From: Fusobacterium necrogenes
Lineage (GTDB): Bacteria; Fusobacteriota; Fusobacteriia; Fusobacteriales; Fusobacteriaceae
Assembly (NCBI RefSeq): GCF_900450765.1
Contig: NZ_UGGU01000003.1
Location: forward strand, 930,001-994,000
Length of the DNA stretch: 64,000 bases
Direction of reading: 5' to 3'
Under the pieces are notes generated by a model. It was not told the DNA's origin, did no database searches, and saw only the letters and a list, made by a program, of their open reading frames with translations. A program made the position numbers and the translations under genes. This document shows, one piece after another, positions 1 to 64,000 of this stretch. Position 1 is the first letter of the stretch; every line of letters starts with the position of its first letter.

Positions 1-1253
1 CCTTTTTCTAAAAAATCTAACATAACTTTTACATTAGGAGTAAAAAACATATTTCCACAGTGCCCTCCGTATGGATAAATTATCAATCTATCATTAAAAG
101 TTGCCTTTAAAAACTCTATATCTTCACTATCTAATATCAATTCATCAGCATTGGTAACAGCCATTATTTTAGGAGTATTTTTTAAATAATCCTCTATATA
201 GTTTAATCTAGCCTTTATCAATAAATCCTCTAACTCTAACTCTTTTCCTAACTTTTCTTGATAATATGGTAAAGCTAATCTCTCAATATACTCTTCAAAA
301 GTTGCAAAATTAATTTTTTTAAAATTTTCAAACATAGGAGTAAATTTTCCAACTGGTTCTTTTACATAGACTCCTCTATTATTTAACACATCTACTATAT
401 AGTTTAAATCAATAGAAGTCAATCTAAAAGCTCCACCTATAAGCTGCTCCATCTCCTTATCACTCAATTGTTTTTGTGAAAATATCTTGTAAATTGTTTC
501 TACATCAACAGAAGAATACTCTGGTAATGTATTACTTACAACTGTATCTATTATATTCTCTATCATTTGAGATATCTTTTCTGCCCTCTCTTCTTCAGGA
601 AAATACATATATTTATCCAATTTTTGTGCAGATTTATATAGATCCACAGCTGGATTTATCATAAATACTCTTTTAAAATTAAAATCTTTTTCCCTTTCAT
701 CTATCCATGATAGTATTCCAGCCTCTGTTCCACCAAGACTATATCCTACTAGATAATAGTCACTAACCTCCACCTTATCAGAAATTTTTTTATTAATCTC
801 TTTCATTACTTTGTAGATATCCTCTGAATCTTCTACTATCATTCCTGGCATCTTGCTTGTAGAAGCATTGATGACAAAGTTGCTATTCATAGGAGAAGAG
901 ATAGATACTACATGATAGCCAGCATCATAGAAAATTCTCTGAAAATACTCCATTCTTATTGAATTATGAGCTGACCCTGTCCCTGCTAATAAGAATACTA
1001 AGGGAGCTTTTTTATTTTGAGAAACTAATGAAAACTTAAATCCTTCATTATACCAAAAATGCTCTGGTATATCCTTTTTTTGAGACAATTTTATTTTATA
1101 TTCTTTCACCGGAACTTCTTTGCTAACACCTTCGATCATAAGCGTTGAACTTCCCAATATTGTCGCCATATTAGGATTTTTAATCGGATAATTATATTCA
1201 GCAAAAGTCAGAAATGAAAAAAACAAAAATATTACAAATAAATATTTTTTCAT
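1..1253 (-). CDS. Secreted alpha/beta hydrolase, cut by the window edge
   Basis: The reading frame runs from the window edge to ATG at 1251-1253, with GGAGG a few bases before the start. The N-terminus MKKYLFVIFLFFSFLTFA is a signal peptide, so the protein acts outside the inner membrane. A GYSLGG nucleophile elbow lies near residue 170 and an oxyanion-like LLAGTGSAHN segment near residue 90, which fits the alpha/beta hydrolase fold. A late GGHCG could carry the catalytic histidine. The C-terminus lies beyond base 1. Substrate unknown; lipase, esterase or peptidase are all possible. It is transcribed alone, well separated from the HU gene upstream. Confidence 0.7.
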   Translation of the reverse strand, partial: MKKYLFVIFLFFSFLTFAEYNYPIKNPNMATILGSSTLMIEGVSKEVPVKEYKIKLSQKKDIPEHFWYNEGFKFSLVSQNKKAPLVFLLAGTGSAHNSIRMEYFQRIFYDAGYHVVSISSPMNSNFVINASTSKMPGMIVEDSEDIYKVMKEINKKISDKVEVSDYYLVGYSLGGTEAGILSWIDEREKDFNFKRVFMINPAVDLYKSAQKLDKYMYFPEEERAEKISQMIENIIDTVVSNTLPEYSSVDVETIYKIFSQKQLSDKEMEQLIGGAFRLTSIDLNYIVDVLNNRGVYVKEPVGKFTPMFENFKKINFATFEEYIERLALPYYQEKLGKELELEDLLIKARLNYIEDYLKNTPKIMAVTNADELILDSEDIEFLKATFNDRLIIYPYGGHCGNMFFTPNVKVMLDFLEK

Positions 1254-1361
1254 GTATCCTCCAAATTTCTTACATTTTCTTTATGTTTTATTGTACTTTA
1301 ATTTTTAATATTTTTCAAGTAAATAAAATAACTCAAGAATATATCTACTCTAAATAATAAA

Positions 1362-1426
1362 GAGCAAGTAAGATTTATACAATAAAATTCAAATACTGAA
1401 TTTAAGTATTTATTCTCTACTTGCTC
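1362..1426 (-). terminator. Long inverted repeat after the HU gene
   Basis: The 9-base arms GAGCAAGTA (1362-1370) and TACTTGCTC (1418-1426) are separated by about 47 bases. They sit just downstream of the HU stop codon. Almost the same arms recur at 27679-27757. A terminator or RNA-end hairpin is likely. The remainder of 1254-1488 shows nothing else I can name. Confidence 0.5.
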
Positions 1427-1488
1427 ATTTAATTTTACAAAGCTCCATCATTCCTGAGTTTTATATTATTATGTAACAATTTTTAAAA

Positions 1489-1767
1489 TTATTTATTTAC
1501 CTTTTCAGATAAAGATTTTCCTGCTTTAAATTTAACAGCTTTTTTAGCTTCAACTTTCATTTCTTCACCAGTTTGAGGATTTCTACAAGTTCTAGCAGCT
1601 CTTTCTGTTACTTCAAATTTTCCAAATCCTAAGAAAGAAATTTCATCTCCTTTTGTTAAAACCTCCTCTATTGTTGCTAAAAATGCCATCGCTTTTTTTT
1701 CTGCATCAACTTTAGTTGTGAATTCCCCTTTTTCAAAATACAAATCTACAAACTCTTTTTTAGTCAT
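1489..1767 (-). CDS. hup: HU family DNA-binding protein
   Basis: This 92-residue protein is the normal length for HU. It contains the family core GFGKFEV followed by RAARTCRNPQTG, the beta-arm region that inserts in the minor groove, with Pro at the tip of the arm. It should form homodimers that bend and compact the nucleoid. The ribosome site AGGAGG lies just before the ATG, and a clear promoter is found at 1821-1849. It is a single-gene unit ended by the inverted repeat at 1362-1426. The DNA-binding assignment is secure. HU versus IHF subunit is inferred from the lone gene. Confidence 0.95.
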   Translation of the reverse strand: MTKKEFVDLYFEKGEFTTKVDAEKKAMAFLATIEEVLTKGDEISFLGFGKFEVTERAARTCRNPQTGEEMKVEAKKAVKFKAGKSLSEKVNK

Positions 1768-1820
1768 TTGATAATCCTCCTTATTCTTTTTAGCAATTAT
1801 TACAAGTATCGCTACTATCT

Positions 1821-1849
1821 TTTATACCACAACATCTCTAATTTTACAA
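1821..1849 (-). promoter_or_regulatory. Probable sigma-70 promoter of the HU gene
   Basis: Read on the minus strand, TTGTAA (1844-1849) and TATAAA (1821-1826) are 17 bases apart, about 55 bases before the HU start codon. Confidence 0.6.
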
Positions 1850-1868
1850 CTATTTTTCAATATTTTTT

Positions 1869-4800
1869 CTAAAAAAGGGAGATTTGATTTGTCTCATTCA
1901 ATGAGTCTATAGCCTTTATTGTCTTTAATTTATCAATTGTTGTTTGTGATGCTTTAGTTCTTCTTTTAAAATCTTCAAATGACAAAAATTTACTTTCTTC
2001 TCTTTCTTTAATAATATTATCTATAACTGCTCCTCCAAGCCCAGAAAGAGCTATAAGAGGTACTCTAATTTTTCCATCTTCAATAATAAACTTTATTCCT
2101 TCGGACCTGTATATATCTATTGGTAAAAACTCTATACCTCTAGCATACATCTCTACAATAATTTCACATATAGCCATTTCAGTTTTTTTCTTTACATCTA
2201 ATTTTGCTTCCTTAGAAAGAATTTCTAGATGAGACTGAGCTACCTTTGAATTTCCCATTATCTCATAATCAAAATCTTCAGCCTTTCTCGATAGATATGC
2301 AGCATAGAAAGCTAGCGGATAGTGTACTTTGAAATAAGCTATTCTCATAGCCATCATAACATAAGCAACTGCATGTCCTTTAGGAAACATGTATTTTATC
2401 CTCCTGCAAGACTCTATATACCATTCCGCTACATTATGCTCTTTCATTAAATCTGAATAAACTTTCCACCCTTCTGGATTCTTAGTAGGCTGACCTTTTC
2501 TCACAAACTCCATTATTTTAAAAGCTGTTCCTTTCTCTATTCCTTGATCAATAAGATAGTTCATTATGTCATCACGTACTGTAATTACCTGTGAAAGAGT
2601 AGCTTGTTTCTTTCTAATAAACTCTTGAGCATTATTAAGCCATACATCTGTACCATGAGAAAGCCCTGATATTCTTACAAGCTCAGCAAAAGTTTTAGGC
2701 ATAGTATCTATTAGCATCTGACGCACAAATGGAGTCCCAAACTCTGGTACTCCAAAAGTCCCTACTACAGAGTTTATTTGCTCTGAAGTAACACCTAAAG
2801 ATTCTGTGCTTGAAAATATTTTTAATGTATCTGGATCAGATAATGGAATAGAATAAATATCTACTCCTGTGTATTCTTGCAAAAGTTTTATTGTAGTTGG
2901 ATCATCATGTCCTAATATATCTAATTTTACTAATTGTTCATCCATCACATGATAATCAAAATGTGTTGTAATAGAATCATTTTTTTCATCATTAGCTGGT
3001 TTTTGAACAGGACAAAATTCATATATAGTATGATCATGAGGTACTACTACCATCCCACCTGGATGTTGACCTGTAGTCTTTTTTGCTCCTTCACACTTTT
3101 TAGCAAGTCTCAATATCTCTGCTTTATTATTTTTTATATCATGTTCTTCATAAAACTTTCTCACATAACCTTCCGCATTTTTCTCAGCAAGAGTCGATAT
3201 TGTTCCAGCTTTAAATACATTTTCTTTTCCAAACATTTGCTCACAATATCTATGTATCTCTGATTGATACTCCCCAGAAAAATTTAAATCAATATCTGGA
3301 ACCTTATCTCCATTAAATCCCATAAAGACCTCAAATGGTATAGAGTATCCATCTCTTTTATATGGTTTTCCACACTTAGGACAATTTTTTTCTGGTAAGT
3401 CAATACCTACTCCCTCTCTCTCAATAAATTCAGAGTTTTTACACTCTGGATTAGTACAGATATAGTGAGGATATAGAGCATTAACCTCAGTTATTCCCAT
3501 CATAAAAGCTACTAATGAAGACCCTACAGAGCCTCTAGAACCAACTAAGTATCCACTATCTAAAGATTTTTTAACAAGCTTTTGTGCCGATAGATAAAGT
3601 ACAGAGAATCCATTTCCAATGATAGCATTTAGCTCTCTTTCTATTCTAGCATTGACTATCTCTGGAAGAGGATTTCCATATATTCTATAAGCTTTTTCAT
3701 ATGTCATCTCTCTAACTATATTCTCAGCATTGTCTATCTTTGGTGGATAAAACCCATCTGGTACAGGTTTTATCTTCTCTATCTTGTCAGCTATTAGGTT
3801 GGTATTAGTTACAACTATTTCACGAGCTATATCCTTTCCCAAGTAACTAAACTCTTCTAACATCTCATCTGTGGTTCTAAAATAAAATTTATTATCTATC
3901 TTATATTGATTTGCTCTAAATACATTTCCACTTCCATATAGTAGGATACTTCTTATCTTATAATCTTTCTCATCTAGATAGTGTACATTAGAGCTAGCTG
4001 TAACTAGAATACCTCTCTCTTTAGCTAAGTTGTAAAAATATCTATTCATATCCTCAATAGCTTTAAAAGATGAGATACTTCCTGTTCCATCATCTTCGTA
4101 AATTTCAGAGTAAGCCCCCTTAGGGAGTAATTCTATATAGTCATAAAAACCAATACTTCTTTCGATACTCTCATAGTCATATCTCATATAGTAATCTGTA
4201 AGCTCTCCATCATTGGAAAAATGTACAGTCATAGAGCTTCCTACTATCAGCCCCTCTCTATATTTTTCCAGATGAGATTTTAAAATTCTAGGTTTTTTAT
4301 TTCCATAGTAGTCTATATGAGCTTCTGAAACTAGCTTGTACATATTTTTTAATCCATCAAGATTTTGGACTAGTACCATTACATTGTGGGTATCCTGTTT
4401 TTTATAGTTTATTGGAAAAGCTCCTGTTATCTCATTTAGATTAGTGACTCCCTTCTCTATATATCTCTCCATAAATATGATAAACATATTAGCAGTAGCT
4501 TGTGAGTCATCAACAGCTCTGTGGTGGCTCTCCAATGAAAGTCCCAATACCTTATTTAAGTTTTTCAGTCCATACCCTTTTAAGTCTGGGTATAAGTCCC
4601 TTGCCATCTGTAATGTATCTATTATTGCTGGAGTGTAATCATATCCTAAAAGTCTTTTTACATCTCTTCTTATAAATCCCATGTCGAAAGCTGCATTGTG
4701 GGCTACCATTGTAGCATCTCCCACAAATTCCATAAACTTTGGCAGTACCTCTTCAATGGTTGGCATATTATCTACCATATCTTGAGTTATATTTGTCAAT

Positions 4801-6221
4801 TCTTGAATTTTCTTCGGTATAGGTTTTTGAGGATTTACAAGTTGAGAAAATCTATCTACTATTCTATTCCCTCTTAATTTTACAGCTCCTATCTCTATTA
4901 TCTCATGCTCATGAGAGTTAAGTCCCATAGTTTCCAAGTCGAATACAACAAAATTCTCTTCTAATAGAGGTACATCTTTAGGATTTCTTACCATAAGAAC
5001 TTCATCGTCTACCATATACATCTCACAACCAAGTATAGGTTTTATATCCTTTCCCTTAGCTGCTTTATAAGCAAATGGGAAAGAGTGTACAACAGCATAA
5101 TCTGTAATAGCCACAGCAGAGTGTCCAAATTTTATAGCCTGTTTTATAATATCAGCTATATCAGTTACCCCTACCATCTCACTCATCTTACTGTGAGTGT
5201 GTAGTTCTACCATTTTTACTTCAGCTTTATCCTCCTTTTCCTCCTTTACCTTATCAAGCTTATTGATAGAGTTTATCATTATTATCTCTTCATTATCAGA
5301 GAATCTATCAGTTTGCTTTTTACCATTTATCTTTACAAAATCTCCAATTTTTATATCTAGAGGTTTATCTTTTTCTAAGAAGATTTTTGTAGTAAGAGAG
5401 GTATGGTTATCAGTTATTCTAATAGTCTGAATTACTCTATCATTTTTTATATCTCTAGACTCCATTCCAAAGATCTCTCCCTCTACTACACAAGTATCAT
5501 CATCATAGAGTTCGAAAAACTCCTCTAGTGGAATAGAACTTCCTTTAATCTCCTTAGCTTTATTAGCTGAAAAACCTCCCCCTTTAGAGAAGTTAGCACT
5601 TTTTATAACTACTTCTTGAGCCTTTGGCTTATTAGAATTTTGTTCAGCAATTTTTTTATTCTCCATATCAATCTTTGCTGAAAGAGTGATGATCTCTTTT
5701 TGTTTTTCCTCTTCTATTTTAGATACCTCTTGTGAGAAATCTCCCAATACAAACTTTACCTTGAAATTATATATTCCAAAATTTTCTAGAATTGTTTCTA
5801 GCTTCTCATCTATTTGAGAACTTCTCAAAATATCAATAGCACTCTGCTCAGCAAGAGTAATATTGATGCTCTCATTTTCAATACTTATTCTATATAGGTA
5901 TAAAAAAGATTTAGAGATAGCGTTTCTAGCTTTCAATCTTATGATTGCTCTCTCTACTATCTCTATTAATTGCTCTTTTCTTATATCATTTTCAGAAAAA
6001 CTTACTGTAAAATCTACCTCTAACTCTTTACCAAAGTTTTTCTTAATATTTTCATAGATGACATCTAATTCATTTAACTCATCAACTGAAGGAACATTAC
6101 ATATAAATCTCATCTTTTTATTTCTTTCTGAAAATATAATCTCTGTAACATCTACATTTTTTATACCCATTTTTCTAAAGATACCATCTTGTGGTTTTAT
6201 TCTTATCTCATTTCTATTCAT
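1869..6221 (-). CDS. polC: DNA polymerase III alpha subunit, PolC type
   Basis: This 1450-residue replicative polymerase has the PolC domain order: N-terminal region, OB fold (about 230-320), PHP start with ELHTHSKMSEM near residue 340, and an inserted DEDD proofreading exonuclease with FDLETMGL near 425. A cysteine cluster (CTNPEC and CPKCG) lies near 920. Palm motif PDIDLNFSGEYQ is near 975 and helix-hairpin-helix GLGGAVIDNI near 1390. It ends in QISLF, a typical beta-clamp binding peptide. The start has GGAGG at good spacing. It is the last gene of the DUF4911-khpA-rimM-trmD chain, 17 bases after the SPOUT gene. PolC is otherwise typical of low-GC Gram-positives and Fusobacteria. Confidence 0.97.
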   Translation of the reverse strand: MNRNEIRIKPQDGIFRKMGIKNVDVTEIIFSERNKKMRFICNVPSVDELNELDVIYENIKKNFGKELEVDFTVSFSENDIRKEQLIEIVERAIIRLKARNAISKSFLYLYRISIENESINITLAEQSAIDILRSSQIDEKLETILENFGIYNFKVKFVLGDFSQEVSKIEEEKQKEIITLSAKIDMENKKIAEQNSNKPKAQEVVIKSANFSKGGGFSANKAKEIKGSSIPLEEFFELYDDDTCVVEGEIFGMESRDIKNDRVIQTIRITDNHTSLTTKIFLEKDKPLDIKIGDFVKINGKKQTDRFSDNEEIIMINSINKLDKVKEEKEDKAEVKMVELHTHSKMSEMVGVTDIADIIKQAIKFGHSAVAITDYAVVHSFPFAYKAAKGKDIKPILGCEMYMVDDEVLMVRNPKDVPLLEENFVVFDLETMGLNSHEHEIIEIGAVKLRGNRIVDRFSQLVNPQKPIPKKIQELTNITQDMVDNMPTIEEVLPKFMEFVGDATMVAHNAAFDMGFIRRDVKRLLGYDYTPAIIDTLQMARDLYPDLKGYGLKNLNKVLGLSLESHHRAVDDSQATANMFIIFMERYIEKGVTNLNEITGAFPINYKKQDTHNVMVLVQNLDGLKNMYKLVSEAHIDYYGNKKPRILKSHLEKYREGLIVGSSMTVHFSNDGELTDYYMRYDYESIERSIGFYDYIELLPKGAYSEIYEDDGTGSISSFKAIEDMNRYFYNLAKERGILVTASSNVHYLDEKDYKIRSILLYGSGNVFRANQYKIDNKFYFRTTDEMLEEFSYLGKDIAREIVVTNTNLIADKIEKIKPVPDGFYPPKIDNAENIVREMTYEKAYRIYGNPLPEIVNARIERELNAIIGNGFSVLYLSAQKLVKKSLDSGYLVGSRGSVGSSLVAFMMGITEVNALYPHYICTNPECKNSEFIEREGVGIDLPEKNCPKCGKPYKRDGYSIPFEVFMGFNGDKVPDIDLNFSGEYQSEIHRYCEQMFGKENVFKAGTISTLAEKNAEGYVRKFYEEHDIKNNKAEILRLAKKCEGAKKTTGQHPGGMVVVPHDHTIYEFCPVQKPANDEKNDSITTHFDYHVMDEQLVKLDILGHDDPTTIKLLQEYTGVDIYSIPLSDPDTLKIFSSTESLGVTSEQINSVVGTFGVPEFGTPFVRQMLIDTMPKTFAELVRISGLSHGTDVWLNNAQEFIRKKQATLSQVITVRDDIMNYLIDQGIEKGTAFKIMEFVRKGQPTKNPEGWKVYSDLMKEHNVAEWYIESCRRIKYMFPKGHAVAYVMMAMRIAYFKVHYPLAFYAAYLSRKAEDFDYEIMGNSKVAQSHLEILSKEAKLDVKKKTEMAICEIIVEMYARGIEFLPIDIYRSEGIKFIIEDGKIRVPLIALSGLGGAVIDNIIKEREESKFLSFEDFKRRTKASQTTIDKLKTIKAIDSLNETNQISLF

Positions 6222-6238
6222 TGTTCCTCCAAAAAGAG

Positions 6239-6802
6239 TTATTTTTCTCCTAATAATCTGTCTAATATGATAGCTACTGCTGCTCTTACAGAAAGATGAT
6301 TATACTCTGTATTAGCTCTAATTGGTTCAAGAACAGAATCAGACATATCCATTACCTCATCTGTAAGCCCCCATCCTGTTCCAAACAATAATAGATATGG
6401 TTTATCATCTTCTAATAACTTATTAGATAACTCTTTATATTTTATTGTATTAGAAAAAACTCTAGCTGAAGTAGCTATTATAACAGGTCTTTGCCCTTCT
6501 CTTTTTTCTATTTCAGCAATAGTATCTTCTATACTATTCATCACTTTAGTAATAGAAAAAGCATCTTCTCTATCTTTGTTAAATTGTCCTCCTGTTCCTT
6601 CTTGCCAATAACCAATTATTCTTTCAGTCAACATCTTTTGGGCATCTACTGGAACTATAAGTCTATACCCAGCTATATTATATGTTCTACAACTTCTTGA
6701 AATATCGTGTATATCAAAGTTTGTAACCGACGTACACACTACATTATTATTTTTATTATATACAGGATAGTGAACTAATCCTAAATAAACTTTATTTCTC
6801 AT
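6239..6802 (-). CDS. SPOUT-superfamily RNA methyltransferase
   Basis: This 187-residue protein carries the C-terminal trefoil-knot signature: FGTGWGLTDEV followed by the loop SVLEPIRANTEYNHLSVRAAVAIILDR. This is the SAM-binding knot shared with TrmD-like SPOUT enzymes. The N-terminus (VYLGLVHYPVYNK) resembles the stand-alone SPOUT protein found beside trmD in Thermotoga. Its start overlaps the carbonic anhydrase stop by 11 bases, so the two are translationally coupled. The target RNA is not known. A tRNA or rRNA base is inferred from the neighbouring trmD and rimM. Confidence 0.8.
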   Translation of the reverse strand: MRNKVYLGLVHYPVYNKNNNVVCTSVTNFDIHDISRSCRTYNIAGYRLIVPVDAQKMLTERIIGYWQEGTGGQFNKDREDAFSITKVMNSIEDTIAEIEKREGQRPVIIATSARVFSNTIKYKELSNKLLEDDKPYLLLFGTGWGLTDEVMDMSDSVLEPIRANTEYNHLSVRAAVAIILDRLLGEK

Positions 6803-7328
6803 CTTCTCTCCTATTTAACTTTTTTAAATCCTTATATTTGTCTATATCTTCTAAATAAACTTTATAGGCATGTAAAAGATACTCTTTGTTTTCTTCATTC
6901 AAGGGTCTAATTACTCTTGCTGGAGATCCAGCTATTAAACTCCCCTCTCCTGCTTGGAGTTTTGGAGTTACAACAGAACCAGCAGCTACTAGACAGTTTT
7001 TAGGAATTACACTTTCATTTAAAAGTATACTTCCCATACCGATTACACAGTTATCTCCAATAGTACAACCATGTATAATGCAGTTGTGTCCAATAGTTAC
7101 TCTCTCTCCTATAGTTACTGGATATGAAGTATCTCCATGAACTGTACAATTATCTTGAATATTAGAATCTCTTCCCACAGTAATCTTGCTCATATCAGCT
7201 CTCACAACAGCTCCAAACCAGATAGATACATTTTCATTTGTAACTACCTCTCCTATTACAGTGGCATTCTCCGCTATATAGTTATTCTCTCCTATTTTTG
7301 GAGTTTTTTCTCCCAACTTATATATCAT
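6792..7328 (-). CDS. Gamma-class carbonic anhydrase-like hexapeptide protein
   Basis: The protein is a left-handed beta helix built from hexapeptide repeats (VIGEVV, ISVWFG-like and VTIGHN turns). It has the metal-binding histidines expected of the gamma-carbonic anhydrase family in TVHGD and GHNCIIHG. The true start is taken as the ATG at 7326-7328 (MIYKLGEK), because the longer frame would begin at TTG inside trmD and the ATG has AAAGGA before it. It overlaps the trmD stop by 11 bases. Many family members have unproven carbonic anhydrase activity; acyltransferase or metal-carrier roles are alternatives. Confidence 0.85.
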   Translation of the reverse strand: MIYKLGEKTPKIGENNYIAENATVIGEVVTNENVSIWFGAVVRADMSKITVGRDSNIQDNCTVHGDTSYPVTIGERVTIGHNCIIHGCTIGDNCVIGMGSILLNESVIPKNCLVAAGSVVTPKLQAGEGSLIAGSPARVIRPLNEENKEYLLHAYKVYLEDIDKYKDLKKLNRREDEK

Positions 7329-8052
7329 TTTTTTCCTTTCCAAGCTCTCTTTTAATCTCAGCTAAAAGCTTTTTCTCCTCTTTGCTTAACTCTCTTCCCA
7401 CAAGTAGATCTCTTCTTCTTAGATAAGTTCTTTTCAAACTCTCCTTTAATCTCCAAGTTTCTATATTCTTGTGGTGTCCAGAAAGTAACACTTCAGGAAC
7501 TTTCATCCCCTCATATTCAGCTGGTCTTGTATAGTGAGGATAATCTAAAAGTCCATTGAAAAAAGAGTCATTCTCATAGGATTCTTTTTTGATTACACCA
7601 GGAACAAGTCTAGCTATACAATCTGCCATCATCATAGCTGGTAACTCTCCCCCTGTCAAAACAAAATCCCCAATGGAAACTTCCAAATCAACTTTACTCT
7701 CTACTACTCTCTCATCTATTCCCTCATAGTGTCCAGCTATGATAGTTATCTCCTCTTCCTGAGCCAACTCAATAGCAAGTTTTTGATTAAATTTCACGCC
7801 TTGAGGAGTGGTATAGATTACCTTTCCCTTTACAGTTTCTAGAGCTCTAAAAAGTGGCTCTGGTTTTATAACCATTCCAGCTCCTCCACCAAAAGGCATA
7901 TCATCAGCTTGTTTATGTTTGTCATAACAAAAATCTCTGATATTTACAATATTTATCTCTAAAAGATTTTTTTCAAGAGCTTTTCCTATTATACTTTCAC
8001 TTTTAAATCCTGAAAACATCTCAGGAAAAAGAGTAAGAATATTAATTTTCAT
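7318..8052 (-). CDS. trmD: tRNA (guanine-37-N1)-methyltransferase
   Basis: The sequence begins MKINILTLFPEMF and contains the knot motif IGDFVLTGGELPAM, plus the substrate segment LLDYPHYTRP, all hallmarks of TrmD. It methylates G37 next to the anticodon to prevent frameshifting. The start is the ATG at 8050-8052; the rimM stop codon and its GAGGAG form the ribosome site, so the genes are coupled. Length 244 residues is normal. The order rimM-trmD is conserved widely in bacteria; here the usual rpsP and rplS flanks are absent and khpA precedes rimM. Confidence 0.96.
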   Translation of the reverse strand: MKINILTLFPEMFSGFKSESIIGKALEKNLLEINIVNIRDFCYDKHKQADDMPFGGGAGMVIKPEPLFRALETVKGKVIYTTPQGVKFNQKLAIELAQEEEITIIAGHYEGIDERVVESKVDLEVSIGDFVLTGGELPAMMMADCIARLVPGVIKKESYENDSFFNGLLDYPHYTRPAEYEGMKVPEVLLSGHHKNIETWRLKESLKRTYLRRRDLLVGRELSKEEKKLLAEIKRELGKEKNDI

Positions 8053-8053
8053 A

Positions 8054-8605
8054 TTACTCCTCGTCCATTCCATCATCTTGTTGATATTTTTTTCCCTTTT
8101 CCTCTTTCATTCCTTCAATTAGATGGATATATATTACTCTTTTATCAAAATCTATCTTCTTTACAAACTCATCTATATCTGGAACCATAACTTCACACTT
8201 AGCTGACTCTATCACTAAGATATCGTGAGCAGCTGTTTCAAAAATATCAACTACTGTTCCTAACTCTTCTTCAGTATCTATATCTATCGCCTTCATATTT
8301 AGTAAGTCATTTAATAGGTATTCATCTTCTCCAACACCTAATATCTCTCTTCTTACTTTTATAAATCCATTTTTTAAATTTCCAGCTTCTGTCTTGTTAG
8401 TTATCTCTTCAAACTCTAATACACACTTATTTCCCACTAGATGAGAAGCAGATTTTACTGTAAGGATTCTTTGATTATTCTCCCCTACTTCCACTACTAT
8501 TCTATTATTTAATAGTATCTCAATATTTTCAATATTAGATACAACCTTTACTGCTCCTTTTAGATGGTGAGTTCCAGATATTTTTCCTACTGTTAAAAGC
8601 TCCAT
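8054..8605 (-). CDS. rimM: 16S rRNA processing factor RimM
   Basis: The N-terminal beta barrel starts MELLTVGKISGTHHLKGAVKV, the usual RimM opening with the HxLKG motif. The C-terminal PRC-barrel contains ETAAHDILVIE and VPDIDEFVKKID. RimM binds S19 and assists 30S head maturation. The gene lies 8 bases after khpA and is coupled to trmD. A short charged tail (EEKGKKYQQDDGMDEE) extends past the PRC barrel. The ribosome site is a G-rich GGGGGT rather than GGAGG. Confidence 0.95.
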   Translation of the reverse strand: MELLTVGKISGTHHLKGAVKVVSNIENIEILLNNRIVVEVGENNQRILTVKSASHLVGNKCVLEFEEITNKTEAGNLKNGFIKVRREILGVGEDEYLLNDLLNMKAIDIDTEEELGTVVDIFETAAHDILVIESAKCEVMVPDIDEFVKKIDFDKRVIYIHLIEGMKEEKGKKYQQDDGMDEE

Positions 8606-8613
8606 ACTACCCC

Positions 8614-8853
8614 CTAGTCTAAAAACTCTACATTTACATTTAGTTTATCTTTTACTCCAGCTGCTTGCATAACTCCTCTTATTGCATTAGCTGTAAGTCC
8701 ATTCTTTCCTATTATTTTTCCCATCTCTCCTTGGGCTACACTTACTTTGAATATAACAGTATCATCTACTACATCATAAGTGATTCTTGTTTCAGAGTTA
8801 TTATCTACTAATTCTCCAATTATATATTGCATTAATTTTTCTAATTTTTCCAT
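8614..8853 (-). CDS. khpA: KH-domain RNA-binding protein KhpA
   Basis: This 79-residue single KH-domain protein carries the GKIIGKNG loop that contacts RNA. In Firmicutes KhpA pairs with KhpB/Jag to control cell elongation and sRNA-linked processes, and it sits between rpsP and rimM. Here it also precedes rimM. The start has TAGGAGG before the ATG. It is 12 bases after the DUF4911-like gene, so it belongs to the same transcript. Confidence 0.93.
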   Translation of the reverse strand: MEKLEKLMQYIIGELVDNNSETRITYDVVDDTVIFKVSVAQGEMGKIIGKNGLTANAIRGVMQAAGVKDKLNVNVEFLD

Positions 8854-8865
8854 TTTTCCTCCTAG

Positions 8866-9126
8866 TTACTTTTTATTTATGTATAGAGAGCCCTTCCAAG
8901 GTCCCTCTTCTGTTATTTTTGCCTCTACTCCATAGTTTTTATCTAAGTCTTCTATAATAGTCCTTACAAAATCTTTGAAATCATCAGTAGAGATTACATT
9001 TACAATACCAGCATTGGCATCTACTGTTCTCACTACTCCTATTCCTTCATAAGCTTCTATTACCTTATTGATAAAATCTATGTCCTCTTTTCTACTCTGT
9101 ATTAAAAACTCATAGCTTGATAACAT
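8866..9126 (-). CDS. Small DUF4911-like protein of unknown function
   Basis: This 86-residue cytoplasmic protein begins MLSSYEFLIQSRKEDIDFIN, then EAYEGIGVVRTVDANAGIV. That pattern matches my memory of the DUF4911 family, which sits in RNA-metabolism operons of Clostridia and Fusobacteria. No catalytic motif is visible. The ribosome site GGAGGAACT precedes the ATG. It is the first gene of the khpA-rimM-trmD operon, which suggests a translation-linked role, but this is inference from position alone. Confidence 0.7.
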   Translation of the reverse strand: MLSSYEFLIQSRKEDIDFINKVIEAYEGIGVVRTVDANAGIVNVISTDDFKDFVRTIIEDLDKNYGVEAKITEEGPWKGSLYINKK

Positions 9127-9154
9127 AGTTCCTCCAAACCTTCTATATAAAAAT

Positions 9155-9183
9155 TCAAGAATAACGAAAAAGGTTATTCTTGA
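9155..9183 (-). terminator. Intrinsic terminator between rsmA and the khpA operon
   Basis: Perfect 11-base arms TCAAGAATAAC (9155-9165) and GTTATTCTTGA (9173-9183) have a 7-base loop and T-rich tracts on both sides. It ends the hpt-rsmA transcript on the minus strand. Confidence 0.85.
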
Positions 9184-9191
9184 TTTTTTAA

Positions 9192-9986
9192 TTACTTATT
9201 TTCAAATATTAATATCAATCTTATAAAATCCTCTATTGAAAGATTTTCTGCTCTCTCTGTTTCTGGTATCTCTGCCTTAGCTAATATAACTCTCAACTCA
9301 TCTTTAGAATATCCTAGAGTAGAGAAGTTATTTAATAGATTTTTTCTCTTATTTGAGAAACCAGCTTTTACATATTTAAAGAAAGTATCCTCATCAACTT
9401 GATTTATATATCTATTGTCCTTGTAAAGTTTAATAGACATAAAAGCAGAGTCTACCTTAGGAATAGGAGTAAAGAACTCCTTAGGGATAGTGAATAGATA
9501 TTCAGCCTCTCCATAATATTTCACAGCAAGAGTTAAAACACTTCTCTCCTTACCCTTTTTAGCACAAACTCTTTCAGCTACCTCTTTTTGAACCATAATA
9601 TATATCTCATCTATTACATCTCTATTCTCTATAAGCTTATTGATTATAGGTGAAGTGATATAGTATGGAATATTAGCAACTACCTTTGTCCCAGCTCCTA
9701 CATAGGCTCTCAAGTCAGTTTCTAATACATCGTTCATTACAAGAGTATATTTAGGATTTTCATCAAATTTTTTTCTTAAGATTTTTTCTAAATCTCTATC
9801 TATCTCCACAGTTACAACTTTTTTGGCTGTATCAAGAAGTAGAGCAGTCAAAGCCCCCTCCCCTGGTCCTATCTCTAGTACAGTATCTTCAGCTTGCACA
9901 TTGGATACTTCCATAATTTTTCTTAATATTGCTTTTTGATCAGTTAAAAAATTTTGCCCAAATTTCTTTTTATGTTTAAAGGACAT
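9192..9986 (-). CDS. rsmA: 16S rRNA dimethyladenosine transferase
   Basis: The sequence KKKFGQNFLTDQ, then SAM motif VLEIGPGEGALT, and catalytic NIPYYITSP define RsmA/KsgA. It dimethylates A1518 and A1519 of 16S rRNA in late 30S assembly. I place the start at the ATG 9984-9986 (MSFKHKKK), since the longer frame starts with TTG formed by the GGAGGAG ribosome site itself. It lies 12 bases after hpt and is followed by the terminator at 9155-9183. Length 264 residues is usual. Confidence 0.96.
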   Translation of the reverse strand: MSFKHKKKFGQNFLTDQKAILRKIMEVSNVQAEDTVLEIGPGEGALTALLLDTAKKVVTVEIDRDLEKILRKKFDENPKYTLVMNDVLETDLRAYVGAGTKVVANIPYYITSPIINKLIENRDVIDEIYIMVQKEVAERVCAKKGKERSVLTLAVKYYGEAEYLFTIPKEFFTPIPKVDSAFMSIKLYKDNRYINQVDEDTFFKYVKAGFSNKRKNLLNNFSTLGYSKDELRVILAKAEIPETERAENLSIEDFIRLILIFENK

Positions 9987-9998
9987 TTTCTCCTCCAA

Positions 9999-10520
9999 TT
10001 ATTTTTTTACAATAATACCTATATAAGGCAAATTTCTATGGTATTGATCATAGTCTAATCCATAACCTACAACAAATTCATCTGGAATTTTAAATCCTAT
10101 ATAATCTCCTTTTATTTCAGCAGTTCTTCTACTTGGCTTGTCCAATAAAGTACAAATTTTTAAGCTTTTAGCCCCCCTCTTTTGCAACATTTTTTTTACA
10201 TAACTCAATGTTAATCCAGTATCTATTATATCTTCAATGATTAAAACTTCTTTATCTTTTACATCAACATCTATATCTTTTAGTACATTAATTACTCCTG
10301 TACTTGTTGTTCCAGAATAACTAGAAACACTCATAAAATCAATCACAATCGGCAAATTTATTTCTTTTATCAAATCTGTCATAAACATTACAGAGCCTTT
10401 TAATAGCCCAATAACTAAAATTTCTCTTCCTTGATAATCTTTTTCGAGCTCTTTTGCTAATTCTTTGATTCTTTTCTCCACTTCCTTTCTCGTTAAAAGT
10501 GTTTTTATAGTATATTCCAC
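9999..10520 (-). CDS. hpt: Hypoxanthine phosphoribosyltransferase
   Basis: The PRPP-binding loop LIIEDIIDTGLTL near residue 95 and an early LLKGSVMF loop identify a purine phosphoribosyltransferase. FVVGYGLDYDQYHRNLPYIG is the standard C-terminus of hypoxanthine-guanine enzymes. It salvages hypoxanthine (and probably guanine) to nucleotides. Length 173 residues is typical. It is the first gene of a two-gene unit with rsmA and has its own promoter back-to-back with the PASTA-operon promoter. Confidence 0.96.
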   Translation of the reverse strand: MEYTIKTLLTRKEVEKRIKELAKELEKDYQGREILVIGLLKGSVMFMTDLIKEINLPIVIDFMSVSSYSGTTSTGVINVLKDIDVDVKDKEVLIIEDIIDTGLTLSYVKKMLQKRGAKSLKICTLLDKPSRRTAEIKGDYIGFKIPDEFVVGYGLDYDQYHRNLPYIGIIVKK

Positions 10521-10584
10521 CCTATTTCCTCCTTTTAAAACATAACTTTACCAAGTTATATTTTAATAAAATCAATTACGATAT

Positions 10585-10613
10585 ATTTTATCATTTACTC
10601 TAGAAATTATCAA
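10585..10613 (-). promoter_or_regulatory. Promoter of hpt-rsmA
   Basis: On the minus strand, TTGATA (10608-10613) and TAAAAT (10585-10590) are 17 bases apart. The divergent promoter begins only 7 bases away. Confidence 0.65.
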
Positions 10614-10620
10614 GTAGTTA

Positions 10621-10649
10621 TTGATATTTTATGTATCTTATGATATTAT
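10621..10649 (+). promoter_or_regulatory. Promoter of the PASTA-rsgA-rpe operon
   Basis: TTGATA (10621-10626) and TATTAT (10644-10649) are 17 bases apart, about 35 bases before the PASTA-protein start codon and its GGAGG. Confidence 0.65.
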
Positions 10650-10684
10650 CATTATTATAAAATATACAATTCAATGGAGGAGTA

Positions 10685-11395
10685 ATGAATAAAAAAACAT
10701 TTTTTATCTCTTTGTCAGGATTTTTGGCTTTAGCTTTAAGTATATTTTTTTTTATGGAGATATTTTTAATAAAATATTTTAATGAAAAATTTTATAAAAT
10801 TCCGAATTTAAAATCTTATACATTAAAAGAAGCTGAAGATATCTTAAAAAAGAATGAACTAAAAATAGAAAAAATTGGAGACGAGTTTTCTGCCCTTCCT
10901 ATTGGTGAAATTTTTTTACAGGAACCTGAAGCTAACTCTATAGTAAAAAAAAATAGAAATATAAAAGTTTGGGTAAGTAAAGGAAAAGCTCTTGTAGAAG
11001 TTCCTAATTTAATTGGAATGAACTATCTTGATGCTAAATCTATAGCTGAACAAAAAGGTCTCATCATTGATAAAGTTATTACTGTAAAAGCTCAAGGAAA
11101 TTATAATTCTGTTTTAGCTACAGATCCTAATACTGATACTCTTTTAACTAGAGGTGAAAGAATATCTTTTTTAGTAAATGGTGCTGAACAAGTTTTTGAA
11201 ATAAAAATGCCTGATTTAATTGGCCTTTCCTTCGATAAAGCTTTAGATATACTTACAAAAAATTCTCTTATAATAGGAAATATTGAATTTTCTTCTATAC
11301 CTGGAGTAGAAAAAAATGTTATAATAAAAAGTAGTATAAATGCTGATGAAAAAATACCTGCTGGCTCTACTGTTGATCTTGTAATCAATAACTAA
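10685..11395 (+). CDS. Membrane-anchored three-PASTA protein without kinase domain
   Basis: A short cytoplasmic end and one membrane helix (about residues 8-28) are followed by three PASTA repeats. The repeats begin near KIPNLKSYTLKEAEDILKK (38), VEVPNLIGMNYLDAKSIAE (105) and IKMPDLIGLSFDKALDIL (177). PASTA repeats bind peptidoglycan stem peptides or muropeptides. There is no kinase or transpeptidase domain in its 236 residues. It lies just before rsgA-rpe, the position of the Ser/Thr kinase PrkC in Bacillus-type operons, so it may be a kinase-less relative of the sensor part. Function unproven. Confidence 0.85.
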   Translation: MNKKTFFISLSGFLALALSIFFFMEIFLIKYFNEKFYKIPNLKSYTLKEAEDILKKNELKIEKIGDEFSALPIGEIFLQEPEANSIVKKNRNIKVWVSKGKALVEVPNLIGMNYLDAKSIAEQKGLIIDKVITVKAQGNYNSVLATDPNTDTLLTRGERISFLVNGAEQVFEIKMPDLIGLSFDKALDILTKNSLIIGNIEFSSIPGVEKNVIIKSSINADEKIPAGSTVDLVINN

Positions 11396-11417
11396 AGTTT
11401 TCTTAGGAGGGATAGAA

Positions 11418-12299
11418 ATTAAGGGAAGAGTTATCAATAAAATACAGGGATTTTATTATGTAAAAGTCAATGAAAAAATTTATGAATGTAAATTAAGAGG
11501 AATTTTAAAAAGAAAAGAAAATAAATCTAACTGTGTTGTTGGAGATATTGTAGAAATATCTAAAGATAATTACATTATTAGTATTGAAAAGAGAAAAAAT
11601 TTTCTTGAAAGACCGCTTGTTGCTAACATTGATCATCTTGTAATACAATTTGCTGGAAAGGACCCAAGTATAGATTATGAGAGATTAAATATTTTATTAC
11701 TTAGAAGTTTTTTCTATAAAATCAAACCTATCGTTATAGTTAATAAAATTGATTTATTAAGTAATAATGAAATAAAAGAATTACAAAACAACTTAAAATT
11801 CTTAGAAAAACTTGGAATAAATTATTTCTTAATATCTCAAAAAGAAAATATAGGAATTGAAAATTTAAAATTATTTTTAAAAGATAAAATTACAGCCTTT
11901 GCTGGACCAAGTGGTGTTGGAAAATCGAGTATTATAAATCTTTTACAAAATGAAAAGAAACTAGAAACAGGTGAAACAAGTAAAAAGCTTAAAAAAGGAA
12001 AACATACTACAAAAGATACTAATCTACTTGAATTAATTAATGGTGGTTATATTGCTGATACTCCTGGATTTTCATCTATAGAATTGCCTAATATTAGAGA
12101 TACACAAGAATTAATATCACTTTTCCCAGAATTTAAAAATAAAGGAAATTGTAAGTTTAATGACTGCCTTCATATAAATGAACCGAATTGTGTTATAAAA
12201 AATTGTGTAGAAAATGGTAAGATTATAAAAACTCGATATGAGTTTTACAAAAAAGTTTATGAAAAATTAAAACAAGAGAGGTGGAATAAATATGAGTAA
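11418..12299 (+). CDS. rsgA: Ribosome small-subunit GTPase RsgA, ATT start
   Basis: The frame encodes an N-terminal OB fold ([19 protein letters not shown]) and a circularly permuted GTPase with G4 NKIDL, G1 GPSGVGKSS and G3 DTPGFSS. A zinc knuckle of pattern C-x4-C-x-H-x5-C lies near the end (CKFNDCLH to NCV). It matures 30S subunits. No ATG, GTG or TTG exists in frame between the upstream stop at 11382 and the conserved OB fold. The only well-placed start is ATT at 11418-11420, 6 bases after AGGAGGG. The 3' end overlaps the rpe start by 8 bases. Identity is certain; the start codon is inferred. Confidence 0.93.
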
Positions 12300-12930
12300 T
12301 ATAAAGATTGCTCCTTCAATATTATCAGCAGACTTTAGTAAGTTAGGCGAAGAGATTATGGCTATAGATAAAGCTGGAGCTAACTACATACATATAGATG
12401 TGATGGATGGTAATTTCGTCCCTAACCTTACTTTTGGTCCTCCAGTCATAAAAGCTATCAGAGATAAAACTAACTTGACTTTTGATGTTCATTTGATGAT
12501 AGATAAACCTGAGAGATATATAGAAGAATTTGTTAAAGCTGGAGCTGATATCATTGTAGTTCATGCTGAATCTACTATACATTTACATAGAGTTATCCAG
12601 CAGATTAAATCTTTTGGAAAAAAAGTAGGTGTTTCGTTAAACCCAGCTACTCCTATTGATATTTTAAAATATATTATCAATGACTTAGATATGGTTTTAG
12701 TTATGAGTGTAAATCCTGGATTTGGAGGGCAAAAATTTATAGAAAGTACTTTGCAAAAAATTAAAGATGTAAGGGCTTTAAACGAAACTATAGATATACA
12801 GGTGGATGGTGGTATAACCGATAAAACAATAGGAAAATGTATAGAAGCTGGAGCTAATATCTTTGTAGCTGGTTCTTATGTGTTTTCTGGTAATTATAAA
12901 GAAAGAATTGAAAATTTAAAGAGAGGTTAA
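12292..12930 (+). CDS. rpe: Ribulose-phosphate 3-epimerase
   Basis: This TIM-barrel enzyme of 212 residues interconverts ribulose-5-phosphate and xylulose-5-phosphate. Visible motifs are [15 protein letters not shown], the metal site [19 protein letters not shown], the active-site loop [11 protein letters not shown] and DGGI. It is translationally coupled to rsgA. The rsgA-rpe order is shared with Firmicutes. Confidence 0.97.
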
Positions 12931-12933
12931 AAC

Positions 12934-13617
12934 ATGACTATTATGACTGAAAATATTAGTAAAGTAAATGAAATATTAGAGGATTTTTACAAACTATTTT
13001 ATAAAACTGAAGATATGGCTCTTAAAAGAGGAATTAAGTGTTTAACACACACAGAATTGCATTTAATAGAAGCTATTGGTGAGCAATCTCTTACTATGAA
13101 TGAGTTAGCTGATAAAATTGGAATAACTATGGGAACTGCTACAGTAGCAGTATCTAAGCTTACTGAAAAAGGATTTATAGCTAGAGTTCGTTCTAATTCT
13201 GATAGAAGAAAAGTATATGTATCTTTAACAGATAAAGGAAGTAAAGCTCTTACTTACCATAATAATTATCACAAAATGATAATGTCCAGTATTACAGAAA
13301 ATATTGCTGATAAAGATTTAAGTCATTTTATTGAAATTTTTGAACTTATCTTAGGTGCATTAGAACAAAAAACTGATTATTTTAGACCACTTACAATTGT
13401 AGATTTTAATGTAGGAGAGAAAGTTTCTATTGTCGAAATAAAAGGAACTCCTATCGTTCAAAACTATTTTGCTGGGCATGGAATAGAAAATTTTAGTATA
13501 GTTGAAATAATGAAAACTTCTTCAAATGAAAATTTTGTAATAAAAGCACCTACTGGTGAAATAATTGAATTAGATATCCTAGATGCTAAAAATTTAATAG
13601 GAATTAAAGCTGACTAA
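12934..13617 (+). CDS. MarR-type regulator fused to a FeoA-like domain
   Basis: Residues 1-145 form a MarR winged helix: MNELADKIGITMGTATVAVSKLTEKGFIARV is the recognition region, followed by the SDRRKVYVSLT wing. Residues 150-227 resemble a FeoA/SH3-like domain: NVGEKVSIVEIKG, GIENFSIVEIM, then TGEIIELDILDAKNLIGIK. In DtxR-family metal regulators such a C-terminal domain modulates metal sensing, so metal or redox control is plausible. It is 3 bases after rpe and 14 before rqcH, in the same operon. Target genes are unknown. Confidence 0.8.
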   Translation: MTIMTENISKVNEILEDFYKLFYKTEDMALKRGIKCLTHTELHLIEAIGEQSLTMNELADKIGITMGTATVAVSKLTEKGFIARVRSNSDRRKVYVSLTDKGSKALTYHNNYHKMIMSSITENIADKDLSHFIEIFELILGALEQKTDYFRPLTIVDFNVGEKVSIVEIKGTPIVQNYFAGHGIENFSIVEIMKTSSNENFVIKAPTGEIIELDILDAKNLIGIKAD

Positions 13618-13631
13618 AAAAGGAGCAAAAA

Positions 13632-15254
13632 ATGTTCTATATTGATGGAATATCTTTAAATAAAATAAAAGAGGAATTAAAATCGAATCTTTATGAAAAA
13701 AAGATAAACAAAATTACTAAAAATACTGAAACTTCTCTATCAATATACTTTGGAAAAATAGAGTTAGTTTTCTCTTGTAACCCATCTTTTCCTATCTGTT
13801 ATATTACAAATTCTAAAGAGGGAGTTTTAGAAAATAACACTGGAATAGTAGCTAACATGAGAAAACATCTACTCAATGCTATGCTAATAGATGTAGTCCA
13901 ACTTGGATTCGATAGAATATTACAGTTTAAGTTTTCTAAGATAAATGAGTTAGGTGAAATAAAAAACTATAGTATCTACTTTGAAATAATGGGAAAATAC
14001 TCTAATTTTATTCTTACTGATGGAAACAACAAAATTATTGATTTATTAAAAAGATTTTCATTAGAGCAAAATAGGTTAAGAGCTATGTTTCCAGGAATTC
14101 TTTATGAACAACCTATAATTGAAAAAAAAATATCCCCCTTAGAAGTAGATAATGACAGCTTCAATTCATTTTTAAAAAAAGGAACTTTATTAAAAAATAT
14201 AGAAGGAATTGGAAAATTACTTTTACAAAATATTGATTCTTTTGAAAATTTTAAAACTATTTTAGAGAAAAAAATATCCCCAAAGATATATTTAAATAAT
14301 CAAAAAATAGTTTTAGCAACTGTGTTGAATATAATTCCATTGTCTAAATATGACGAAATTTTAAAATTTAATTCATTTAGAGAGATTATAAATTACTATA
14401 TTTCATCGCAAAACTTATCTAGTACCTTTGAAACTTTAAAAAAACAATTGCTTGATAATATTCTAAAAAGAATAAAAAAAACTGAAAAAGTATTAAATGT
14501 ACTTGCCAAAGAGAAAGAGGAAAAAGCTGACTATGAAAAATATAAGGAGAAAGGAGATATATTAGCTTCTTGTATCTATAACGTAAAAAAAGGTATGCCA
14601 TTTGTAGAAACTTACGATTTTTATAATGATACTATAATAAAAATTCCTCTTGATCCACAAAAGACTCCTCAAGAAAATCTTGAAAAAATATATAAGAAGT
14701 ATAATAAATTAAAAAGAGGCCTTGAAGTTAATGCTAAAAGAATTGTAGAGATTAATGAAGATTTAAATTATCTAAATAGTATTAATCTTTTTATTGAAAC
14801 TAGTAATGATATAAGCAATTTAAAAATTATACATGAAGAGCTCATTTCTCAAGGATATATAAAAATCCAAAATAAAAAGGAGAAAAATAAAAAGCAAAAT
14901 AAAGAGATAGGTTATGGTATCATTGAAGGGAAAAATTATAGAATTCTTTTTGGTAGAAATAATACTGAAAACGATAATCTTACTTTTAAAGTAGCTGATA
15001 AATACGATATTTGGTTACATGCTAAAAATATTCCTGGTTCTCATGTTATTATTCAATGTGATGAACTAAATGATGAACTACTTATGAAAGGAGCAGAGAT
15101 AGCTGCTTATTATAGTAAGGGATTTACTGGAGATAAGATAAGTATAGATTATACTCAAAAGAGATATATTAACAAACCTAAGGGAGCTAAGCCTGGATTT
15201 GTTACATATGTAAATGAGAAAAATATCTTAGTTGTAAAACCAGAAAGAGTATAG
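13632..15254 (+). CDS. rqcH: NFACT protein, RqcH-type ribosome quality control factor
   Basis: This 540-residue protein has the NFACT-N opening (FYIDGISLNKIKEELKSNL), a central coiled-coil, and the NFACT-R domain near residue 455 with DKYDIWLHAKNIPGSHVII. Bacterial RqcH binds stalled 50S subunits and recruits tRNA-Ala to add alanine tails for degradation. Older annotation as fibronectin-binding protein reflects the same family. The ribosome site AAAGGAGC precedes the ATG. It ends the rsgA operon and is followed by an intrinsic terminator. Confidence 0.92.
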   Translation: MFYIDGISLNKIKEELKSNLYEKKINKITKNTETSLSIYFGKIELVFSCNPSFPICYITNSKEGVLENNTGIVANMRKHLLNAMLIDVVQLGFDRILQFKFSKINELGEIKNYSIYFEIMGKYSNFILTDGNNKIIDLLKRFSLEQNRLRAMFPGILYEQPIIEKKISPLEVDNDSFNSFLKKGTLLKNIEGIGKLLLQNIDSFENFKTILEKKISPKIYLNNQKIVLATVLNIIPLSKYDEILKFNSFREIINYYISSQNLSSTFETLKKQLLDNILKRIKKTEKVLNVLAKEKEEKADYEKYKEKGDILASCIYNVKKGMPFVETYDFYNDTIIKIPLDPQKTPQENLEKIYKKYNKLKRGLEVNAKRIVEINEDLNYLNSINLFIETSNDISNLKIIHEELISQGYIKIQNKKEKNKKQNKEIGYGIIEGKNYRILFGRNNTENDNLTFKVADKYDIWLHAKNIPGSHVIIQCDELNDELLMKGAEIAAYYSKGFTGDKISIDYTQKRYINKPKGAKPGFVTYVNEKNILVVKPERV

Positions 15255-15261
15255 GAAATAA

Positions 15262-15294
15262 GGAGAAACATAAGAGGTTTCTCCTTTTTTATTA
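15262..15294 (+). terminator. Intrinsic terminator after rqcH
   Basis: Arms GGAGAAAC (15262-15269) and GTTTCTCC (15277-15284) have a 7-base loop and are followed by a run of six T. Confidence 0.88.
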
Positions 15295-15312
15295 TATTTT
15301 TTCATAAATCTA

Positions 15313-15321
15313 TGATATAAT
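15313..15321 (+). promoter_or_regulatory. Extended -10 promoter of the rhodanese lipoprotein gene
   Basis: TGATATAAT is an extended -10 element (TGnTATAAT). The -35 region 17 bases upstream is poor. The gene starts about 42 bases downstream with AAGGAG. Confidence 0.55.
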
Positions 15322-15362
15322 GTAACTAATGCAAAATATAATAATATAAAGGAGTACTTGTA

Positions 15363-16703
15363 ATGAAGACTATGAAAAAATTACTTTCTACGATTTTACT
15401 TATTAGTATTTTTACTTTATCTGGATGTTTCAAAGAAAAAGAGAATGAAGTACAAAACTATACAGTAATCTCAACACAAGATTTAGAAAAAAATATCCCT
15501 AACTCTAATTGGGTAGTTGTAGATACTAGGGAAAATGATGCTTACAACGGTTGGAGTTTAGATGGTATTGAAAAAGGTGGTCATATTCCTCTAGCTCTTG
15601 ATTTCTCTTCTTCTTGGTTAAATACTAAAACCGAGAGATTGGATTCAATACTTACGACAAAGGGAATTACACAGAATAAAAATATAGTTCTTTATGACTA
15701 TAATAACAAAGATGCTAAAAAAGTTGCTGATTACTTGAATAAAAAAGGATATAAAAATATCTATCTATATAATATCTCAGATTGGATAAACTCTGGAAAA
15801 ACTTTGGAAAGTTATAAAAACTATCAAATGTTAGTTCCTCCTTACTGGGTAAAAAATCTAATAGATGGAAAAAATGGTATCAATAACTATAAAATATTTG
15901 AGGTATCTTGGGGAGATGAAAAAGCTTCTCCAGATTACTTAAAAGGACATATTCCAGGAGCTATTCATGTAAACACTGACCACATTGAAGAGGGTCCTCT
16001 TTGGAATAGAAAATCTGATGAAGAGCTAATTGAATTAGCTAAAAATAATGGAATAACTATTGATACAACTATTGTAGTTTATGGTGCTGATTCTATGCCT
16101 GCTTCTAGATTTGCAGTTATTTTAAAATATTTAGGAGTAAAAGATGTTAGACTTCTAAATGGTGGTACTCAAAAATGGATAAATGCTGGCTATCCTGTAG
16201 AAACTACAGTGAACAAAGCTACTCCTGTGGATAATTTTGGTACTGATAAACCTCTTAACAGAGATTATATCATTGATTTAGAGGGAGCAAGAGAGATTTT
16301 AGCTGATAAAACTGGAAGTAGACTTGTAGATAATAGAGCATGGGATGAATTTATAGGAAAAACTTCTGGATATGATTATATCGAGCCTAAAGGTCGTCCT
16401 GCTGGAGCTGTATGGGGACATGCTGGAACAAATAGTTCCAACTTAGATGATTATAGAAATCCTGATAATACTATGAGAAATGCCTATGAAGTATTACAAA
16501 TGTGGAAAGAATGGGATATCACTCCTGATAAAAGATTATCTTTCTACTGTGGTACAGGTTGGAGAGCTTCTGAAGTTTTATTTTATGCTGATGTAATGGG
16601 AATAGAAAATATCTCTTTATATGATGGTGGTTGGAACGAGTGGAGTGGAAATACTAGTAATGAGCCTAATCCTATAGAGACAGGTATTCCTGCTGGTAAA
16701 TAA
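15363..16703 (+). CDS. Three-rhodanese-domain lipoprotein, YnjE-like sulfurtransferase
   Basis: The N-terminus MKTMKKLLSTILLIS ends in lipobox LSGC at residue 22, so the protein should be lipid-anchored outside the inner membrane. Three rhodanese modules follow (about 35-145, 170-280 and 310-440). Only the last keeps an active-site loop, CGTGWR; the first two have DYNNKD and YGADSM in its place and are probably structural. The length (446) and triple architecture match E. coli YnjE. A CDP-alcohol phosphotransferase and ABC importer like YnjF and YnjBCD lie across a repeat on the opposite strand. Likely role: handling of sulfane sulfur outside the membrane. Confidence 0.87.
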   Translation: MKTMKKLLSTILLISIFTLSGCFKEKENEVQNYTVISTQDLEKNIPNSNWVVVDTRENDAYNGWSLDGIEKGGHIPLALDFSSSWLNTKTERLDSILTTKGITQNKNIVLYDYNNKDAKKVADYLNKKGYKNIYLYNISDWINSGKTLESYKNYQMLVPPYWVKNLIDGKNGINNYKIFEVSWGDEKASPDYLKGHIPGAIHVNTDHIEEGPLWNRKSDEELIELAKNNGITIDTTIVVYGADSMPASRFAVILKYLGVKDVRLLNGGTQKWINAGYPVETTVNKATPVDNFGTDKPLNRDYIIDLEGAREILADKTGSRLVDNRAWDEFIGKTSGYDYIEPKGRPAGAVWGHAGTNSSNLDDYRNPDNTMRNAYEVLQMWKEWDITPDKRLSFYCGTGWRASEVLFYADVMGIENISLYDGGWNEWSGNTSNEPNPIETGIPAGK

Positions 16704-16704
16704 T

Positions 16705-17073
16705 ATGAAAAAAATAATATATTCTACTTTTTCACTCTTACAATTTATAATTTTTTTGATTGGTACGATTCTGACATATCTTTCAGATAAAAAAATGGGG
16801 GTAATGAGGTCTTTAACTTATAGAAACTCAATCTGGAATAAAATGGACTTAGATAGATATCTACTTATCTTGATAACAGTTCTTCTTGTTATCAAGATAG
16901 TAGCTTATCTACCCACTAAGAAAAGGATTTTTCTCATACTTATTGTACTTGATATCATAACCATAGGTTTTATTATTTTTTTCAATACAACAATTATTTT
17001 TTCATATTTTATAATTATATTAGCCCTTGCTATTATTTTAAGCTTAGGTTTAATAAAAACTTTTATCAAATAA
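16705..17073 (+). CDS. Small four-helix membrane protein of unknown function
   Basis: This 122-residue protein has four hydrophobic segments (about 8-27, 52-66, 72-91 and 95-117) and a short loop rich in Arg, Asn and Trp between the first two. It starts 1 base after the stop of the rhodanese gene, so it is co-transcribed with it. The ribosome site must lie in the rhodanese end (GGTAAATA is weak). No family recognised. It may be a membrane partner of the lipoprotein. Confidence 0.65.
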   Translation: MKKIIYSTFSLLQFIIFLIGTILTYLSDKKMGVMRSLTYRNSIWNKMDLDRYLLILITVLLVIKIVAYLPTKKRIFLILIVLDIITIGFIIFFNTTIIFSYFIIILALAIILSLGLIKTFIK

Positions 17074-17077
17074 ATTA

Positions 17078-17300
17078 ATAACTATTCAGATATTTGTGAT
17101 TTAAAAAGAAAACTAAGAATTGTTCCATATTTCAAGAAGTTGATTAACTATGGCTTATCTCACTAAAAACACAAAACTCACTTCGTTCAAACAGTTGTGT
17201 TTTTTAGCGTTCGATTTCGCTGAGTTAATCTAACTTCTCTCCATAAATTACACAATTCTTTGAGTTTTCTTTAAACTATCTTCTCTATCTAAATAGTTAT
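17078..17300. repeat. Dispersed hairpin repeat, complete copy 1
   Basis: This 223-base non-coding element lies between convergent genes. It is built from nested inverted repeats: outer ATAACTATTCAGATA/TATCTAAATAGTTAT, then AAAGAAAACTAAGAATTGT (17105-17123) facing ACAATTCTTTGAGTTTTCTTT (17252-17272). Next are AGAAGTTGATTAAC (17135-17148) with GTTAATCTAACTTCT (17224-17238), and a core AAAACACAAAACT with AGTTGTGTTTT (17193-17203). A second copy is at 54031-54319 and a partial right end at 48800. It resembles a MITE or an RNA-forming intergenic repeat. Confidence 0.85.
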
Positions 17301-17302
17301 TT

Positions 17303-17887
17303 TTATTTTACTATTCTTTTAGCTTCTAAAAATCTCTGAAAAATTGTAATAACTATCATAATAGTAAAGATATATATTACAATCTCAGCCTTCTCTTTTA
17401 ATAGAATAATTAAGCTAAACATCACAAATCCCTCTGTTCTCTCAGCTAAACCAGCTTGATAATAGAAACTTTTCTCACTTTTTTTATCTGTTAAAGAACC
17501 TGTGGTTAAAAATATTGTCATAGCTATTATTATACTAATTGATAGTAACATAGCTGAATAGCTTAACTCTCTATATCTTGAAGCAACCCCTATTATTATT
17601 CCAGACTCTACTATTCTATCAAAGGTTATATCCATAATTGTTCCAAAACCTGAGCTTGAATTTGTTTCTCTTGCAATTGTTCCATCTACAGCATCTAAGT
17701 ATCCCGATAGCCAAAGAACTAAAACTCCTATATAGTTATAACCGAGATAGGTAAAAACTCCACTACTAACTCCTATGAGCATAGCCAAAATAGTTACTCC
17801 ATTAGCTGTGAATCCAAGTCTTAAAAAAAATTGTGCCCCTATTTTTATAACTGGCTGAACATATTTTCTACAATGAGTATCTAACAT
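17303..17887 (-). CDS. CDP-alcohol phosphatidyltransferase, YnjF-like
   Basis: This is a polytopic membrane enzyme of 194 residues with the complete catalytic motif D-G-x2-A-R-x8-G-x3-D-x3-D, seen as DGTIARETNSSSGFGTIMD then ITFD, near residues 67-90. Family members transfer a phospho-alcohol from a CDP-linked donor to a second alcohol in lipid synthesis. The acceptor here is unknown. Its ATG follows the TAG of the ABC ATPase directly, as ynjF follows the ynj transporter genes in E. coli. It is the last gene of the transcript; the repeat at 17078-17300 follows. Confidence 0.85.
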   Translation of the reverse strand: MLDTHCRKYVQPVIKIGAQFFLRLGFTANGVTILAMLIGVSSGVFTYLGYNYIGVLVLWLSGYLDAVDGTIARETNSSSGFGTIMDITFDRIVESGIIIGVASRYRELSYSAMLLSISIIIAMTIFLTTGSLTDKKSEKSFYYQAGLAERTEGFVMFSLIILLKEKAEIVIYIFTIMIVITIFQRFLEAKRIVK

Positions 17888-18862
17888 CTAATCCTCTATC
17901 CCTTTTATATTTTTTTCTTCAAAATCTATAAAAACCATATCTCCAATCTCTAATCTTACATTGGTAATACAATTAATTTTCTCATCTTTCACTTCAATCT
18001 CAACTATGTATCTTCCCATACTAAAACTCATATCTACTACTTTTCCTTGAGTTTTACCATTTTCTGCAATCTTTATATCCTGTCCACTTATACCTAAATA
18101 TTTAGTAGTAACTTCACTCTTATAATTAAATATTTTTTCAAACTTTTCCTTTAAAAATATATTCTCTATCCCTAAAACTTTTGCAACATACAGGGTTTTA
18201 GGACAATTAAACAGTTTTTCTCCTCTATCTAATGCAATTAATTTTCCATTTTCCATAATTCCAAGCCTATCTCCTAATGTGAAAGCCTCATCTCTATCAT
18301 GGGTAATAAATAGAGTAGTAACCCTTAACTCCTTTTGTAAATTTTTTACTAATTTTTGCATAGCTTTCTTTAAATTATAATCAAGAGCTGAAAATGGTTC
18401 GTCCATCAGTAAAAGTTTCGGCTCTGTAACAAGAGCTCTTCCTATAGAAACCCTTTGTCTTTCTCCTCCACTTAATTCATTTGGATACTTATATTTTTTA
18501 TCTTCAAGCTCCAATTTTTTTAAAATCTCTTCTACTCTTCTTCTAATTTCATCACTATTACACTTAGCTATTCTCAGTCCAAAAGCGATATTTTCAAATA
18601 CATCAAGATGTGGGAGAAGAAGGTCTTCTTGAAATACCATAGATATCTTTCCACTCTTTCTAGCACTTTCAATATCCTCATTTTCTAAATTTACTTCTCC
18701 CTTATAATCCTGATCCAATCCAGCTACTATTTTTAAAAGTGTGGACTTTCCTGAGCCTGACTTTCCAAGTAAACAGATAAACTCTCCTTTTTCTATTTCA
18801 AATTCTATTCCTTCTAAAGCAAAACTTCTATAATTCTTCTCCTTAATTTTTACTTCTAACAT
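17888..18862 (-). CDS. ABC transporter ATP-binding protein, YnjD/Fe3+ importer type
   Basis: This 324-residue ATPase has Walker A GKSGSGKST, the Q-loop VFQEDLLLP, signature LSGGERQRVS, Walker B LLMDEPFSALD and switch THD. A C-terminal TOBE-like region (about 235-324) is typical of the spermidine/iron/thiosulfate importer class. It pairs with two separate permeases upstream, overlapping the last by 20 bases. The substrate is not evident; neighbouring sulfur-transfer genes make a sulfur compound or an organic anion plausible. Confidence 0.9.
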   Translation of the reverse strand: MLEVKIKEKNYRSFALEGIEFEIEKGEFICLLGKSGSGKSTLLKIVAGLDQDYKGEVNLENEDIESARKSGKISMVFQEDLLLPHLDVFENIAFGLRIAKCNSDEIRRRVEEILKKLELEDKKYKYPNELSGGERQRVSIGRALVTEPKLLLMDEPFSALDYNLKKAMQKLVKNLQKELRVTTLFITHDRDEAFTLGDRLGIMENGKLIALDRGEKLFNCPKTLYVAKVLGIENIFLKEKFEKIFNYKSEVTTKYLGISGQDIKIAENGKTQGKVVDMSFSMGRYIVEIEVKDEKINCITNVRLEIGDMVFIDFEEKNIKGIED

Positions 18863-19604
18863 TCCTATCTCTCCATAATAGATTTATTATACTTTTTGCC
18901 AAAACTACTGATATAAAAGTAACGAGTATATAAATAATACTATATACAGCTCCCATCTTACTTCCACCATCTACCATATATGGCATAAGCATTATAGGAA
19001 GAGTCATCACTTCACTCCCCCCTATAATAAATGTAGTCAAATATTGTACCAATGAAACCATTATTATCATAGCTACTCCAACTATAAATGACTTTTTTAG
19101 CATAGGAAGTGTTATCTTAAAAAATATCTGCTTTTCATTTACTCCCATAACTTTTCCCAATTTAAAATAATTATCACTAATTGTAGTATAACCACTCTTC
19201 ATACTTAAAATATAGTATGGTAGCGTCATCACTGTGTGTACTATTGCTACCCCCAGAGTTGTTTCAATCAGTCCAAATTGAATAAATCTATATTGAACTC
19301 CTAATACACTAACAGTTGCTGGGAAAATAATTGGAAGAAATACTAAAATTTCTAATACTTTTCCTAGCTTTGATTTAGTTCTTGAAAGGGTATATGCCAC
19401 TGGTGTCCCTATTAATATATTGAAAATTATAGTCAAAATAAGTATATAAAAGGTTATCCCTATACTTTCATAGATTCTTTGCATATGTAAAGCTTGACTC
19501 CAGCTCTTAATATCAGTTCTAAGAATTAGGGAAAGCATTGGTAATAAAAATATACCTGATAACATTGTAGTTACGATATTTTTGAACTTAAATATTTTTA
19601 CCAC
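18843..19604 (-). CDS. ABC importer permease, second subunit
   Basis: This binding-protein-dependent permease of 253 residues has six predicted helices. The EAA-type coupling loop is visible as KLGKVMGVNEKQIFFKITLP, where G replaces part of the usual EAA and the conserved G and P are kept. It overlaps the first permease by 7 bases. In E. coli YnjC the two permease halves are fused; here they are separate genes. Confidence 0.88.
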   Translation of the reverse strand: MVKIFKFKNIVTTMLSGIFLLPMLSLILRTDIKSWSQALHMQRIYESIGITFYILILTIIFNILIGTPVAYTLSRTKSKLGKVLEILVFLPIIFPATVSVLGVQYRFIQFGLIETTLGVAIVHTVMTLPYYILSMKSGYTTISDNYFKLGKVMGVNEKQIFFKITLPMLKKSFIVGVAMIIMVSLVQYLTTFIIGGSEVMTLPIMLMPYMVDGGSKMGAVYSIIYILVTFISVVLAKSIINLLWRDRNVRSKN

Positions 19605-20476
19605 TCCCTCTCTTTAAATTTCATTAGATACTTCATAGTTAAATATGAGATAAAGGAAATAGTTAAAGCTATCAAAGTTACTATTACATTTATTGCCATA
19701 ACCTTACCTCGTAACTCTATGTCCCCTTCTCTATATAACTCATACATCTGAACTGACAAAGTTCTTGGATATGTTACTCCTAATATATAAGAAGTCTCAA
19801 AAGCTGAAAAAAGATATGCCAATACCAGAAAAAAACTTAAAGACAAAGTTGGTAATATCATAGGAAAGATTATCTTTTTAAAAAAATTATACTCAGTTAA
19901 ATTATAAAGAGTCCCTAAATCTCTCCATTTTCTCTCTATATCTACCATCATAGGAATACACATCATTACCATAAATGGAACTACCTTCCAGATATATCCC
20001 AGTATAATTCCAACTCCATAATTATCATTTATTAAAATTGGAAATTCTTTAATACTCTCTATAACTCCAAGTTTAACAAGATAGCTTCCTATCACTCCTC
20101 CCCTTGACAATAAAAGTACAAGGGCATAAGCCCCTGTTAAATATGAAACTCCCACAGGAAACTCTAATATTTTTTTAAAAAATTTTCCAAGATATTTGCT
20201 ATTACGATTTATGTGTATTAAATATAGAAAAACTACTGCTAAAAGTAGAGATATTACTCCTGTAAAAAAATTAATTTTAACAGTATATCTTAAATTTTCT
20301 AAAAACTCCCTCGAAAGAATTAACTCTCTATAATACTCTAATGTAAAACCATTCTTTCCTATTATTCTATTATAGCCAAAAGAGGTCATTACAACATAGT
20401 AGATACCATAGAGGAAAAAAAGATACATATATATTAAAAATGGTAATATTTTAATTATTTTTCTAATTTTTTCCAA
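19598..20476 (-). CDS. ABC importer permease, first subunit
   Basis: This 292-residue membrane protein has about six to seven helices and a coupling loop DLGTLYNLTEYNFFKKIIFPM. It overlaps the solute-binding protein gene by 14 bases and the second permease by 7, so all four importer genes form one unit. Similar to iron/thiosulfate type permeases. Confidence 0.86.
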   Translation of the reverse strand: MEKIRKIIKILPFLIYMYLFFLYGIYYVVMTSFGYNRIIGKNGFTLEYYRELILSREFLENLRYTVKINFFTGVISLLLAVVFLYLIHINRNSKYLGKFFKKILEFPVGVSYLTGAYALVLLLSRGGVIGSYLVKLGVIESIKEFPILINDNYGVGIILGYIWKVVPFMVMMCIPMMVDIERKWRDLGTLYNLTEYNFFKKIIFPMILPTLSLSFFLVLAYLFSAFETSYILGVTYPRTLSVQMYELYREGDIELRGKVMAINVIVTLIALTISFISYLTMKYLMKFKEREW

Positions 20477-21623
20477 CTTTTTCCTGCCACTCTTTCTCTA
20501 TTATTAAAAGTTTTGTTGGAGATAGCTCTAATACTCTTTTCTCTTGTAACTCTTTTAGTGAGGGTATATTTGGATTTTCTATTAATTTTATAAATCCTTC
20601 TCTCTCTTTTTCATCTAGCTTATCTATATCCAATACTGTAAAATCTCCCCAATTTTTTGCTAATTGTTTTTCATACTGAAGTTGAGGAGAAACCATAGCA
20701 TCTATTATCTTTAAAGCCTCCTCTTTATTTTGAGAAGTTTTTGCTATAGCTAAATAATGGTTATTAAACAAAGTCCCTTTTTTCAATAAAAAACTTCTTG
20801 ATGTCTTTACAAAATCTCCTGTTTCTATTTTAGAGTTAACCTTATTTATAGTATATCCCATAGTGATATCTATCTCCCCTGTAGAATAGAGTAAATCTAG
20901 TTTTCCCTCTGACTCTGGATAAGTTTCTCCTTTTCTCCACAAATAAGGTTTTATCTCATTTAGATAGTCCCATACAACTTGTAAATTTTCTTTAAACTCC
21001 TCATCACTCATCTTCATAATATTGTCATATCCTAATATATCAATTACAATATTTCTCACAAAGGCACTTCCTGTAAAATCAGAAACAACAGGGTAGGTAA
21101 ATCTATCAGGATTTCTTTTTACATACTCTTTTAGACTCTGCCAGCTATCAAATGGAATATTCCCTTTTTCTCCATCATAAATAAAATTAAATTGAGCTTC
21201 TCCCCAAGGAACCTCATCTCCATCTATATCCACACCAAAATCTTTTAGTGTAGCACTCTCTTTTATAAGTTTTTTATTTTCTATCTTAGCTAATATTCCC
21301 TTTTCTAATAAGTTAGCTTCCTTTAACTCATTAAAATTCTCTCCATTTATCCAAAGAATATCCACACTTCCTCTATTTTTTCCAGCTTGCTTTTCAATTA
21401 TAAGCTTATTTACTACATCTTTTATATTTACAACAGGTACAGCTTTTAATTCTATTCCCTCTCTCTCCTTTATATAGTTTCCTGCTATATCCTGAACATA
21501 ACTATTTATCTTAGCATCTCCCCCCCACATATATAGGGTAACCTCTTTTTTCTCCTTGCTATTACAACCAAGTATAGTCATTCCCAATACTCCAATGATA
21601 AATAATTTATAAGCTTTTTTCAC
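20463..21623 (-). CDS. ABC importer solute-binding lipoprotein, YnjB-like
   Basis: The start codon is GTG, 5 bases after GGAGGGAG. The signal ends in a lipobox (MTILGC), giving a lipid-anchored binding protein of about 366 mature residues. The mature start VTLYMWGGDAKINSYVQDIAG resembles the W-G-G-x2-INxY pattern of YnjB. The fold is of the iron/spermidine binding class. First gene of the importer unit, preceded by a hairpin at 21654-21698 that may separate it from the Fe-S/permease genes. Confidence 0.87.
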   Translation of the reverse strand: MKKAYKLFIIGVLGMTILGCNSKEKKEVTLYMWGGDAKINSYVQDIAGNYIKEREGIELKAVPVVNIKDVVNKLIIEKQAGKNRGSVDILWINGENFNELKEANLLEKGILAKIENKKLIKESATLKDFGVDIDGDEVPWGEAQFNFIYDGEKGNIPFDSWQSLKEYVKRNPDRFTYPVVSDFTGSAFVRNIVIDILGYDNIMKMSDEEFKENLQVVWDYLNEIKPYLWRKGETYPESEGKLDLLYSTGEIDITMGYTINKVNSKIETGDFVKTSRSFLLKKGTLFNNHYLAIAKTSQNKEEALKIIDAMVSPQLQYEKQLAKNWGDFTVLDIDKLDEKEREGFIKLIENPNIPSLKELQEKRVLELSPTKLLIIEKEWQEKVGKN

Positions 21624-21653
21624 GCTCTCCCTCCAAAATTACCTATTTATGCT

Positions 21654-21698
21654 AAAGTGAGAAAATCTCACTAAATCTTAATAAAATCTTCTCACTTT
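21654..21698. terminator. Hairpin between the TVP38 gene and the importer operon
   Basis: AAAGTGAGAA (21654-21663) can pair with TTCTCACTTT (21689-21698), or with a nearer CTCACT. The competing pairings suggest a terminator or attenuator between two parts of the sulfur cluster. Confidence 0.5.
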
Positions 21699-21732
21699 TC
21701 CTTACTTATATTTTATTTTAAATTTTTAAATA

Positions 21733-22404
21733 TTATTTTGTTCTTCTATCTAATTTTTTTTTTATTATCTTTGCAATTACACTCAAACAAAACAGTATTA
21801 TTGAAGCTAGCAATGAAACTTTTACAGCTTTTTGTATATCTCCAGAGGCAACAGCCCCACCTAATAATATAAAAGCTACTGTTCCAGGTAAAATAAATAT
21901 AATTGATAAAATACTATACAAACTAAACTTAATAGAAGTCAAACCATAGAGATAATTTTGAAGTCCAAAGGGAAAAATTGGCAGAAACCTTGTTACAGCT
22001 AATATAAACCAACCATCATTTTTTACTCCACTTTCCACTTTTTTAAATATCTCTCTTTGACCAAATTTTTTCTCTATAAAATCTCTAGCTATATATCTAG
22101 CAATTAAAAAAGCCAATGATAATCCTATCCCTGCTCCTATAATTGTATAGAGTATTCCAAAGAATACTCCAAAAACTACACCACCAACTATTGCTAATGG
22201 AACAGGAGAAACACAACCCAATGTAAGTATAATATATATTACTATATATGTTACAGGAGCTAGTACTCCCATATTTTTTATTATCATCTCAAGTTCATCT
22301 CTATTTTTCAAATAATGAAATACTCCAAATTTATTAGCTAGAAGAAACACTCCCATCAATATAAAAACTAGACAAACTATTTTCCATGATTTAGAATTTT
22401 TCAC
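21733..22404 (-). CDS. TVP38/TMEM64 (DedA-like) membrane protein
   Basis: This 223-residue polytopic protein contains the SNARE-associated/DedA core: GCVSPVPLAIVGGVVFGVFFG, then IARYIARDFIEKKFG and the re-entrant VTRFLPIFPFGLQNYLYGLT. Family members are thought to move lipids or ions across membranes. E. coli YdjX and YdjZ, in the cluster beside ynjA-F, are of this family, matching its place here. It is followed by a hairpin and the importer operon. Confidence 0.85.
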   Translation of the reverse strand: MKNSKSWKIVCLVFILMGVFLLANKFGVFHYLKNRDELEMIIKNMGVLAPVTYIVIYIILTLGCVSPVPLAIVGGVVFGVFFGILYTIIGAGIGLSLAFLIARYIARDFIEKKFGQREIFKKVESGVKNDGWFILAVTRFLPIFPFGLQNYLYGLTSIKFSLYSILSIIFILPGTVAFILLGGAVASGDIQKAVKVSLLASIILFCLSVIAKIIKKKLDRRTK

Positions 22405-22425
22405 TCTATTCTCCTATTTTTTTCA

Positions 22426-23577
22426 CTACCTATTTAATAATTTCTTAGTCTGATACCTTCTATACCATTGTTCAATTGGTGAAATCAAACGAACTTTTTT
22501 CATTCTTTTTAAATATGTCTCTCCAAAAACTAAATCTAGTATATGTAAAGAGTCTAATCCTCCTCTTTCCATTGCTTCTCTACAACCACCACAATAACTA
22601 ATCATATAGCCAGTTGTATTCTCTATACTTCTTTTTTTTATAATTTCTTTTGTCAAAGTTGGCATTGATGGAGCTACCATTCCTCCTAAGCCACAACATC
22701 TAGTATTTCCCTTTGAGTGTTTTAATTCCTCTATTTTATAACCTAACTCTTTTATTATTTTTCTTACTCCCTCATGTATTTCCTCTACATCTCTTGTAGA
22801 ACAAGAGTCTTGAATATTAAAAACAACATCTGAGTTTTTCCCTATTCCGACACTCTCTTTTGGAACTCCAATCTCTCCTAAAAGTGCCCACAGAGATATT
22901 ACCTCCTGTTCTGCATACTTTGAGAAAACTTTATAGCACGATTGACATGCTACTACTATCTTTTCTACCTCTAACTCTTTAAATTTATCCAATGAACTCT
23001 TTAATCTCTTTTGAAATTTTTCCTTTTCTCCCATATCTCTAAGAGGCTTCCCACAGCAGGTCAAAAGAACACCCACTTCTCCATTAAATCTTTCACTTAA
23101 ATATTTAAAAATTTTTTCAACATATTGAGGGCTATATGAAGAAAGTGAACATCCTGGATAAAATAGATATTTTACTTTCTTTTCAGGTTTTACTGTTGTA
23201 TTAAAAAATTTCGTATACCCTAAATATTGATGTACTCTAACAGCTCTATGCCCTTTCATAGGAGAGATTCCACCATTAGCTTTCACATGCTCTTTTCTTA
23301 TATCCATAAATACATCTTTTAAATCTAAATCTTTTGGACAAACCATAGTACATTGGTTACACATATTACAAGAGTATGCTATCTCCTTTGGTATCTCCAT
23401 ATAACCTTCTTTTATATACTCCTGAAACAGTTCTTTTGGAGAAGAGGTATAATCATTTAGCATCACACACTCTTTCATACATAGCTTACAATCTAAACAA
23501 CTTTCAGCTATATTTTGAATTTTGTCTATAATCTCTTTTTTCAAAACTCTCTCCTTAAAATCAAAGTTTTCCTTCAT
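22426..23577 (-). CDS. CCG-domain Fe-S oxidoreductase
   Basis: This 383-residue soluble protein has two 4Fe-4S motifs (CLDCKLCMKEC near 33; CNMCNQCTMVCP near 70), then two cysteine-rich CCG domains. The latter show GCSLSSYSPQY plus LLTCCGKPL, and DSCSTRD plus RCCGLGG. This is the layout of heterodisulfide reductase HdrD/GlpC-type electron transfer proteins, which handle disulfides or quinones. It lies 21 bases upstream of the TVP38 gene. Partner and substrate unknown; position beside a CoA-disulfide reductase suggests thiol/persulfide redox work. Confidence 0.85.
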   Translation of the reverse strand: MKENFDFKERVLKKEIIDKIQNIAESCLDCKLCMKECVMLNDYTSSPKELFQEYIKEGYMEIPKEIAYSCNMCNQCTMVCPKDLDLKDVFMDIRKEHVKANGGISPMKGHRAVRVHQYLGYTKFFNTTVKPEKKVKYLFYPGCSLSSYSPQYVEKIFKYLSERFNGEVGVLLTCCGKPLRDMGEKEKFQKRLKSSLDKFKELEVEKIVVACQSCYKVFSKYAEQEVISLWALLGEIGVPKESVGIGKNSDVVFNIQDSCSTRDVEEIHEGVRKIIKELGYKIEELKHSKGNTRCCGLGGMVAPSMPTLTKEIIKKRSIENTTGYMISYCGGCREAMERGGLDSLHILDLVFGETYLKRMKKVRLISPIEQWYRRYQTKKLLNR

Positions 23578-23653
23578 AAGTTTAGCATTTTATACTCATA
23601 TTGTCAATAAATGAGAAATAGAAATAATCTCTTTGATAAATTGATATCAGCAA

Positions 23654-24193
23654 CTACTCTTTATCTTCAGCCAAAGTATAAATCTCTCTCCTATCCCTAT
23701 CATTCAAAAATACACTTATGATAAAGGCAATCACAGGGATTCCAACTATATTAAGTCCTAGACGAAGCATAGCAAAACTGTAACCTAAGGCTGTGGATTC
23801 AAATATGAGAAGTGGTATCTTCATAGTAGACCAAGCTCCTATAAAAATCAACACATTAAATATACTTGTTCCCTTTCTTAAAAGCACCCCTGCCACTGGA
23901 AAGGCTGCATAAAGTGGCCCAGCAGCAGTAGCTCCAATTATAAACGAAAGTAAAACTCCCACTACTCCAGAACCTTTTCCCATATATTTAATCATTGTCT
24001 CTTTCTTTAGCCATACATCTAAAACTCCTAAAAGTATAAATATAGGTGGTATAACTCCTAACATCTCCAAAAGATTATCATAAGTAATACTAAAAGATTT
24101 TTTTCCAATCTCTGGAGAGATAAAGAGTAGGGATATATTTATAATCAAAAGTATTAGAAAAAATCTATATCTCTTTACAAAATTTTTAATCAT
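23654..24193 (-). CDS. Half-size permease of the ArsP/UPF0718 type, second of a pair
   Basis: This 179-residue membrane protein has about five helices and the repeat-type core SFIIGATAAGPLYAAFPVAGVLL followed by FIGAWSTMKIPLL. A similar GAITLIPGFVAFPLASALL is in its neighbour. Together they look like the two halves of an ArsP-like permease made as separate chains. Its ATG overlaps the stop of the first half (ATGA). Substrate unknown; export of a thiol-reactive or sulfur compound would suit the location. Confidence 0.75.
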   Translation of the reverse strand: MIKNFVKRYRFFLILLIINISLLFISPEIGKKSFSITYDNLLEMLGVIPPIFILLGVLDVWLKKETMIKYMGKGSGVVGVLLSFIIGATAAGPLYAAFPVAGVLLRKGTSIFNVLIFIGAWSTMKIPLLIFESTALGYSFAMLRLGLNIVGIPVIAFIISVFLNDRDRREIYTLAEDKE

Positions 24194-24663
24194 AGTACTC
24201 CCCCCATAACCATTGCCACAACTAATGAAAAGATAAAGGCAGATAGATTTCTTATTATAGTTACCTTTTTCCCAAAATACTGAATCTCAACAGGAATAGT
24301 AACAATACCTACCATCATCAAAGTTGAAACAAAGGCAGCTATCTGTGTTATTCCAGCTCCATTTTGTAGGAGAGCACTAGCTAGAGGGAAAGCAACAAAC
24401 CCAGGTATTAAAGTTATTGCCCCTATAAATGCTGCCATTATAACTCCCATTATCCCTGACTCCTTCCCTAAAAACATAGAGATTTGCTCTGGAGTCAATA
24501 CAGCTAACATCACTCCTATCAACAATATAATCGATAGAAACTGTGGCATAATATTTTCAAAGGATTTCCAAGCTTTTTTTAGTACCATCTTTGTTTTCTC
24601 TCTACTTTTAATAAAAGAAATAATCAAAGATAGGATAGCAATTATATAAAATACTTTTGTCAT
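24190..24663 (-). CDS. Half-size permease of the ArsP/UPF0718 type, first of a pair
   Basis: This 157-residue protein has four to five helices and a glycine/proline-rich core FIGAITLIPGFVAFPLASALL plus FVSTLMMVGIVTIPVEIQYFG. The duplicated GxxxxxPxxxxFPxxxxLL pattern shared with the next gene supports a heterodimeric permease. It lies 18 bases after the DsrE coding segment, in the same transcript as the CoA-disulfide reductase. Confidence 0.75.
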   Translation of the reverse strand: MTKVFYIIAILSLIISFIKSREKTKMVLKKAWKSFENIMPQFLSIILLIGVMLAVLTPEQISMFLGKESGIMGVIMAAFIGAITLIPGFVAFPLASALLQNGAGITQIAAFVSTLMMVGIVTIPVEIQYFGKKVTIIRNLSAFIFSLVVAMVMGGVL

Positions 24664-24681
24664 TTTCCTCCCCCCTTATCT

Positions 24682-25167
24682 CTAGATAAATAGATTTGTA
24701 TTTGAGTTTTCAGTAGCTCCTAAGTATTGTCCCACTCCTCCATAGCTGATTCCATCTATCAACTCTTCTTGTGTTATTCCCATAACTTCCATAGACATAG
24801 TACAAGCTGTAATATTAGCTCCAAACTCTATACTCTTTCTCATAAGCTCCTCTAAAGACATAATATTTTTCTTTTTCATTGTCCATCTTATAAGTTTTGC
24901 CCCTATTCCAAAGAAATTCATCTTTGACACTGGAAGTTTTTCACTATTCTTAGGTAACATCATAGCAAACATCTTCTCTATAAATGATTTTTTACCTAGA
25001 TTCTCTTTTTTCAAGATAGATAGTCCCCAGAATGTAAAGAACATTGTTACTTTTTTACCCATAGTCAAAGCTCCATTAGCTATTATAAATGCTGCTATTG
25101 CCTTGTCTAAATCTCCACTGAAAACTACAATAGTAACTCCCTCATTAGTTTCTATTACTCTATTGTC
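24682..25167 (-). CDS. DsrE-like sulfurtransferase domain, apparently read by frameshift
   Basis: The segment encodes a DsrE/DsrF-type fold: VTIVVFSGDLDKAIAAFIIANGAL (first strand and helix), VTMFFTFWGL, a Cys in ITACTMSMEVMGI, and end motif GISYGGVGQYL. An internal ATG at 25066-25068 would omit the first strand and helix. The full domain frame has no start of its own and opens directly into the A-run at 25168-25177 at the end of the CoA-disulfide reductase gene. One extra A, or a -1 shift, would fuse it to that protein, the usual arrangement I recall for this enzyme type. It is probably a domain, not a separate gene. Confidence 0.75.
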   Translation of the reverse strand, partial: DNRVIETNEGVTIVVFSGDLDKAIAAFIIANGALTMGKKVTMFFTFWGLSILKKENLGKKSFIEKMFAMMLPKNSEKLPVSKMNFFGIGAKLIRWTMKKKNIMSLEELMRKSIEFGANITACTMSMEVMGITQEELIDGISYGGVGQYLGATENSNTNLFI

Positions 25168-27113
25168 TTTTTTTTTTCGATATCAAGATTAGTACTATCT
25201 CCCTTTTGTAATGTAGCAAATATGTTTCCATCTTTTTTCTCAAGAGATAGCAGTGTATTTTTTGTTACCTTGCTCCAGCTTTGAATATCATTGTAAAAAC
25301 CAGGGTCTGATACCTTTACCTTCAATACCTCTCCATCTTTTAAGCTGTCCATATTCTCTTTTACTTTTACTAGTGGTCCAGGACAAGATAGTCCAGATAA
25401 ATCTAAATACTCACTCTTATCAATCTCTACATTAACTTTTGGAGTTTCTACCTCTGCTTTTTTCTCTACAAAGTGTAACTCTCTTATTTTAGATTTGATT
25501 CCACCAGCTATATTCTTTACCTTGTACCCATTTTGTGATAAAAATCTAGCTGCAATATATCCTCTAAGTCCAACAGCACAGTAAGCTAAAATCTCCTTAT
25601 CCTTAGGTAACTCTCCTACTCTCTTTCTAAGCTCACTAAGAGGAATATTGATACTACCTTCAATTACTCCTGTAACTAGCTCTATCTCCTCTCTAGTATC
25701 TAAGATAATCTGTGTATCCTTATTGTAGTTAGCTAAATCCTCCATAAATATCTGCTCTACTAATCCCTCTTCTATATTTAATCCCATAAATCCTGCCATA
25801 TTAGCTGGAGATTTTGCTGAAGAGAATGGTGGAGCATAAGCTAAGTCTAACTCTGCTAAATCCTCTATCTTTCCACCAAACTTTATAGTTGTTGCTATTA
25901 CATCTATGAATTTATCTACTCCCTTTACTCCAATTGCTTGAGCTCCTAAAATCTCTCTGTTCTCCTTCTCATATATAACCTTGATACTGATAGGAGTAGC
26001 CCCTGGATAGTAATTAGCGTGGTCATTAGGGTGTAGATAGATTTTTTCATAAGAAACACCTAAATTTTTCACTGTTCTCTCATTTAATCCTGTTGAAGCT
26101 CCTGTAAGTCCAAATACCTTTATTATTGCTGTACCTAAACTTCCATTGTATTTCTCATCTCTACCTGCTATATTTCCTGCTACTATTCTTCCCTGTCTAT
26201 TAGCTGGTCCAGCTAGAGCAATAGAGCTTTCCTCTCTAGTGATAAAGTTCTCTACTAAGATGGCATCTCCTAGAGCATAAACTCCTGAAACATTTGTTTC
26301 CAATCTATCATTTACTAAGATATGTCCTCTTGCTCCTAATTCTATTCCTGAATTTACTAAAAATTTAGTATCTGGAGTAACTCCAATAGATAGAACTATC
26401 ATATCAGCTACCACTGATTTTCCACTCTCTAGTACTACTTCTACTCCCTTTTCTTTCTCTTTAAACTCCACTACTTTTTCATTAGTCATCAAGTTTATTC
26501 CATTAGTAGTCATCTCATACTCTAAGATATTAGTCATCTCTCCATCAAAGGGAGCTAAGATATTTGGAGCTGCCTCTATAAGAGTAGTTTCTACTCCTAA
26601 GTGAGTTAGGTTTTCTGCTGTTTCTACTCCTACATATCCTCCACCTACTACTACTGCTCTTTTTACTCTATCTAATTCCAACTCTTTTTTTATTTTGTCC
26701 ATATCATTCATATTTCTAAGAGTAAAAATCTTCTTACTATCTATCCCTTTGATAGGTGGTAATAGTGGCTTAGCCCCTGGAGCAAGAACTAGATAATCAT
26801 ACTTTTCACTGTACTCCTCTCCAGATTTTGTTCTTACCTTTACAGATTTTTCTCCTGTATTGACCTCTGTAACCTCACTATTTACTCTCACATCAAGGTT
26901 AAATCTAGCTTTTAATTTTTCAGGAGTTTGTACTAATAAGCTCTCTCTATTTTCAATAACTCCCCCTATATGATAAGGTAGTCCACAGTTAGCAAAAGAA
27001 ACATATTCCCCTTTTTCAAATATAACTATCTCTAAACTTTCATCTAATCTTCTCAATCTAGCAGCTGCTGAAGCTCCTCCAGCTACTCCTCCAACTATTA
27101 ATACTTTTTTCAT
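25155..27113 (-). CDS. CoA-disulfide reductase with rhodanese and TusA domains
   Basis: Residues 1-445 are an FAD/NADH disulfide reductase: MKKVLIVGGVAGGASAAARLRR, then the single redox Cys in SFANCGLPYHIGG. A rhodanese module follows (about 460-555) with active loop CAVGLRG, then a TusA-like domain (about 580-650) with SGLSCPGPLVKVKENM. The start is ATG 27111-27113 with AGGAGGGG. The enzyme should reduce CoA disulfide, persulfide or polysulfide and pass sulfane sulfur between its Cys residues. The chain ends just after ten A, where the DsrE frame continues. The promoter lies in the HxlR palindrome. Confidence 0.92.
   Translation of the reverse strand: MKKVLIVGGVAGGASAAARLRRLDESLEIVIFEKGEYVSFANCGLPYHIGGVIENRESLLVQTPEKLKARFNLDVRVNSEVTEVNTGEKSVKVRTKSGEEYSEKYDYLVLAPGAKPLLPPIKGIDSKKIFTLRNMNDMDKIKKELELDRVKRAVVVGGGYVGVETAENLTHLGVETTLIEAAPNILAPFDGEMTNILEYEMTTNGINLMTNEKVVEFKEKEKGVEVVLESGKSVVADMIVLSIGVTPDTKFLVNSGIELGARGHILVNDRLETNVSGVYALGDAILVENFITREESSIALAGPANRQGRIVAGNIAGRDEKYNGSLGTAIIKVFGLTGASTGLNERTVKNLGVSYEKIYLHPNDHANYYPGATPISIKVIYEKENREILGAQAIGVKGVDKFIDVIATTIKFGGKIEDLAELDLAYAPPFSSAKSPANMAGFMGLNIEEGLVEQIFMEDLANYNKDTQIILDTREEIELVTGVIEGSINIPLSELRKRVGELPKDKEILAYCAVGLRGYIAARFLSQNGYKVKNIAGGIKSKIRELHFVEKKAEVETPKVNVEIDKSEYLDLSGLSCPGPLVKVKENMDSLKDGEVLKVKVSDPGFYNDIQSWSKVTKNTLLSLEKKDGNIFATLQKGDSTNLDIEKKKTIE
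25168..25177 (-). other. Run of ten A: likely slippage site joining two frames
   Basis: On the coding strand the run of ten A follows GATATCG near the end of the CoA-disulfide reductase frame. The frame stops at 25155-25157, four codons past the run. The downstream DsrE frame is in the -1 frame and is open across the run. Eleven A would give one continuous protein of about 814 residues. Transcriptional slippage, ribosomal frameshifting, phase variation or a homopolymer sequencing error all fit. Confidence 0.7.
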
Positions 27114-27146
27114 AGTTCCCCTCCTAAACTTCTTTTGTATATTTTT

Positions 27147-27227
27147 ATTATAAGTCTTTACTACACCTTTTGTAAAGTACAGACATTTTTGTCTGTACTT
27201 TACTTTTTTGATCATAAAAGCTAAAAT
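27147..27227. promoter_or_regulatory. Divergent promoters over a perfect 14-base palindrome
   Basis: Arms GTAAAGTACAGACA (27172-27185) and TGTCTGTACTTTAC (27190-27203) flank TTTT. On the minus strand a promoter for the CoA-disulfide reductase has TTTACA (27171-27176) and TATAAT (27147-27152), 18 apart. On the plus strand the HxlR gene has TTTACT (27199-27204) and TAAAAT (27222-27227), 17 apart. Both -35 boxes fall in the palindrome, so a bound dimer would shut both. It is the expected HxlR operator, though no binding is shown. Confidence 0.85.
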
Positions 27228-27247
27228 ATACCAAAGAGGGTGATAAA

Positions 27248-27598
27248 ATGAATAGAGAAAAACAGTATAATTGCTATTTTGAATTGACTTTAGATATTAT
27301 AGGAGGAAAATGGAAACCTATTATCCTTTACTATATAAATACAAACAAGGTGGCTAGACACAGTGATTTGAAAAGATTTATTCCCAGTATCAATGAAAGA
27401 ATGCTGACTAGACAGTTGAGAGAACTAGAGGAAGATGAGCTTATCAATAGAAAGGTGTACCCTGTTGTACCTCCTAAGGTGGAGTACTCTCTTACTGAGA
27501 AAGGACAGGAGTTGATTCCTATCTTAGAATCTCTTGTAAAATGGGGAGCTAAGTATGCTGAGTCAATAGGATTTGATAATTTTAAAATAAAAATTTAA
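27248..27598 (+). CDS. HxlR-family redox-type regulator
   Basis: This 116-residue winged-helix protein has the HxlR hallmarks: Cys at residue 9 in YNCYFELTLDIIGGKWKPIIL, then HSDLKRFIPSINERMLTRQLRELEEDELI. The N-terminal Cys is the position used for thiol or electrophile sensing in the YodB/HypR subgroup. It is divergent from the CoA-disulfide reductase and most likely regulates that operon and itself through the palindrome at 27172-27203. Inducer unknown; persulfide, disulfide or electrophile stress is the natural guess. Confidence 0.88.
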   Translation: MNREKQYNCYFELTLDIIGGKWKPIILYYINTNKVARHSDLKRFIPSINERMLTRQLRELEEDELINRKVYPVVPPKVEYSLTEKGQELIPILESLVKWGAKYAESIGFDNFKIKI

Positions 27599-27678
27599 GT
27601 TTTATAATTCAATATAACTGCTTAGATCTAAATTAGCTAAAAAAATTCAAAAATTTTATAAATTATATAAAAATAAAT

Positions 27679-27757
27679 AGAGCAAGTTAATATTTAATAC
27701 TAAAATAAATTTATATATAATATAAATTTTCTAATACAATATATTACTACTTGCTCT
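27679..27757. terminator. Long inverted repeat between hxlR-type gene and coaBC
   Basis: AGAGCAAGT (27679-27687) pairs with ACTTGCTCT (27749-27757) around an AT-rich 61-base interior. It lies between convergent genes and shares its arms with the repeat at 1362-1426. Probably a bidirectional terminator. Confidence 0.5.
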
Positions 27758-27803
27758 TATTTCTAATCAAAATTATTCTAAATCCTTAATTAATTTAAAA
27801 TTT

Positions 27804-28967
27804 TTAAATATTAATCAAAATATCATATGCTAACTCTTCTTTTGATTTTTCTGGAACCTCTTTTATTAAGCCATCAGCTTTTATTATAAAAATTTCATTT
27901 GTATTTTTTTGCATATTTTCAGCATTATTAGCTATTATCATATCTAAATTTTTTCTTTTTAACTTCACTATAGCATTATCTAATAAATTCTCAGTTTCAG
28001 CAGCAAATCCAATTAAAATTTGTTCTTTTTTTCTTTTTCCCATTTCTAATAATATATCTGGATTTCTATCCAAAATAATCATTAGTTCTCCCTCTTTTTT
28101 CTTAATTTTTTCATTAGAATAATATTTTGGTTTATAATCGGCTACTGCAGCACAAGCTATTACAATATCTATATTTGGAAACCTTTTCATACATTCATCA
28201 TACATCTCTTGTGCAGTTTTTACTTGTATAAACTCACTTACTCCTAAAGGCTTTTTCAAATTAGTTGGTCCAGATATTAATATCACATCAGCACCTAATT
28301 TTATTGCTGATTTAGCAAGGGCATACCCCATTTGACCACTTGACCTATTTGATAAATATCTTACTGGATCAATTGCTTCTTCAGTTCTTCCAGCCGTAAT
28401 CAAAAGTCTTTTTTTAGCCAAAATATTATTTCTGTATAAGTTATCATGTTCAAGTATATCTACTATTTCATCTTCATCTTTTAAACGACCCTTAGCACTT
28501 ATATTACATGCTAAAAAACCTTCATCAGCTTCTATAAATCTATATCCATATTCTTTTAACTTCTTTATATTTTCTTTTAAAATAGGGTTTTCATACATAT
28601 TTACATTCATTGCAAGTGCAAAATAAACAGGTTTTTTACAAGCTGAGATTACAGTTGTGAGCATATCATCAGCTATTCCATTAGCCACTTTACCAACAAT
28701 ATTATATGTAGCTGGAGCTATTAAGATAACATCAGCCCAATCAGCTAAAGATATATGTTCTACTTCAAAATGAGGATTTTTATCCCACATGTCTACATAA
28801 ACTCTATTTCTAGAAAGAGTTTCTAGTGTTAGTGGTGTAATTATTTTAGTCGCATTTTCAGTCATAATAACTTTTATATTATATCCTTTTTTCTTTAATT
28901 TTGATATTATATTAGCCACTTTATAAGCTGCTATTCCTCCAGATACCCCAATAAGTATATTTTTCAT
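27804..28967 (-). CDS. coaBC: Bifunctional CoaBC for coenzyme A synthesis
   Basis: The N-terminal flavin decarboxylase (CoaC) half shows GVSGGIAAYK, the active-site His in EVEHISLADWAD and APATYNIVGKVANGIADDM. The C-terminal ligase (CoaB) half has RLLITAGRTEEAIDPVRYLSNRSSGQMGYALA, AAVADYKPKY and the lysine-rich IKKKEGELMIILDRNPDIL. It adds cysteine to phosphopantothenate and decarboxylates the product. Length 387 is typical. It follows the coiled-coil gene by 10 bases. Confidence 0.96.
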   Translation of the reverse strand: MKNILIGVSGGIAAYKVANIISKLKKKGYNIKVIMTENATKIITPLTLETLSRNRVYVDMWDKNPHFEVEHISLADWADVILIAPATYNIVGKVANGIADDMLTTVISACKKPVYFALAMNVNMYENPILKENIKKLKEYGYRFIEADEGFLACNISAKGRLKDEDEIVDILEHDNLYRNNILAKKRLLITAGRTEEAIDPVRYLSNRSSGQMGYALAKSAIKLGADVILISGPTNLKKPLGVSEFIQVKTAQEMYDECMKRFPNIDIVIACAAVADYKPKYYSNEKIKKKEGELMIILDRNPDILLEMGKRKKEQILIGFAAETENLLDNAIVKLKRKNLDMIIANNAENMQKNTNEIFIIKADGLIKEVPEKSKEELAYDILINI

Positions 28968-28977
28968 AAATACTCCT

Positions 28978-29682
28978 TTATTTTGCTACTCTTCTTTTCT
29001 TGTAATACTCATCTCTTTTTCCTATAAACTCTTCTATTTGAGTGTCCTTAAATCCTAAATTAATTAATTTCCAAAAATCAAACTCCCTCAAATCTTCCAT
29101 AAATTCAATATCACTTTCAGCAAAAATAACTATTAATTTTCTATTCTTGTTATAAATTTTAGAAACTCTCTCTCCTTTATTAAGGTATGTTACAACTTCC
29201 CACTGTATGAAATCCTTGTTTAAATATTTTAAAAATTTATTTCTTCCATCTTCTAAATTTTTTATATCTTGTGGAAGAGAATCAAACTTTTCAATAGTTA
29301 AATCTTGAAGATAAAAAATACCTCTCTCCATAATTGCATTAGCTAAATCAATAAATCTAGATGCAGAAAAAAATTTTTTAATATCTACTTTATAATAATA
29401 CTTCTCTTTTTTAGAAGATAAATTATATTTTTCTATTACTTGCTTTAATCTTTCATTCTCCTCTTTCATATCTTTCATATTTTTCTCAATCAATTCTAGT
29501 TGTTTTGAATTCAAATTACTATTAATATCTCCCATACTCTGATTTAAATTATCTATTTCATTTATTAAGTCGGAAATCTCCTTATCTTTTCTCTCGATTA
29601 TTTGCTCTAAATCTTCTATTTTTTTATTTAGTTTTTCTTCTAATTCGACATTCTTTTTTGTAAATATAGAAATTAATCCCAT
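28978..29682 (-). CDS. Coiled-coil protein of unknown function
   Basis: This 234-residue protein has a long coiled coil (about residues 12-90, rich in E, K, N and L heptads) and a compact C-terminal domain (about 95-225). The C-terminal part includes YYYKVDIKKFFSASRFIDLANAIMERGIFYLQDL and DLREFDFWKLINLGF. There is no signal peptide or membrane helix. A strong ribosome site (TAGGAGG) precedes the ATG. It lies between an HD hydrolase and coaBC, probably in one operon. No family recognised. Confidence 0.7.
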   Translation of the reverse strand: MGLISIFTKKNVELEEKLNKKIEDLEQIIERKDKEISDLINEIDNLNQSMGDINSNLNSKQLELIEKNMKDMKEENERLKQVIEKYNLSSKKEKYYYKVDIKKFFSASRFIDLANAIMERGIFYLQDLTIEKFDSLPQDIKNLEDGRNKFLKYLNKDFIQWEVVTYLNKGERVSKIYNKNRKLIVIFAESDIEFMEDLREFDFWKLINLGFKDTQIEEFIGKRDEYYKKRRVAK

Positions 29683-29711
29683 AAAAAACCTCCTAATTAT
29701 TCTATTCTAAA

Positions 29712-30305
29712 TTATTTTTTGATAATACCTTTATCCATATATTTTTTTATTTCAGGAATTATAAATTTCTCATAAATTTGAGGAGCATATTTTTTTATTG
29801 GTTCTAATCTTTTTAGTACCATACTTTCTGTGACATTCCACTTTTTCCAAGTGTGACCATCAGAAGATAAATTTTGAATAAATCCTTGAAATCTATCAAA
29901 AACATTTGCAAACTTAGAATCACTAGATTTCATATTCTCAAATTCTAACCATAACTCAAAAAACTCTTCATATTGTTCTTTTGGCAATAAAGAAAATATT
30001 TTTTTAGCTGCCTTTAACTCCTTAAAATATTTTTCCTCCTTTGAATAATTAGAAAATGCCGGAGTATCATCACTATATATCTCAACAATGTCATGTATAA
30101 GAATCATTTTTAGTACTCTTTCCATATTTATATTTTCAAAATTCACATAATCCTTTAAAATTATTGCACATACTGCCATATGCCAACTATGCTCAGCATC
30201 ATTTTCTCTTTTATTAGTATCTCCTAATATAACTGATTGTCTCAACACAGCTTTTACTTTATCTATCTCAACTAAAAAATTTATTTGATTTTGTAATTTA
30301 TTCAT
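29712..30305 (-). CDS. HD-domain phosphohydrolase, YfbR/HDDC2-like
   Basis: This 197-residue HD hydrolase shows the metal-binding set ENDAEHSWHMAV, ILIHDIVEIYSDDT and FANVFDRFQGF, which matches the 5'-deoxynucleotidase (YfbR/HDDC2) group acting on nucleoside monophosphates. I chose ATG 30303-30305, which has GAGGGAG before it; the longer ATG four codons upstream has none. The META lipoprotein gene ends 20 bases upstream, in the same direction. Substrate is inferred from the family only. Confidence 0.82.
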   Translation of the reverse strand: MNKLQNQINFLVEIDKVKAVLRQSVILGDTNKRENDAEHSWHMAVCAIILKDYVNFENINMERVLKMILIHDIVEIYSDDTPAFSNYSKEEKYFKELKAAKKIFSLLPKEQYEEFFELWLEFENMKSSDSKFANVFDRFQGFIQNLSSDGHTWKKWNVTESMVLKRLEPIKKYAPQIYEKFIIPEIKKYMDKGIIKK

Positions 30306-30325
30306 AAACTCCCTCATTTTTGTAA

Positions 30326-30742
30326 CTATTTCACAGAGAAAATAAGTTGTTCTTCTTTCTCATTCGATAAAACTAAATTCTCATTTTCTTTTTGAATTTT
30401 TGTCATACTTTTCAATAATGTTAAATATTGGTCTTCTCTTATTAAGTCCTCCCTCGATCCACCCATTCGTGTCGAGGATAATGAAACTATTTTAATGCTT
30501 CCATTTATTATTTCAGCTCTTCCAAAAAATCTATTTAAACCAGAGTAACCAAAAATTCTTCCATTTTCATCAAACCCCAATGTTAACCCTTGATCAGGAA
30601 ATATATTAACTAAATTATATTCTACGTTAATAAGCTCTACTACACTATTAATAGTTTGTGGTAAACTTTCCTCTTTTTTTTCTAAGTTAGTACAACCAAT
30701 TAAAGAAATTAATATGGTTATAGATAGGATTATTTTTTTCAT
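30326..30742 (-). CDS. META-domain lipoprotein, HslJ-like
   Basis: A lipoprotein signal ends at LISLIGC near residue 17. The mature part has the META/HslJ pattern: LTLGFDENGRIFGYSGLNRFFG, IKIVSLSSTRMGGS and EDQYLTLLKSM. The usual Cys residues of the family motif are missing. Start ATG 30740-30742 has GGAGTGAG before it. Proteins of this type relate to heat or envelope stress, but no molecular function is known. It heads a small operon with the HD hydrolase. Confidence 0.75.
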   Translation of the reverse strand: MKKIILSITILISLIGCTNLEKKEESLPQTINSVVELINVEYNLVNIFPDQGLTLGFDENGRIFGYSGLNRFFGRAEIINGSIKIVSLSSTRMGGSREDLIREDQYLTLLKSMTKIQKENENLVLSNEKEEQLIFSVK

Positions 30743-30957
30743 ATCTCTCACTCCTTAATTTAAAACTTATTCCCCTTAAGAAGATTATACTACAATTTCT
30801 ATAAAAATGTATATAGTAATCTCAAAATTTCCTTGATATTTTTATACTCTTTATAAAAAATCAAAGCTATTTTTACACAAAATAAAAAATATATAGTATA
30901 ATACTATCAAGAAAATAGGATATTTATCCCAATTTAAGCAAATTTATAGGAGGATTT

Positions 30958-31671
30958 ATGAATGAAATTGAAAAATTGATCACTATTATAAAAAAGAGTA
31001 ATTATATAGTCTTTTTTACTGGAGCTGGAGCATCTACTGATTCAGGTTTAGACGATTTTAGAGGTAAGACTGGCTTATACAATAAAAGTAAATTCATGGG
31101 TTATGAAGTAGAAGAAATCTTAAGTCATGATTTTTTCTTTTCACATAGGGAAATTTTCAATAAATATCTTACTGAAAAACTTTCTATTAATAACATTAAA
31201 CCTAATACTGGTCATCTAGGTATTGCTCAACTAGAAAAAATTGGGAAAGTAAAAGCTGTAATTACACAAAATATTGATAATCTTCACCAGGATGCTGGAA
31301 GTAGAAATATATTAGAACTACATGGTACACTAAAAAAATGGTACTGTTTAAAATGTGGAAAAAAATCAACTGAAGATTTTATTTGTAAATGTGGAGGAAT
31401 AGTTAGACCAAATGTAACACTCTATGGAGAAGCTTTAAATGAAGTAGTTGTAAACAATGCCATACATGAAATAAAAAAAGCTGATACACTAATTATTGTA
31501 GGAACTAGTCTAACTGTCTATCCAGCTGCTTATTATATTGAATACTTTAAAGGAAAAAATCTCATTATTTTAAATGAAACTCCTACTCCAAAAGATCAAG
31601 TAGCAACTCTTGTAATAAGAGAAAGATTTGCACAAGTAATGGATAAAGTTGTACTAGCTCTAAAGCTATAA
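30958..31671 (+). CDS. cobB: NAD-dependent protein deacylase, sirtuin
   Basis: The sirtuin signature is complete: FFTGAGASTDSGLDDFRG, the NAD-ribose motif TQNIDNLHQDAGS, catalytic His in ELHGT, zinc Cys pairs in CLKCG and CKCGG, then RPNVTLYGE and GTSLTVYPA. It removes acetyl or longer acyl groups from lysines with NAD. The ribosome site AGGAGG lies before the ATG, and TATAAT at 30897-30902 is a likely -10. Length 237 is usual. It appears monocistronic. Confidence 0.95.
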   Translation: MNEIEKLITIIKKSNYIVFFTGAGASTDSGLDDFRGKTGLYNKSKFMGYEVEEILSHDFFFSHREIFNKYLTEKLSINNIKPNTGHLGIAQLEKIGKVKAVITQNIDNLHQDAGSRNILELHGTLKKWYCLKCGKKSTEDFICKCGGIVRPNVTLYGEALNEVVVNNAIHEIKKADTLIIVGTSLTVYPAAYYIEYFKGKNLIILNETPTPKDQVATLVIRERFAQVMDKVVLALKL

Positions 31672-31738
31672 TTTAAAGGAAAATATTTTATGTACAAATT
31701 AAACAAATAAAACTACAATTCCTAATATTACTTTTAGA

Positions 31739-31974
31739 ACCTGGAAAATTATAGAGAAAAACTCTATCAATGATAAGAAATTAAGAGTCATTGGTGTATG
31801 TAATTTTGAAATATATCATTTAAAAAAATAAAAAAAATACGTTATAATAATGCTAATGATAAATATCTTTGTAATCAACAAGAAGAAATACAGAAAATAA
31901 AAAAATTAAACAAAAATAAAAGATTAGGTCCACATCCTGATAAAATGGAATATGGATTTGAAATTTTAAAATAA
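31739..31974 (+). pseudogene. Degraded aldo-keto reductase remnant
   Basis: Two separated segments translate to aldo-keto reductase pieces. From 31739 the frame gives TWKIIEKNSINDKKLRVIGVC continuing NFEIYHL, matching the TW-x-x-E-KL...R-x-IGVSNF motif. From about 31849 the frame gives QQEEIQKIKKLNKNKRLGP continuing HPDKMEYGFEILK, the usual C-terminus. Most of the barrel between and before them is missing and the frames differ. This is a decayed gene, probably of the 2,5-diketogluconate reductase subgroup. Confidence 0.7.
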
Positions 31975-31992
31975 ACTTGGAGAGTGTATATA

Positions 31993-33165
31993 ATGAAATA
32001 TAATTTTGATAAACCTATCGATAGAACTAATACTAACTCAAAAAAATGGAATTCTGAAATATATAAAGAAACTTACCATGGTCATACAGATTTACTTCCA
32101 CTTTGGGTAGCAGATATGGACTTTAAAGTTGCTCAACCTATATTAAATAGCATGAAAGAAATTATAGAACACGGAGTTTTAGGATATACTAGTACAGATG
32201 AAGAGTATTATCAGGCTATTATTAACTGGAATAAAAAAAGAAAGAATAGTGAAATAAAAAAAGAATGGATAGTTTTTACTAATGGTGTTGTTCCTGCAAT
32301 TAGCTTTATGATACAAGCATTTACACAAAAAGGTGATAATATTCTAATTCAAACTCCTGTATATCATCCTTTCAGATTAACAACTGAAAATAATGAAAGA
32401 AATATAATTACTAATCCTCTCATCAACAACAATGGGATCTATTCGATGAACTTTGAAGATTTTGAGAAAAAAATTATAGAAAACCATATAAAAGCTTTCA
32501 TATTATGTAATCCTCACAATCCTGTTGGAAGAGTTTGGACAAAAGAGGACTTAATACAACTAGGAGATATTTGTCTAAAGCATAATGTTCTTATCATTTC
32601 AGATGAAATTCATTCCGATTTAATTTTTAAAGAACATAAACATTGCTCATTTCTTACATTAGAGAAAAAATATTTTTCAAATTTAATTGTTTGTACTGCT
32701 CCTAGTAAAACTTTTAATCTAGCTGGAATACAGACTTCTCTCATAATTATACCAGATGAAAATTTAAGAAAAATTTATCAAAAAACTTTAAGAAATGTGA
32801 GAATAGAAACTCCAAACAGCTTTGGAATTGCTGCAATTAAATCAGCATATACTCAAGGTGAGGAATGGTTAGAACAAGTAATTGAATATTTAGATGAAAA
32901 TAGAAAATTTATAGAAAAATTTCTAAGAAAAAATCTTCCAAATACAAAATATATTAAACCGGAAGGAACATATTTAGCTTGGATTTATCTTGGAGATATT
33001 CTAAAAAATCGTGATATAGAGAAATTTTTTGAAGAAGAAGCTAAAGTAGCTATTGATTATGGTCATTGGTTTGGAGAAGAGGGAAAAGGATATATACGCC
33101 TTAATTTTGCCTGTCCAAGAATAATCCTTGAAGAAGCTTTGAATAAAATAAAAAATTCTATTTAA
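31993..33165 (+). CDS. PatB/MalY-type cystathionine beta-lyase
   Basis: This fold-type I PLP enzyme of about 390 residues begins NFDKPIDRTNTNSKKWN with LPLWVADMDF, the opening of the MalY/PatB family. The PLP site shows SDEIHSDLIF and the Schiff-base lysine in APSKTFNLAGIQTS. It should split cystathionine, cysteine or related C-S bonds, releasing thiols, ammonia and pyruvate; in fusobacteria such enzymes can yield H2S. I chose ATG 31993; a GTG at 31984 is too near the GGAG. It follows the decayed reductase and seems monocistronic. Confidence 0.9.
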   Translation: MKYNFDKPIDRTNTNSKKWNSEIYKETYHGHTDLLPLWVADMDFKVAQPILNSMKEIIEHGVLGYTSTDEEYYQAIINWNKKRKNSEIKKEWIVFTNGVVPAISFMIQAFTQKGDNILIQTPVYHPFRLTTENNERNIITNPLINNNGIYSMNFEDFEKKIIENHIKAFILCNPHNPVGRVWTKEDLIQLGDICLKHNVLIISDEIHSDLIFKEHKHCSFLTLEKKYFSNLIVCTAPSKTFNLAGIQTSLIIIPDENLRKIYQKTLRNVRIETPNSFGIAAIKSAYTQGEEWLEQVIEYLDENRKFIEKFLRKNLPNTKYIKPEGTYLAWIYLGDILKNRDIEKFFEEEAKVAIDYGHWFGEEGKGYIRLNFACPRIILEEALNKIKNSI

Positions 33166-33185
33166 TATTTTTATTTGCAAAATAA

Positions 33186-33214
33186 TTGACTTGATTTATA
33201 TAATATAGTAAAAT
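33186..33214 (+). promoter_or_regulatory. Promoter of the small secreted protein gene
   Basis: TTGACT (33186-33191) and TAAAAT (33209-33214) are 17 bases apart, with TAGGAGG and the start codon about 30 bases on. Confidence 0.65.
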
Positions 33215-33247
33215 ATTATATATTAATTGTTATATTAGGAGGATATA

Positions 33248-33646
33248 ATGAAAAAAATTATTTTATTTTCTTTACTATGTACATCAGTCATATTTGCAAA
33301 TGAATATAGAAATGGACTTTATAGAGGAGCTTTTGTAAGTGGACAAGAAACACAAGTAGAGGTTCAATTTCATCTAAAAAACGATATTATCAGCAAGACA
33401 AGATTTAGAACACTTTTCTATAAAGGTCAAGATTATTTAAAAGAGAAAACTCTTGAAAATGAAAAAGATAGGTATCAAGCTGCCTTAACTTCAACTGAAG
33501 GAAAAAATATAGAAGATGCCTTGGAATCACTTTACTTTCCAGGTAATATACCAAGGGCTGGAGCTTCTCTTCGTTCTAGTAAAATAAGAGCTGCTATGCA
33601 AAATGCTTTAAATAGTGGAGTATATAAACCTGAAAATAAAAACTAA
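33248..33646 (+). CDS. Small secreted FMN-binding-like domain protein
   Basis: The signal peptide KKIILFSLLCTSVIFA precedes a 115-residue mature protein. Its layout, NGLYRGAFVSGQETQVEVQFHLKNDIIS, then YKGQDYLKEKTL and GASLRSSKIRAAMQNAL, resembles the FMN-binding domain of RnfG/NqrC-type proteins. In that family a Ser/Thr near the end (here S in the RSS region) can carry FMN covalently. No known transport partner is adjacent. Confidence in the family is moderate. Confidence 0.6.
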   Translation: MKKIILFSLLCTSVIFANEYRNGLYRGAFVSGQETQVEVQFHLKNDIISKTRFRTLFYKGQDYLKEKTLENEKDRYQAALTSTEGKNIEDALESLYFPGNIPRAGASLRSSKIRAAMQNALNSGVYKPENKN

Positions 33647-33654
33647 AATAAATT

Positions 33655-33697
33655 AACTATTTAGATATTATTTCAACTAAAATATATCTAAATAATT
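33655..33697. repeat. AT-rich inverted repeat sharing the hairpin-element end
   Basis: AACTATTTAGATAT (33655-33668) faces ATATCTAAATAATT (33684-33697). The arm matches the outer end of the dispersed repeat at 17078-17300. It may be a minimal copy or a chance terminator stem. Confidence 0.45.
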
Positions 33698-33704
33698 ATA
33701 AAAT

Positions 33705-33743
33705 AAAGAACTCAAGAATATATAATTCATTCTTGAGTTCTTT
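33705..33743. terminator. Strong bidirectional terminator
   Basis: Perfect 15-base arms AAAGAACTCAAGAAT (33705-33719) and ATTCTTGAGTTCTTT (33729-33743) lie between convergent genes, with T runs at both ends. Confidence 0.9.
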
Positions 33744-33751
33744 AAATGATC

Positions 33752-33991
33752 TCACTCTTTTCCTGCACACATTATATTTTCTATATCAAAAGCATGGCAT
33801 GGAGTTACAGCATAAATCATCCCACAATGTGGACATTTATATTCAAAAGTATCCATAATAATTTCATTTTTACAGTCTTTACATATAATCTGTGCAGGTA
33901 TAGGCATCATTTGTCCACTAAATCCCATTATTCTTAATTTCTCTACTACTTGTTTTCCATTTTCAAACTTTCCAGAACAACCATCATGCAT
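33752..33991 (-). CDS. Small cysteine-rich zinc-ribbon protein
   Basis: Starting at ATG 33989-33991 (AGGAGG nine bases before), the protein has 79 residues and begins MHDGCSGKFENGKQ. It has two CxxC pairs (CKDCKNE and CPHCG) forming a zinc ribbon, and further single cysteines, including one near the C-terminus (MCAGKE). It lies next to a Zn/Cd-type ATPase in the same direction, about 117 bases downstream. A metal-related role is a guess; no family recognised. Confidence 0.7.
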   Translation of the reverse strand: MHDGCSGKFENGKQVVEKLRIMGFSGQMMPIPAQIICKDCKNEIIMDTFEYKCPHCGMIYAVTPCHAFDIENIMCAGKE

Positions 33992-34108
33992 AATTTTTAT
34001 CCTCCTAAATTTTATATAATAAATTAAGAGTTGCTTTATTTTTTTCACAACTCTTTTTAATTTTACAATATATTCTTTTTTAATTCAGTAACATATGTTA
34101 CAAATCCT

Positions 34109-36241
34109 TTAATTAAAATATCTCCTTACTCCCCAAGAAGCATTTATAACTGCTAAAAATGAAACTCCCACATCAGAAAATATAGCCATCCACATATTCG
34201 CTATTCCAAATACACCTAGAATCATTACTAAAATTTTTATTCCAAGAGCAAAAATAATATTCTGTATAACAACTTTTCTATTTATCTTAGCAATTTTTAA
34301 CAACTCCACAATTTTAGATGGCTCATCTTTCATAATTACAATATCAGCAGCTTCAACAGCTATATCACTTCCTTCTCCTCCCATTGCTACTCCAATATCA
34401 GCAAGTGATAAAACAGGAGCATCATTAATTCCATCACCTGCAAATATAACCTTTTTATTTTTTCCTGTCATAATATTTTGTAATTTTTCAACTTTATTTT
34501 GTGGAAGTAATTGTGCAAAAATATTTTTTGAAGAGATACCTAATTTCTCTCCAATTTTATTAGCTATATTTTGATTATCCCCTGTCAATATGTAACTTTC
34601 TATACCAAGTTTTTTTAATTTTGTAATAGTTGCCAAAGAATCTTCTTTAACTTCATCACTTATATATATGTATCCCAAAAATTTCATATCTTTTGCTACA
34701 TATATTACACTTCCAGCATATTCCTTCTCTATACATTCTATTTTATATTCTTTCATGAGTTTATAGTTTCCTACTAAAATTTCCTTTCCTTCATAATATG
34801 CTACTACACCAAAACCACTTAACTCCTTATATCCTTCAAGGAAAGTTTCATCTATATCTTCAATATCAACTTGAGACAATATAGCTTTTCCAATTGGATG
34901 ATTAGAATATAACTCTCCTATTTGAGCAGTTCTTAATAATTCCACTTGCTCACAATTTATATTTTCTAAAAAATCTATTTTAAATCTCCCTTTAGTCAGT
35001 GTTCCTGTCTTATCAAATACTACTGTTCCTACATCATTAAGAGCTTCTAAATAATTCCCACCTTTTATCAATATTCCTTGCTTTGATGCTATTCCAATAC
35101 TAGTAAAAAAAGTAAGTGGAACAGATATAACTAGAGCACAAGGACAAGAAATAACTAAAAATATTAGTGCTCTTGAAAACCAAAGAGAAAAATCTCCAAA
35201 TATAATTGGGAAAAAAACTCCAACTATAATAGCTAATATAACTACAATAGGAGTATAATATCTTGCAAATTTAGTAATAAATTTTTCTGATTCAGCCTTT
35301 TTATTACTAGCACCCTCTACCATTTCTATTATTTTATTGATAGTGGAATCTGAAAAAAGTTTAGTTACCTTAACTTCTAAAATACCATTACCATTCAAAC
35401 TACCACTTAGTACCTCACTACTCACTACTACCTCTAATGGAAGAGATTCTCCAGTCAAAGCCGAGGTATTCAAAGTACTCTCTCCTTTTATAACAATTCC
35501 ATCAACTGGAATTTTTTCTCCAGCCTTAATAACAATAATATCTCCTTTTTTTAATTTTTTAGGAGATATCGTTATTAGTTCACCATTACTTTGCTTTAAG
35601 TTGGCATAATCAGGTCTAATATCTAAAAGTTTTTCAATAGATTTCCTCGAATTAGATACAGCTTGATCCTGAAAATACTCTCCAATCTTATAAAATAACA
35701 TAACTCCAACAGCTTCAATAGTTTCATTTAAATAAAAAGCTCCAAAAGTAGCTATTGTCATTAAAAAATTTTCATCCAAAAAGTTTTTCTTACTCATATT
35801 TTTAAAAGATTTTAAAATGACATCCCAACCTAAAATAATATAAGTAATAACAGAAAGAATAATTCGTAAATTATAAGATATATTAATAGCTAAAATTGCT
35901 CCAACAAACAAAATCATTCCTAAAATTATAGTTATTTGCTCTATCTTTTCCTTCTTTTCCTCTTCTATTTTTTCAATTACTTTCTTTCTTAGCTCCTCTT
36001 CTTCATCATATTCATCTATTTTAAAAATTTTTGTTCCAGGCTCAATAGAATCCGCAAAACGATTAATCGTTCCTAAAAAAGAGTCCTCTTCAAATTTATC
36101 ATCTATCTCTAAAACAAATTTCTTCTTATACAGATCTAGATTAGCATTTAGTACTCCTATCATAGTCCCAGCTTTATGCTGAATTTTGCCTGCACACCCA
36201 GCACAATCTAAATTTTTTACTTCATATTCAATCTTTTTCAT
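34109..36241 (-). CDS. Heavy-metal P1B-type ATPase, Zn/Cd exporter type
   Basis: The 710-residue pump has an N-terminal metal-binding domain with DCAGCAGKI (residues 14-22), TGES-type phosphatase motif LTGESLPLEV, membrane CPC in ISCPCALV, DKTGTLTKG phosphorylation site, HPIGKAI and TGDNQNIANKIG. The last helices carry Asp in FSDVGVSFLAV, as in Zn/Cd/Pb pumps (ZntA/CadA). A TTGACA -35 box lies upstream on the minus strand near 36318. No metalloregulator is adjacent. Metal specificity is inferred from the helix motifs. Confidence 0.92.
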   Translation of the reverse strand: MKKIEYEVKNLDCAGCAGKIQHKAGTMIGVLNANLDLYKKKFVLEIDDKFEEDSFLGTINRFADSIEPGTKIFKIDEYDEEEELRKKVIEKIEEEKKEKIEQITIILGMILFVGAILAINISYNLRIILSVITYIILGWDVILKSFKNMSKKNFLDENFLMTIATFGAFYLNETIEAVGVMLFYKIGEYFQDQAVSNSRKSIEKLLDIRPDYANLKQSNGELITISPKKLKKGDIIVIKAGEKIPVDGIVIKGESTLNTSALTGESLPLEVVVSSEVLSGSLNGNGILEVKVTKLFSDSTINKIIEMVEGASNKKAESEKFITKFARYYTPIVVILAIIVGVFFPIIFGDFSLWFSRALIFLVISCPCALVISVPLTFFTSIGIASKQGILIKGGNYLEALNDVGTVVFDKTGTLTKGRFKIDFLENINCEQVELLRTAQIGELYSNHPIGKAILSQVDIEDIDETFLEGYKELSGFGVVAYYEGKEILVGNYKLMKEYKIECIEKEYAGSVIYVAKDMKFLGYIYISDEVKEDSLATITKLKKLGIESYILTGDNQNIANKIGEKLGISSKNIFAQLLPQNKVEKLQNIMTGKNKKVIFAGDGINDAPVLSLADIGVAMGGEGSDIAVEAADIVIMKDEPSKIVELLKIAKINRKVVIQNIIFALGIKILVMILGVFGIANMWMAIFSDVGVSFLAVINASWGVRRYFN

Positions 36242-36405
36242 TTTAATCTATCCTTTCACATTTTAAATATACTATATACCCCTATATCCTATATAATAAA
36301 TTAACATATTTGATTTTTTTTGTCAAGAAATAATTAAAATAAAATGGACAATATCATCACTCTATGCTAAGATATATTAACAAAATGAACATGAGGTGAA
36401 ATTTT

Positions 36406-37619
36406 ATGAAAGTTAATAAATTATATATAGAAAATCTATTCAAAGATATTATAGAAAAAAATATTTTTATAAAAGGAAGTATTTCTAATCCTGTAAATAA
36501 AAAAGAGAATTCTTCAAAAATAAATTTAAAACTTATAAAAATAAAAAATGAAGTATTTATTCAATTAGAATCTTTTAAAGATAAAAAAGCTTTTCATGAA
36601 AATATTTACTTATTTGATTTTATAGAGAGATTTTCTGAAATTATAGATAAATTTAAACAAATCCTATTAATTACTCAAGGATCAGATTTTCAAATTTTAA
36701 AAGGAAAAAATACTTATAGCTTAAAAGAAACTATAAACAATAGACTTTTAGAATCTTTAGAGCACAATAAAAAGAAAAAATATATTATAGAAGATGGAAA
36801 CTTTACTCCTTTTTTAATAAAACTTGGAATTATGGGAGAAGATGGCTTAGTCTTTAAAAATTCTTACGCTAAATTCAAACAAATTAATAAGTATTTAGAG
36901 TTTATAGATGATACTATCAAAGAGATGCAAAATAAAAAATTGATTAAAAATCATATTAAAATTATAGATTTTGGTTGTGGAAAATCATACCTTACTTTTG
37001 CTTTACAATATTATTTAAATAATATTAAAGAATTTACATATGAAATAATAGGACTTGATTTAAAAAAAGATGTTGTAGAAAAATGTAATAAAATAGTTCA
37101 GGAGTTAAATTGTCAAAATTTAGAATTTTTAACTGGAGATATAAAGGATTTTAATAAATTAAAAGATGTAGATATGGTATTTTCCTTACATGCCTGTAAT
37201 AATGCAACTGATTATGCTTTACTAAAAGGATTAGAGTTAGGAGCTAAAGCTATTTTAGCAGTCCCTTGTTGTCAGCATGAATTCAATGAAAAAATGTCTA
37301 AAAATAAAAATTCAGATTTTTTTTCTACAGAACTACCTTTAGGTAAACACGGAATATTATTTGAAAAATTTACATCTTTAGCTACCGATGCATTTAGAGC
37401 TCAAGCTTTAGAATTATGTGGATTTAAAACTCAAGTTATGGAGTTTATAGATATGGAACATACTCCAAAAAATATTTTAATTAAAGCTATTAAAGAAAAA
37501 ATTTCTAAAGAAAATCTAGAAAAAAATATATTGAATATAGAAAATTCAAATCATATCTTGGAATAGAACCTTTACTAGATGAACTATTATCTCCATACTA
37601 TTTAATAAAATTAAATTAA
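36406..37619 (+). CDS. SAM-dependent methyltransferase with a 3' frameshift
   Basis: The uninterrupted frame (36406-37566, 386 residues) has SAM motif IKIIDFGCGKSYLTFAL near residue 187 and SLHACNNATDYALL, then a VPCCQHEF motif as in GSTCD-like RNA or nucleotide methyltransferases. It stops at TAG 37564-37566. In the +1 frame across 37541-37547 the text continues FKSYLGIEPLLDELLSPYYL to TAA at 37617-37619, a sensible C-terminus. One A lost from the GAAAATTC stretch explains this. It may be a recent mutation or a sequence error; the enzyme body is intact. Confidence 0.78.
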
Positions 37620-37642
37620 ATTCTATAATATAACTACTCAAT

Positions 37643-38491
37643 TTATCCTTGAGTGATTACCTCATATTTTTCTAGTGCTAACTTATATTTTTGTATAAAC
37701 CACTCTTTTAGAGAAAGAGGTTCTATTATTTTTACATCATCTAAAAAATATGCAAAATATCTTTTAGCTTGCTCTTCAGAACATCTAAACTCATAGATAT
37801 TTCCATTTTGAGAGATAGTCTCTGGACGATTGAGTGCAAGGGTAGAGAGAAGTTTTTCTCCCTCCTCTGTCAAAGAAACTTTTATTTTTTTTCCTTGAGA
37901 TAAAAAAGGATCAAAGTTTTTTATTACATTTTCAATAAAATCTTTATTCTCCCACTCCTTTTCCTCTTGAGTTATAAAAATAGTTTTAGTATTACTAAGC
38001 TTATAGTTTTTATATCTCATCTCAAGAAAATCATAGCAAAATATATAGTTTCCTAATTCCAATTTAGAGCTACCAATGTAAAAAGGGAGAATAGAAGTTT
38101 TTCTCTCATCATCAAAGGTAAGCTTTAGAACTCTTTTATTTTTAATTCCATATTTTATACGATTTACAATATCCTCATAGAGAAATAATTCTCTAGAACT
38201 TTTAGATTGATGAGTATATCTATATATCATTTTTCTTATAAAGTCAGCCTCTATCTGAATTTTTTGCTCAGCTAAAATATCATAATAAATATTTCTATTG
38301 TTTTTATTGAGATTGAATTGAATAATCCCTTTGTTATCCTCTTCACTATAAATGTTTTCAATTCTTTCCTCTTTTAATTTGTCAAAGATATAATTTATAA
38401 GAAAGTTTTTAGTAACTTTAAAACTCTGACAATCAGCCTCAATAATATCAATAGCACATTTATTAAGTGTCACACGAATTTTTTTTTCCAT
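37643..38491 (-). CDS. WYL-domain transcriptional regulator
   Basis: This 282-residue protein has a central WYL-like barrel (about residues 115-190) with ILPFYIGSSKLELGNYIFCYDF and the following YKLSNTKTI, in which the W-Y-L triad is degenerate. The C-terminal VSLTEEGEKLLSTLALNRPE and RCSEEQAKRYFAYFLDDVKIIEPLSLKEWF is the usual WCX end. The N-terminal region is not a clear winged helix. WYL proteins bind nucleic acid or nucleotide ligands and often control stress or defence genes. Targets unknown. Confidence 0.75.
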   Translation of the reverse strand: MEKKIRVTLNKCAIDIIEADCQSFKVTKNFLINYIFDKLKEERIENIYSEEDNKGIIQFNLNKNNRNIYYDILAEQKIQIEADFIRKMIYRYTHQSKSSRELFLYEDIVNRIKYGIKNKRVLKLTFDDERKTSILPFYIGSSKLELGNYIFCYDFLEMRYKNYKLSNTKTIFITQEEKEWENKDFIENVIKNFDPFLSQGKKIKVSLTEEGEKLLSTLALNRPETISQNGNIYEFRCSEEQAKRYFAYFLDDVKIIEPLSLKEWFIQKYKLALEKYEVITQG

Positions 38492-38510
38492 TATATAATC
38501 CTTTCAAAAA

Positions 38511-38536
38511 ATATAGAGGAGTTTCCTCCTCTATAT
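38511..38536 (-). terminator. Terminator of the met operon
   Basis: Arms ATATAGAGGAG (38511-38521) and CTCCTCTATAT (38526-38536) have a 4-base loop. On the minus strand T-rich sequence follows. It ends the metNIQ-peptidase transcript. Confidence 0.88.
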
Positions 38537-38575
38537 TGTAACATATTTAAATAGTTTTCAGCTATCTTTTTCTAT

Positions 38576-39754
38576 CTACTGATTTCTTATATTTTTAAAT
38601 TGAGATTTTATTAAATTTAATTTTTCAGGAGAGGTAAGTAGTTCATATCCTAAAATGGCTAAGGCTTTTCCTCCTAAGATTACAGCTTCATTTCCACAAG
38701 ATGATTTAGCAGCTTCAGCAAATTCCAAACTATGCCCTGCAACATCAGAGTTACAAATTTTTATACTAGGCTGAATAGTTGGAATAACTTGGCTAACATT
38801 TCCAACATCAGTAGAACCAATTCCTTTTTTATGTTCTTTACTAACTTCTATTCCTAATCTTTTCATAACATCAACATAAAAATCATCAAATATAGGAGTA
38901 GGTATTACATTATCAACTCTGTTTTGAAAACTTGAAACTTTTTCTTTACAACCTGTCATAGTAGCTGCACCTTTAGCTATTGCAACTACTTTTTCAGTCA
39001 CCTCATCACACCCTTCTTTAGTAGCTGCTCTTATATAAAAACGAGCTTTTGTATAGCTTGGAATAATATTAGGAGCATCTCCACCATGAGTTATGATACC
39101 ATGTATTTTTATATCAGGAGTAAGATGTTGTCTTAAAGTAGCTATTCCATTGAAAAAGTGTAAAAGAGCATCTAAAGCATTCTTTCCTTTTTCAGGACAA
39201 CCTGAAGCATGAGCTGGAGTTCCAAAGAACTCAAAGTCTAAAGGATTTACAGCTAAACTTTTCCCAGTTGTTAAGTTCTCTGTACCTGGATGTATAATCA
39301 TAGCTACATCAATATCTTTAAAAAGGTTTTCCCTAACAAAAGAACCTTTAGCACTTCCATTTTCTCCACCCTCTTCAGCAGGGCAACCAAAAACAATAAC
39401 TTCTCCAGGAGTATTTTTTAAAGCTTCTCCTAGAGCAATAGCTCCAGCTATACTAATACTTCCTATTATATTGTGTCCACAAGCATGCCCTAAGTTTGGA
39501 AGAGCATCATATTCAGCTAAAAAGCTTATCTTAGGATAAGCTCCAAGATGAGATTTTTTTCTAGCTATAAATCCTGTTGGATGCCCAGCTATATTTTTTT
39601 CTATTTCAAAATCATACTCTTTTAAAGTATTTGTAAGCAATTCACAAGCAAAATACTCTTTATTCCCAACCTCTGGATTTTTATGAATCTCTTGGCTCAC
39701 TTCTATAAATTTTTCTCTATTTAAATCAATAAAATCTATAATTTTTCTTTCCAT
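38576..39754 (-). CDS. M20-family amidohydrolase in the methionine operon
   Basis: This 392-residue zinc hydrolase has HACGHN, ECxEEGGENGSAKGSF-type metal ligands, IHPG, HASGCPEKGKNALDA and the HSLEFA end motif. It belongs to the aminoacylase/aminobenzoyl-glutamate/peptidase M20 group. Start ATG 39752-39754 has GGAGTG. It is the last gene of the SAM-riboswitch operon after metQ, so it may release methionine from N-acyl-methionine or a peptide. That is inference from operon membership. Confidence 0.88.
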   Translation of the reverse strand: MERKIIDFIDLNREKFIEVSQEIHKNPEVGNKEYFACELLTNTLKEYDFEIEKNIAGHPTGFIARKKSHLGAYPKISFLAEYDALPNLGHACGHNIIGSISIAGAIALGEALKNTPGEVIVFGCPAEEGGENGSAKGSFVRENLFKDIDVAMIIHPGTENLTTGKSLAVNPLDFEFFGTPAHASGCPEKGKNALDALLHFFNGIATLRQHLTPDIKIHGIITHGGDAPNIIPSYTKARFYIRAATKEGCDEVTEKVVAIAKGAATMTGCKEKVSSFQNRVDNVIPTPIFDDFYVDVMKRLGIEVSKEHKKGIGSTDVGNVSQVIPTIQPSIKICNSDVAGHSLEFAEAAKSSCGNEAVILGGKALAILGYELLTSPEKLNLIKSQFKNIRNQ

Positions 39755-39788
39755 AAATATCACTCCTATTAGTTAACTATTATATTTT

Positions 39789-40601
39789 TTAGAATACAGG
39801 AACAGATGAACCTTTGTAATATTCGATTATTAAATCTTTTATTTTTTGTGATTGATAAACTTCTACTACTCTTTTTACAAGAGGATTATCTTTGTTGTCT
39901 TCTCTACTAGCAATAATATTAAAGTAAGGTTTTAACTTTTCATTTTTAGCATCTTCCAAAAATAATGAGTCTTCTAATGGAGAATAATTAGCTTCTACAG
40001 CAACTCCATTATTTATAACAGCTATATCCACATCATCAATAGATCTAGGAATTTGAGTTGCTACAAGTTCAACAATTTTTAAATTCTTAGGATTAGAGAT
40101 TATATCTTTAATTCTAGGAAATAATCCTGAACCTTCTACTAATTTTATAAGTCCTGCTTCTTGAAGTAGGATTAAGGCTCTTCCAGAGTTAGAGCTATCA
40201 TTAGGTATAGCAACAGTTGAATTATCTTTTAGTTGTGATAAATCTGTAATTTTTTTAGAGTATATCCCCATAGGGGCTATCACAGTATAAGCTATATTTT
40301 CAATAGTTAAATTATGTTCTTTCTTAAAAGTATCAAAGTATATCTCTGTTTGAAAAGCATTTAAATCTATCTCTTTTTCTTGAAGAGCTAAGTTTGGTCT
40401 AATATAATCTCCAAAACTAACAAATTTCAAAGTTATGTTTTCCTTTTTTAATTCATCTCTCACTGTTTCCCAAACAATACTTTCATCTCCATTGATTCCT
40501 AATTTAATTATATTTTCTTGAGAAGTTTTTTCACCACCACAGTTAACAAAAAGTAGTGTTAGAATTGATGTAATAATGATATATTTTAATTTTTTTAACA
40601 T
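39789..40601 (-). CDS. metQ: Methionine-binding lipoprotein MetQ
   Basis: This NlpA-family lipoprotein of 270 residues has Cys 21 in LLFVNCGG. The mature part shows KLGINGDESIVWETVRDEL, VSFGDYIRPNLALQ, AFQTEIYFD and AIPNDSSNSGRALILLQ, the usual MetQ pattern. It captures methionine for MetNI. The lipobox has Asn before Cys, which is uncommon. The gene follows metI by 20 bases and is controlled by the SAM riboswitch at 42388-42478. Confidence 0.95.
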   Translation of the reverse strand: MLKKLKYIIITSILTLLFVNCGGEKTSQENIIKLGINGDESIVWETVRDELKKENITLKFVSFGDYIRPNLALQEKEIDLNAFQTEIYFDTFKKEHNLTIENIAYTVIAPMGIYSKKITDLSQLKDNSTVAIPNDSSNSGRALILLQEAGLIKLVEGSGLFPRIKDIISNPKNLKIVELVATQIPRSIDDVDIAVINNGVAVEANYSPLEDSLFLEDAKNEKLKPYFNIIASREDNKDNPLVKRVVEVYQSQKIKDLIIEYYKGSSVPVF

Positions 40602-40621
40602 AGTATCTCTCCTTTTATATT

Positions 40622-41302
40622 TTAGTGTTTAATTTTTTGAATAAGCTTTTCCCCTATCCATTGTATAGTTGTAATCATAAGAATTAAGATTATAATAGTT
40701 ACTACCATAATATCTGTTTTAAAATGTTGATATCCATATCTGATGGCAAAATCTCCAAGTCCCCCACCACCAACTGTACCAGCTACTGCAGAAAAACTAA
40801 TAAGACTAACTGTTGTAATAATTAGAGCATATATGATTTCTGGTAGAGCTTCTCTTAGAAGAACCCTATAGATTATTTCAAATGGAGAGGAACCCATAGC
40901 ATAAGCTGCTTCAATTACTCCAGAATCTACACTAGATAGAGCTGATTCAATCTGTCTAGCTATAAATGGAGCTGACCCAAAGATTAAAGGGACAATAGCT
41001 CCCTTTAGTCCTATTGTAGTTCCTACTATAAATCTAGTTACTGGGATTAAAGCTGCTAATAGAATAACAAAGGGAATAGACCTCAATATATTTATTATTC
41101 TAGCTAAAGTTGTATTTATAAAGGTATTTTCTAAAATACCATTTTTTTTAGTAACAGCTAGGGCTATTCCTAAAATTATACCAATGAGAGTTGAAATTAT
41201 ACCAGCTATAAATACCATTATAATTGTTTCTCCAAGTGCTGTATAAAGTTCTTCACGATAGTATATTACATTCTCTAAATATTTATATGCAAATTCCAAC
41301 AT
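40622..41302 (-). CDS. metI: Methionine ABC importer permease MetI
   Basis: This 226-residue permease has five helices and the coupling loop EAAYAMGSSPFEIIYRVLLREALPEI, a full EAA motif. SVLISFSAVAGTVGGGGLGDFAIRYGYQHF-like text near the end is the standard MetI C-terminus. It overlaps metN by 20 bases and pairs with MetN and MetQ. Confidence 0.96.
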   Translation of the reverse strand: MLEFAYKYLENVIYYREELYTALGETIIMVFIAGIISTLIGIILGIALAVTKKNGILENTFINTTLARIINILRSIPFVILLAALIPVTRFIVGTTIGLKGAIVPLIFGSAPFIARQIESALSSVDSGVIEAAYAMGSSPFEIIYRVLLREALPEIIYALIITTVSLISFSAVAGTVGGGGLGDFAIRYGYQHFKTDIMVVTIIILILMITTIQWIGEKLIQKIKH

Positions 41303-42317
41303 TTTTTAAAACCTCCGTATCTATATTGTTTTGGTTTAAGTAGTTTATGGCATTTGAAACCTTTTCTTTACTTCCTTCAAATTTAATAATGAGATTTCCA
41401 ATAGATGTTCCTTTAATGATTTCAATATTACCAAAAAGAATACTAGCATCTATATCCAATTCTCTAGAAATTTTTGAAATATAAGCCTCCTCAGCATTTT
41501 CACCTATATATGATAGTTTTATAAAATGCTCATCAGGTTTTGATGGTAGATTTTCAAGATATTCAGATATTTTTTTACTATTAAATATTGTAGAAAGAAA
41601 TTTTTTTGTAATGTCAGCTTTTGGTCTTGAAAATACTTCTACAATATCACCTTGTTCCTTAATTTCTCCATCTTCCATAACTATAACTCTATCACATATT
41701 TCTTTTATTACTTCCATTTGATGTGTTATTAGGATAATTGTAACTCCTAATTCTTGATTAACTTTTTTTAGAAGCTTCAGAATAGAAATTGTAGTTTCAG
41801 GGTCTAGAGCAGAAGTAGCTTCATCACATAGAATTATATCTGGTTTGTTAGCAAGTGCTCTTGCTATACCTACTCTCTGTTTTTGTCCTCCAGATAGTTG
41901 AGATGGATAATTCTCCTTTTTCTCTTTTAAGTTAACTAGTTCAAGTAACTCCTCTACTCTTAAATCTATCTCCTTTTTAGATAAGTTACTTCCCTTTAGT
42001 GGATAGGAGATATTTTTAGAGATGGTTCTACTTTTCATTAGATTAAAGTGTTGAAATATCATTCCTATTTTTTTTCTAATTTCTCGAAGTTCTTTATCAT
42101 TTAGAGTATTTAGTGTGACTCCATTAATGATAACTTCTCCAGTAGTGGGTGGTTCTAAGAGATTTATACATCTGAGTAGTGTACTTTTACCTGCTCCAGA
42201 GTATCCTATAATCCCTACGATTTCCCCAGGATTAAAAGAGAGATTGATATTTTTCAATGCCTCTACTTTTTTTCCATTGTCATAGTAAGTCTTGCTGATG
42301 TTCTTTAGTTCAATCAT
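41283..42317 (-). CDS. metN: Methionine ABC importer ATPase MetN
   Basis: This 344-residue ATPase shows Walker A GYSGAGKST, Q-loop IFQHFNLM, signature LSGGQKQRVGIARAL and Walker B ILCDEATSALD. The C-terminal NIL domain (about 265-344) contains LSYIGENAEEAYISKISREL and senses intracellular methionine to inhibit transport. It is the first gene after the SAM riboswitch, with a TAGGGAGGA ribosome site. Confidence 0.97.
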   Translation of the reverse strand: MIELKNISKTYYDNGKKVEALKNINLSFNPGEIVGIIGYSGAGKSTLLRCINLLEPPTTGEVIINGVTLNTLNDKELREIRKKIGMIFQHFNLMKSRTISKNISYPLKGSNLSKKEIDLRVEELLELVNLKEKKENYPSQLSGGQKQRVGIARALANKPDIILCDEATSALDPETTISILKLLKKVNQELGVTIILITHQMEVIKEICDRVIVMEDGEIKEQGDIVEVFSRPKADITKKFLSTIFNSKKISEYLENLPSKPDEHFIKLSYIGENAEEAYISKISRELDIDASILFGNIEIIKGTSIGNLIIKFEGSKEKVSNAINYLNQNNIDTEVLKNVGICI

Positions 42318-42348
42318 AAAATCCTCCCTAGAAAAAATTATAAAAAAA

Positions 42349-42372
42349 CTCTATTACCATCAAGTAATAGAG
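42349..42372 (-). terminator. Terminator of the SAM riboswitch
   Basis: Arms CTCTATTAC and GTAATAGAG (42349-42357, 42364-42372) are followed on the minus strand by seven T. The loop holds CTTGATGG, complementary to CCATCAAG at the 5' base of the aptamer (42469-42476), a possible antiterminator pairing. Confidence 0.85.
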
Positions 42373-42387
42373 TTGGATACAAAATTA

Positions 42388-42478
42388 GTATCTTCCATCT
42401 GTCTGGAATTAGCACCACATCTATAAGATAGGTTGCTGAAACGTCATAGAGCCAGTCTCTCAGTTTCTCTTGATGGTT
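42388..42478 (-). promoter_or_regulatory. SAM-I (S-box) riboswitch
   Basis: On the minus strand the conserved S-box blocks are all present: ATCAAGAGA, GACTGGC, a GTTTCAGCAACC block, GTGGTGCTAATTCC and TGGAAGATA. Binding of S-adenosylmethionine should favour the downstream terminator and lower expression of metNIQ and the M20 peptidase. Confidence 0.95.
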
Positions 42479-42498
42479 TGTTTTTTGTTGTTGGGGTA

Positions 42499-42528
42499 AT
42501 TATATACCTAAAAATACTATTTTGTCAA
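42499..42528 (-). promoter_or_regulatory. Promoter of the met operon
   Basis: TTGACA (42523-42528) and TATAAT (42499-42504) on the minus strand are 18 bases apart, just before the S-box aptamer. Confidence 0.75.
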
Positions 42529-42534
42529 TATTTT

Positions 42535-45276
42535 TTATAATAATTCTCCATATTTTTTAATATATTTTTTCTTAACAAAAGTAACTACTGACATATAAGC
42601 CACTATTGTCAATACAAGCCCAAACCAAAATACTAGAGGAAGAGATGTAAGCCCTAAATAGATTCCAAGTCTAGTATAAGGAATGATTGAAACAAATATT
42701 ACTCCTAAAGTTGTAAGAACTATAACAGGTAAAGAGGCAATACTTTGAATAAATGATAACTTAGGAGTTCTTATCATATGGATAACTAAAGTTTGTGACC
42801 ACATAGACTCAATAAACCAACCTGTTTGGAACATAGCTTCATAAGCTGTTCTCAATGTTTCTTGCTCAACAGGGATAGAGTTGTATAGCACTCCATTCGA
42901 TACAAACATAGGACAGATAACAAAATACATCAATAAGTATGTAGTTATATCAAATATAGAACTAGTAGGTCCTATCCATAACATAAATTTTCCAATAGAG
43001 CTTGCTTCCCATTTTCTAGGAATTTTTAAAAACTCTTTATCTACATTATCCCAAGGGATAGCAGTACAAGATAGATCATAGATTAGATTTAATAGAATTA
43101 AGTGTATACTCATCATTGGTAAAAATGGTAAGAAAGCACTAGCAGCTAATACTGAAAACATATTACCAAAGTTAGATGAAGCAGTCATCTTAATATACTT
43201 AATCATATTTGCATAAGTTTTACGTCCCTCAATAATTCCTTCTTCTAATACCATTAAATCTTTTTCAAGTAAGATTATATCAGCAGATTCTTTAGCTATA
43301 TCCACAGCTGTATCAACAGATATTCCTATATCTGCCTCTTTCATAGCAGCAGCATCATTTATTCCATCTCCCATAAATCCAACTGTATGTCCATTCTCTT
43401 TTAAGATTTGAACAATTCTAGTTTTTTGCATAGGAGATAGTTTTGCAAATATATCTACCTTTTCAACAACAGTTGAAAGTTCTTCATCACTCATATTATC
43501 TATATCTGAGCCAAGTAAAATATTTTTACTATTAAGTCCAACTTTTCCACAAATACTTTTAGTAACTTTATCATTATCACCAGTTAAAACCTTAGTTCTT
43601 ACCCCATACTCTTTTAGAGCAGCAATAGCTTTAGCAGTTGTAGGTTTAGGTGGGTCTAAGAAAGCAAGATATCCCATAAGTACCATATCCACTTCATCTT
43701 TTACTCCAAAACTATCCACAGGAGATGGATTAGTTTTTTGAGCAAGAGCAATAACACGAAGTCCGTCTTCATTGAAATTTTCAACAGTTTTTAAAACTTC
43801 CTCTTTTATCTCATCAGTAAGTAAAACTATCTCACCTTTAAACTCTGTATATTTACAAATAGATAACATCTCTTCAACAGCACCTTTAGTTATCATCTGT
43901 CTTTTTCCTGATTTATCTTCTACCACCACAGTCATACGACGACGAGAAAAGTCAAAAGGAATCTCATCAACTTTTGTATATATCTTTTCTAATTCTAAAA
44001 GAGAACTATCCCTTTCTCCCTCTTCATGAGTTTTTTCAATAATAGATAAATCTAACAGATTTTTTAATCCTGTTTGAAACCAGCTATTTAAAAAAGCATG
44101 ACGTAATACTCTATTATTTTCATTTCCATGTACGTCCATATGATACTCTAGAACTACCTTGTCTAAAGTGATAGTTCCTGTCTTATCTGTACAAAGGATA
44201 TCCATTGAACCAAAGTTTTGAATAGAGTTAAGATTTTTAACGATAGTTTTCTTTTTAGCCATAGATACAGCACCTTTAGCTAGACAAGTTGTAACTATCA
44301 TAGGTAACATCTCTGGAGTAAGTCCTACTGCTATTGAGATGGCAAATAGTAGAGCTTGTACCCAGCTTCCTTTTGTAAATCCATTTACAAAGAATACAAT
44401 AGGAACCATTACCATCATAAAACGGATAAGTAACCATGAAACAGAATTGACACCTTTTTCAAAACTAGATTCAATTTTTTCATCTGATACTAAAGTTTTA
44501 GATATAGAACCAAGAAGTGTATTATCTCCAGTAGAGATAACAACTCCAATAGCTGAGCCACTGATAACATTGCTTCCCATAAAAGCTATGTTATTTAACT
44601 CTGTTACAGCAAGTTTATCATCTAGTATAATTTGAGCTTTTTTCTCCACAGGCTCACTTTCACCTGTTAGAGAAGATTGGCTGATAAAGAAGTCTTTACA
44701 TTCAATTATTCTTAAATCAGCAGGAATAATATCCCCAGCAGCAAGATAAACTATATCTCCGATTACTACATCTTCTAAAGGAATCTCCTTTTTATTTTCT
44801 CCAAATCTTTTAACTGAAGTAGTAGTAGTTATCATAGCAGATAAGCTTTCAGCAGCATTATTACTTTTTTCCTCTTGAATAAAACGTAATAATCCAGAGA
44901 TAGTAACCATAGTAGTGATAATGATTACTGTAATAGGAGAAAAATCTTCTGGAGTGTTGCTGTACCAAGGAATAATCATATCAGTAACAGTAGACACAAG
45001 GGCTAGACAGAAAAGTACAGCTGTAAAAGGATTTACAAAAGCCTCTACTATTTTTTTGAAGAATGATTTTTTCTTTCCGTGAGTTATTATATTCTTTCCA
45101 AATATATCTAAGCTTTTTTCAGCTTGCTCCTTAGTAACTCCCTCTAAAGATGTATCTAATTTTTTTAGTAACTCCTCTGTTCCTAGAGAAGAGTACACTC
45201 TTATTTTTTTGTTTTCTTCATCTTTTAGATTTCTTGAGTTGATTTCAGCTTTGTTAATGTTTTTAAATTTTTTCAT
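42535..45276 (-). CDS. mgtA: Magnesium-importing P-type ATPase
   Basis: This P3B ATPase of 913 residues begins [12 protein letters not shown] at ATG 45274-45276 with AGGAGG before it. Motifs: [21 protein letters not shown] phosphorylation site, [17 protein letters not shown] and [17 protein letters not shown]. The C-terminal six-helix domain carries [15 protein letters not shown], typical of MgtA/MgtB. It imports Mg2+. Expression is under the M-box at 45500-45693 and possibly the leader ORF at 45352-45432. Confidence 0.96.
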
Positions 45277-45351
45277 TGCTATCCTCCTTAATTTTAAAAT
45301 ATCTTTAAAGCTTAAACAGGGTAGCATATATTTAAAAGAACAAGGGCGAAC

Positions 45352-45432
45352 TTAAAAACAGACATAGAAAAAGATGTCTGATAAATATTGAACTTTTAAA
45401 TACATACTACTGCCACTATTTTCTACGTCCAT
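45352..45432 (-). CDS. 26-residue leader ORF before mgtA
   Basis: AGGAGGTGCAAA precedes an ATG that opens a 26-codon frame MDVENSGSSMYLKVQYLSDI ending FFYVCF. It sits between the M-box terminator and mgtA. Its last codons form the hairpin at 45359-45380, followed by TTTTT. Such an arrangement fits translation-coupled attenuation, where ribosome position decides if the hairpin forms. A membrane micropeptide is the alternative. I do not recognise the peptide. Confidence 0.6.
   Translation of the reverse strand: MDVENSGSSMYLKVQYLSDIFFYVCF
45354..45380 (-). terminator. Hairpin with T-run inside the mgtA leader ORF
   Basis: On the minus strand CAGACAT (45374-45380) and ATGTCTG (45359-45365) form a stem with an 8-base loop, followed by TTTTT (45354-45358). 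It overlaps the last codons of the leader ORF. Confidence 0.65.
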
Positions 45433-45466
45433 TTTGCACCTCCTAAAAAATCAAGAAAATAAAAAA

Positions 45467-45496
45467 CTCCATCCCAATTCAAACAGTGGTATGGAG
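45467..45496 (-). terminator. Terminator of the M-box riboswitch
   Basis: CTCCATACCA with TGGGATGGAG (minus strand, 45487-45496 and 45467-45476) form a stem followed by TTTTTT. TACCACTGTTTG (45480-45491) can instead pair with CAAACGGTGGTA (45535-45546), giving an antiterminator. Confidence 0.8.
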
Positions 45497-45499
45497 TAA

Positions 45500-45693
45500 T
45501 ATCCAAATAAATATAAAAAATAAAAACTATTTTTTACCACCGTTTGAGCTTCAACTCTGTAGGGCGGTGAAGTTACATTAGATAACACCTTGGTTTCGAT
45601 GTTGCCTGTTCAAACCAGCGCATAGTGTCTCCACTATTTTGCGGCAGTAACCCATATCCCTATAGTAGCCTTACTTACCGGAACTATTAAATT
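45500..45693 (-). promoter_or_regulatory. M-box magnesium riboswitch
   Basis: The minus-strand leader has the ykoK/M-box blocks in order: GGTAAGTAAGGCTACTATA, GGGTTACTGCCGC, a GTGGAGACAC hairpin, GCTGGTTTGAACAGGCAA, AACCAAGGTGTTATCTAATG and the late CACCGCCCTACAG region. High Mg2+ should stabilise the aptamer and cause termination at 45467-45496, so mgtA is made when Mg2+ is low. Confidence 0.85.
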
Positions 45694-45699
45694 GTCTAA

Positions 45700-45728
45700 A
45701 GTATAGTATAATTTTTTTTATTTGTCAA
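45700..45728 (-). promoter_or_regulatory. Promoter of mgtA
   Basis: TTGACA (45723-45728) and TATACT (45700-45705) on the minus strand are 17 bases apart; transcription would begin about 45693, at the M-box. Confidence 0.8.
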
Positions 45729-45736
45729 GTAAAAAT

Positions 45737-47275
45737 TTATTTTACTTTTTCTAAAATTTTGAAAACTTCCTTCATTTCAGAGTTTAAGAGCATCTTTCTA
45801 GTTTCAAAAATTTCTCTATAATAATCAGTTTTTTCTTTTTGAGGAAGATAATTTTTATTAATCTCTAAATTATTTTTTATTACCTCTTTTAAATCTTTTA
45901 TATCTCCAAGAGCATAAGCCACAGTTAATACATTCATCATTACAGCTCCGCCAGATTTCTTAAAAGTCTTAGTTTTGGTATTTAGCATATCAGCTTTTAT
46001 TTGATTCCAAAGGTTACTTTTGCTTCCACCCTCAGTTATAGTTATCTCCTCTAGGGATACTCCACCTTTTTTATATATATCTGTGATTCCAATATAGTCG
46101 TATCCAATAGCTTCTAGTACAGCTCTCCATAGTGTAGCTTGGTCAGTATCCATTCCCATATTTAAAAAACAACCAGAGGCATTTGCTAATTCTCCAACTC
46201 CCTTAGTGAGATATGGTAAAAATAAAACTCCATTAGCTCCAGTTGGAATTTTTTCTGCTGCTTTAGAAAGTTTATCGAAATATGAATCCTCACCAACTTT
46301 ATCACAGATATTATCTCTAAACCATCTAAGAGCAAGTCCACCTGTTCTTATAAATCCCCAATAAAAATATGAGTTTTCTAAAGTTCCACTATTAAAAATC
46401 AATCCATTTTCTGGTTTGCTCAACTCCTCTTTTATTCCATCAGTTGATACACAGAACATAGCACAAGTACCAGCTACATCAGCAGCCATATTTTTCTCTA
46501 AAAGCCCACAACCTAACATAGATTGCATAGTATCTCCAGCACCAGCACAGATAGGAATACCTGCTGGTAATCCTGTAAACTCTGCCATCTCTTGAGAAAG
46601 GTTTCCAATTATATCCCAAGGTTTTACTATTTTAGGAAGATATTTTTTATCTATATTTAAAATTTTAAGTTGTTCATCTGACCACTCTTTTTTATAGACA
46701 TTGTATCCTAGTCCCCAACCAGATATAGTTCCCCAATCTATAAAAGCATCTTTAGGAGATAATCCAGCTAGGTTCATCAAAATATATGGAGCATTGTGAA
46801 CAAATTTACAACCATTTTCTAGAAATTTAGTATTTTTTAAAAACCATCTAGCTATCATAGCTGGAAACATACAGTTAGGAGTAGGATTTCCAGTTTCTTT
46901 AGCCCAGATATCAAAATTTTTACTTAAAAGCTCCTCTACATCTTTTTGGCAACGAGAATCTAAGTAGTTTACATATGGTGTTATAGGTTTACCATTTTCA
47001 TCTATTCCAGCAATACCACAGATTATTCCATCACCAAAAATTCCTCTCACTTCACTTGGATTTAAGCCTTTTTCCTTCATCTGTGTAACACAATCTCTTA
47101 TCCCTTTTTTACAAGCTTCTAAATATTCATTTACATCCATCTCTACCCAACCAGATTGAGGATAATTGAGAGTAGTAGGATAAGATTTTTCAGCTACACA
47201 CTCCATTTCTAATGAATAGATAGCAACCTTAACACTTTGAGTTCCAGCATCAAATCCAATATAATATTTATTCAT
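45737..47275 (-). CDS. FGGY-family carbohydrate kinase behind an FMN riboswitch
   Basis: This 512-residue kinase has the FGGY fold: phosphate loop YIGFDAGTQSVKVAIYS at the N-terminus, AGAGDTMQSMLGCG, GTCAMFC and the second-half signature ITEGGSKSNLWNQIKADML. It resembles xylulokinase/ribulokinase relatives. It has ATG 47273-47275 with TGGAGG. It is transcribed alone, directly from the FMN riboswitch, so FMN should reduce its expression. Its sugar is unknown. A pentulose or ribitol-like substrate would link it to flavin supply, since ribulose-5-phosphate is a riboflavin precursor. Confidence 0.9.
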   Translation of the reverse strand: MNKYYIGFDAGTQSVKVAIYSLEMECVAEKSYPTTLNYPQSGWVEMDVNEYLEACKKGIRDCVTQMKEKGLNPSEVRGIFGDGIICGIAGIDENGKPITPYVNYLDSRCQKDVEELLSKNFDIWAKETGNPTPNCMFPAMIARWFLKNTKFLENGCKFVHNAPYILMNLAGLSPKDAFIDWGTISGWGLGYNVYKKEWSDEQLKILNIDKKYLPKIVKPWDIIGNLSQEMAEFTGLPAGIPICAGAGDTMQSMLGCGLLEKNMAADVAGTCAMFCVSTDGIKEELSKPENGLIFNSGTLENSYFYWGFIRTGGLALRWFRDNICDKVGEDSYFDKLSKAAEKIPTGANGVLFLPYLTKGVGELANASGCFLNMGMDTDQATLWRAVLEAIGYDYIGITDIYKKGGVSLEEITITEGGSKSNLWNQIKADMLNTKTKTFKKSGGAVMMNVLTVAYALGDIKDLKEVIKNNLEINKNYLPQKEKTDYYREIFETRKMLLNSEMKEVFKILEKVK

Positions 47276-47330
47276 AACAACCTCCATAAAAATTAAATAT
47301 TTTTAATGGAAAACTTAAAGATAACTATTA

Positions 47331-47352
47331 AAAAAACCCAGAAAACTCTGGG
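47331..47352 (-). terminator. Terminator of the FMN riboswitch
   Basis: On the minus strand CCCAG (47348-47352) pairs with CTGGG (47337-47341) around AGTTTT, followed by a T-rich run (47331-47336). It lies between the aptamer and the kinase gene. Confidence 0.75.
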
Positions 47353-47381
47353 CAAAATAAACGAAAAAATAGTATATCTTT

Positions 47382-47496
47382 TCTTCTTCCATCCAGACTA
47401 TACTGTCGGTTTTGGAATTTCACCAAATCAGAATTAAAAAATTCTCGTGGACTATAACCACCGGTCGGGAATTGTTACCTCACCCTGCCCTGAAGA
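47382..47496 (-). promoter_or_regulatory. FMN riboswitch (RFN element)
   Basis: On the minus strand the RFN blocks are all present: TCTTCAGGGCAGGGTGAGG, ATTCCCGACCGGTGG, a TAGTCCACGAG block, GGTGAAATTCCAAAACCGAC, AGTATAGTCTGGATGG and closing GAAGAAG. FMN binding normally represses flavin synthesis or import genes. Here the only downstream gene is the FGGY kinase. Confidence 0.96.
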
Positions 47497-47517
47497 TAAA
47501 ATATTCTTATTAATTTG

Positions 47518-47546
47518 AATATAACATTTTTAAATCTAATTGTCAA
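47518..47546 (-). promoter_or_regulatory. Promoter of the FMN riboswitch transcript
   Basis: TTGACA (47541-47546) and TATATT (47518-47523) on the minus strand are 17 bases apart. Confidence 0.8.
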
Positions 47547-47644
47547 TATAATACTCAAAAGTTCTGAAAATGACATATTATTATGACAAAATTAAAATAT
47601 AAACTTATGGTTGCAAAAAAGTATGTATATAGGAGGATATATTT

Positions 47645-47782
47645 AATCAAAAAGATTATTATTATGCTCACTGTATAAAGAGAGATTATGCTCTTGGAGT
47701 TGGGATTGCGGTGGAGTTTGATAAAAGATATAATACGAGAGATAGATTATTAAAACTAGCTGAAGAAAAGTCGAAACTTTAG
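47645..47782 (+). pseudogene. Macro-domain-like gene fragment
   Basis: The frame reads NQKDYYYAHCIKRDYALGVG then IAVEFDKRYNTRDRLLKLA before a stop. This looks like the start of an ADP-ribose-binding macro domain (AHCISxDxxLGAGIAxxF). No start codon is in frame after the good AGGAGG at 47631-47636, and the rest of the domain is missing. A broken remnant. Confidence 0.5.
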
Positions 47783-47869
47783 ATAAAAAATATATAGAAA
47801 TATAGAATGTATTTAACTTGATAACTAAGGAGAAATAATTAAAAATTGACTAAAAATAAAATTTATTAC

Positions 47870-48010
47870 ATAACTTGAATGAGGAGAACCCTAAGCCGTG
47901 GTAGGGAGTGTAAATGTTTCAGAGAACCTAGTCATAGTAGGATAGAGCTACAATAAATTTTAAATTAAATTTGACAGTCAGAAATTTTTAAAAAATACTG
48001 ACTGTTTTTT
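47870..48010 (+). ncRNA. Candidate small RNA with tandem hairpins and terminator
   Basis: A GC-richer patch holds two similar hairpins: CCCTA (47889-47893) with TAGGG (47902-47906), and CCTA (47927-47930) with TAGG (47938-47941). Each is preceded by GAGAAC. A strong intrinsic terminator follows, ACAGTCAG (47974-47981) with CTGACTGT (47998-48005) and six T. TTGACT near 47846 may be a -35. No family recognised. The right end of an IS200/IS605 element is an alternative origin. Confidence 0.4.
47974..48010 (+). terminator. Intrinsic terminator
   Basis: Perfect 8-base arms ACAGTCAG and CTGACTGT are followed by TTTTTT. It ends the candidate RNA above; no protein gene reaches it. Confidence 0.8.
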
Positions 48011-48126
48011 ATTTTCATAGGATAATAAAAATTTTTGGAGTATATTAAATAATATAGAGAGAAAATTACCAGAAAGAAAAATTGAAAGTTACAAGAGAAA
48101 TATTAGATTATAAAAGGGAGAGAAAT

Positions 48127-48633
48127 ATGAAAGTAGAATTAAGAAAATGGAATAAAAAGTATAAGTATGAATTGAAGGATATTTGTAATAAAATAGATAG
48201 AAAATATTTATCAAATAGAATTCCAAACCCTTATAAAGCTGAAGATGTAATTTGGTGGTTAGATTATTTAGATTATGTAGAAAAAATGAAGGAAGCAATG
48301 GAATCTTCAGAGCTATTGTTATTGATGGAAAAATTTGTGAAACAATAAGTATTGAAAAAAGAGGAGATATTTATATTAAAGAGGGGGTCTTAGGTTATTA
48401 TCCTTCAACTGAATATTGGTGAAGAGGAATAATGACACAGGCAACAGAAAAAGTTTATGAATTAGCATTTGAGCAGTTAGATATTATTAAAATAATGGCG
48501 ACCACTTTTAAAGATAATATTGACTCAAGAAGAGTAATTGAAAAAAATGGATTTAAATTAGAAGGAATAAGAGAAAAATCTATATAAAAATGGCATAATT
48601 TATGATGAGTGTATATATGGAAAATTAAAATAA
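48127..48633 (+). pseudogene. GNAT acetyltransferase gene with several breaks
   Basis: Joined across lesions, the text is a RimJ/RimL-type N-acetyltransferase: MKVELRKWNKKYKYELKDIC, then NPYKAEDVIWWLDYL, GSNGIFRAIVIDGKICETIS, GVLGYYPSTEYW, KIMATTFKDNIDSRRVIEKN with GFKLEGIRE, and YDECIYGKLK. Lesions: one A missing in the run near 48280, a TGA in place of a glycine codon after YW at 48420, and a further frameshift near 48583. Not functional as read. Confidence 0.8.
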
Positions 48634-48660
48634 ATAAGAAAATTGATTAGATGGATACTT

Positions 48661-48822
48661 ATGTCAATAGTAACTAAAGAAGAGGCAGAATATCTTAATG
48701 AAATATTTACAAGGACTAGAAGCGTTACAAAAAGAGAAAACTATCCAAATGTGAAAAAAATTTTGAGACGCAAAAAGCAAAGCTTTCAGTGTTTCCTTCA
48801 CAATTCTCTGAGTTTTCTTTAA
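48661..48822 (+). other. Short ORF running into a repeat end, doubtful
   Basis: The frame encodes MSIVTKEEAEYLNEIFTRTR and ends inside the right end of the dispersed repeat. There is no ribosome site. It may be the start of a gene cut by the repeat. Recorded because it fills the gap between the acetyltransferase remnant and 48894. Confidence 0.25.
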
Positions 48823-48852
48823 TTAGTTACTATCTATATAATTATAGTTATG
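48800..48852. repeat. Partial right end of the dispersed hairpin repeat
   Basis: The right-end sequence at 48800-48820 matches 20 of 21 bases of the right inner arm of copies 1 and 2, and ATAATTATAGTTAT follows at about 48839-48852. The left half and core are absent. It lies just before the DUF2004-like gene. Confidence 0.65.
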
Positions 48853-48893
48853 CTATAATAATAAAAAAATCTAAGGAGAAAGGAAGTAAGAAG

Positions 48894-49370
48894 ATGAAGA
48901 TAAGATTCTTTGGAGAGATTGATATCAATAAAGACTATTATGAAACTACTATTCATTTAAAGGATAGAGATATCCAATTAGATTTGGATTTAGAGGAAGT
49001 AGTAGGAAAAAAAGATTGGATATTAGAGTATGATGAATATATTTCAAACTTATCTAGTTTTAAAGAAAAAATAGAAGAAAAATTAAATGAGGATTTTGAT
49101 GACTGGGGTCTTACAAAAGAGTGGATAGATTGGCACATAGAAGAATTCGATAAAAAAGATATAGAAAAACTCACTGAAGAAACAGAAAAAACTCTTCCAA
49201 TAGATGAGAAACTTTTTAGGGTTATAAATCTAGTAAGAGTAGGAATATACCCAAAATATGAAGACTATGCTGTATGGGATTTTATGCTAGATAAAAAGTT
49301 TAGCAGTCAAATTCTTGTAGTTATTACTGATAATAAGGGAGAAATTCTAGATATTACTTGGGAAAGTTAA
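48894..49370 (+). CDS. DUF2004-like acidic protein
   Basis: With start ATG 48894 (AAGGAGAAAGGAAG before it) the protein has 158 residues and is strongly acidic. MKIRFFGEIDINKDYYETTI and the C-terminal DYAVWDFMLDKKFSSQILVV match my memory of the DUF2004 family. No catalytic residues or membrane segments are visible. It is a single gene placed right after the partial repeat, and the upstream part of the frame lies in that repeat. Function unknown. Confidence 0.68.
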   Translation: MKIRFFGEIDINKDYYETTIHLKDRDIQLDLDLEEVVGKKDWILEYDEYISNLSSFKEKIEEKLNEDFDDWGLTKEWIDWHIEEFDKKDIEKLTEETEKTLPIDEKLFRVINLVRVGIYPKYEDYAVWDFMLDKKFSSQILVVITDNKGEILDITWES

Positions 49371-49494
49371 TAATATTCTAAAAAATGATAGATAAAAAAT
49401 AAAAATCTATGTATAATTATTGATAATGGTACAAGTATTTATTTAATAAAGCTCTACAAATATTGAGGTTAAAAATCGAGGAGAAGACTTAATT

Positions 49495-50832
49495 ATGACA
49501 GATCTAACAACAGGTAGTCCTACAAAACAAATGCTAAAATTTGCTATCCCAGTGTGTCTAGGGAATTTATTTCAACTTTTTTATAGCTTAACAGATACTA
49601 GGATAGTGGGAAGTACTTTAGGAGAAAATACTCTAGCAGCTGTTGGGGCAAGTACAGCAATAAGTACTCTACTTATTGGTTTTCTAACAGGACTTACAAA
49701 TGGATTTTCTATTATTATTGCTCAAAATTTTGGAGCAAAAAATGAAAAGAATATAAGGAAAAGTATAGGGGGAACATTTTTATTAGGTTTTTTAACAGCA
49801 CTATTCATAAGTTTTTTTAGTGTTACATTTTTAAAACCAATACTTAATATATTAAATGTTTCTAATGAAATTTTTTCACAATCTTATGGATATATTAAAA
49901 TTATCCTTTTGGGAATAATAGCTACTATGTTTTATAATGCTTTTGCTGGAATATTAAGAGCTATTGGAGATACAATAGCTCCTCTTATATTTTTAGTTAT
50001 AGCTTGTGGATTTAATATATTTTTGGATTTATATTTTATACTTAATCTTAAAATGGGAGTAGTTGGAGCAGCTTGGGCAACAGTCACCTCTCAAGGAATA
50101 TCAGTACTATTTTGTGTAGTATATATGTGGAAAAAATATCCAAATCTTAGATTGAAAAAAGAGGATTTCAAAATAGATATACAACTCGTAAAAAAACTTT
50201 ATGGTTCTGGTCTCTCTATGGGAATGATGATGTCCCTTGTATATTTTGGAACTTTGGCTCTACAAATAGCTATCAATGCTCTTGGAACAAATACAATAGT
50301 AGCTCATACAGCAGCTAGAAAGATAACAGAGTTTTTTATGCTTCCATTTGGAGTGATGAGTGTTACAATGGCAACATATTGTGGACAAAATAAAGGAGCT
50401 AGGGAGTATAAGAGAATAAAAATAGGAATATGGCAAGCTCTTTATATAACTTGGGTTTGGTGTGCTTTTATTTTGATACTAAGTTACACAATCTCTCCAC
50501 AGTTAGTATATCTAGTTACAGGAACTAGAATTTCTGAAATAATTAATATAGCAGAAAAATATTTAAAAATAAATACGATATTTTATTTTGTCCCAGCTAT
50601 TATATGCATATTGAGAAATGCTATGCAAGGAATAGGAGATTTAATAACTCCAATTTTCTCCAGTTTTATAGAGTTAGTTGGAAAAGTAGCTGTAGCTTTT
50701 TTCCTCACACCTAGTATAGGATATATGGGAATAATAGTTTCTGAACCAATTGTTTGGATATTAATGGTGATTCCTTTAATAGTGATGATCATAAAAAATC
50801 CTATTTTTAAAGAGAGAACTGTAAAAATATAA
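49495..50832 (+). CDS. MATE-family multidrug/cation exporter
   Basis: This twelve-helix transporter of 445 residues begins MTDLTTGSPTKQMLKFAIPVCLGNLFQLFYSLTD, the usual MATE start with the P-x2-GNLFQ region. The two halves repeat (helix 7 region GLSMGMMMSLVYFGTLALQ). It exports drugs or metabolites with Na+ or H+. A TGTATAAT extended -10 precedes it near 49415. Substrate unknown. Confidence 0.92.
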   Translation: MTDLTTGSPTKQMLKFAIPVCLGNLFQLFYSLTDTRIVGSTLGENTLAAVGASTAISTLLIGFLTGLTNGFSIIIAQNFGAKNEKNIRKSIGGTFLLGFLTALFISFFSVTFLKPILNILNVSNEIFSQSYGYIKIILLGIIATMFYNAFAGILRAIGDTIAPLIFLVIACGFNIFLDLYFILNLKMGVVGAAWATVTSQGISVLFCVVYMWKKYPNLRLKKEDFKIDIQLVKKLYGSGLSMGMMMSLVYFGTLALQIAINALGTNTIVAHTAARKITEFFMLPFGVMSVTMATYCGQNKGAREYKRIKIGIWQALYITWVWCAFILILSYTISPQLVYLVTGTRISEIINIAEKYLKINTIFYFVPAIICILRNAMQGIGDLITPIFSSFIELVGKVAVAFFLTPSIGYMGIIVSEPIVWILMVIPLIVMIIKNPIFKERTVKI

Positions 50833-50854
50833 AAAATTATGGAAGGAGAGAAAC

Positions 50855-51280
50855 ATGTGGACTTGGTTTTTTATAGGAGTAGTATTTTTGATAATAGAAG
50901 GTATTAGCTTTGGATTATTATCTATTTGGTTTGCTATTGGAGCTTTTGTAACTATGTTTTTTACATATCTTCCCATTGATTATCAATTTTTTATTTTTAT
51001 AGTAATATCTGGTATTTCACTTTTACTTATTAGAAAGACAACTATAGTTTATCTTAAAAGTAAGAGAAAAGAAGTAGATAGAATCAGAAAAGCTAACGTC
51101 AAAGTTGATAATATTTTAATACGAGGTAATGAAAGAATATACATAGTTAAACTAGATGGAAAAATTTGGGAATCTATTTGTAAAAACAAATTAGAAATAG
51201 ATGAAATAGCTCAAGTAAAAGAAATAAAGGGAAATAAACTGCTTTTAATTAAATTAGAAGATGAAATTTTAGATATTTAA
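50855..51280 (+). CDS. NfeD-family membrane protein
   Basis: This 141-residue protein has three or four N-terminal helices (to about residue 65) and a soluble OB-fold domain (about 80-141, KVDNILIRGNERIYIVKLDG with WESICKN). NfeD proteins partner with stomatin-type proteins in membrane microdomains. The next gene is such a protein, as in many bacteria. It lies 22 bases after the MATE gene and is probably co-transcribed. Confidence 0.9.
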   Translation: MWTWFFIGVVFLIIEGISFGLLSIWFAIGAFVTMFFTYLPIDYQFFIFIVISGISLLLIRKTTIVYLKSKRKEVDRIRKANVKVDNILIRGNERIYIVKLDGKIWESICKNKLEIDEIAQVKEIKGNKLLLIKLEDEILDI

Positions 51281-51312
51281 AAATTTAATCTAAATAAATT
51301 AGGAGGGATCTA

Positions 51313-52194
51313 ATGTTTTTTATATTTTTATTAATTTTGATTATAATTATATTATTAGCTACACATGTAAGAATCGTTTCACAATCACAAGCTTTTGTAA
51401 TTGAAAGATTAGGAGCTTATCTAACTACTTGGGACGTTGGACTAAATATTTTAATTCCATTTATAGATAGAATTGTTAGAAAAGTTTCACTAAAAGAGCA
51501 AGTTTTAGATTTTCCGCCACAACCAGTTATTACAAAAGATAATGTTACTATGCAGATTGACTCTGTAATATATTTTCAAATTACAGATCCAAAACTCTAT
51601 ACTTATGGAGTAGAAAAACCTCTTAGTGCTATAGAAAATCTAACAGCTACAACTCTTAGAAATATAATAGGAGAAATGGAGCTAGACCACACTCTTACCT
51701 CTAGAGATACTATTAATACAAAAATGAGAGCTATATTAGACGAAGCAACAGATCCGTGGGGAATAAAAATTAATAGAGTGGAGTTAAAAAATATTATTCC
51801 ACCTGCTGAAATACAAGATGCCATGGAAAAGCAAATGAAAGCTGAAAGAGAGAGAAGGGAAGCTATTCTGAGAGCAGAGGGACAAAAAAAATCTTCTATT
51901 TTAGTAGCAGAAGGAGAAAAAGAGGCAGCAATTTTAAGAGCTGAAGCTAAAAAAGAAGCTGCAATTAGAGAAGCAGAAGGTAAGGCAGAAGCAATACTTA
52001 AAATACAAAATGCCGAAGCTGAAGCAATTAGATTACTAAAAGAAGCTGGAGCAGATAAATCTGTACTTACTCTAAAAGGTATGGAAACTTTTGCTAAAGT
52101 TGCTAATGGTAATGCTACTAAAATAATAATTCCTAGTGAATTACAAAACATAGTTACCTTAAGTGAAGTTTTCCATGAAAGTAGCAAAAAATAG
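51313..52194 (+). CDS. Stomatin/SPFH (band 7) protein, QmcA-like
   Basis: One N-terminal helix (about residues 1-18) is followed by the SPFH domain: SQAFVIERLGAYLTTWDVGLNILIPFIDRI and IIGEMELDHTLTSRDTIN. A coiled-coil tail rich in AEGEKEAAILRAEAKKEAA (about 185-245) follows. It oligomerises at the membrane and may organise a protease complex. Paired with the NfeD gene 32 bases upstream. Length 293 is typical. Confidence 0.93.
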   Translation: MFFIFLLILIIIILLATHVRIVSQSQAFVIERLGAYLTTWDVGLNILIPFIDRIVRKVSLKEQVLDFPPQPVITKDNVTMQIDSVIYFQITDPKLYTYGVEKPLSAIENLTATTLRNIIGEMELDHTLTSRDTINTKMRAILDEATDPWGIKINRVELKNIIPPAEIQDAMEKQMKAERERREAILRAEGQKKSSILVAEGEKEAAILRAEAKKEAAIREAEGKAEAILKIQNAEAEAIRLLKEAGADKSVLTLKGMETFAKVANGNATKIIIPSELQNIVTLSEVFHESSKK

Positions 52195-52220
52195 ATTAAT
52201 TAAATAATAAAATAATCATA

Positions 52221-52263
52221 AAAATGAAGCTATTACGATTTTCTAATCATAAAGCTTCATTTT
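52221..52263. terminator. Bidirectional terminator between stomatin and cstA genes
   Basis: AAAATGAAGCT (52221-52231) pairs with AGCTTCATTTT (52253-52263), followed by T on the plus strand and by A-rich sequence upstream that gives T on the minus strand. Confidence 0.85.
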
Positions 52264-52277
52264 TTTACTCTTATTAA

Positions 52278-53996
52278 TTAATTATTTACAGATTTAATGA
52301 CTCCCATTTTTTTCTTTCTATGCTCCCATAAAACTTTCATTCCCTCTACTACTAGGATAAGAGCTAGGACAAAGATAGGTAATGAAACTACCACTTGAAG
52401 TCCTTGAACTGCTAAGCTACCCTTTCCATTTAAAAGAAGAGCTAAGTTAGTTTTAAATGAGATAAGTAATGAACTCATAGTAGCTGCAAGCATAAAGAAC
52501 ATTGGGATTAAAAGCATAAAGTTTTTCTTTCCTTTTTTAGCTAGCCATACAGACACACCTAAGAAGCAAGGTACAGCAACTAATTGGTTACACGCTCCAA
52601 ATAAAGGCCAGATATTTTGGTATCCACCTAAGCAAAGTACTGCTCCAAGTCCCACTGTGATGAAAGTTCCCACATACATATTTCCTAAGTAACCTTGTAC
52701 CTTACTATTCTCTTTAGCTTTATTGCTAGTAAATAGCTCTTGGAATAGGAATCTTCCCAATCTTGTAGCTGTATCTAAAGATGTCAAAGCAAAGGCAGAG
52801 ATAGCTAGAGAGATAACTGTAAATGTAGTATTTACTGCTGCCTGTCCCATTCCTAATTTGCTGAAAAATCCAGAGATAGCAGAGGCAAAAACCACAGCTG
52901 GAGTTCCTTGAGGCATCTTTCCATTAGAGAAAAGAGCTCCTACTGCTATAAGGGCGATTACAGCCAATATACACTCAATAAGCATAGAACCATATCCAAT
53001 TAACTTAGCATCTCCCTCATTGTTTAACTGTTTTGATGTAGTTCCAGAGGCGATTAAGCTATGAAATCCAGAGATAGCTCCACAAGCTACTGTGATAAAT
53101 AGGTATGGGAACATCACTTGTCCATTGAAGCTATTTGTCCAACCTGTAAAAGCTGGTAGGTTGATAGTAGGGTTAGTTCCTAAAATTCCTACTACTGCTG
53201 CAATAATCATAAAGTATAGTAAGAAACTATTTAAGTAATCTCTAGGTTGTAATAAAATCCAAACTGGAGTAACAGAAGCGATAAAGATATATACAAAAAC
53301 CACTCCTAACCAGAAAGTTTTACTTAGATAGATAGGGTATTTTAATCCTACAGCAATACAAAGAGCTAATAGTAAAACTCCAACCACTGAAGATACAGCT
53401 AGAGGTGCATTCTTTCTATAAACTAAAAATCCAAAGGCAATAGATAGTGGAATAAATAGCATAGAAGCTGTGGCAACAGAACCATTAGCTGAGTAGAAGA
53501 CCTTTGTTCCATCTGGATTGATAGAGTATCCTTGGAAAGTAGAAGCTACAATATCAGAGAAAGCTGCCACTACTAAAAGTAGAACTAGCCAAGAGAAAAT
53601 TGTAAATAACATTTTACATCTGTGTCCGATATTCTCCTCAATAACCTCTCCTAGAGATTTTCCTTTGTGTCTGATAGAAACAACGATAGCTGAGAAATCT
53701 TGTACAGCTCCAAAGAAAATACCTCCAAGAATAATCCATAAAAGTACAGGAACCCAACCAAATACAGCAGCTTGAATAGGTCCGTTGATAGGTCCAGCCC
53801 CAGCTATTGAAGCAAAGTGGTGTCCTAAAAGTACAGGTGCCTTAGCTGGAATATAGTCTACTCCATCTTCAAAATCGTGAGCTGGTGTCTTTCTCTTAGG
53901 GTCGATATCCCACTGCTTTGCAAGCCACGAACCATAAGTGATATAAGCCACTAAAAAGCATAAAATTGTGATAACTAAAAGTGTAATTCCTTTCAT
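52278..53996 (-). CDS. cstA: CstA-family peptide/pyruvate permease
   Basis: This polytopic membrane protein of 572 residues, with about 15-16 helices, contains CstA motifs DYIPAKAPVLLGHHFASIAGAGPINGP, the AVFGWVPVLLWIILGGIFFGAVQDF region and ACGAISGFHSLIASGTTSKQ. CstA relatives import pyruvate or peptides during carbon starvation. Start ATG 53994-53996 with AGGGAGG; an upstream extension lies partly in repeat copy 2. The gene is probably transcribed from a promoter in or beyond that repeat. Substrate not deducible. Confidence 0.9.
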   Translation of the reverse strand: MKGITLLVITILCFLVAYITYGSWLAKQWDIDPKRKTPAHDFEDGVDYIPAKAPVLLGHHFASIAGAGPINGPIQAAVFGWVPVLLWIILGGIFFGAVQDFSAIVVSIRHKGKSLGEVIEENIGHRCKMLFTIFSWLVLLLVVAAFSDIVASTFQGYSINPDGTKVFYSANGSVATASMLFIPLSIAFGFLVYRKNAPLAVSSVVGVLLLALCIAVGLKYPIYLSKTFWLGVVFVYIFIASVTPVWILLQPRDYLNSFLLYFMIIAAVVGILGTNPTINLPAFTGWTNSFNGQVMFPYLFITVACGAISGFHSLIASGTTSKQLNNEGDAKLIGYGSMLIECILAVIALIAVGALFSNGKMPQGTPAVVFASAISGFFSKLGMGQAAVNTTFTVISLAISAFALTSLDTATRLGRFLFQELFTSNKAKENSKVQGYLGNMYVGTFITVGLGAVLCLGGYQNIWPLFGACNQLVAVPCFLGVSVWLAKKGKKNFMLLIPMFFMLAATMSSLLISFKTNLALLLNGKGSLAVQGLQVVVSLPIFVLALILVVEGMKVLWEHRKKKMGVIKSVNN

Positions 53997-54030
53997 AAAA
54001 AATCCTCCCTGATGTTTTATTAAAATTTTT

Positions 54031-54319
54031 ATAACTATCCTTTTAAAAAGAAAACTAAGAATTGCTCCATATTCCAAGAAGTTTAATGAGAAATAGCTTT
54101 AAGAATTACTCTCGTTCAAAGAATAAAGAGTAAGTAAAGTTCAACTCGTTAAAAACATAAAACTCGGCTACGCCTCAAACAGTTATGTTTTTTAGCATTC
54201 GTTTTCTCTGACTTACTCTAATATTCTTTTCAATCTCCGTAATTCTTAAGCTATTTAGGCTCTAATAAATTACACAATTCTTTGAGTTTTCTTTAGTCAG
54301 TTGAAATCAAAATAGTTAT
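54031..54319. repeat. Dispersed hairpin repeat, complete copy 2
   Basis: This 289-base copy shares both ends and the core with copy 1: AAAGAAAACTAAGAATTG (54047-54064) facing ACAATTCTTTGAGTTTTCTTT (54274-54294), and AAAACATAAAACTC with TCAAACAGTTATGTTTTTTA in the core. Its middle arms are different in sequence but still complementary: ATAGCTTTAAGAATTAC with GTAATTCTTAAGCTAT, and AAAGAATAAAGAGTAAG with CTTACTCTAATATTCTTTT. It lies between cstA and the gene at 54325. Confidence 0.85.
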
Positions 54320-54324
54320 AATTA

Positions 54325-54846
54325 TTATTTGATAAGATGTTTATATAATTTTTCTAAAGTCTTCCCAGATTTGTTACTATATATATTTTTATTTTTTGTA
54401 TCTACTAAGATTACTCTAGCTTGGGAATAGCCTCTAAAAGAGAAAAGATAACTTTTCTCAAACTTATATTTTTTTACCCTTTTGATAGTTTCCAAATCAG
54501 ATATATTCTCTGCTAGAATAACTAGAGTAATAAAGCTATACATATGATTTTTCTCAGGATATTTATTCCCCTTTCTTACAAGATTAGGCTCTATATAGCT
54601 AGGAATAAGAGAGAGCAAATCTTCAAGTGTAGAGCTATCTACATTCTCTTTTTCAATAAAAAATATATGTTCAAAGGCTTTTGTTTCCCAGAGTTGTACC
54701 TCTTTAACTAGCAGGTACTTCTCACTGTATGAGTTAAAATATCCATAGGCATCAATCTTTTTATCCCCAATCTCATACTCCCTATAAATATCAAAACTCC
54801 TCTCATATTCAGCTAAAATCCTATCTAAATATCCTAAGTTTTCCAT
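54325..54846 (-). CDS. Cytoplasmic protein of unknown function, coupled to ilvE
   Basis: This 173-residue protein has no signal or membrane segment. Its N-terminus GYLDRILAEYERSFDIYREY and the middle region EVQLWETKAFEHIFFIEKEN look like a family seen in Clostridia and Fusobacteria whose function I do not know. It lies 18 bases after ilvE with GGGGAG before the ATG, so it is translated from the same message. No function can be given. Confidence 0.65.
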   Translation of the reverse strand: MENLGYLDRILAEYERSFDIYREYEIGDKKIDAYGYFNSYSEKYLLVKEVQLWETKAFEHIFFIEKENVDSSTLEDLLSLIPSYIEPNLVRKGNKYPEKNHMYSFITLVILAENISDLETIKRVKKYKFEKSYLFSFRGYSQARVILVDTKNKNIYSNKSGKTLEKLYKHLIK

Positions 54847-54864
54847 AAAATCTCCCCTTAAAAT

Positions 54865-55926
54865 CTACACTTCCTGTGTCCAACCAAAGCTATCTTCCAC
54901 TTTTCCATACTGGATACCTGTAAGAGTATCATAAAGTTTTTGTGTTATAGCTCCAGTTTTAAAATCATTTATAATCTGTTTGTCCCCTTTGTAGAAAAGC
55001 TCTCCAATAGGAGAGATAACAGCTGCTGTTCCTGTTCCAAAAGCCTCTTGAACTCTTCCCTCTCTAGCTGCTTTCATCAAGAAATCAATAGAGAAATGCT
55101 CTTCGTGTACCTTGTATCCCCAAGCTTTTAGAAGAGTAAGACAAGAATCTCTAGTAATTCCTGGAAGTACAGTTCCATCAATAGGAGCTGTATAAACCTC
55201 GTTGTCTACGATAAACATAGCATTCATAGTTCCTACTTCCTCTACATATTTTCTTTCTACTCCATCTAGCCAAAGTACCTGTGTATAACCTAGCTTTCTA
55301 GCTTTCTCTTGAGCTATAATACTAGCTGCATAGTTTCCACCACATTTTGTAAATCCTGTTCCCCCCTTAGTAGCTCTTACATACTCATCTTCTACATAGA
55401 TTTTTACAGGGTTTACTCCCTCTGGGTAGTAGTTTCCAACAGGGGATAGAATTACAACAAACTTGTATGAGCTTGCTGGGTGTACCCCTACTGCTACCTC
55501 TGTAGCAAACATAAATGGACGAATGTATAGAGATGTTCCCTCTAAGTGAGGTACCCACTCCTTTTCGTGGTTGACTAGAGTTTTGATAGCATCTACAAAT
55601 AAATCCTCTGGAATAGTTGCCATACATAGTCTTTCATTTGATTTTATCATTCTTCTAGCATTCATCTCTGGTCTGAATAGAAGAATTTTTCCCTCTCTTG
55701 TCCTGTATGCTTTAAGCCCCTCAAATGTCTCTTGAGCATAGTGTAGTACCATAGTTGCTGGATTTAGAGCTATTGGAGCAAAGGGAGTAATTTTAAAATT
55801 GTACCACCCTTTCTCATCAGTATAATCCATTACAAACATATAGTCAGTAAAGTATTTTCCAAATCCTAACTCATTGTCACTTGGTTTCTCCTTTAAAGTT
55901 TTTGTTTCCTCAAATGTTACTTGCAT
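54865..55926 (-). CDS. ilvE: Branched-chain amino acid aminotransferase
   Basis: The fold-type IV PLP enzyme of 353 residues belongs to the longer (type II) class. GFGKYFTDYMFVMDY, the PLP lysine in GFTKCGGNYAASI, the EEVGTMN loop and the GTGTAAVISPIG motif are seen. It transfers amino groups between branched-chain amino acids and 2-oxoglutarate, for synthesis or breakdown. The leader ORF at 56056-56196 and a terminator at 55976-55995 suggest attenuation control. Ribosome site AGGAGG. Confidence 0.95.
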   Translation of the reverse strand: MQVTFEETKTLKEKPSDNELGFGKYFTDYMFVMDYTDEKGWYNFKITPFAPIALNPATMVLHYAQETFEGLKAYRTREGKILLFRPEMNARRMIKSNERLCMATIPEDLFVDAIKTLVNHEKEWVPHLEGTSLYIRPFMFATEVAVGVHPASSYKFVVILSPVGNYYPEGVNPVKIYVEDEYVRATKGGTGFTKCGGNYAASIIAQEKARKLGYTQVLWLDGVERKYVEEVGTMNAMFIVDNEVYTAPIDGTVLPGITRDSCLTLLKAWGYKVHEEHFSIDFLMKAAREGRVQEAFGTGTAAVISPIGELFYKGDKQIINDFKTGAITQKLYDTLTGIQYGKVEDSFGWTQEV

Positions 55927-55970
55927 AAAATCTCCTCCTAAAATCTCTTTCTTACTAAAATTTTAGTAAT

Positions 55971-55995
55971 AAAAAAACAGCCCAGTTAGGCTGTT
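55971..55995 (-). terminator. Terminator or attenuator before ilvE
   Basis: On the minus strand AACAGCC (55989-55995) and GGCTGTT (55976-55982) form a stem around TAACTG, followed by T seven times. It is 45 bases before the ilvE start, inside its leader. Confidence 0.8.
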
Positions 55996-56055
55996 AAATT
56001 TTTCTAAAATCTTAATTATATTATTTTCCCCATTAAAAATATAAACCAAAACTAA

Positions 56056-56196
56056 TTAAATAAATCTATATTCTTTAAAAAATAGGTACGAAAAGATACT
56101 AGAAATATTACCTAACATAAAAATTTTCCTATTCAGTTTTTTCATCTTGAGTATTATATATATGACAAATATTATGCTAAGTATTATAAATAACAT
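56056..56196 (-). CDS. 46-residue Ile/Leu-rich leader ORF before ilvE
   Basis: AAAGGAGGTCGCAAAG precedes ATG 56194-56196. The peptide begins MLFIILSIIFVIYIIL, with eleven of the first 16 residues Ile, Leu or Val, then LKMKKLNRKIFML and FFKEYRFI. It could be a leader peptide whose stalling on branched-chain codons controls the terminator at 55976-55995, or a small membrane protein with one helix. About 60 bases separate it from the terminator, which is long for classical attenuation. Confidence 0.6.
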   Translation of the reverse strand: MLFIILSIIFVIYIILKMKKLNRKIFMLGNISSIFSYLFFKEYRFI

Positions 56197-56232
56197 CTTT
56201 GCGACCTCCTTTTATCTTATATGTTTAAAATA

Positions 56233-56261
56233 AGTATATACTCATTCTTGAAAAAAATCAA
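56233..56261 (-). promoter_or_regulatory. Promoter of the ilvE leader transcript
   Basis: TTGATT (56256-56261) and TATACT (56233-56238) on the minus strand are 17 bases apart; transcription would start near 56226. The 56262-56484 stretch beyond it holds nothing I can name. Confidence 0.7.
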
Positions 56262-56484
56262 GCTTTTTTTAAAAATAAAAAAAATTATCAAATATTAAAA
56301 ATTAAGTTTTAGTTTTTACAGCTATTATCATATATACTAAAATAATAACATATCTTTAAGAAAAGAATGGCTATCATTAGTAAATTTAAAATTTTGAGAC
56401 TTAATAATTTTTTAGATAAAATATGTATAAGTCTATTTACCATACGTCTAATCTCTTTAATTTAAAAAATTTTTCTGCTTTTAC

Positions 56485-56513
56485 TTGCTTTTTAATTTTT
56501 AATATGCTAAAAT
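56485..56513 (+). promoter_or_regulatory. Promoter of the fluoride riboswitch transcript
   Basis: TTGCTT (56485-56490) and TAAAAT (56508-56513) are 17 bases apart; transcription would begin close to 56520, at the aptamer start. Confidence 0.65.
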
Positions 56514-56520
56514 AAATTAA

Positions 56521-56605
56521 TGGGAATGAAGTTCTCCCTTGGTATAAACCTAAACTGCTTATTAGCTGATGACTTCTACTTTAGGTAGAAGTATCAGCTT
56601 TTTTA
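56521..56605 (+). promoter_or_regulatory. Fluoride riboswitch (crcB motif) with terminator
   Basis: GGGAATGAAGTTCTCCC followed by ATAAACCTAAACTGC and AGCTGATGACTTCTAC match the crcB-motif aptamer pattern (hairpin GTTCnCC, then GCT-x-ATGRCTTCTAC). The last part also forms the left arm of a long terminator: AGCTGAT and ACTTCTAC (56564-56579) with GTAGAAGT and ATCAGCT (56585-56599), then TTTTTT. Fluoride binding should prevent the terminator and switch on the antiporter. Confidence 0.88.
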
Positions 56606-56632
56606 TTTTTACATATTTGAAAGGAGATTTTT

Positions 56633-57805
56633 ATGTTATTTAGTTTAGCTCTTATCTTTTTGTGTGGAATGCTATTAGGAGGTATTTTTACAAAATTAAA
56701 ACTTCCAGCACTCCTTGGAATGTTACTCACTGGTATTATCTTGGGTCCATATGTTCTAAATTTACTAGATCCAAGTATACTTAATATTTCCGAAGACTTA
56801 AGACAAATTGCTCTTATTATAATTTTGACTAGAGCTGGACTTAATTTAGATATTGAAGATTTAAAAAAAGTAGGTCGCCCAGCTTTTCTTATGTGTTTTA
56901 TTCCAGCTACTTTTGAAATTATTGGTATGCTTATATTAGCTCCTAAACTTTTAGGATTGTCACTTCTAGACTCTGCTGTACTTGGAACCGTCATAGCTGC
57001 TGTTTCTCCAGCTATAATCGTTCCAAAAATGCTAAGACTCATCGAAGAAGGTTATGATAAAAAGAAAAAGGTTCCTCAACTGATTATGGCTGGTGCTTCA
57101 GTCGACGATATATTTGTAATTGTCCTCTTTACAGCTTTTAGTAAATTAGCAACTGGTAAAAGTATACTTATAACAGATTTTATAAAAATTCCTAGTTCTA
57201 TAATCTCTGGTTTTATAGTAGGAGCTATTATAGGTAAACTACTAGCTCTATTTTTCAAAAAAATACATCTCCGTGATAGTATAAAAGTAATTATTATTTT
57301 AAGTATCTCCTTTCTTTTAGTTACATTAGAAAAAGTAAATACTGGAATATTTACTTTTTCTGCTCTTTTAGCTATAATGACAATGGGAATAGTAATTCAA
57401 AAGTTCAAAAAAGAAGTAGCTACAAGACTTTCATCTAAATTTTCAAAACTTTGGATTGCAAGCGAACTCATGTTATTTGTTTTAGTAGGTGCTAATGTAA
57501 ATATATCCTATGCACTTAGCTCTAGTTTAACAAGTATCTTTTTAATTTTTGGAGTCATCATTTTTCGTATATTAGGAGTTTTTTTATCACTTTTAGGTAC
57601 AAATTTAAACTATAAAGAACGTCTATTTACTATGATTGCTTATTCACCTAAAGCAACTGTACAAGCTGCTATTGGATCTATTCCTTTAACAATGGGATTG
57701 GCTTGTGGAGATATAGTTCTTACAATCGCTATTCTTTCTATTTTAATTACAGCACCTTTAGGGGCTTTTGCTATTGATTCAAGTTATAAAAAACTCCTCT
57801 CTTAA
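56633..57805 (+). CDS. Cation/proton antiporter under fluoride control
   Basis: This 390-residue membrane protein has about twelve helices. It begins SLALIFLCGMLLGGIFTKLKLPALLGMLLTGI, the CPA-type N-terminus, and has DD in AGASVDDIFVIVLFTAF (near residue 158), a pair typical of electrogenic exchangers. RAGLNLDIEDL and SPKATVQAAIGSIPLTMG are other family marks. A role in fluoride tolerance or ion balance is inferred from the riboswitch; antiporters of this kind are known in fluoride regulons. Ribosome site AAAGGAG. Confidence 0.9.
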   Translation: MLFSLALIFLCGMLLGGIFTKLKLPALLGMLLTGIILGPYVLNLLDPSILNISEDLRQIALIIILTRAGLNLDIEDLKKVGRPAFLMCFIPATFEIIGMLILAPKLLGLSLLDSAVLGTVIAAVSPAIIVPKMLRLIEEGYDKKKKVPQLIMAGASVDDIFVIVLFTAFSKLATGKSILITDFIKIPSSIISGFIVGAIIGKLLALFFKKIHLRDSIKVIIILSISFLLVTLEKVNTGIFTFSALLAIMTMGIVIQKFKKEVATRLSSKFSKLWIASELMLFVLVGANVNISYALSSSLTSIFLIFGVIIFRILGVFLSLLGTNLNYKERLFTMIAYSPKATVQAAIGSIPLTMGLACGDIVLTIAILSILITAPLGAFAIDSSYKKLLS

Positions 57806-57904
57806 AGAGCTTTTCTATTGTTGCTGCTGAAAATATTGTTATCTTTATTGAAATTAATAAGTTAAGGCAAAAAACAGAAAGTAGTAATAAGATTAACTAT
57901 GTAG

Positions 57905-58111
57905 CACTAAATAAAGAGAAATTTTCAAAGAAAAAATTTAGATGTTGTATCAAAATTACTATTTATGCAAAAGCTGAATAAAACTTATCCTGTTACAGAA
58001 ACTATAGTTACTGGAGTTGTATCTAGAATAAAAGATAGTGTTGTATATAATCTTTTAAAAGATAAAATCAAAACCAGAAATGAGATGAGAATTGTTTATC
58101 CTGGAGAATAA
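57905..58111 (+). pseudogene. Fragment resembling a PrpF-type isomerase end
   Basis: After a stop at 57902 the frame encodes KRNFQRKNLDVVSKLLFMQK then LNKTYPVTETIVTGVVSRIK and ends RNEMRIVYPGE. The motif YPVTETIVTGVVSRI-DSVVYNLL resembles the C-terminal HKAYAVTGAVCTAVAARIPGT text of the PrpF/2-methylaconitate isomerase family. No start or upstream domain. Region 57806-57904 and 58112-58330 show no other gene. Confidence 0.4.
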
Positions 58112-58330
58112 CTCCTATAAAAATAATAGTTAATTACCCTAGTGATAGATATAAATTTAAGTAATTAATAGTATACAAAACTGCTAGAATTATTTTAGAA
58201 ATAATAATATTTGTTAATTTAAAAATAAAAGAGACCACTGTAATATCCTCTCCTTTATCTTAGTTCTCTAAGATTTTGATTCTAGTTATTACAACAGCCT
58301 TTTTTAATCTTCTCTTTAACATATAAGAGT

Positions 58331-58678
58331 TTACCACCAATGATGGTGTCTTCCTACTCTATATGTTCCATAACCTATACCACCTATGATAGCAGCATTA
58401 ATTAAATTCTCCCTTCTTCTTTCAGCTTCTAATCTATCATAAGCTAACTTTTTTTCATACTCAAGTCTCTCTTTCTCTAATCTTAATTTTTCCTGAGTAT
58501 AATAAATATCTATCTCCTGAGGTGAAGGAAGATTTTTTTTAATTTGCTTCTCTCTATTTTCAGTCACTAATTTCTTGTACTCAGCATATTTTTTTATCTT
58601 ATCATCCACACTATTTTCATTACTATAAGTAAGAATAGTAGCAAGTAAAAGAACAAAAGTTATCAATATTTTTTTCAT
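58331..58678 (-). CDS. Secreted charged-helix protein with His/Trp tail
   Basis: Signal peptide KKILITFVLLLATILTYS is followed by a mature protein with a long helix of mixed charge (about residues 25-90, EKLRLEKERLEYEKKLAYDRLEAERRR). A short hydrophobic Ala/Gly helix (INAAIIGGIGYGTY) and tail HHHWW end the protein. The tail might bind metal or heme, but this is a guess. It lies 34 bases after mnmA in the same direction. No family recognised. Confidence 0.6.
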   Translation of the reverse strand: MKKILITFVLLLATILTYSNENSVDDKIKKYAEYKKLVTENREKQIKKNLPSPQEIDIYYTQEKLRLEKERLEYEKKLAYDRLEAERRRENLINAAIIGGIGYGTYRVGRHHHWW

Positions 58679-58712
58679 CTCTGCTCCCTCCTCTAAAGCT
58701 TAACTATACTAT

Positions 58713-59786
58713 CTAAAGAATAAAGGCACTTCCTAAGACTTTTTTTTCTATATCATAAAATACTACTCCTTGACCTGGTGTTACAGCTCTTACCTTATCT
58801 TCTAAAAAACTAACTTTAATATTTCCATTTTCTAAAAGCTCTAATTGGCATTTATGAAGCTTATCCCTAGAACGTGTTTTAGCCCAGCAAATCAAACCAT
58901 CTAAATCCTTTAATTCTTCTAGAGAGATAAGATTTATCTTTTCAGCCATAAGTTCATCTTTAAATAATAGCTCATTTTCTCCTACTATTACATTATTATT
59001 TTTACTATCTAAAGCTATCACATATAAAGGTTTTTCTTGAGATATTCCCAGCCCTTTTCTTTGTCCAATAGTATAAAATGATAAACCATTATGTTTCCCT
59101 AATATTTTTCCATCAATAGTTACTATATTTCCATTTTTTCCAGCCTTTCCATTCGTATGAGTAACTAAGAATTCTTTTAATTTCCCATCCTCAACAAAAC
59201 AGATCTCTTGAGAATCTTTTTTAGCATATACTCTCACACCTAATTGTTCTGCTAATTTTCTTACCTTTGGTTTTTCTAATTCACCTATAGGAAATTTTAT
59301 ATACTTTAAATTCTCTTTATCAATTTGAGAAAGAAAGTATACTTGATCTTTATTTGGATCATCTCCCATAGAAAGTACTCCATCTTTTAATTGCGTATAA
59401 TGACCAGTTGCCATAAAATTTGCTCCCTTAGAACGTGCAAAATCCATAAGCATACCAAATTTTATATATTTATTACATACCATACATGGATTAGGAGTCT
59501 TTCCTTGTAAATATTCATTTAAAAAATAATCTATGACTGTAGCTTTAAACTCTTTCCTAGCATCTAATACATAATGAGGAATTCCTAAATCTTCACAAAC
59601 TTTTTTAGCGTCCGAATCTTCTGGATGACAAGTTCTCATAGTTATCCCTATTAAATCATATCCTTGCTTTTTTAAAATATAAGCTACAGTAGAGGAGTCT
59701 ACTCCTCCACTCATAGCCACAGCAATCTTTATATTTTTATTTTTTTCATCATAAGTTATGTACTTATCAAATTCTCTATTTTCCAT
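58713..59786 (-). CDS. mnmA: tRNA 2-thiouridylase MnmA
   Basis: The PP-loop SGGVDSS in IAVAMSGGVDSS near residue 23 and catalytic cysteines in PNPCMVCNKYIKF and KKDSQEICFVEDG identify MnmA. It installs the thio group of s2U34 in tRNAs for Lys, Glu and Gln, taking sulfur from a cysteine desulfurase or persulfide carrier. Length 357 is usual. The start ATG is 11 bases from AAGGAG. It lies 19 bases after the LysE gene. Confidence 0.96.
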   Translation of the reverse strand: MENREFDKYITYDEKNKNIKIAVAMSGGVDSSTVAYILKKQGYDLIGITMRTCHPEDSDAKKVCEDLGIPHYVLDARKEFKATVIDYFLNEYLQGKTPNPCMVCNKYIKFGMLMDFARSKGANFMATGHYTQLKDGVLSMGDDPNKDQVYFLSQIDKENLKYIKFPIGELEKPKVRKLAEQLGVRVYAKKDSQEICFVEDGKLKEFLVTHTNGKAGKNGNIVTIDGKILGKHNGLSFYTIGQRKGLGISQEKPLYVIALDSKNNNVIVGENELLFKDELMAEKINLISLEELKDLDGLICWAKTRSRDKLHKCQLELLENGNIKVSFLEDKVRAVTPGQGVVFYDIEKKVLGSAFIL

Positions 59787-59805
59787 TTCAATTTTAACTC
59801 CTTAT

Positions 59806-60426
59806 TTATAAAATTTTTAAAGTATTTTTAGCTAGTATTAGCACTCCAAACAAAAAAATAATTCCTCCAGACAACTGTGAAATTTTAATCAATTTTCTCT
59901 CATCCAACACCTTTGTAAAATTGGCTATTACATATGTCGTCGTAAACCATTCAATAGAACCACCTAAAAATATTCCCAAAGCTATAAATGGAGCCACTAA
60001 AAAAGTTTCTTCGGAGTAAACTTTTAAAGTAGTAAAAATAACTAGTATTGTAAATATTCCAGATAAATTAGCTAATGCAATAAAAAAAGTTGTAAAATAG
60101 TCTTTTACTATTCCTGTCGGAGTACATTCTATTTTCTTTATTTTTACTCTTTTTTCCAATTTTTTCCAACCAACAAAAATTAAAAATATAGCTACTAAAA
60201 TTTGCAATAAAGATTCATATCTCATTATTAAATCTTCTACATAACTCATAAATAAGAGTGCAGTAAGTGCATAAATAATATCTACTGTTACCATTCCTAA
60301 AGCCGAAACATAGCCTCTTTTATGTCCTTCTATCATAGTTTTTTCCATACAATATATTCCTACTGGCCCAAAAGGAAGAGATAAAATAAGCCCTGTAATT
60401 ACTCCCTTTAATGTAATTAAAAACAT
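59806..60426 (-). CDS. LysE/RhtB-type exporter
   Basis: This 206-residue protein has six helices. ITGLILSLPFGPVGIYCMEKTMIEGHKRGYVSALGMVTVD matches the LysE signature start (the PGPxxx motif seen as PFGPVGI). It is likely to export an amino acid or related metabolite. The gene lies between the zinc-ribbon gene (19 bases) and mnmA (19 bases), probably one transcript. Substrate unknown. Confidence 0.85.
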   Translation of the reverse strand: MFLITLKGVITGLILSLPFGPVGIYCMEKTMIEGHKRGYVSALGMVTVDIIYALTALLFMSYVEDLIMRYESLLQILVAIFLIFVGWKKLEKRVKIKKIECTPTGIVKDYFTTFFIALANLSGIFTILVIFTTLKVYSEETFLVAPFIALGIFLGGSIEWFTTTYVIANFTKVLDERKLIKISQLSGGIIFLFGVLILAKNTLKIL

Positions 60427-60445
60427 TGAAATACCTCCTATAATT

Positions 60446-60805
60446 CTAGTCCTTTAAAGATTTCCCACACTTAGGACAGAAAGAGAAATTACTAGCCACA
60501 TTAGTACCACAGTATGGACATACTTCAGTTTCTAAAACTATTTTTTCAATATCCTCATATTCTACCATCTTTTTTTCTAAAACTTTTGAAATAGACTCCT
60601 TTTTTATCTTATAAACACTTTTACATTGTCTACAAATAATGATATACTCTTTGGAAAATTTAAAAATCGGTATAAAAAAAATATCAAAGCTTTGACTCAA
60701 TTCTACAAGAGAAAATTTTTCATTGATACAAGCTGTACATTTAAATGAAACATTACATAAACTTTTATTTTTATTCCCTATACCAAAAACTCCTATAAAA
60801 AACAT
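60446..60805 (-). CDS. Zinc-ribbon protein of unknown function
   Basis: This 119-residue protein has three pairs of metal-binding Cys: CNVSFKCTAC at the N-terminus, CRQCKSVYKI in the middle and CPYCGTN ... CPKCG at the end, the latter a classic zinc-ribbon pair. Between them is a charged helix SISKVLEKKMVEYEDIEKIV. It is first in the operon with the LysE exporter and mnmA; start has AAGGAG. Role unknown. Confidence 0.7.
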   Translation of the reverse strand: MFFIGVFGIGNKNKSLCNVSFKCTACINEKFSLVELSQSFDIFFIPIFKFSKEYIIICRQCKSVYKIKKESISKVLEKKMVEYEDIEKIVLETEVCPYCGTNVASNFSFCPKCGKSLKD

Positions 60806-60976
60806 TTTCTCTCCTTGCTAATACAGTAAAATAATTTAGTATACATTTCCCTAATAAATTATATCATATTCTTAATCTCATTAAAAGAAAAATTAAATTT
60901 TTTAAAATTCTGTTTTCAACCTATTAAATATATTATATAATAATTATGTAACCCTGTACTTTTGAAAGGAGTAAAT

Positions 60977-61123
60977 TTGAAAAAACAATTAACAGAGACT
61001 GAAATAGAAAAACAGATGGAAAAAGCTATAGAAAAAATTTCACTAGAAATAAAAAAAATAAAATTAATACTAACAATATTAAAAAAACTAAATAAAATAA
61101 AAACATTTTTTAAATTAAAATAG
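60977..61123 (+). CDS. 48-residue Lys-rich helical micro-ORF
   Basis: Starting at TTG 60977 with AAGGAG (60966-60971) upstream, the frame encodes KKQLTETEIEKQMEKAIEKI and a second helical part ending KIKTFFKLK. Isoleucine and lysine dominate. Its stop TAG overlaps the ribosome site of the next gene (TAGGAGG), which suggests translation coupling. Not on a known list; could be a short peptide gene or leader. No function assigned. Confidence 0.5.
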   Translation: MKKQLTETEIEKQMEKAIEKISLEIKKIKLILTILKKLNKIKTFFKLK

Positions 61124-61131
61124 GAGGAAAA

Positions 61132-61416
61132 ATGTTATCTGAAAAGTTATTAAAAAAGATAGGATCTATATCAAAAGAGTTTGAAAAAAGGGGTTATACA
61201 TTAGAGGAAGATTTAGTAGAATTAGTCAAAACTAGAGAAGATATAGCTCAAAAATTAGAAAATACAAAATTCAAAAAAATAGAATTTTTTCAAGATGAAG
61301 AACTCCATTCTATAGGTTTAACTCTAGAAGATGTGCAAATCGAGTTCTTTGTAACCGAGGGAGAAGATGAGCAGGGACCTTGGTACGAAGCTGAAGTAGA
61401 AATAATTTTCTTCTAA
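61132..61416 (+). CDS. Small acidic protein of unknown function
   Basis: This 94-residue protein has an N-terminal helix (SEKLLKKIGSISKEFEKRG) and an acidic C-terminal beta region ending GPWYEAEVEIIFF. The start has GGAGG. It sits between the micro-ORF and the dipeptidase gene, 28 bases before the latter, probably in one operon. No motif or family recognised. Confidence 0.6.
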   Translation: MLSEKLLKKIGSISKEFEKRGYTLEEDLVELVKTREDIAQKLENTKFKKIEFFQDEELHSIGLTLEDVQIEFFVTEGEDEQGPWYEAEVEIIFF

Positions 61417-61444
61417 AATTTAAAGAACAACATAGGGGGATAAT

Positions 61445-62404
61445 ATGAAGATTTTTGATGGACATGCTGATATCTGGTATGATGTAGCTAAAAAAAGAAA
61501 ACTAGGTGAAGAGAATATTTTTAAAAAATATCATTTGGATAGATTAAAAACCGGAAATATAATGGGGGGAATATTTATCGCATATCTTGAACAAATCGAA
61601 GGACAAGATGATGAAAAAGAAATGTTTCATTTAATCAATTCAACTATCCATGAAATAAGGGAAAATCAGGATATATTTAATATAATAAGAGAAAAAGGTG
61701 ATTTTAATAGAGGTATAGTTGAAGGAAAATTTGATATAATTATGGGAATAGAGGGATTAAAGGCTATCGGAAAAAATCTTGATTGGATAGATACTTTTTA
61801 TGAGTTAGGTTTTAGACACGCTTCTCTTACCTGGAATGAAGAAAATCATTTAGCTACTGGAGTAGATGGAGATAAAGAAAGAGGGCTCACCTCTATTGGA
61901 AAAGAAGCAGTAAAAAAGATGGAAAAATTAGGGATGATTATAGATGTATCACATGCTAATGATAAAACTTTTTGGGATATCTATGATAATACTACTAAAC
62001 CAATTATAGCTTCTCATTCTAATGTTAAAGCTCTTTGTGATCATAAAAGAAACCTGACTGATGAACAGATAAAAGCAATAGCTAAAAGAGATGGAGTTAT
62101 AGGTATCAATGCTTATAAAAAGTTTTTAGCACGAGATAGATATAAACAAAATCTAGAAAGATACGTAGATCATATAGAGCATATTATATCATTAGTAGGG
62201 ATAAAACATGCAGCTCTTGGTTTTGACTTTTGTGAATATCTATATATTGATAAAAAAGATGAAGATATTAATCCAATAGGATTAGAAAATGCCTCAAAAG
62301 CTGTATCTGTATTAGAAGAACTATATAAAAGAGGCTATAATGAAAATGATATAAGAAAAATAGCTTTTGAAAACTTTATGAGAATAACTGAAATGATATT
62401 ATAA
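61445..62404 (+). CDS. M19 membrane-dipeptidase family protein
   Basis: This 319-residue zinc dipeptidase has FDGHADIWYDV (HxD metal site), IMGIEGLKAIG (Glu ligand), DVSHANDKTFWDI, IASHSNVKALCDHKRN and GFDFCEYLY. M19 enzymes split dipeptides, including D-amino-acid peptides and L-Cys-Gly. The first 15 residues do not form a signal, so it acts in the cytoplasm. Similar fusobacterial enzymes salvage peptides as carbon and nitrogen source. Start has AGGGGGA. Confidence 0.93.
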   Translation: MKIFDGHADIWYDVAKKRKLGEENIFKKYHLDRLKTGNIMGGIFIAYLEQIEGQDDEKEMFHLINSTIHEIRENQDIFNIIREKGDFNRGIVEGKFDIIMGIEGLKAIGKNLDWIDTFYELGFRHASLTWNEENHLATGVDGDKERGLTSIGKEAVKKMEKLGMIIDVSHANDKTFWDIYDNTTKPIIASHSNVKALCDHKRNLTDEQIKAIAKRDGVIGINAYKKFLARDRYKQNLERYVDHIEHIISLVGIKHAALGFDFCEYLYIDKKDEDINPIGLENASKAVSVLEELYKRGYNENDIRKIAFENFMRITEMIL

Positions 62405-62410
62405 AACTCT

Positions 62411-62959
62411 TTATTTTATGGAGTTGAGAGCTTTCTCAAACTCCTCTTTTGTTATTCCATATCTATTTAATTTAGAAAGAAATTGTTTACCATTAGAATA
62501 TCCTATACCTAATTTTCCTCCAACCTTTTCTCTTCTTTCACTTGCTTCTATTCCACCAACTAATCCACACTCCATAAGATAAGTCATAGTAAAACTACTT
62601 TGTAACTCCTTTTCTACTGTACATTTTGCCTTTTCCAAAGCTTTTATAATAGATTCTGGCGAAGCATTTTCTACACCTATATCTCCATCTTTTGTTCCTT
62701 CACTTCTTCTTATGTAAGCGTCCTTTGCATCAGGAAAAAATTTATGTATATATTTTCTTATCTCATTTCCAGCATAATCAGGATCAGTTAAAATTATTAC
62801 TCCTCTGTTTTTTTGAGCTACTCTTATTCTTTCAATATTCTCTTTTTTTCTTACAGCAAATCCATTTACTTGTATCACTTCAGCATCTACAGCAGATTTT
62901 ACAGCTGCTATATCATCTCTACCTTCCACTACTATTATCTCTTTTATCATCTTTTTCAT
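62411..62959 (-). CDS. rnmV: Ribonuclease M5
   Basis: This 182-residue protein starts with a TOPRIM domain: VVEGRDDIAAVKSAV (Glu) and ILTDPDYAGNEIRKYI (DxD-type). The C-terminal half follows the RnmV pattern (SERREKVGGKLGIGYSNGKQFLSKLNRYGIT), with the G-x-GxSNxKQ motif. It cuts the 5S rRNA precursor. It overlaps the esterase stop by 4 bases. The 5S rRNA is not in this window. Confidence 0.95.
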   Translation of the reverse strand: MKKMIKEIIVVEGRDDIAAVKSAVDAEVIQVNGFAVRKKENIERIRVAQKNRGVIILTDPDYAGNEIRKYIHKFFPDAKDAYIRRSEGTKDGDIGVENASPESIIKALEKAKCTVEKELQSSFTMTYLMECGLVGGIEASERREKVGGKLGIGYSNGKQFLSKLNRYGITKEEFEKALNSIK

Positions 62960-63984
62960 TCTACATTCCTTATCTTTTCATTAAAATATATTAAAAAGTT
63001 TTTTAAATCTCTTGCTACATACTCCCAAGTATGTGTTTCATCCTTACAAAGATACCCTACAAAATTATAATTATGCTTCTTCATTCTTCCTACGGTGTCT
63101 ATCCATTGCTGTAGCATTAGATAAGGCTCTATATCCTTTTCTCCAACACTTGTATAAAAATATCTATTCTCATACTTAGATCTATCTAATCTTTTTATCA
63201 TTGTATATGGGTCTTCTTTTAATATCTTATATCCCCAAGAACCAAAAACTCTTAAAAAATGAAGTTTATCCTCATTATTAAATAATCTCTTTGGAATATA
63301 AAGAAAACTAAAAAATCTAATGACTCTTCTATTGACACTCATTCTAACAATACTAGTAGCTCCAGAAAAACTTCCTATCACTTTAAAAATTTCCAAATGT
63401 CTAAGTCCTAATTTAAAAGCTCCATAACCTCCCATTGAAAATCCTGCAATTCCAAAATTAGATTTAGGAAACTCTTTTTTTAAACCTGATACTATCTCCT
63501 TTATGATATATCTCTCATACTGGTGTGATTTATCCCTATAAAAATTAGTATACCACCCCATACCATCGCAACCAGAATTAATAAGTACTATATTCATTTT
63601 TTGTATTTTTCCAGATTTTAGCAATATAAGATAATTTTCTCTTATTCTCCCTCTTTCTAACCAATCATCTGGACAATCCCTGAGTCCATGAAGTAAGATA
63701 AGACAAGGTAAGCTATCACTTACCTCACCTTTATTCCTTATAACTACATATTCCAATTCTTCATTTATATATTCTTTTGAAGTTGTAACTCTTCTCTCAA
63801 CAAATAAATCTTTTTCTAAATCTTTAACTACCTCATCATAATCAAAATCTTTATTCTCTATAAAAGTTATCTCTTTAAATTGAAGAACTTTTTGTACTTT
63901 CTTTAAAACTTTAAATGAGTATGAATAAGTAACTATATAAAATATTAACCCCAAACTTAATAAGATTATAAAAACTTTTATCAT
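62956..63984 (-). CDS. Membrane-anchored esterase of the alpha/beta fold
   Basis: An N-terminal anchor (IKVFIILLSLGLIFYIVTY) precedes an esterase domain (about residues 75-340) with LILLHGLRDCPDDWLERG, nucleophile elbow GIAGFSMGGYGAFKLGL near 195, and a His in DETHTWEY near 320. It resembles esterase D/S-formylglutathione hydrolase and mycolyltransferase-type proteins. The start has AGAGGGG and lies near the window edge. It overlaps rnmV by 4 bases. Substrate unknown. Confidence 0.85.
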   Translation of the reverse strand: MIKVFIILLSLGLIFYIVTYSYSFKVLKKVQKVLQFKEITFIENKDFDYDEVVKDLEKDLFVERRVTTSKEYINEELEYVVIRNKGEVSDSLPCLILLHGLRDCPDDWLERGRIRENYLILLKSGKIQKMNIVLINSGCDGMGWYTNFYRDKSHQYERYIIKEIVSGLKKEFPKSNFGIAGFSMGGYGAFKLGLRHLEIFKVIGSFSGATSIVRMSVNRRVIRFFSFLYIPKRLFNNEDKLHFLRVFGSWGYKILKEDPYTMIKRLDRSKYENRYFYTSVGEKDIEPYLMLQQWIDTVGRMKKHNYNFVGYLCKDETHTWEYVARDLKNFLIYFNEKIRNVE

Positions 63985-64000
63985 ATACCCCTCTTAATTA

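Follow-up and report, generated by a model that had tools for sequence, protein, structure and literature searches.

The window, a 64,000 nt stretch of the genome of Fusobacterium necrogenes (G000), carries on its minus strand a gene for an FGGY-family kinase preceded by a complete FMN riboswitch (RFN element) and followed by an mgtA-type gene with a riboswitch of its own. The features of this locus, in window coordinates, are:

47518-47546, minus strand: promoter-like TTGACA-17 nt-TATATT (11/12 consensus matches)
47377-47501, minus strand: complete FMN riboswitch aptamer (RFN element, RF00050), from the covariance model
47393-47397, minus strand: candidate antiterminator, a UCUGG within the 3′ portion of the aptamer that could pair with CCAGA (47351-47347) of the terminator's 5′ arm
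47330-47353, minus strand: intrinsic terminator between aptamer and kinase, with a 7-bp stem GCCCAGA...TCTGGGT (47353-47336) and a T tail
45737-47275, minus strand: FGGY-family kinase gene, 512 aa (coding 47275-45740, stop 45739-45737), a candidate RibB-bypass kinase
45528-45689, minus strand: M-box (Mg2+) riboswitch of the next gene (95.6 bits)
42535-45327, minus strand: MgtA-type P-type ATPase, by sequence resemblance, the downstream neighbor (ORF as listed; true start probably nearer 45279)

Riboswitch leader and gene layout

The original prediction of a complete RFN aptamer, with promoter and terminator, ahead of a lone kinase was borne out in each of its parts, and the coordinates given for it begin precisely at the -35 box and end with the stop codon. 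A covariance search scored the leader as RFN with 109.4 bits (gathering score 66.2 bits; E 1.5e-24) over model positions 1-138 of 138, and RFN elements occur at the equivalent position in two other fusobacterial genomes, G019 (109.4 bits) and G023 (105.4 bits). Pattern scans alone returned numbers close to chance (13 promoter-like sites vs. 11.6 expected; 1 terminator vs. 1.0 expected), but the promoter, aptamer and terminator are conserved in these two genomes, and the three leaders can be aligned across all three elements. The promoter-like site is conserved in the leader of G019 and, less exactly, in that of G023, while the terminator stem-loop (-10.6 kcal/mol), conserved in the three genomes, is the sole terminator-like site with a T tail that a pattern scan found in positions 45400-47800. 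Pairing between UCUGG and CCAGA is possible in all three leaders; however, folding of the unliganded RNA favored the terminator fold by 6.7 kcal/mol over the antiterminator fold, and we therefore regard the antiterminator as a candidate, put forward on complementarity. An expression platform is thus present between aptamer and kinase, formed by a conserved terminator and a candidate competing structure. RFN elements associated with a terminator are known to act in the OFF direction; likewise, this riboswitch would turn off the kinase gene by transcription attenuation at high FMN.

The start codon of the kinase is probably at 47275, because an alternative ATG at 47287 overlaps the ribosome binding site (GGAGG, 47285-47281). 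Since the downstream mgtA has its own M-box leader, the kinase, with its leader, constitutes a separate single-gene unit of 1.8 kb. The arrangement of the M-box ahead of mgtA is ordinary, as are those of the two other riboswitches in the window, a SAM riboswitch (42392-42479, minus strand) ahead of a MetNIQ-type transporter and a fluoride riboswitch (56513-56585, plus strand) ahead of a cation/proton-antiporter-like gene (56633-57805).

The kinase is a divergent member of the FGGY family

The deduced product contains both Pfam domains FGGY_N and FGGY_C, and its putative catalytic residue D248 aligns with the catalytic Asp of XylB and GlpK. The predicted structure (pLDDT 86.3) resembled those of glycerol and xylulose kinases (VIA Z 38-40), but the best rows of the structure search (glycerol, xylulose and gluconate kinases) were tied, and the search was discarded as a guide to the substrate. 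The protein thus shares both domains, the catalytic Asp and the fold with FGGY kinases of known substrate (XylB, GlpK, GntK, LsrK, AraB, RbtK and EryA), although it is only 20-24% identical to those with solved structures. It scored far below every NCBIfam equivalog cut-off, including those for xylulokinase (XylB; TIGR01312, 213 vs. 380 bits), glycerol kinase (GlpK; 125.5 vs. 590 bits) and the pentulose-kinase and ribulokinase models TIGR01315 (FGGY pentulose kinase, 50 vs. 408.7 bits), TIGR01234 (63 vs. 583 bits) and NF003154 (ribulokinase, 92 vs. 428 bits). The substrates of the family's closest relatives are C3-C6 sugars, polyols or gluconate.

FGGY kinases produce pentulose 5-phosphates and also accept 1-deoxyketoses; XylB, for example, phosphorylates 1-deoxy-D-xylulose. 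The signature residues of GlpK are Arg83, Glu84, Tyr135, Asp245 and Phe270 (PMC3245297). Only the Asp (D248) and one Phe are kept in the kinase family, and in the alignment the positions of R83, E84 and Y135 are occupied by Ile, Ile and Met. These replacements would produce a less polar pocket, which suits a substrate with a methyl end, such as a methyl ketone.

Distribution of the kinase and its riboswitch

A search of Fusobacteriota for RFN elements and the genes that follow them, as had been proposed, located these elements in 84 of 98 genomes, with the kinase behind RFN in three. In the loci that we read, the first RFN element heads rib genes (ribH-ribD-ribE-ribBA in the window genome, an assembly of 2.0 Mb and 99.99% completeness) and the second, where present, heads either an EamA/DMT permease of the ImpX type or the kinase, with the exception of G097. 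Like the kinase, RFN-controlled riboflavin transporters (ImpX, RibU, RibN, RibZ) are stand-alone genes behind their own RFN element; the permease of the ImpX type occupies this place in many Fusobacteriota, and in the window genome the second RFN heads a soluble kinase instead. The kinase itself was found in G000, G019 (98% identical), G023 (76%) and G037 (70%), and the order RFN-kinase-M-box-mgtA is the same in the first three, whereas no RFN precedes the kinase of G037. The neighboring genes were considered as a clue to the substrate and gave nothing useful: mgtA is under its own M-box, and in G023 the upstream lactate operon runs divergently.

A genome-wide scan retrieved 36 kinase loci, most of them 61-70% identical to the window kinase and mainly from Lachnospiraceae, Anaerotignum, Anaerostipes, Clostridium, Pelosinus and Propionispira, plus two homologs from Synergistaceae (44-46% identical). 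Comparing the results of a whole-genome covariance search over 34 kinase genomes with the kinase coordinates, we found an RFN element 76-450 nt ahead of the kinase start in 15 clostridial genomes. Additionally, in five Anaerostipes genomes (Anaerostipes-type loci L088, L090, L091 and L104, and genome G523) the kinase is the last gene of an RFN-ribD-ribE-rib(B)A-ribH operon, directly after ribH. This brings the FMN-controlled members to 23 or more, in two phyla. Sequences within the family vary very little (mean column identity of 75% among 22 members); in a tree, the fusobacterial RFN group is separate, with the backbone unresolved. The kinases are thus a distinct and tightly conserved family with a patchy presence in Fusobacteriota, Clostridia and Negativicutes. 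The control by RFN is not universal: besides G037, about 15 homologs have no RFN ahead of them, so that what had been named beforehand as a refutation, the same kinase in relatives without the element, was observed in part, whereas the association holds in G019, G023, the 15 clostridial and the five Anaerostipes genomes. A connection of the kinase with flavin supply, as first proposed, is well founded, given that the association with RFN recurs in two phyla and also within a rib operon.

In certain Lachnospiraceae, an RFN-less kinase gene has as neighbors genes for HAD phosphatases, a RuBisCO-like protein and a dehydrogenase, along with other sugar genes. At L077 (2613-10874), and also at L078 and L080, the RFN-less homolog is clustered with genes for a RuBisCO-like protein, two Cof-type HAD phosphatases, a short-chain dehydrogenase, a second FGGY kinase and a sugar-epimerase-like protein.

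The initial view that no RFN element was known ahead of such a kinase did not hold. CLJU_c14910, a carbohydrate kinase of Clostridium ljungdahlii under an FMN riboswitch, was already listed as having "no obvious role" (Gutierrez-Preciado et al., 2015; PMC4418817). It is most likely our locus L099, which is from the same species and contains a member of the kinase family with an RFN element 160 nt upstream. CLJU_c14910 was reported as one case, whereas here it belongs to a set of 23 or more RFN-controlled genes from two phyla, for which operon context and loss of RibB are described. An earlier survey of FMN regulons lists, supplements aside, biosynthesis and transport genes only, with no kinase (Sun et al., 2013; PMC3766115). 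Our literature search found no later paper on an FMN-riboswitch kinase.

Several kinase carriers lack a working RibB

RibB makes 3,4-dihydroxy-2-butanone 4-phosphate (DHBP) from ribulose 5-phosphate, and lumazine synthase (RibH) uses DHBP; to our knowledge, RibB is the only enzyme of the riboflavin pathway that uses ribulose 5-phosphate. A search with PF00926 over 38 carrier genomes gave no match in G111 (A. butyraticus), G112, G125 and G113 (Lachnospiraceae TWA4), all of which contain ribD, ribE, ribH and a ribA without the RibB half. G098 has a RibBA from which the RibB domain is deleted. In three further genomes, Lachnospiraceae-type MAGs with a fast-evolving RibB half, the RibB half of RibBA is present but altered:

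L138, 2412-3680 (G100): RibBA gene with dead RibB half
L139, 2018-3250 (G110): RibBA gene with dead RibB half
L148, 623-1873 (G104): RibBA gene with dead RibB half

The catalytic RibB motif RENEGD is changed to LENAGV or AESTGA in these proteins and the His of GHTEA to Phe, while the RibA half is intact; moreover, in comparisons among the three genomes the RibB half is 4-5 times as divergent as its RibA partner, against a ratio of 0.7-1.4 among intact RibBA proteins. Judging from these residues, the RibB half is catalytically dead; plant RIBA3 has lost DHBP synthase activity with the loss of such residues (PMC3509567). The RibB motifs are partly eroded in G101 and, as far as the start of the sequence shows, in G099. 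Among the RFN-less clusters described above, the genomes of L077, L078 and L080 are those with a truncated (G098) or eroded (G101; G099, by its first residues) RibB.

Altogether, counting absence from the whole assembly, truncation or death, RibB is gone in 8 of approximately 34 RibA-bearing carriers, most of the eight being MAGs or drafts; these losses are not independent and represent some 4-5 events (Anaerostipes, TWA4, the G100/G104/G110 clade and G098). RibB is intact in the window genome and in about two thirds of carriers, and G103 has the kinase but neither RibA nor RibB. What is new here is that several kinase carriers, most of them MAGs or drafts, keep ribD, ribE, ribA and ribH without a working RibB, as far as their sequences tell.

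A relevant case is Anaerostipes G523, which has a ribA-only rib operon with the kinase and, elsewhere, two stand-alone ribB genes under RFN control:

L167, 4871-5503, minus strand: ribB copy 1, RFN core at 5701, adjoining transposase-like genes
L168, 4558-5214, minus strand: ribB copy 2, RFN core at 5401

Transposases were recorded beside both copies in our general description, and beside the L167 copy only in the detailed annotation. Because G523 holds stand-alone ribB genes beside transposases, the draft assemblies of G111, G112, G125 and others could miss such a gene.

We estimated how frequent the absence of RibB is in the order of Anaerostipes. Among its 395 genomes, the kinase was present in 7, a ribH match in 188 and a RibB match in 184; leaving out two ribH matches below the cut-off, the ribH-positive and RibB-negative genomes were the carrier G111 and the kinase-free G248 and G424. 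The latter two were rejected as examples of RibB loss without the kinase because they also lack RibA, so that their pathway is not otherwise complete. Therefore, among about 180 kinase-free, ribH-positive genomes of the order there was no RibA-bearing genome without RibB. All RibB matches in the order had E values of 5e-76 or better, compared with about 1e-61 for dead RibB; milder erosion of the G099/G101 type (about 1e-77) would be invisible by score. A Fisher test on preliminary counts (10/33 vs. 1/178), which ignores relatedness, gave 2e-8. Within Anaerostipes (11 genomes), four of the five carriers have a ribA-only operon, whereas in the five RibB-bearing non-carriers the RibB matches are full-length and lie in reading frames of 399-445 aa, a length that corresponds to a RibBA fusion.

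A possible role of the kinase in riboflavin supply

The kinase is preceded by a riboswitch that is conserved, it occurs within rib operons, and several of its carriers have lost RibB. The FMN riboswitches found in G111 and G113 all stand ahead of rib genes, a ribU-like gene or the kinase, which leaves the kinase as the one unexplained member of the regulon. A pathway short of DHBP, together with a regulon containing one extra small-molecule kinase, suggests that the kinase could supply DHBP in one step. We tentatively propose, with a little less than even confidence, that the FMN-repressed kinase works in riboflavin supply by making DHBP, or by otherwise bypassing RibB. Most simply, it would phosphorylate a four-carbon keto-diol, (3S)-3,4-dihydroxy-2-butanone, with ATP, and the DHBP so formed would be used by RibH. 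It is also possible, if more doubtful, that the kinase thereby provides riboflavin with its four-carbon half by a second route, independent of RibB, and displaced RibB in several lineages of Lachnospirales. Conversely, an intact RibB is found in the window genome and most carriers; synthesis there does not require the kinase, which in Fusobacterium would be a supplement to RibB.

The compound 1-deoxyerythrulose, that is, dihydroxybutanone, can be formed from pyruvate and glycolaldehyde by thiamine-diphosphate enzymes, and such a condensation might, speculatively, provide the substrate; we know of no source of free dihydroxybutanone. A literature search for a dihydroxybutanone kinase in riboflavin synthesis, or for deoxyerythrulose made by DXS, found nothing relevant. 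The proposed kinase would share with RibB its product and its FMN control, but the two differ in fold and chemistry, since RibB rearranges ribulose 5-phosphate with release of formate and the kinase would only transfer phosphate. The BrbF formamidase of Sinorhizobium meliloti is a precedent for the bypass of a standard riboflavin enzyme (RibBA) by an unrecognized bacterial one, although BrbF is an unrelated protein and stands in for a GTP-branch step rather than one of the C4 branch (PMC9478397).

Catabolic-looking clusters without RFN, together with the presence of the kinase in G103, indicate that at least some members have another role, and the family probably also has a catabolic one.

Among the alternatives, RibB might have been lost or moved independently of the kinase, with separate ribB genes missed by the assemblies and the kinase having some other role in flavin supply. 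This is what the closely related G523 shows in a single contig of 2.8 Mb, with its ribA-only operon, kinase and two stand-alone ribB genes. However, the same search found no working RibB in eight other assemblies, including G113, with 3.12 of its 3.2 Mb in one scaffold, and this explanation, which we consider rather unlikely, does not account for meeting RibA-bearing genomes without RibB only among kinase carriers.

A kinase of pentuloses or ribitol supplying ribulose 5-phosphate, the substrate of RibB, at low FMN was the function first proposed. It agrees with the chemistry of FGGY kinases, with the intact RibB of most carriers, including the window genome, and with the short-chain dehydrogenase gene that follows some Lachnospiraceae homologs, reminiscent of the pairing of ribitol dehydrogenase with D-ribulokinase. 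It nonetheless fits poorly with the low scores to the pentulose-kinase and ribulokinase models, and the RFN-controlled copies have no accompanying dehydrogenase or transporter. Furthermore, ribulose 5-phosphate is already available from general pentose metabolism, and its production could not replace RibB, the enzyme that uses it, and would be useless in the carriers where RibB is lost or dead; we thus consider this function quite improbable.

The third alternative is flavin salvage, by phosphorylation of riboflavin, a flavin breakdown product or the ribityl side chain, and would agree with the FMN control of the kinase and with its occurrence in genomes containing an RFN-controlled ribU-like gene. 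In addition, Pelosinus has, immediately ahead of its kinase gene, one for an ECF S component (PF07155; L100, 5189-5722), and no RFN was found there. We judge salvage very unlikely: it leaves the loss of RibB unaccounted for, and the nearest relatives of the kinase use C3-C6 sugars, polyols or gluconate. In particular, flavokinase (RibF, PF01687) is present in G000, G019, G023 and G037, and a replacement of RibF by the kinase is not needed and was rejected. Finally, an accidental insertion of the kinase behind a duplicated RFN element, with no role in flavin metabolism, would agree with its patchy distribution (4/98 Fusobacteriota; 7/395 genomes of the Anaerostipes order) but is hardly credible and was rejected, since fusobacterial kinases that are 76% identical still have the arrangement, and it reappears in several clostridial lineages as well as within a rib operon.

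As far as we know, RibB is regarded as the sole source in bacteria of the C4 precursor of riboflavin, and bacteria are called vitamin B2 producers on the strength of having it. If the kinase replaces RibB, vitamin B2 would be made by a second chemistry, producer calls would be wrong for some gut bacteria, and the argument for RibB as a drug target would have a gap. Even with another substrate, a riboswitch-linked kinase family found in two phyla and in a rib operon would represent a concrete and assayable missing piece of flavin metabolism.

Other RFN-associated genes

The searches revealed additional genes behind RFN elements. The two RFN elements of the fusobacterial genome G097 head a permease and an ABC transporter, respectively; in the latter (L076, 502-4093), the RFN element (76 bits) is followed by genes for a periplasmic-binding protein, a putative outer-membrane protein, a BtuC/FecD-like permease and an ATPase; these genes might specify an ABC importer of the metal or B12 type that takes up flavin. 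In G105 (L127, 466-1836), an FMN riboswitch (84 bits) precedes a gene for a MATE-family transporter, which is a possible further flavin transporter. Lastly, the Anaerotignum lactatifermentans genomes G107 and G128 contain four RFN elements each.
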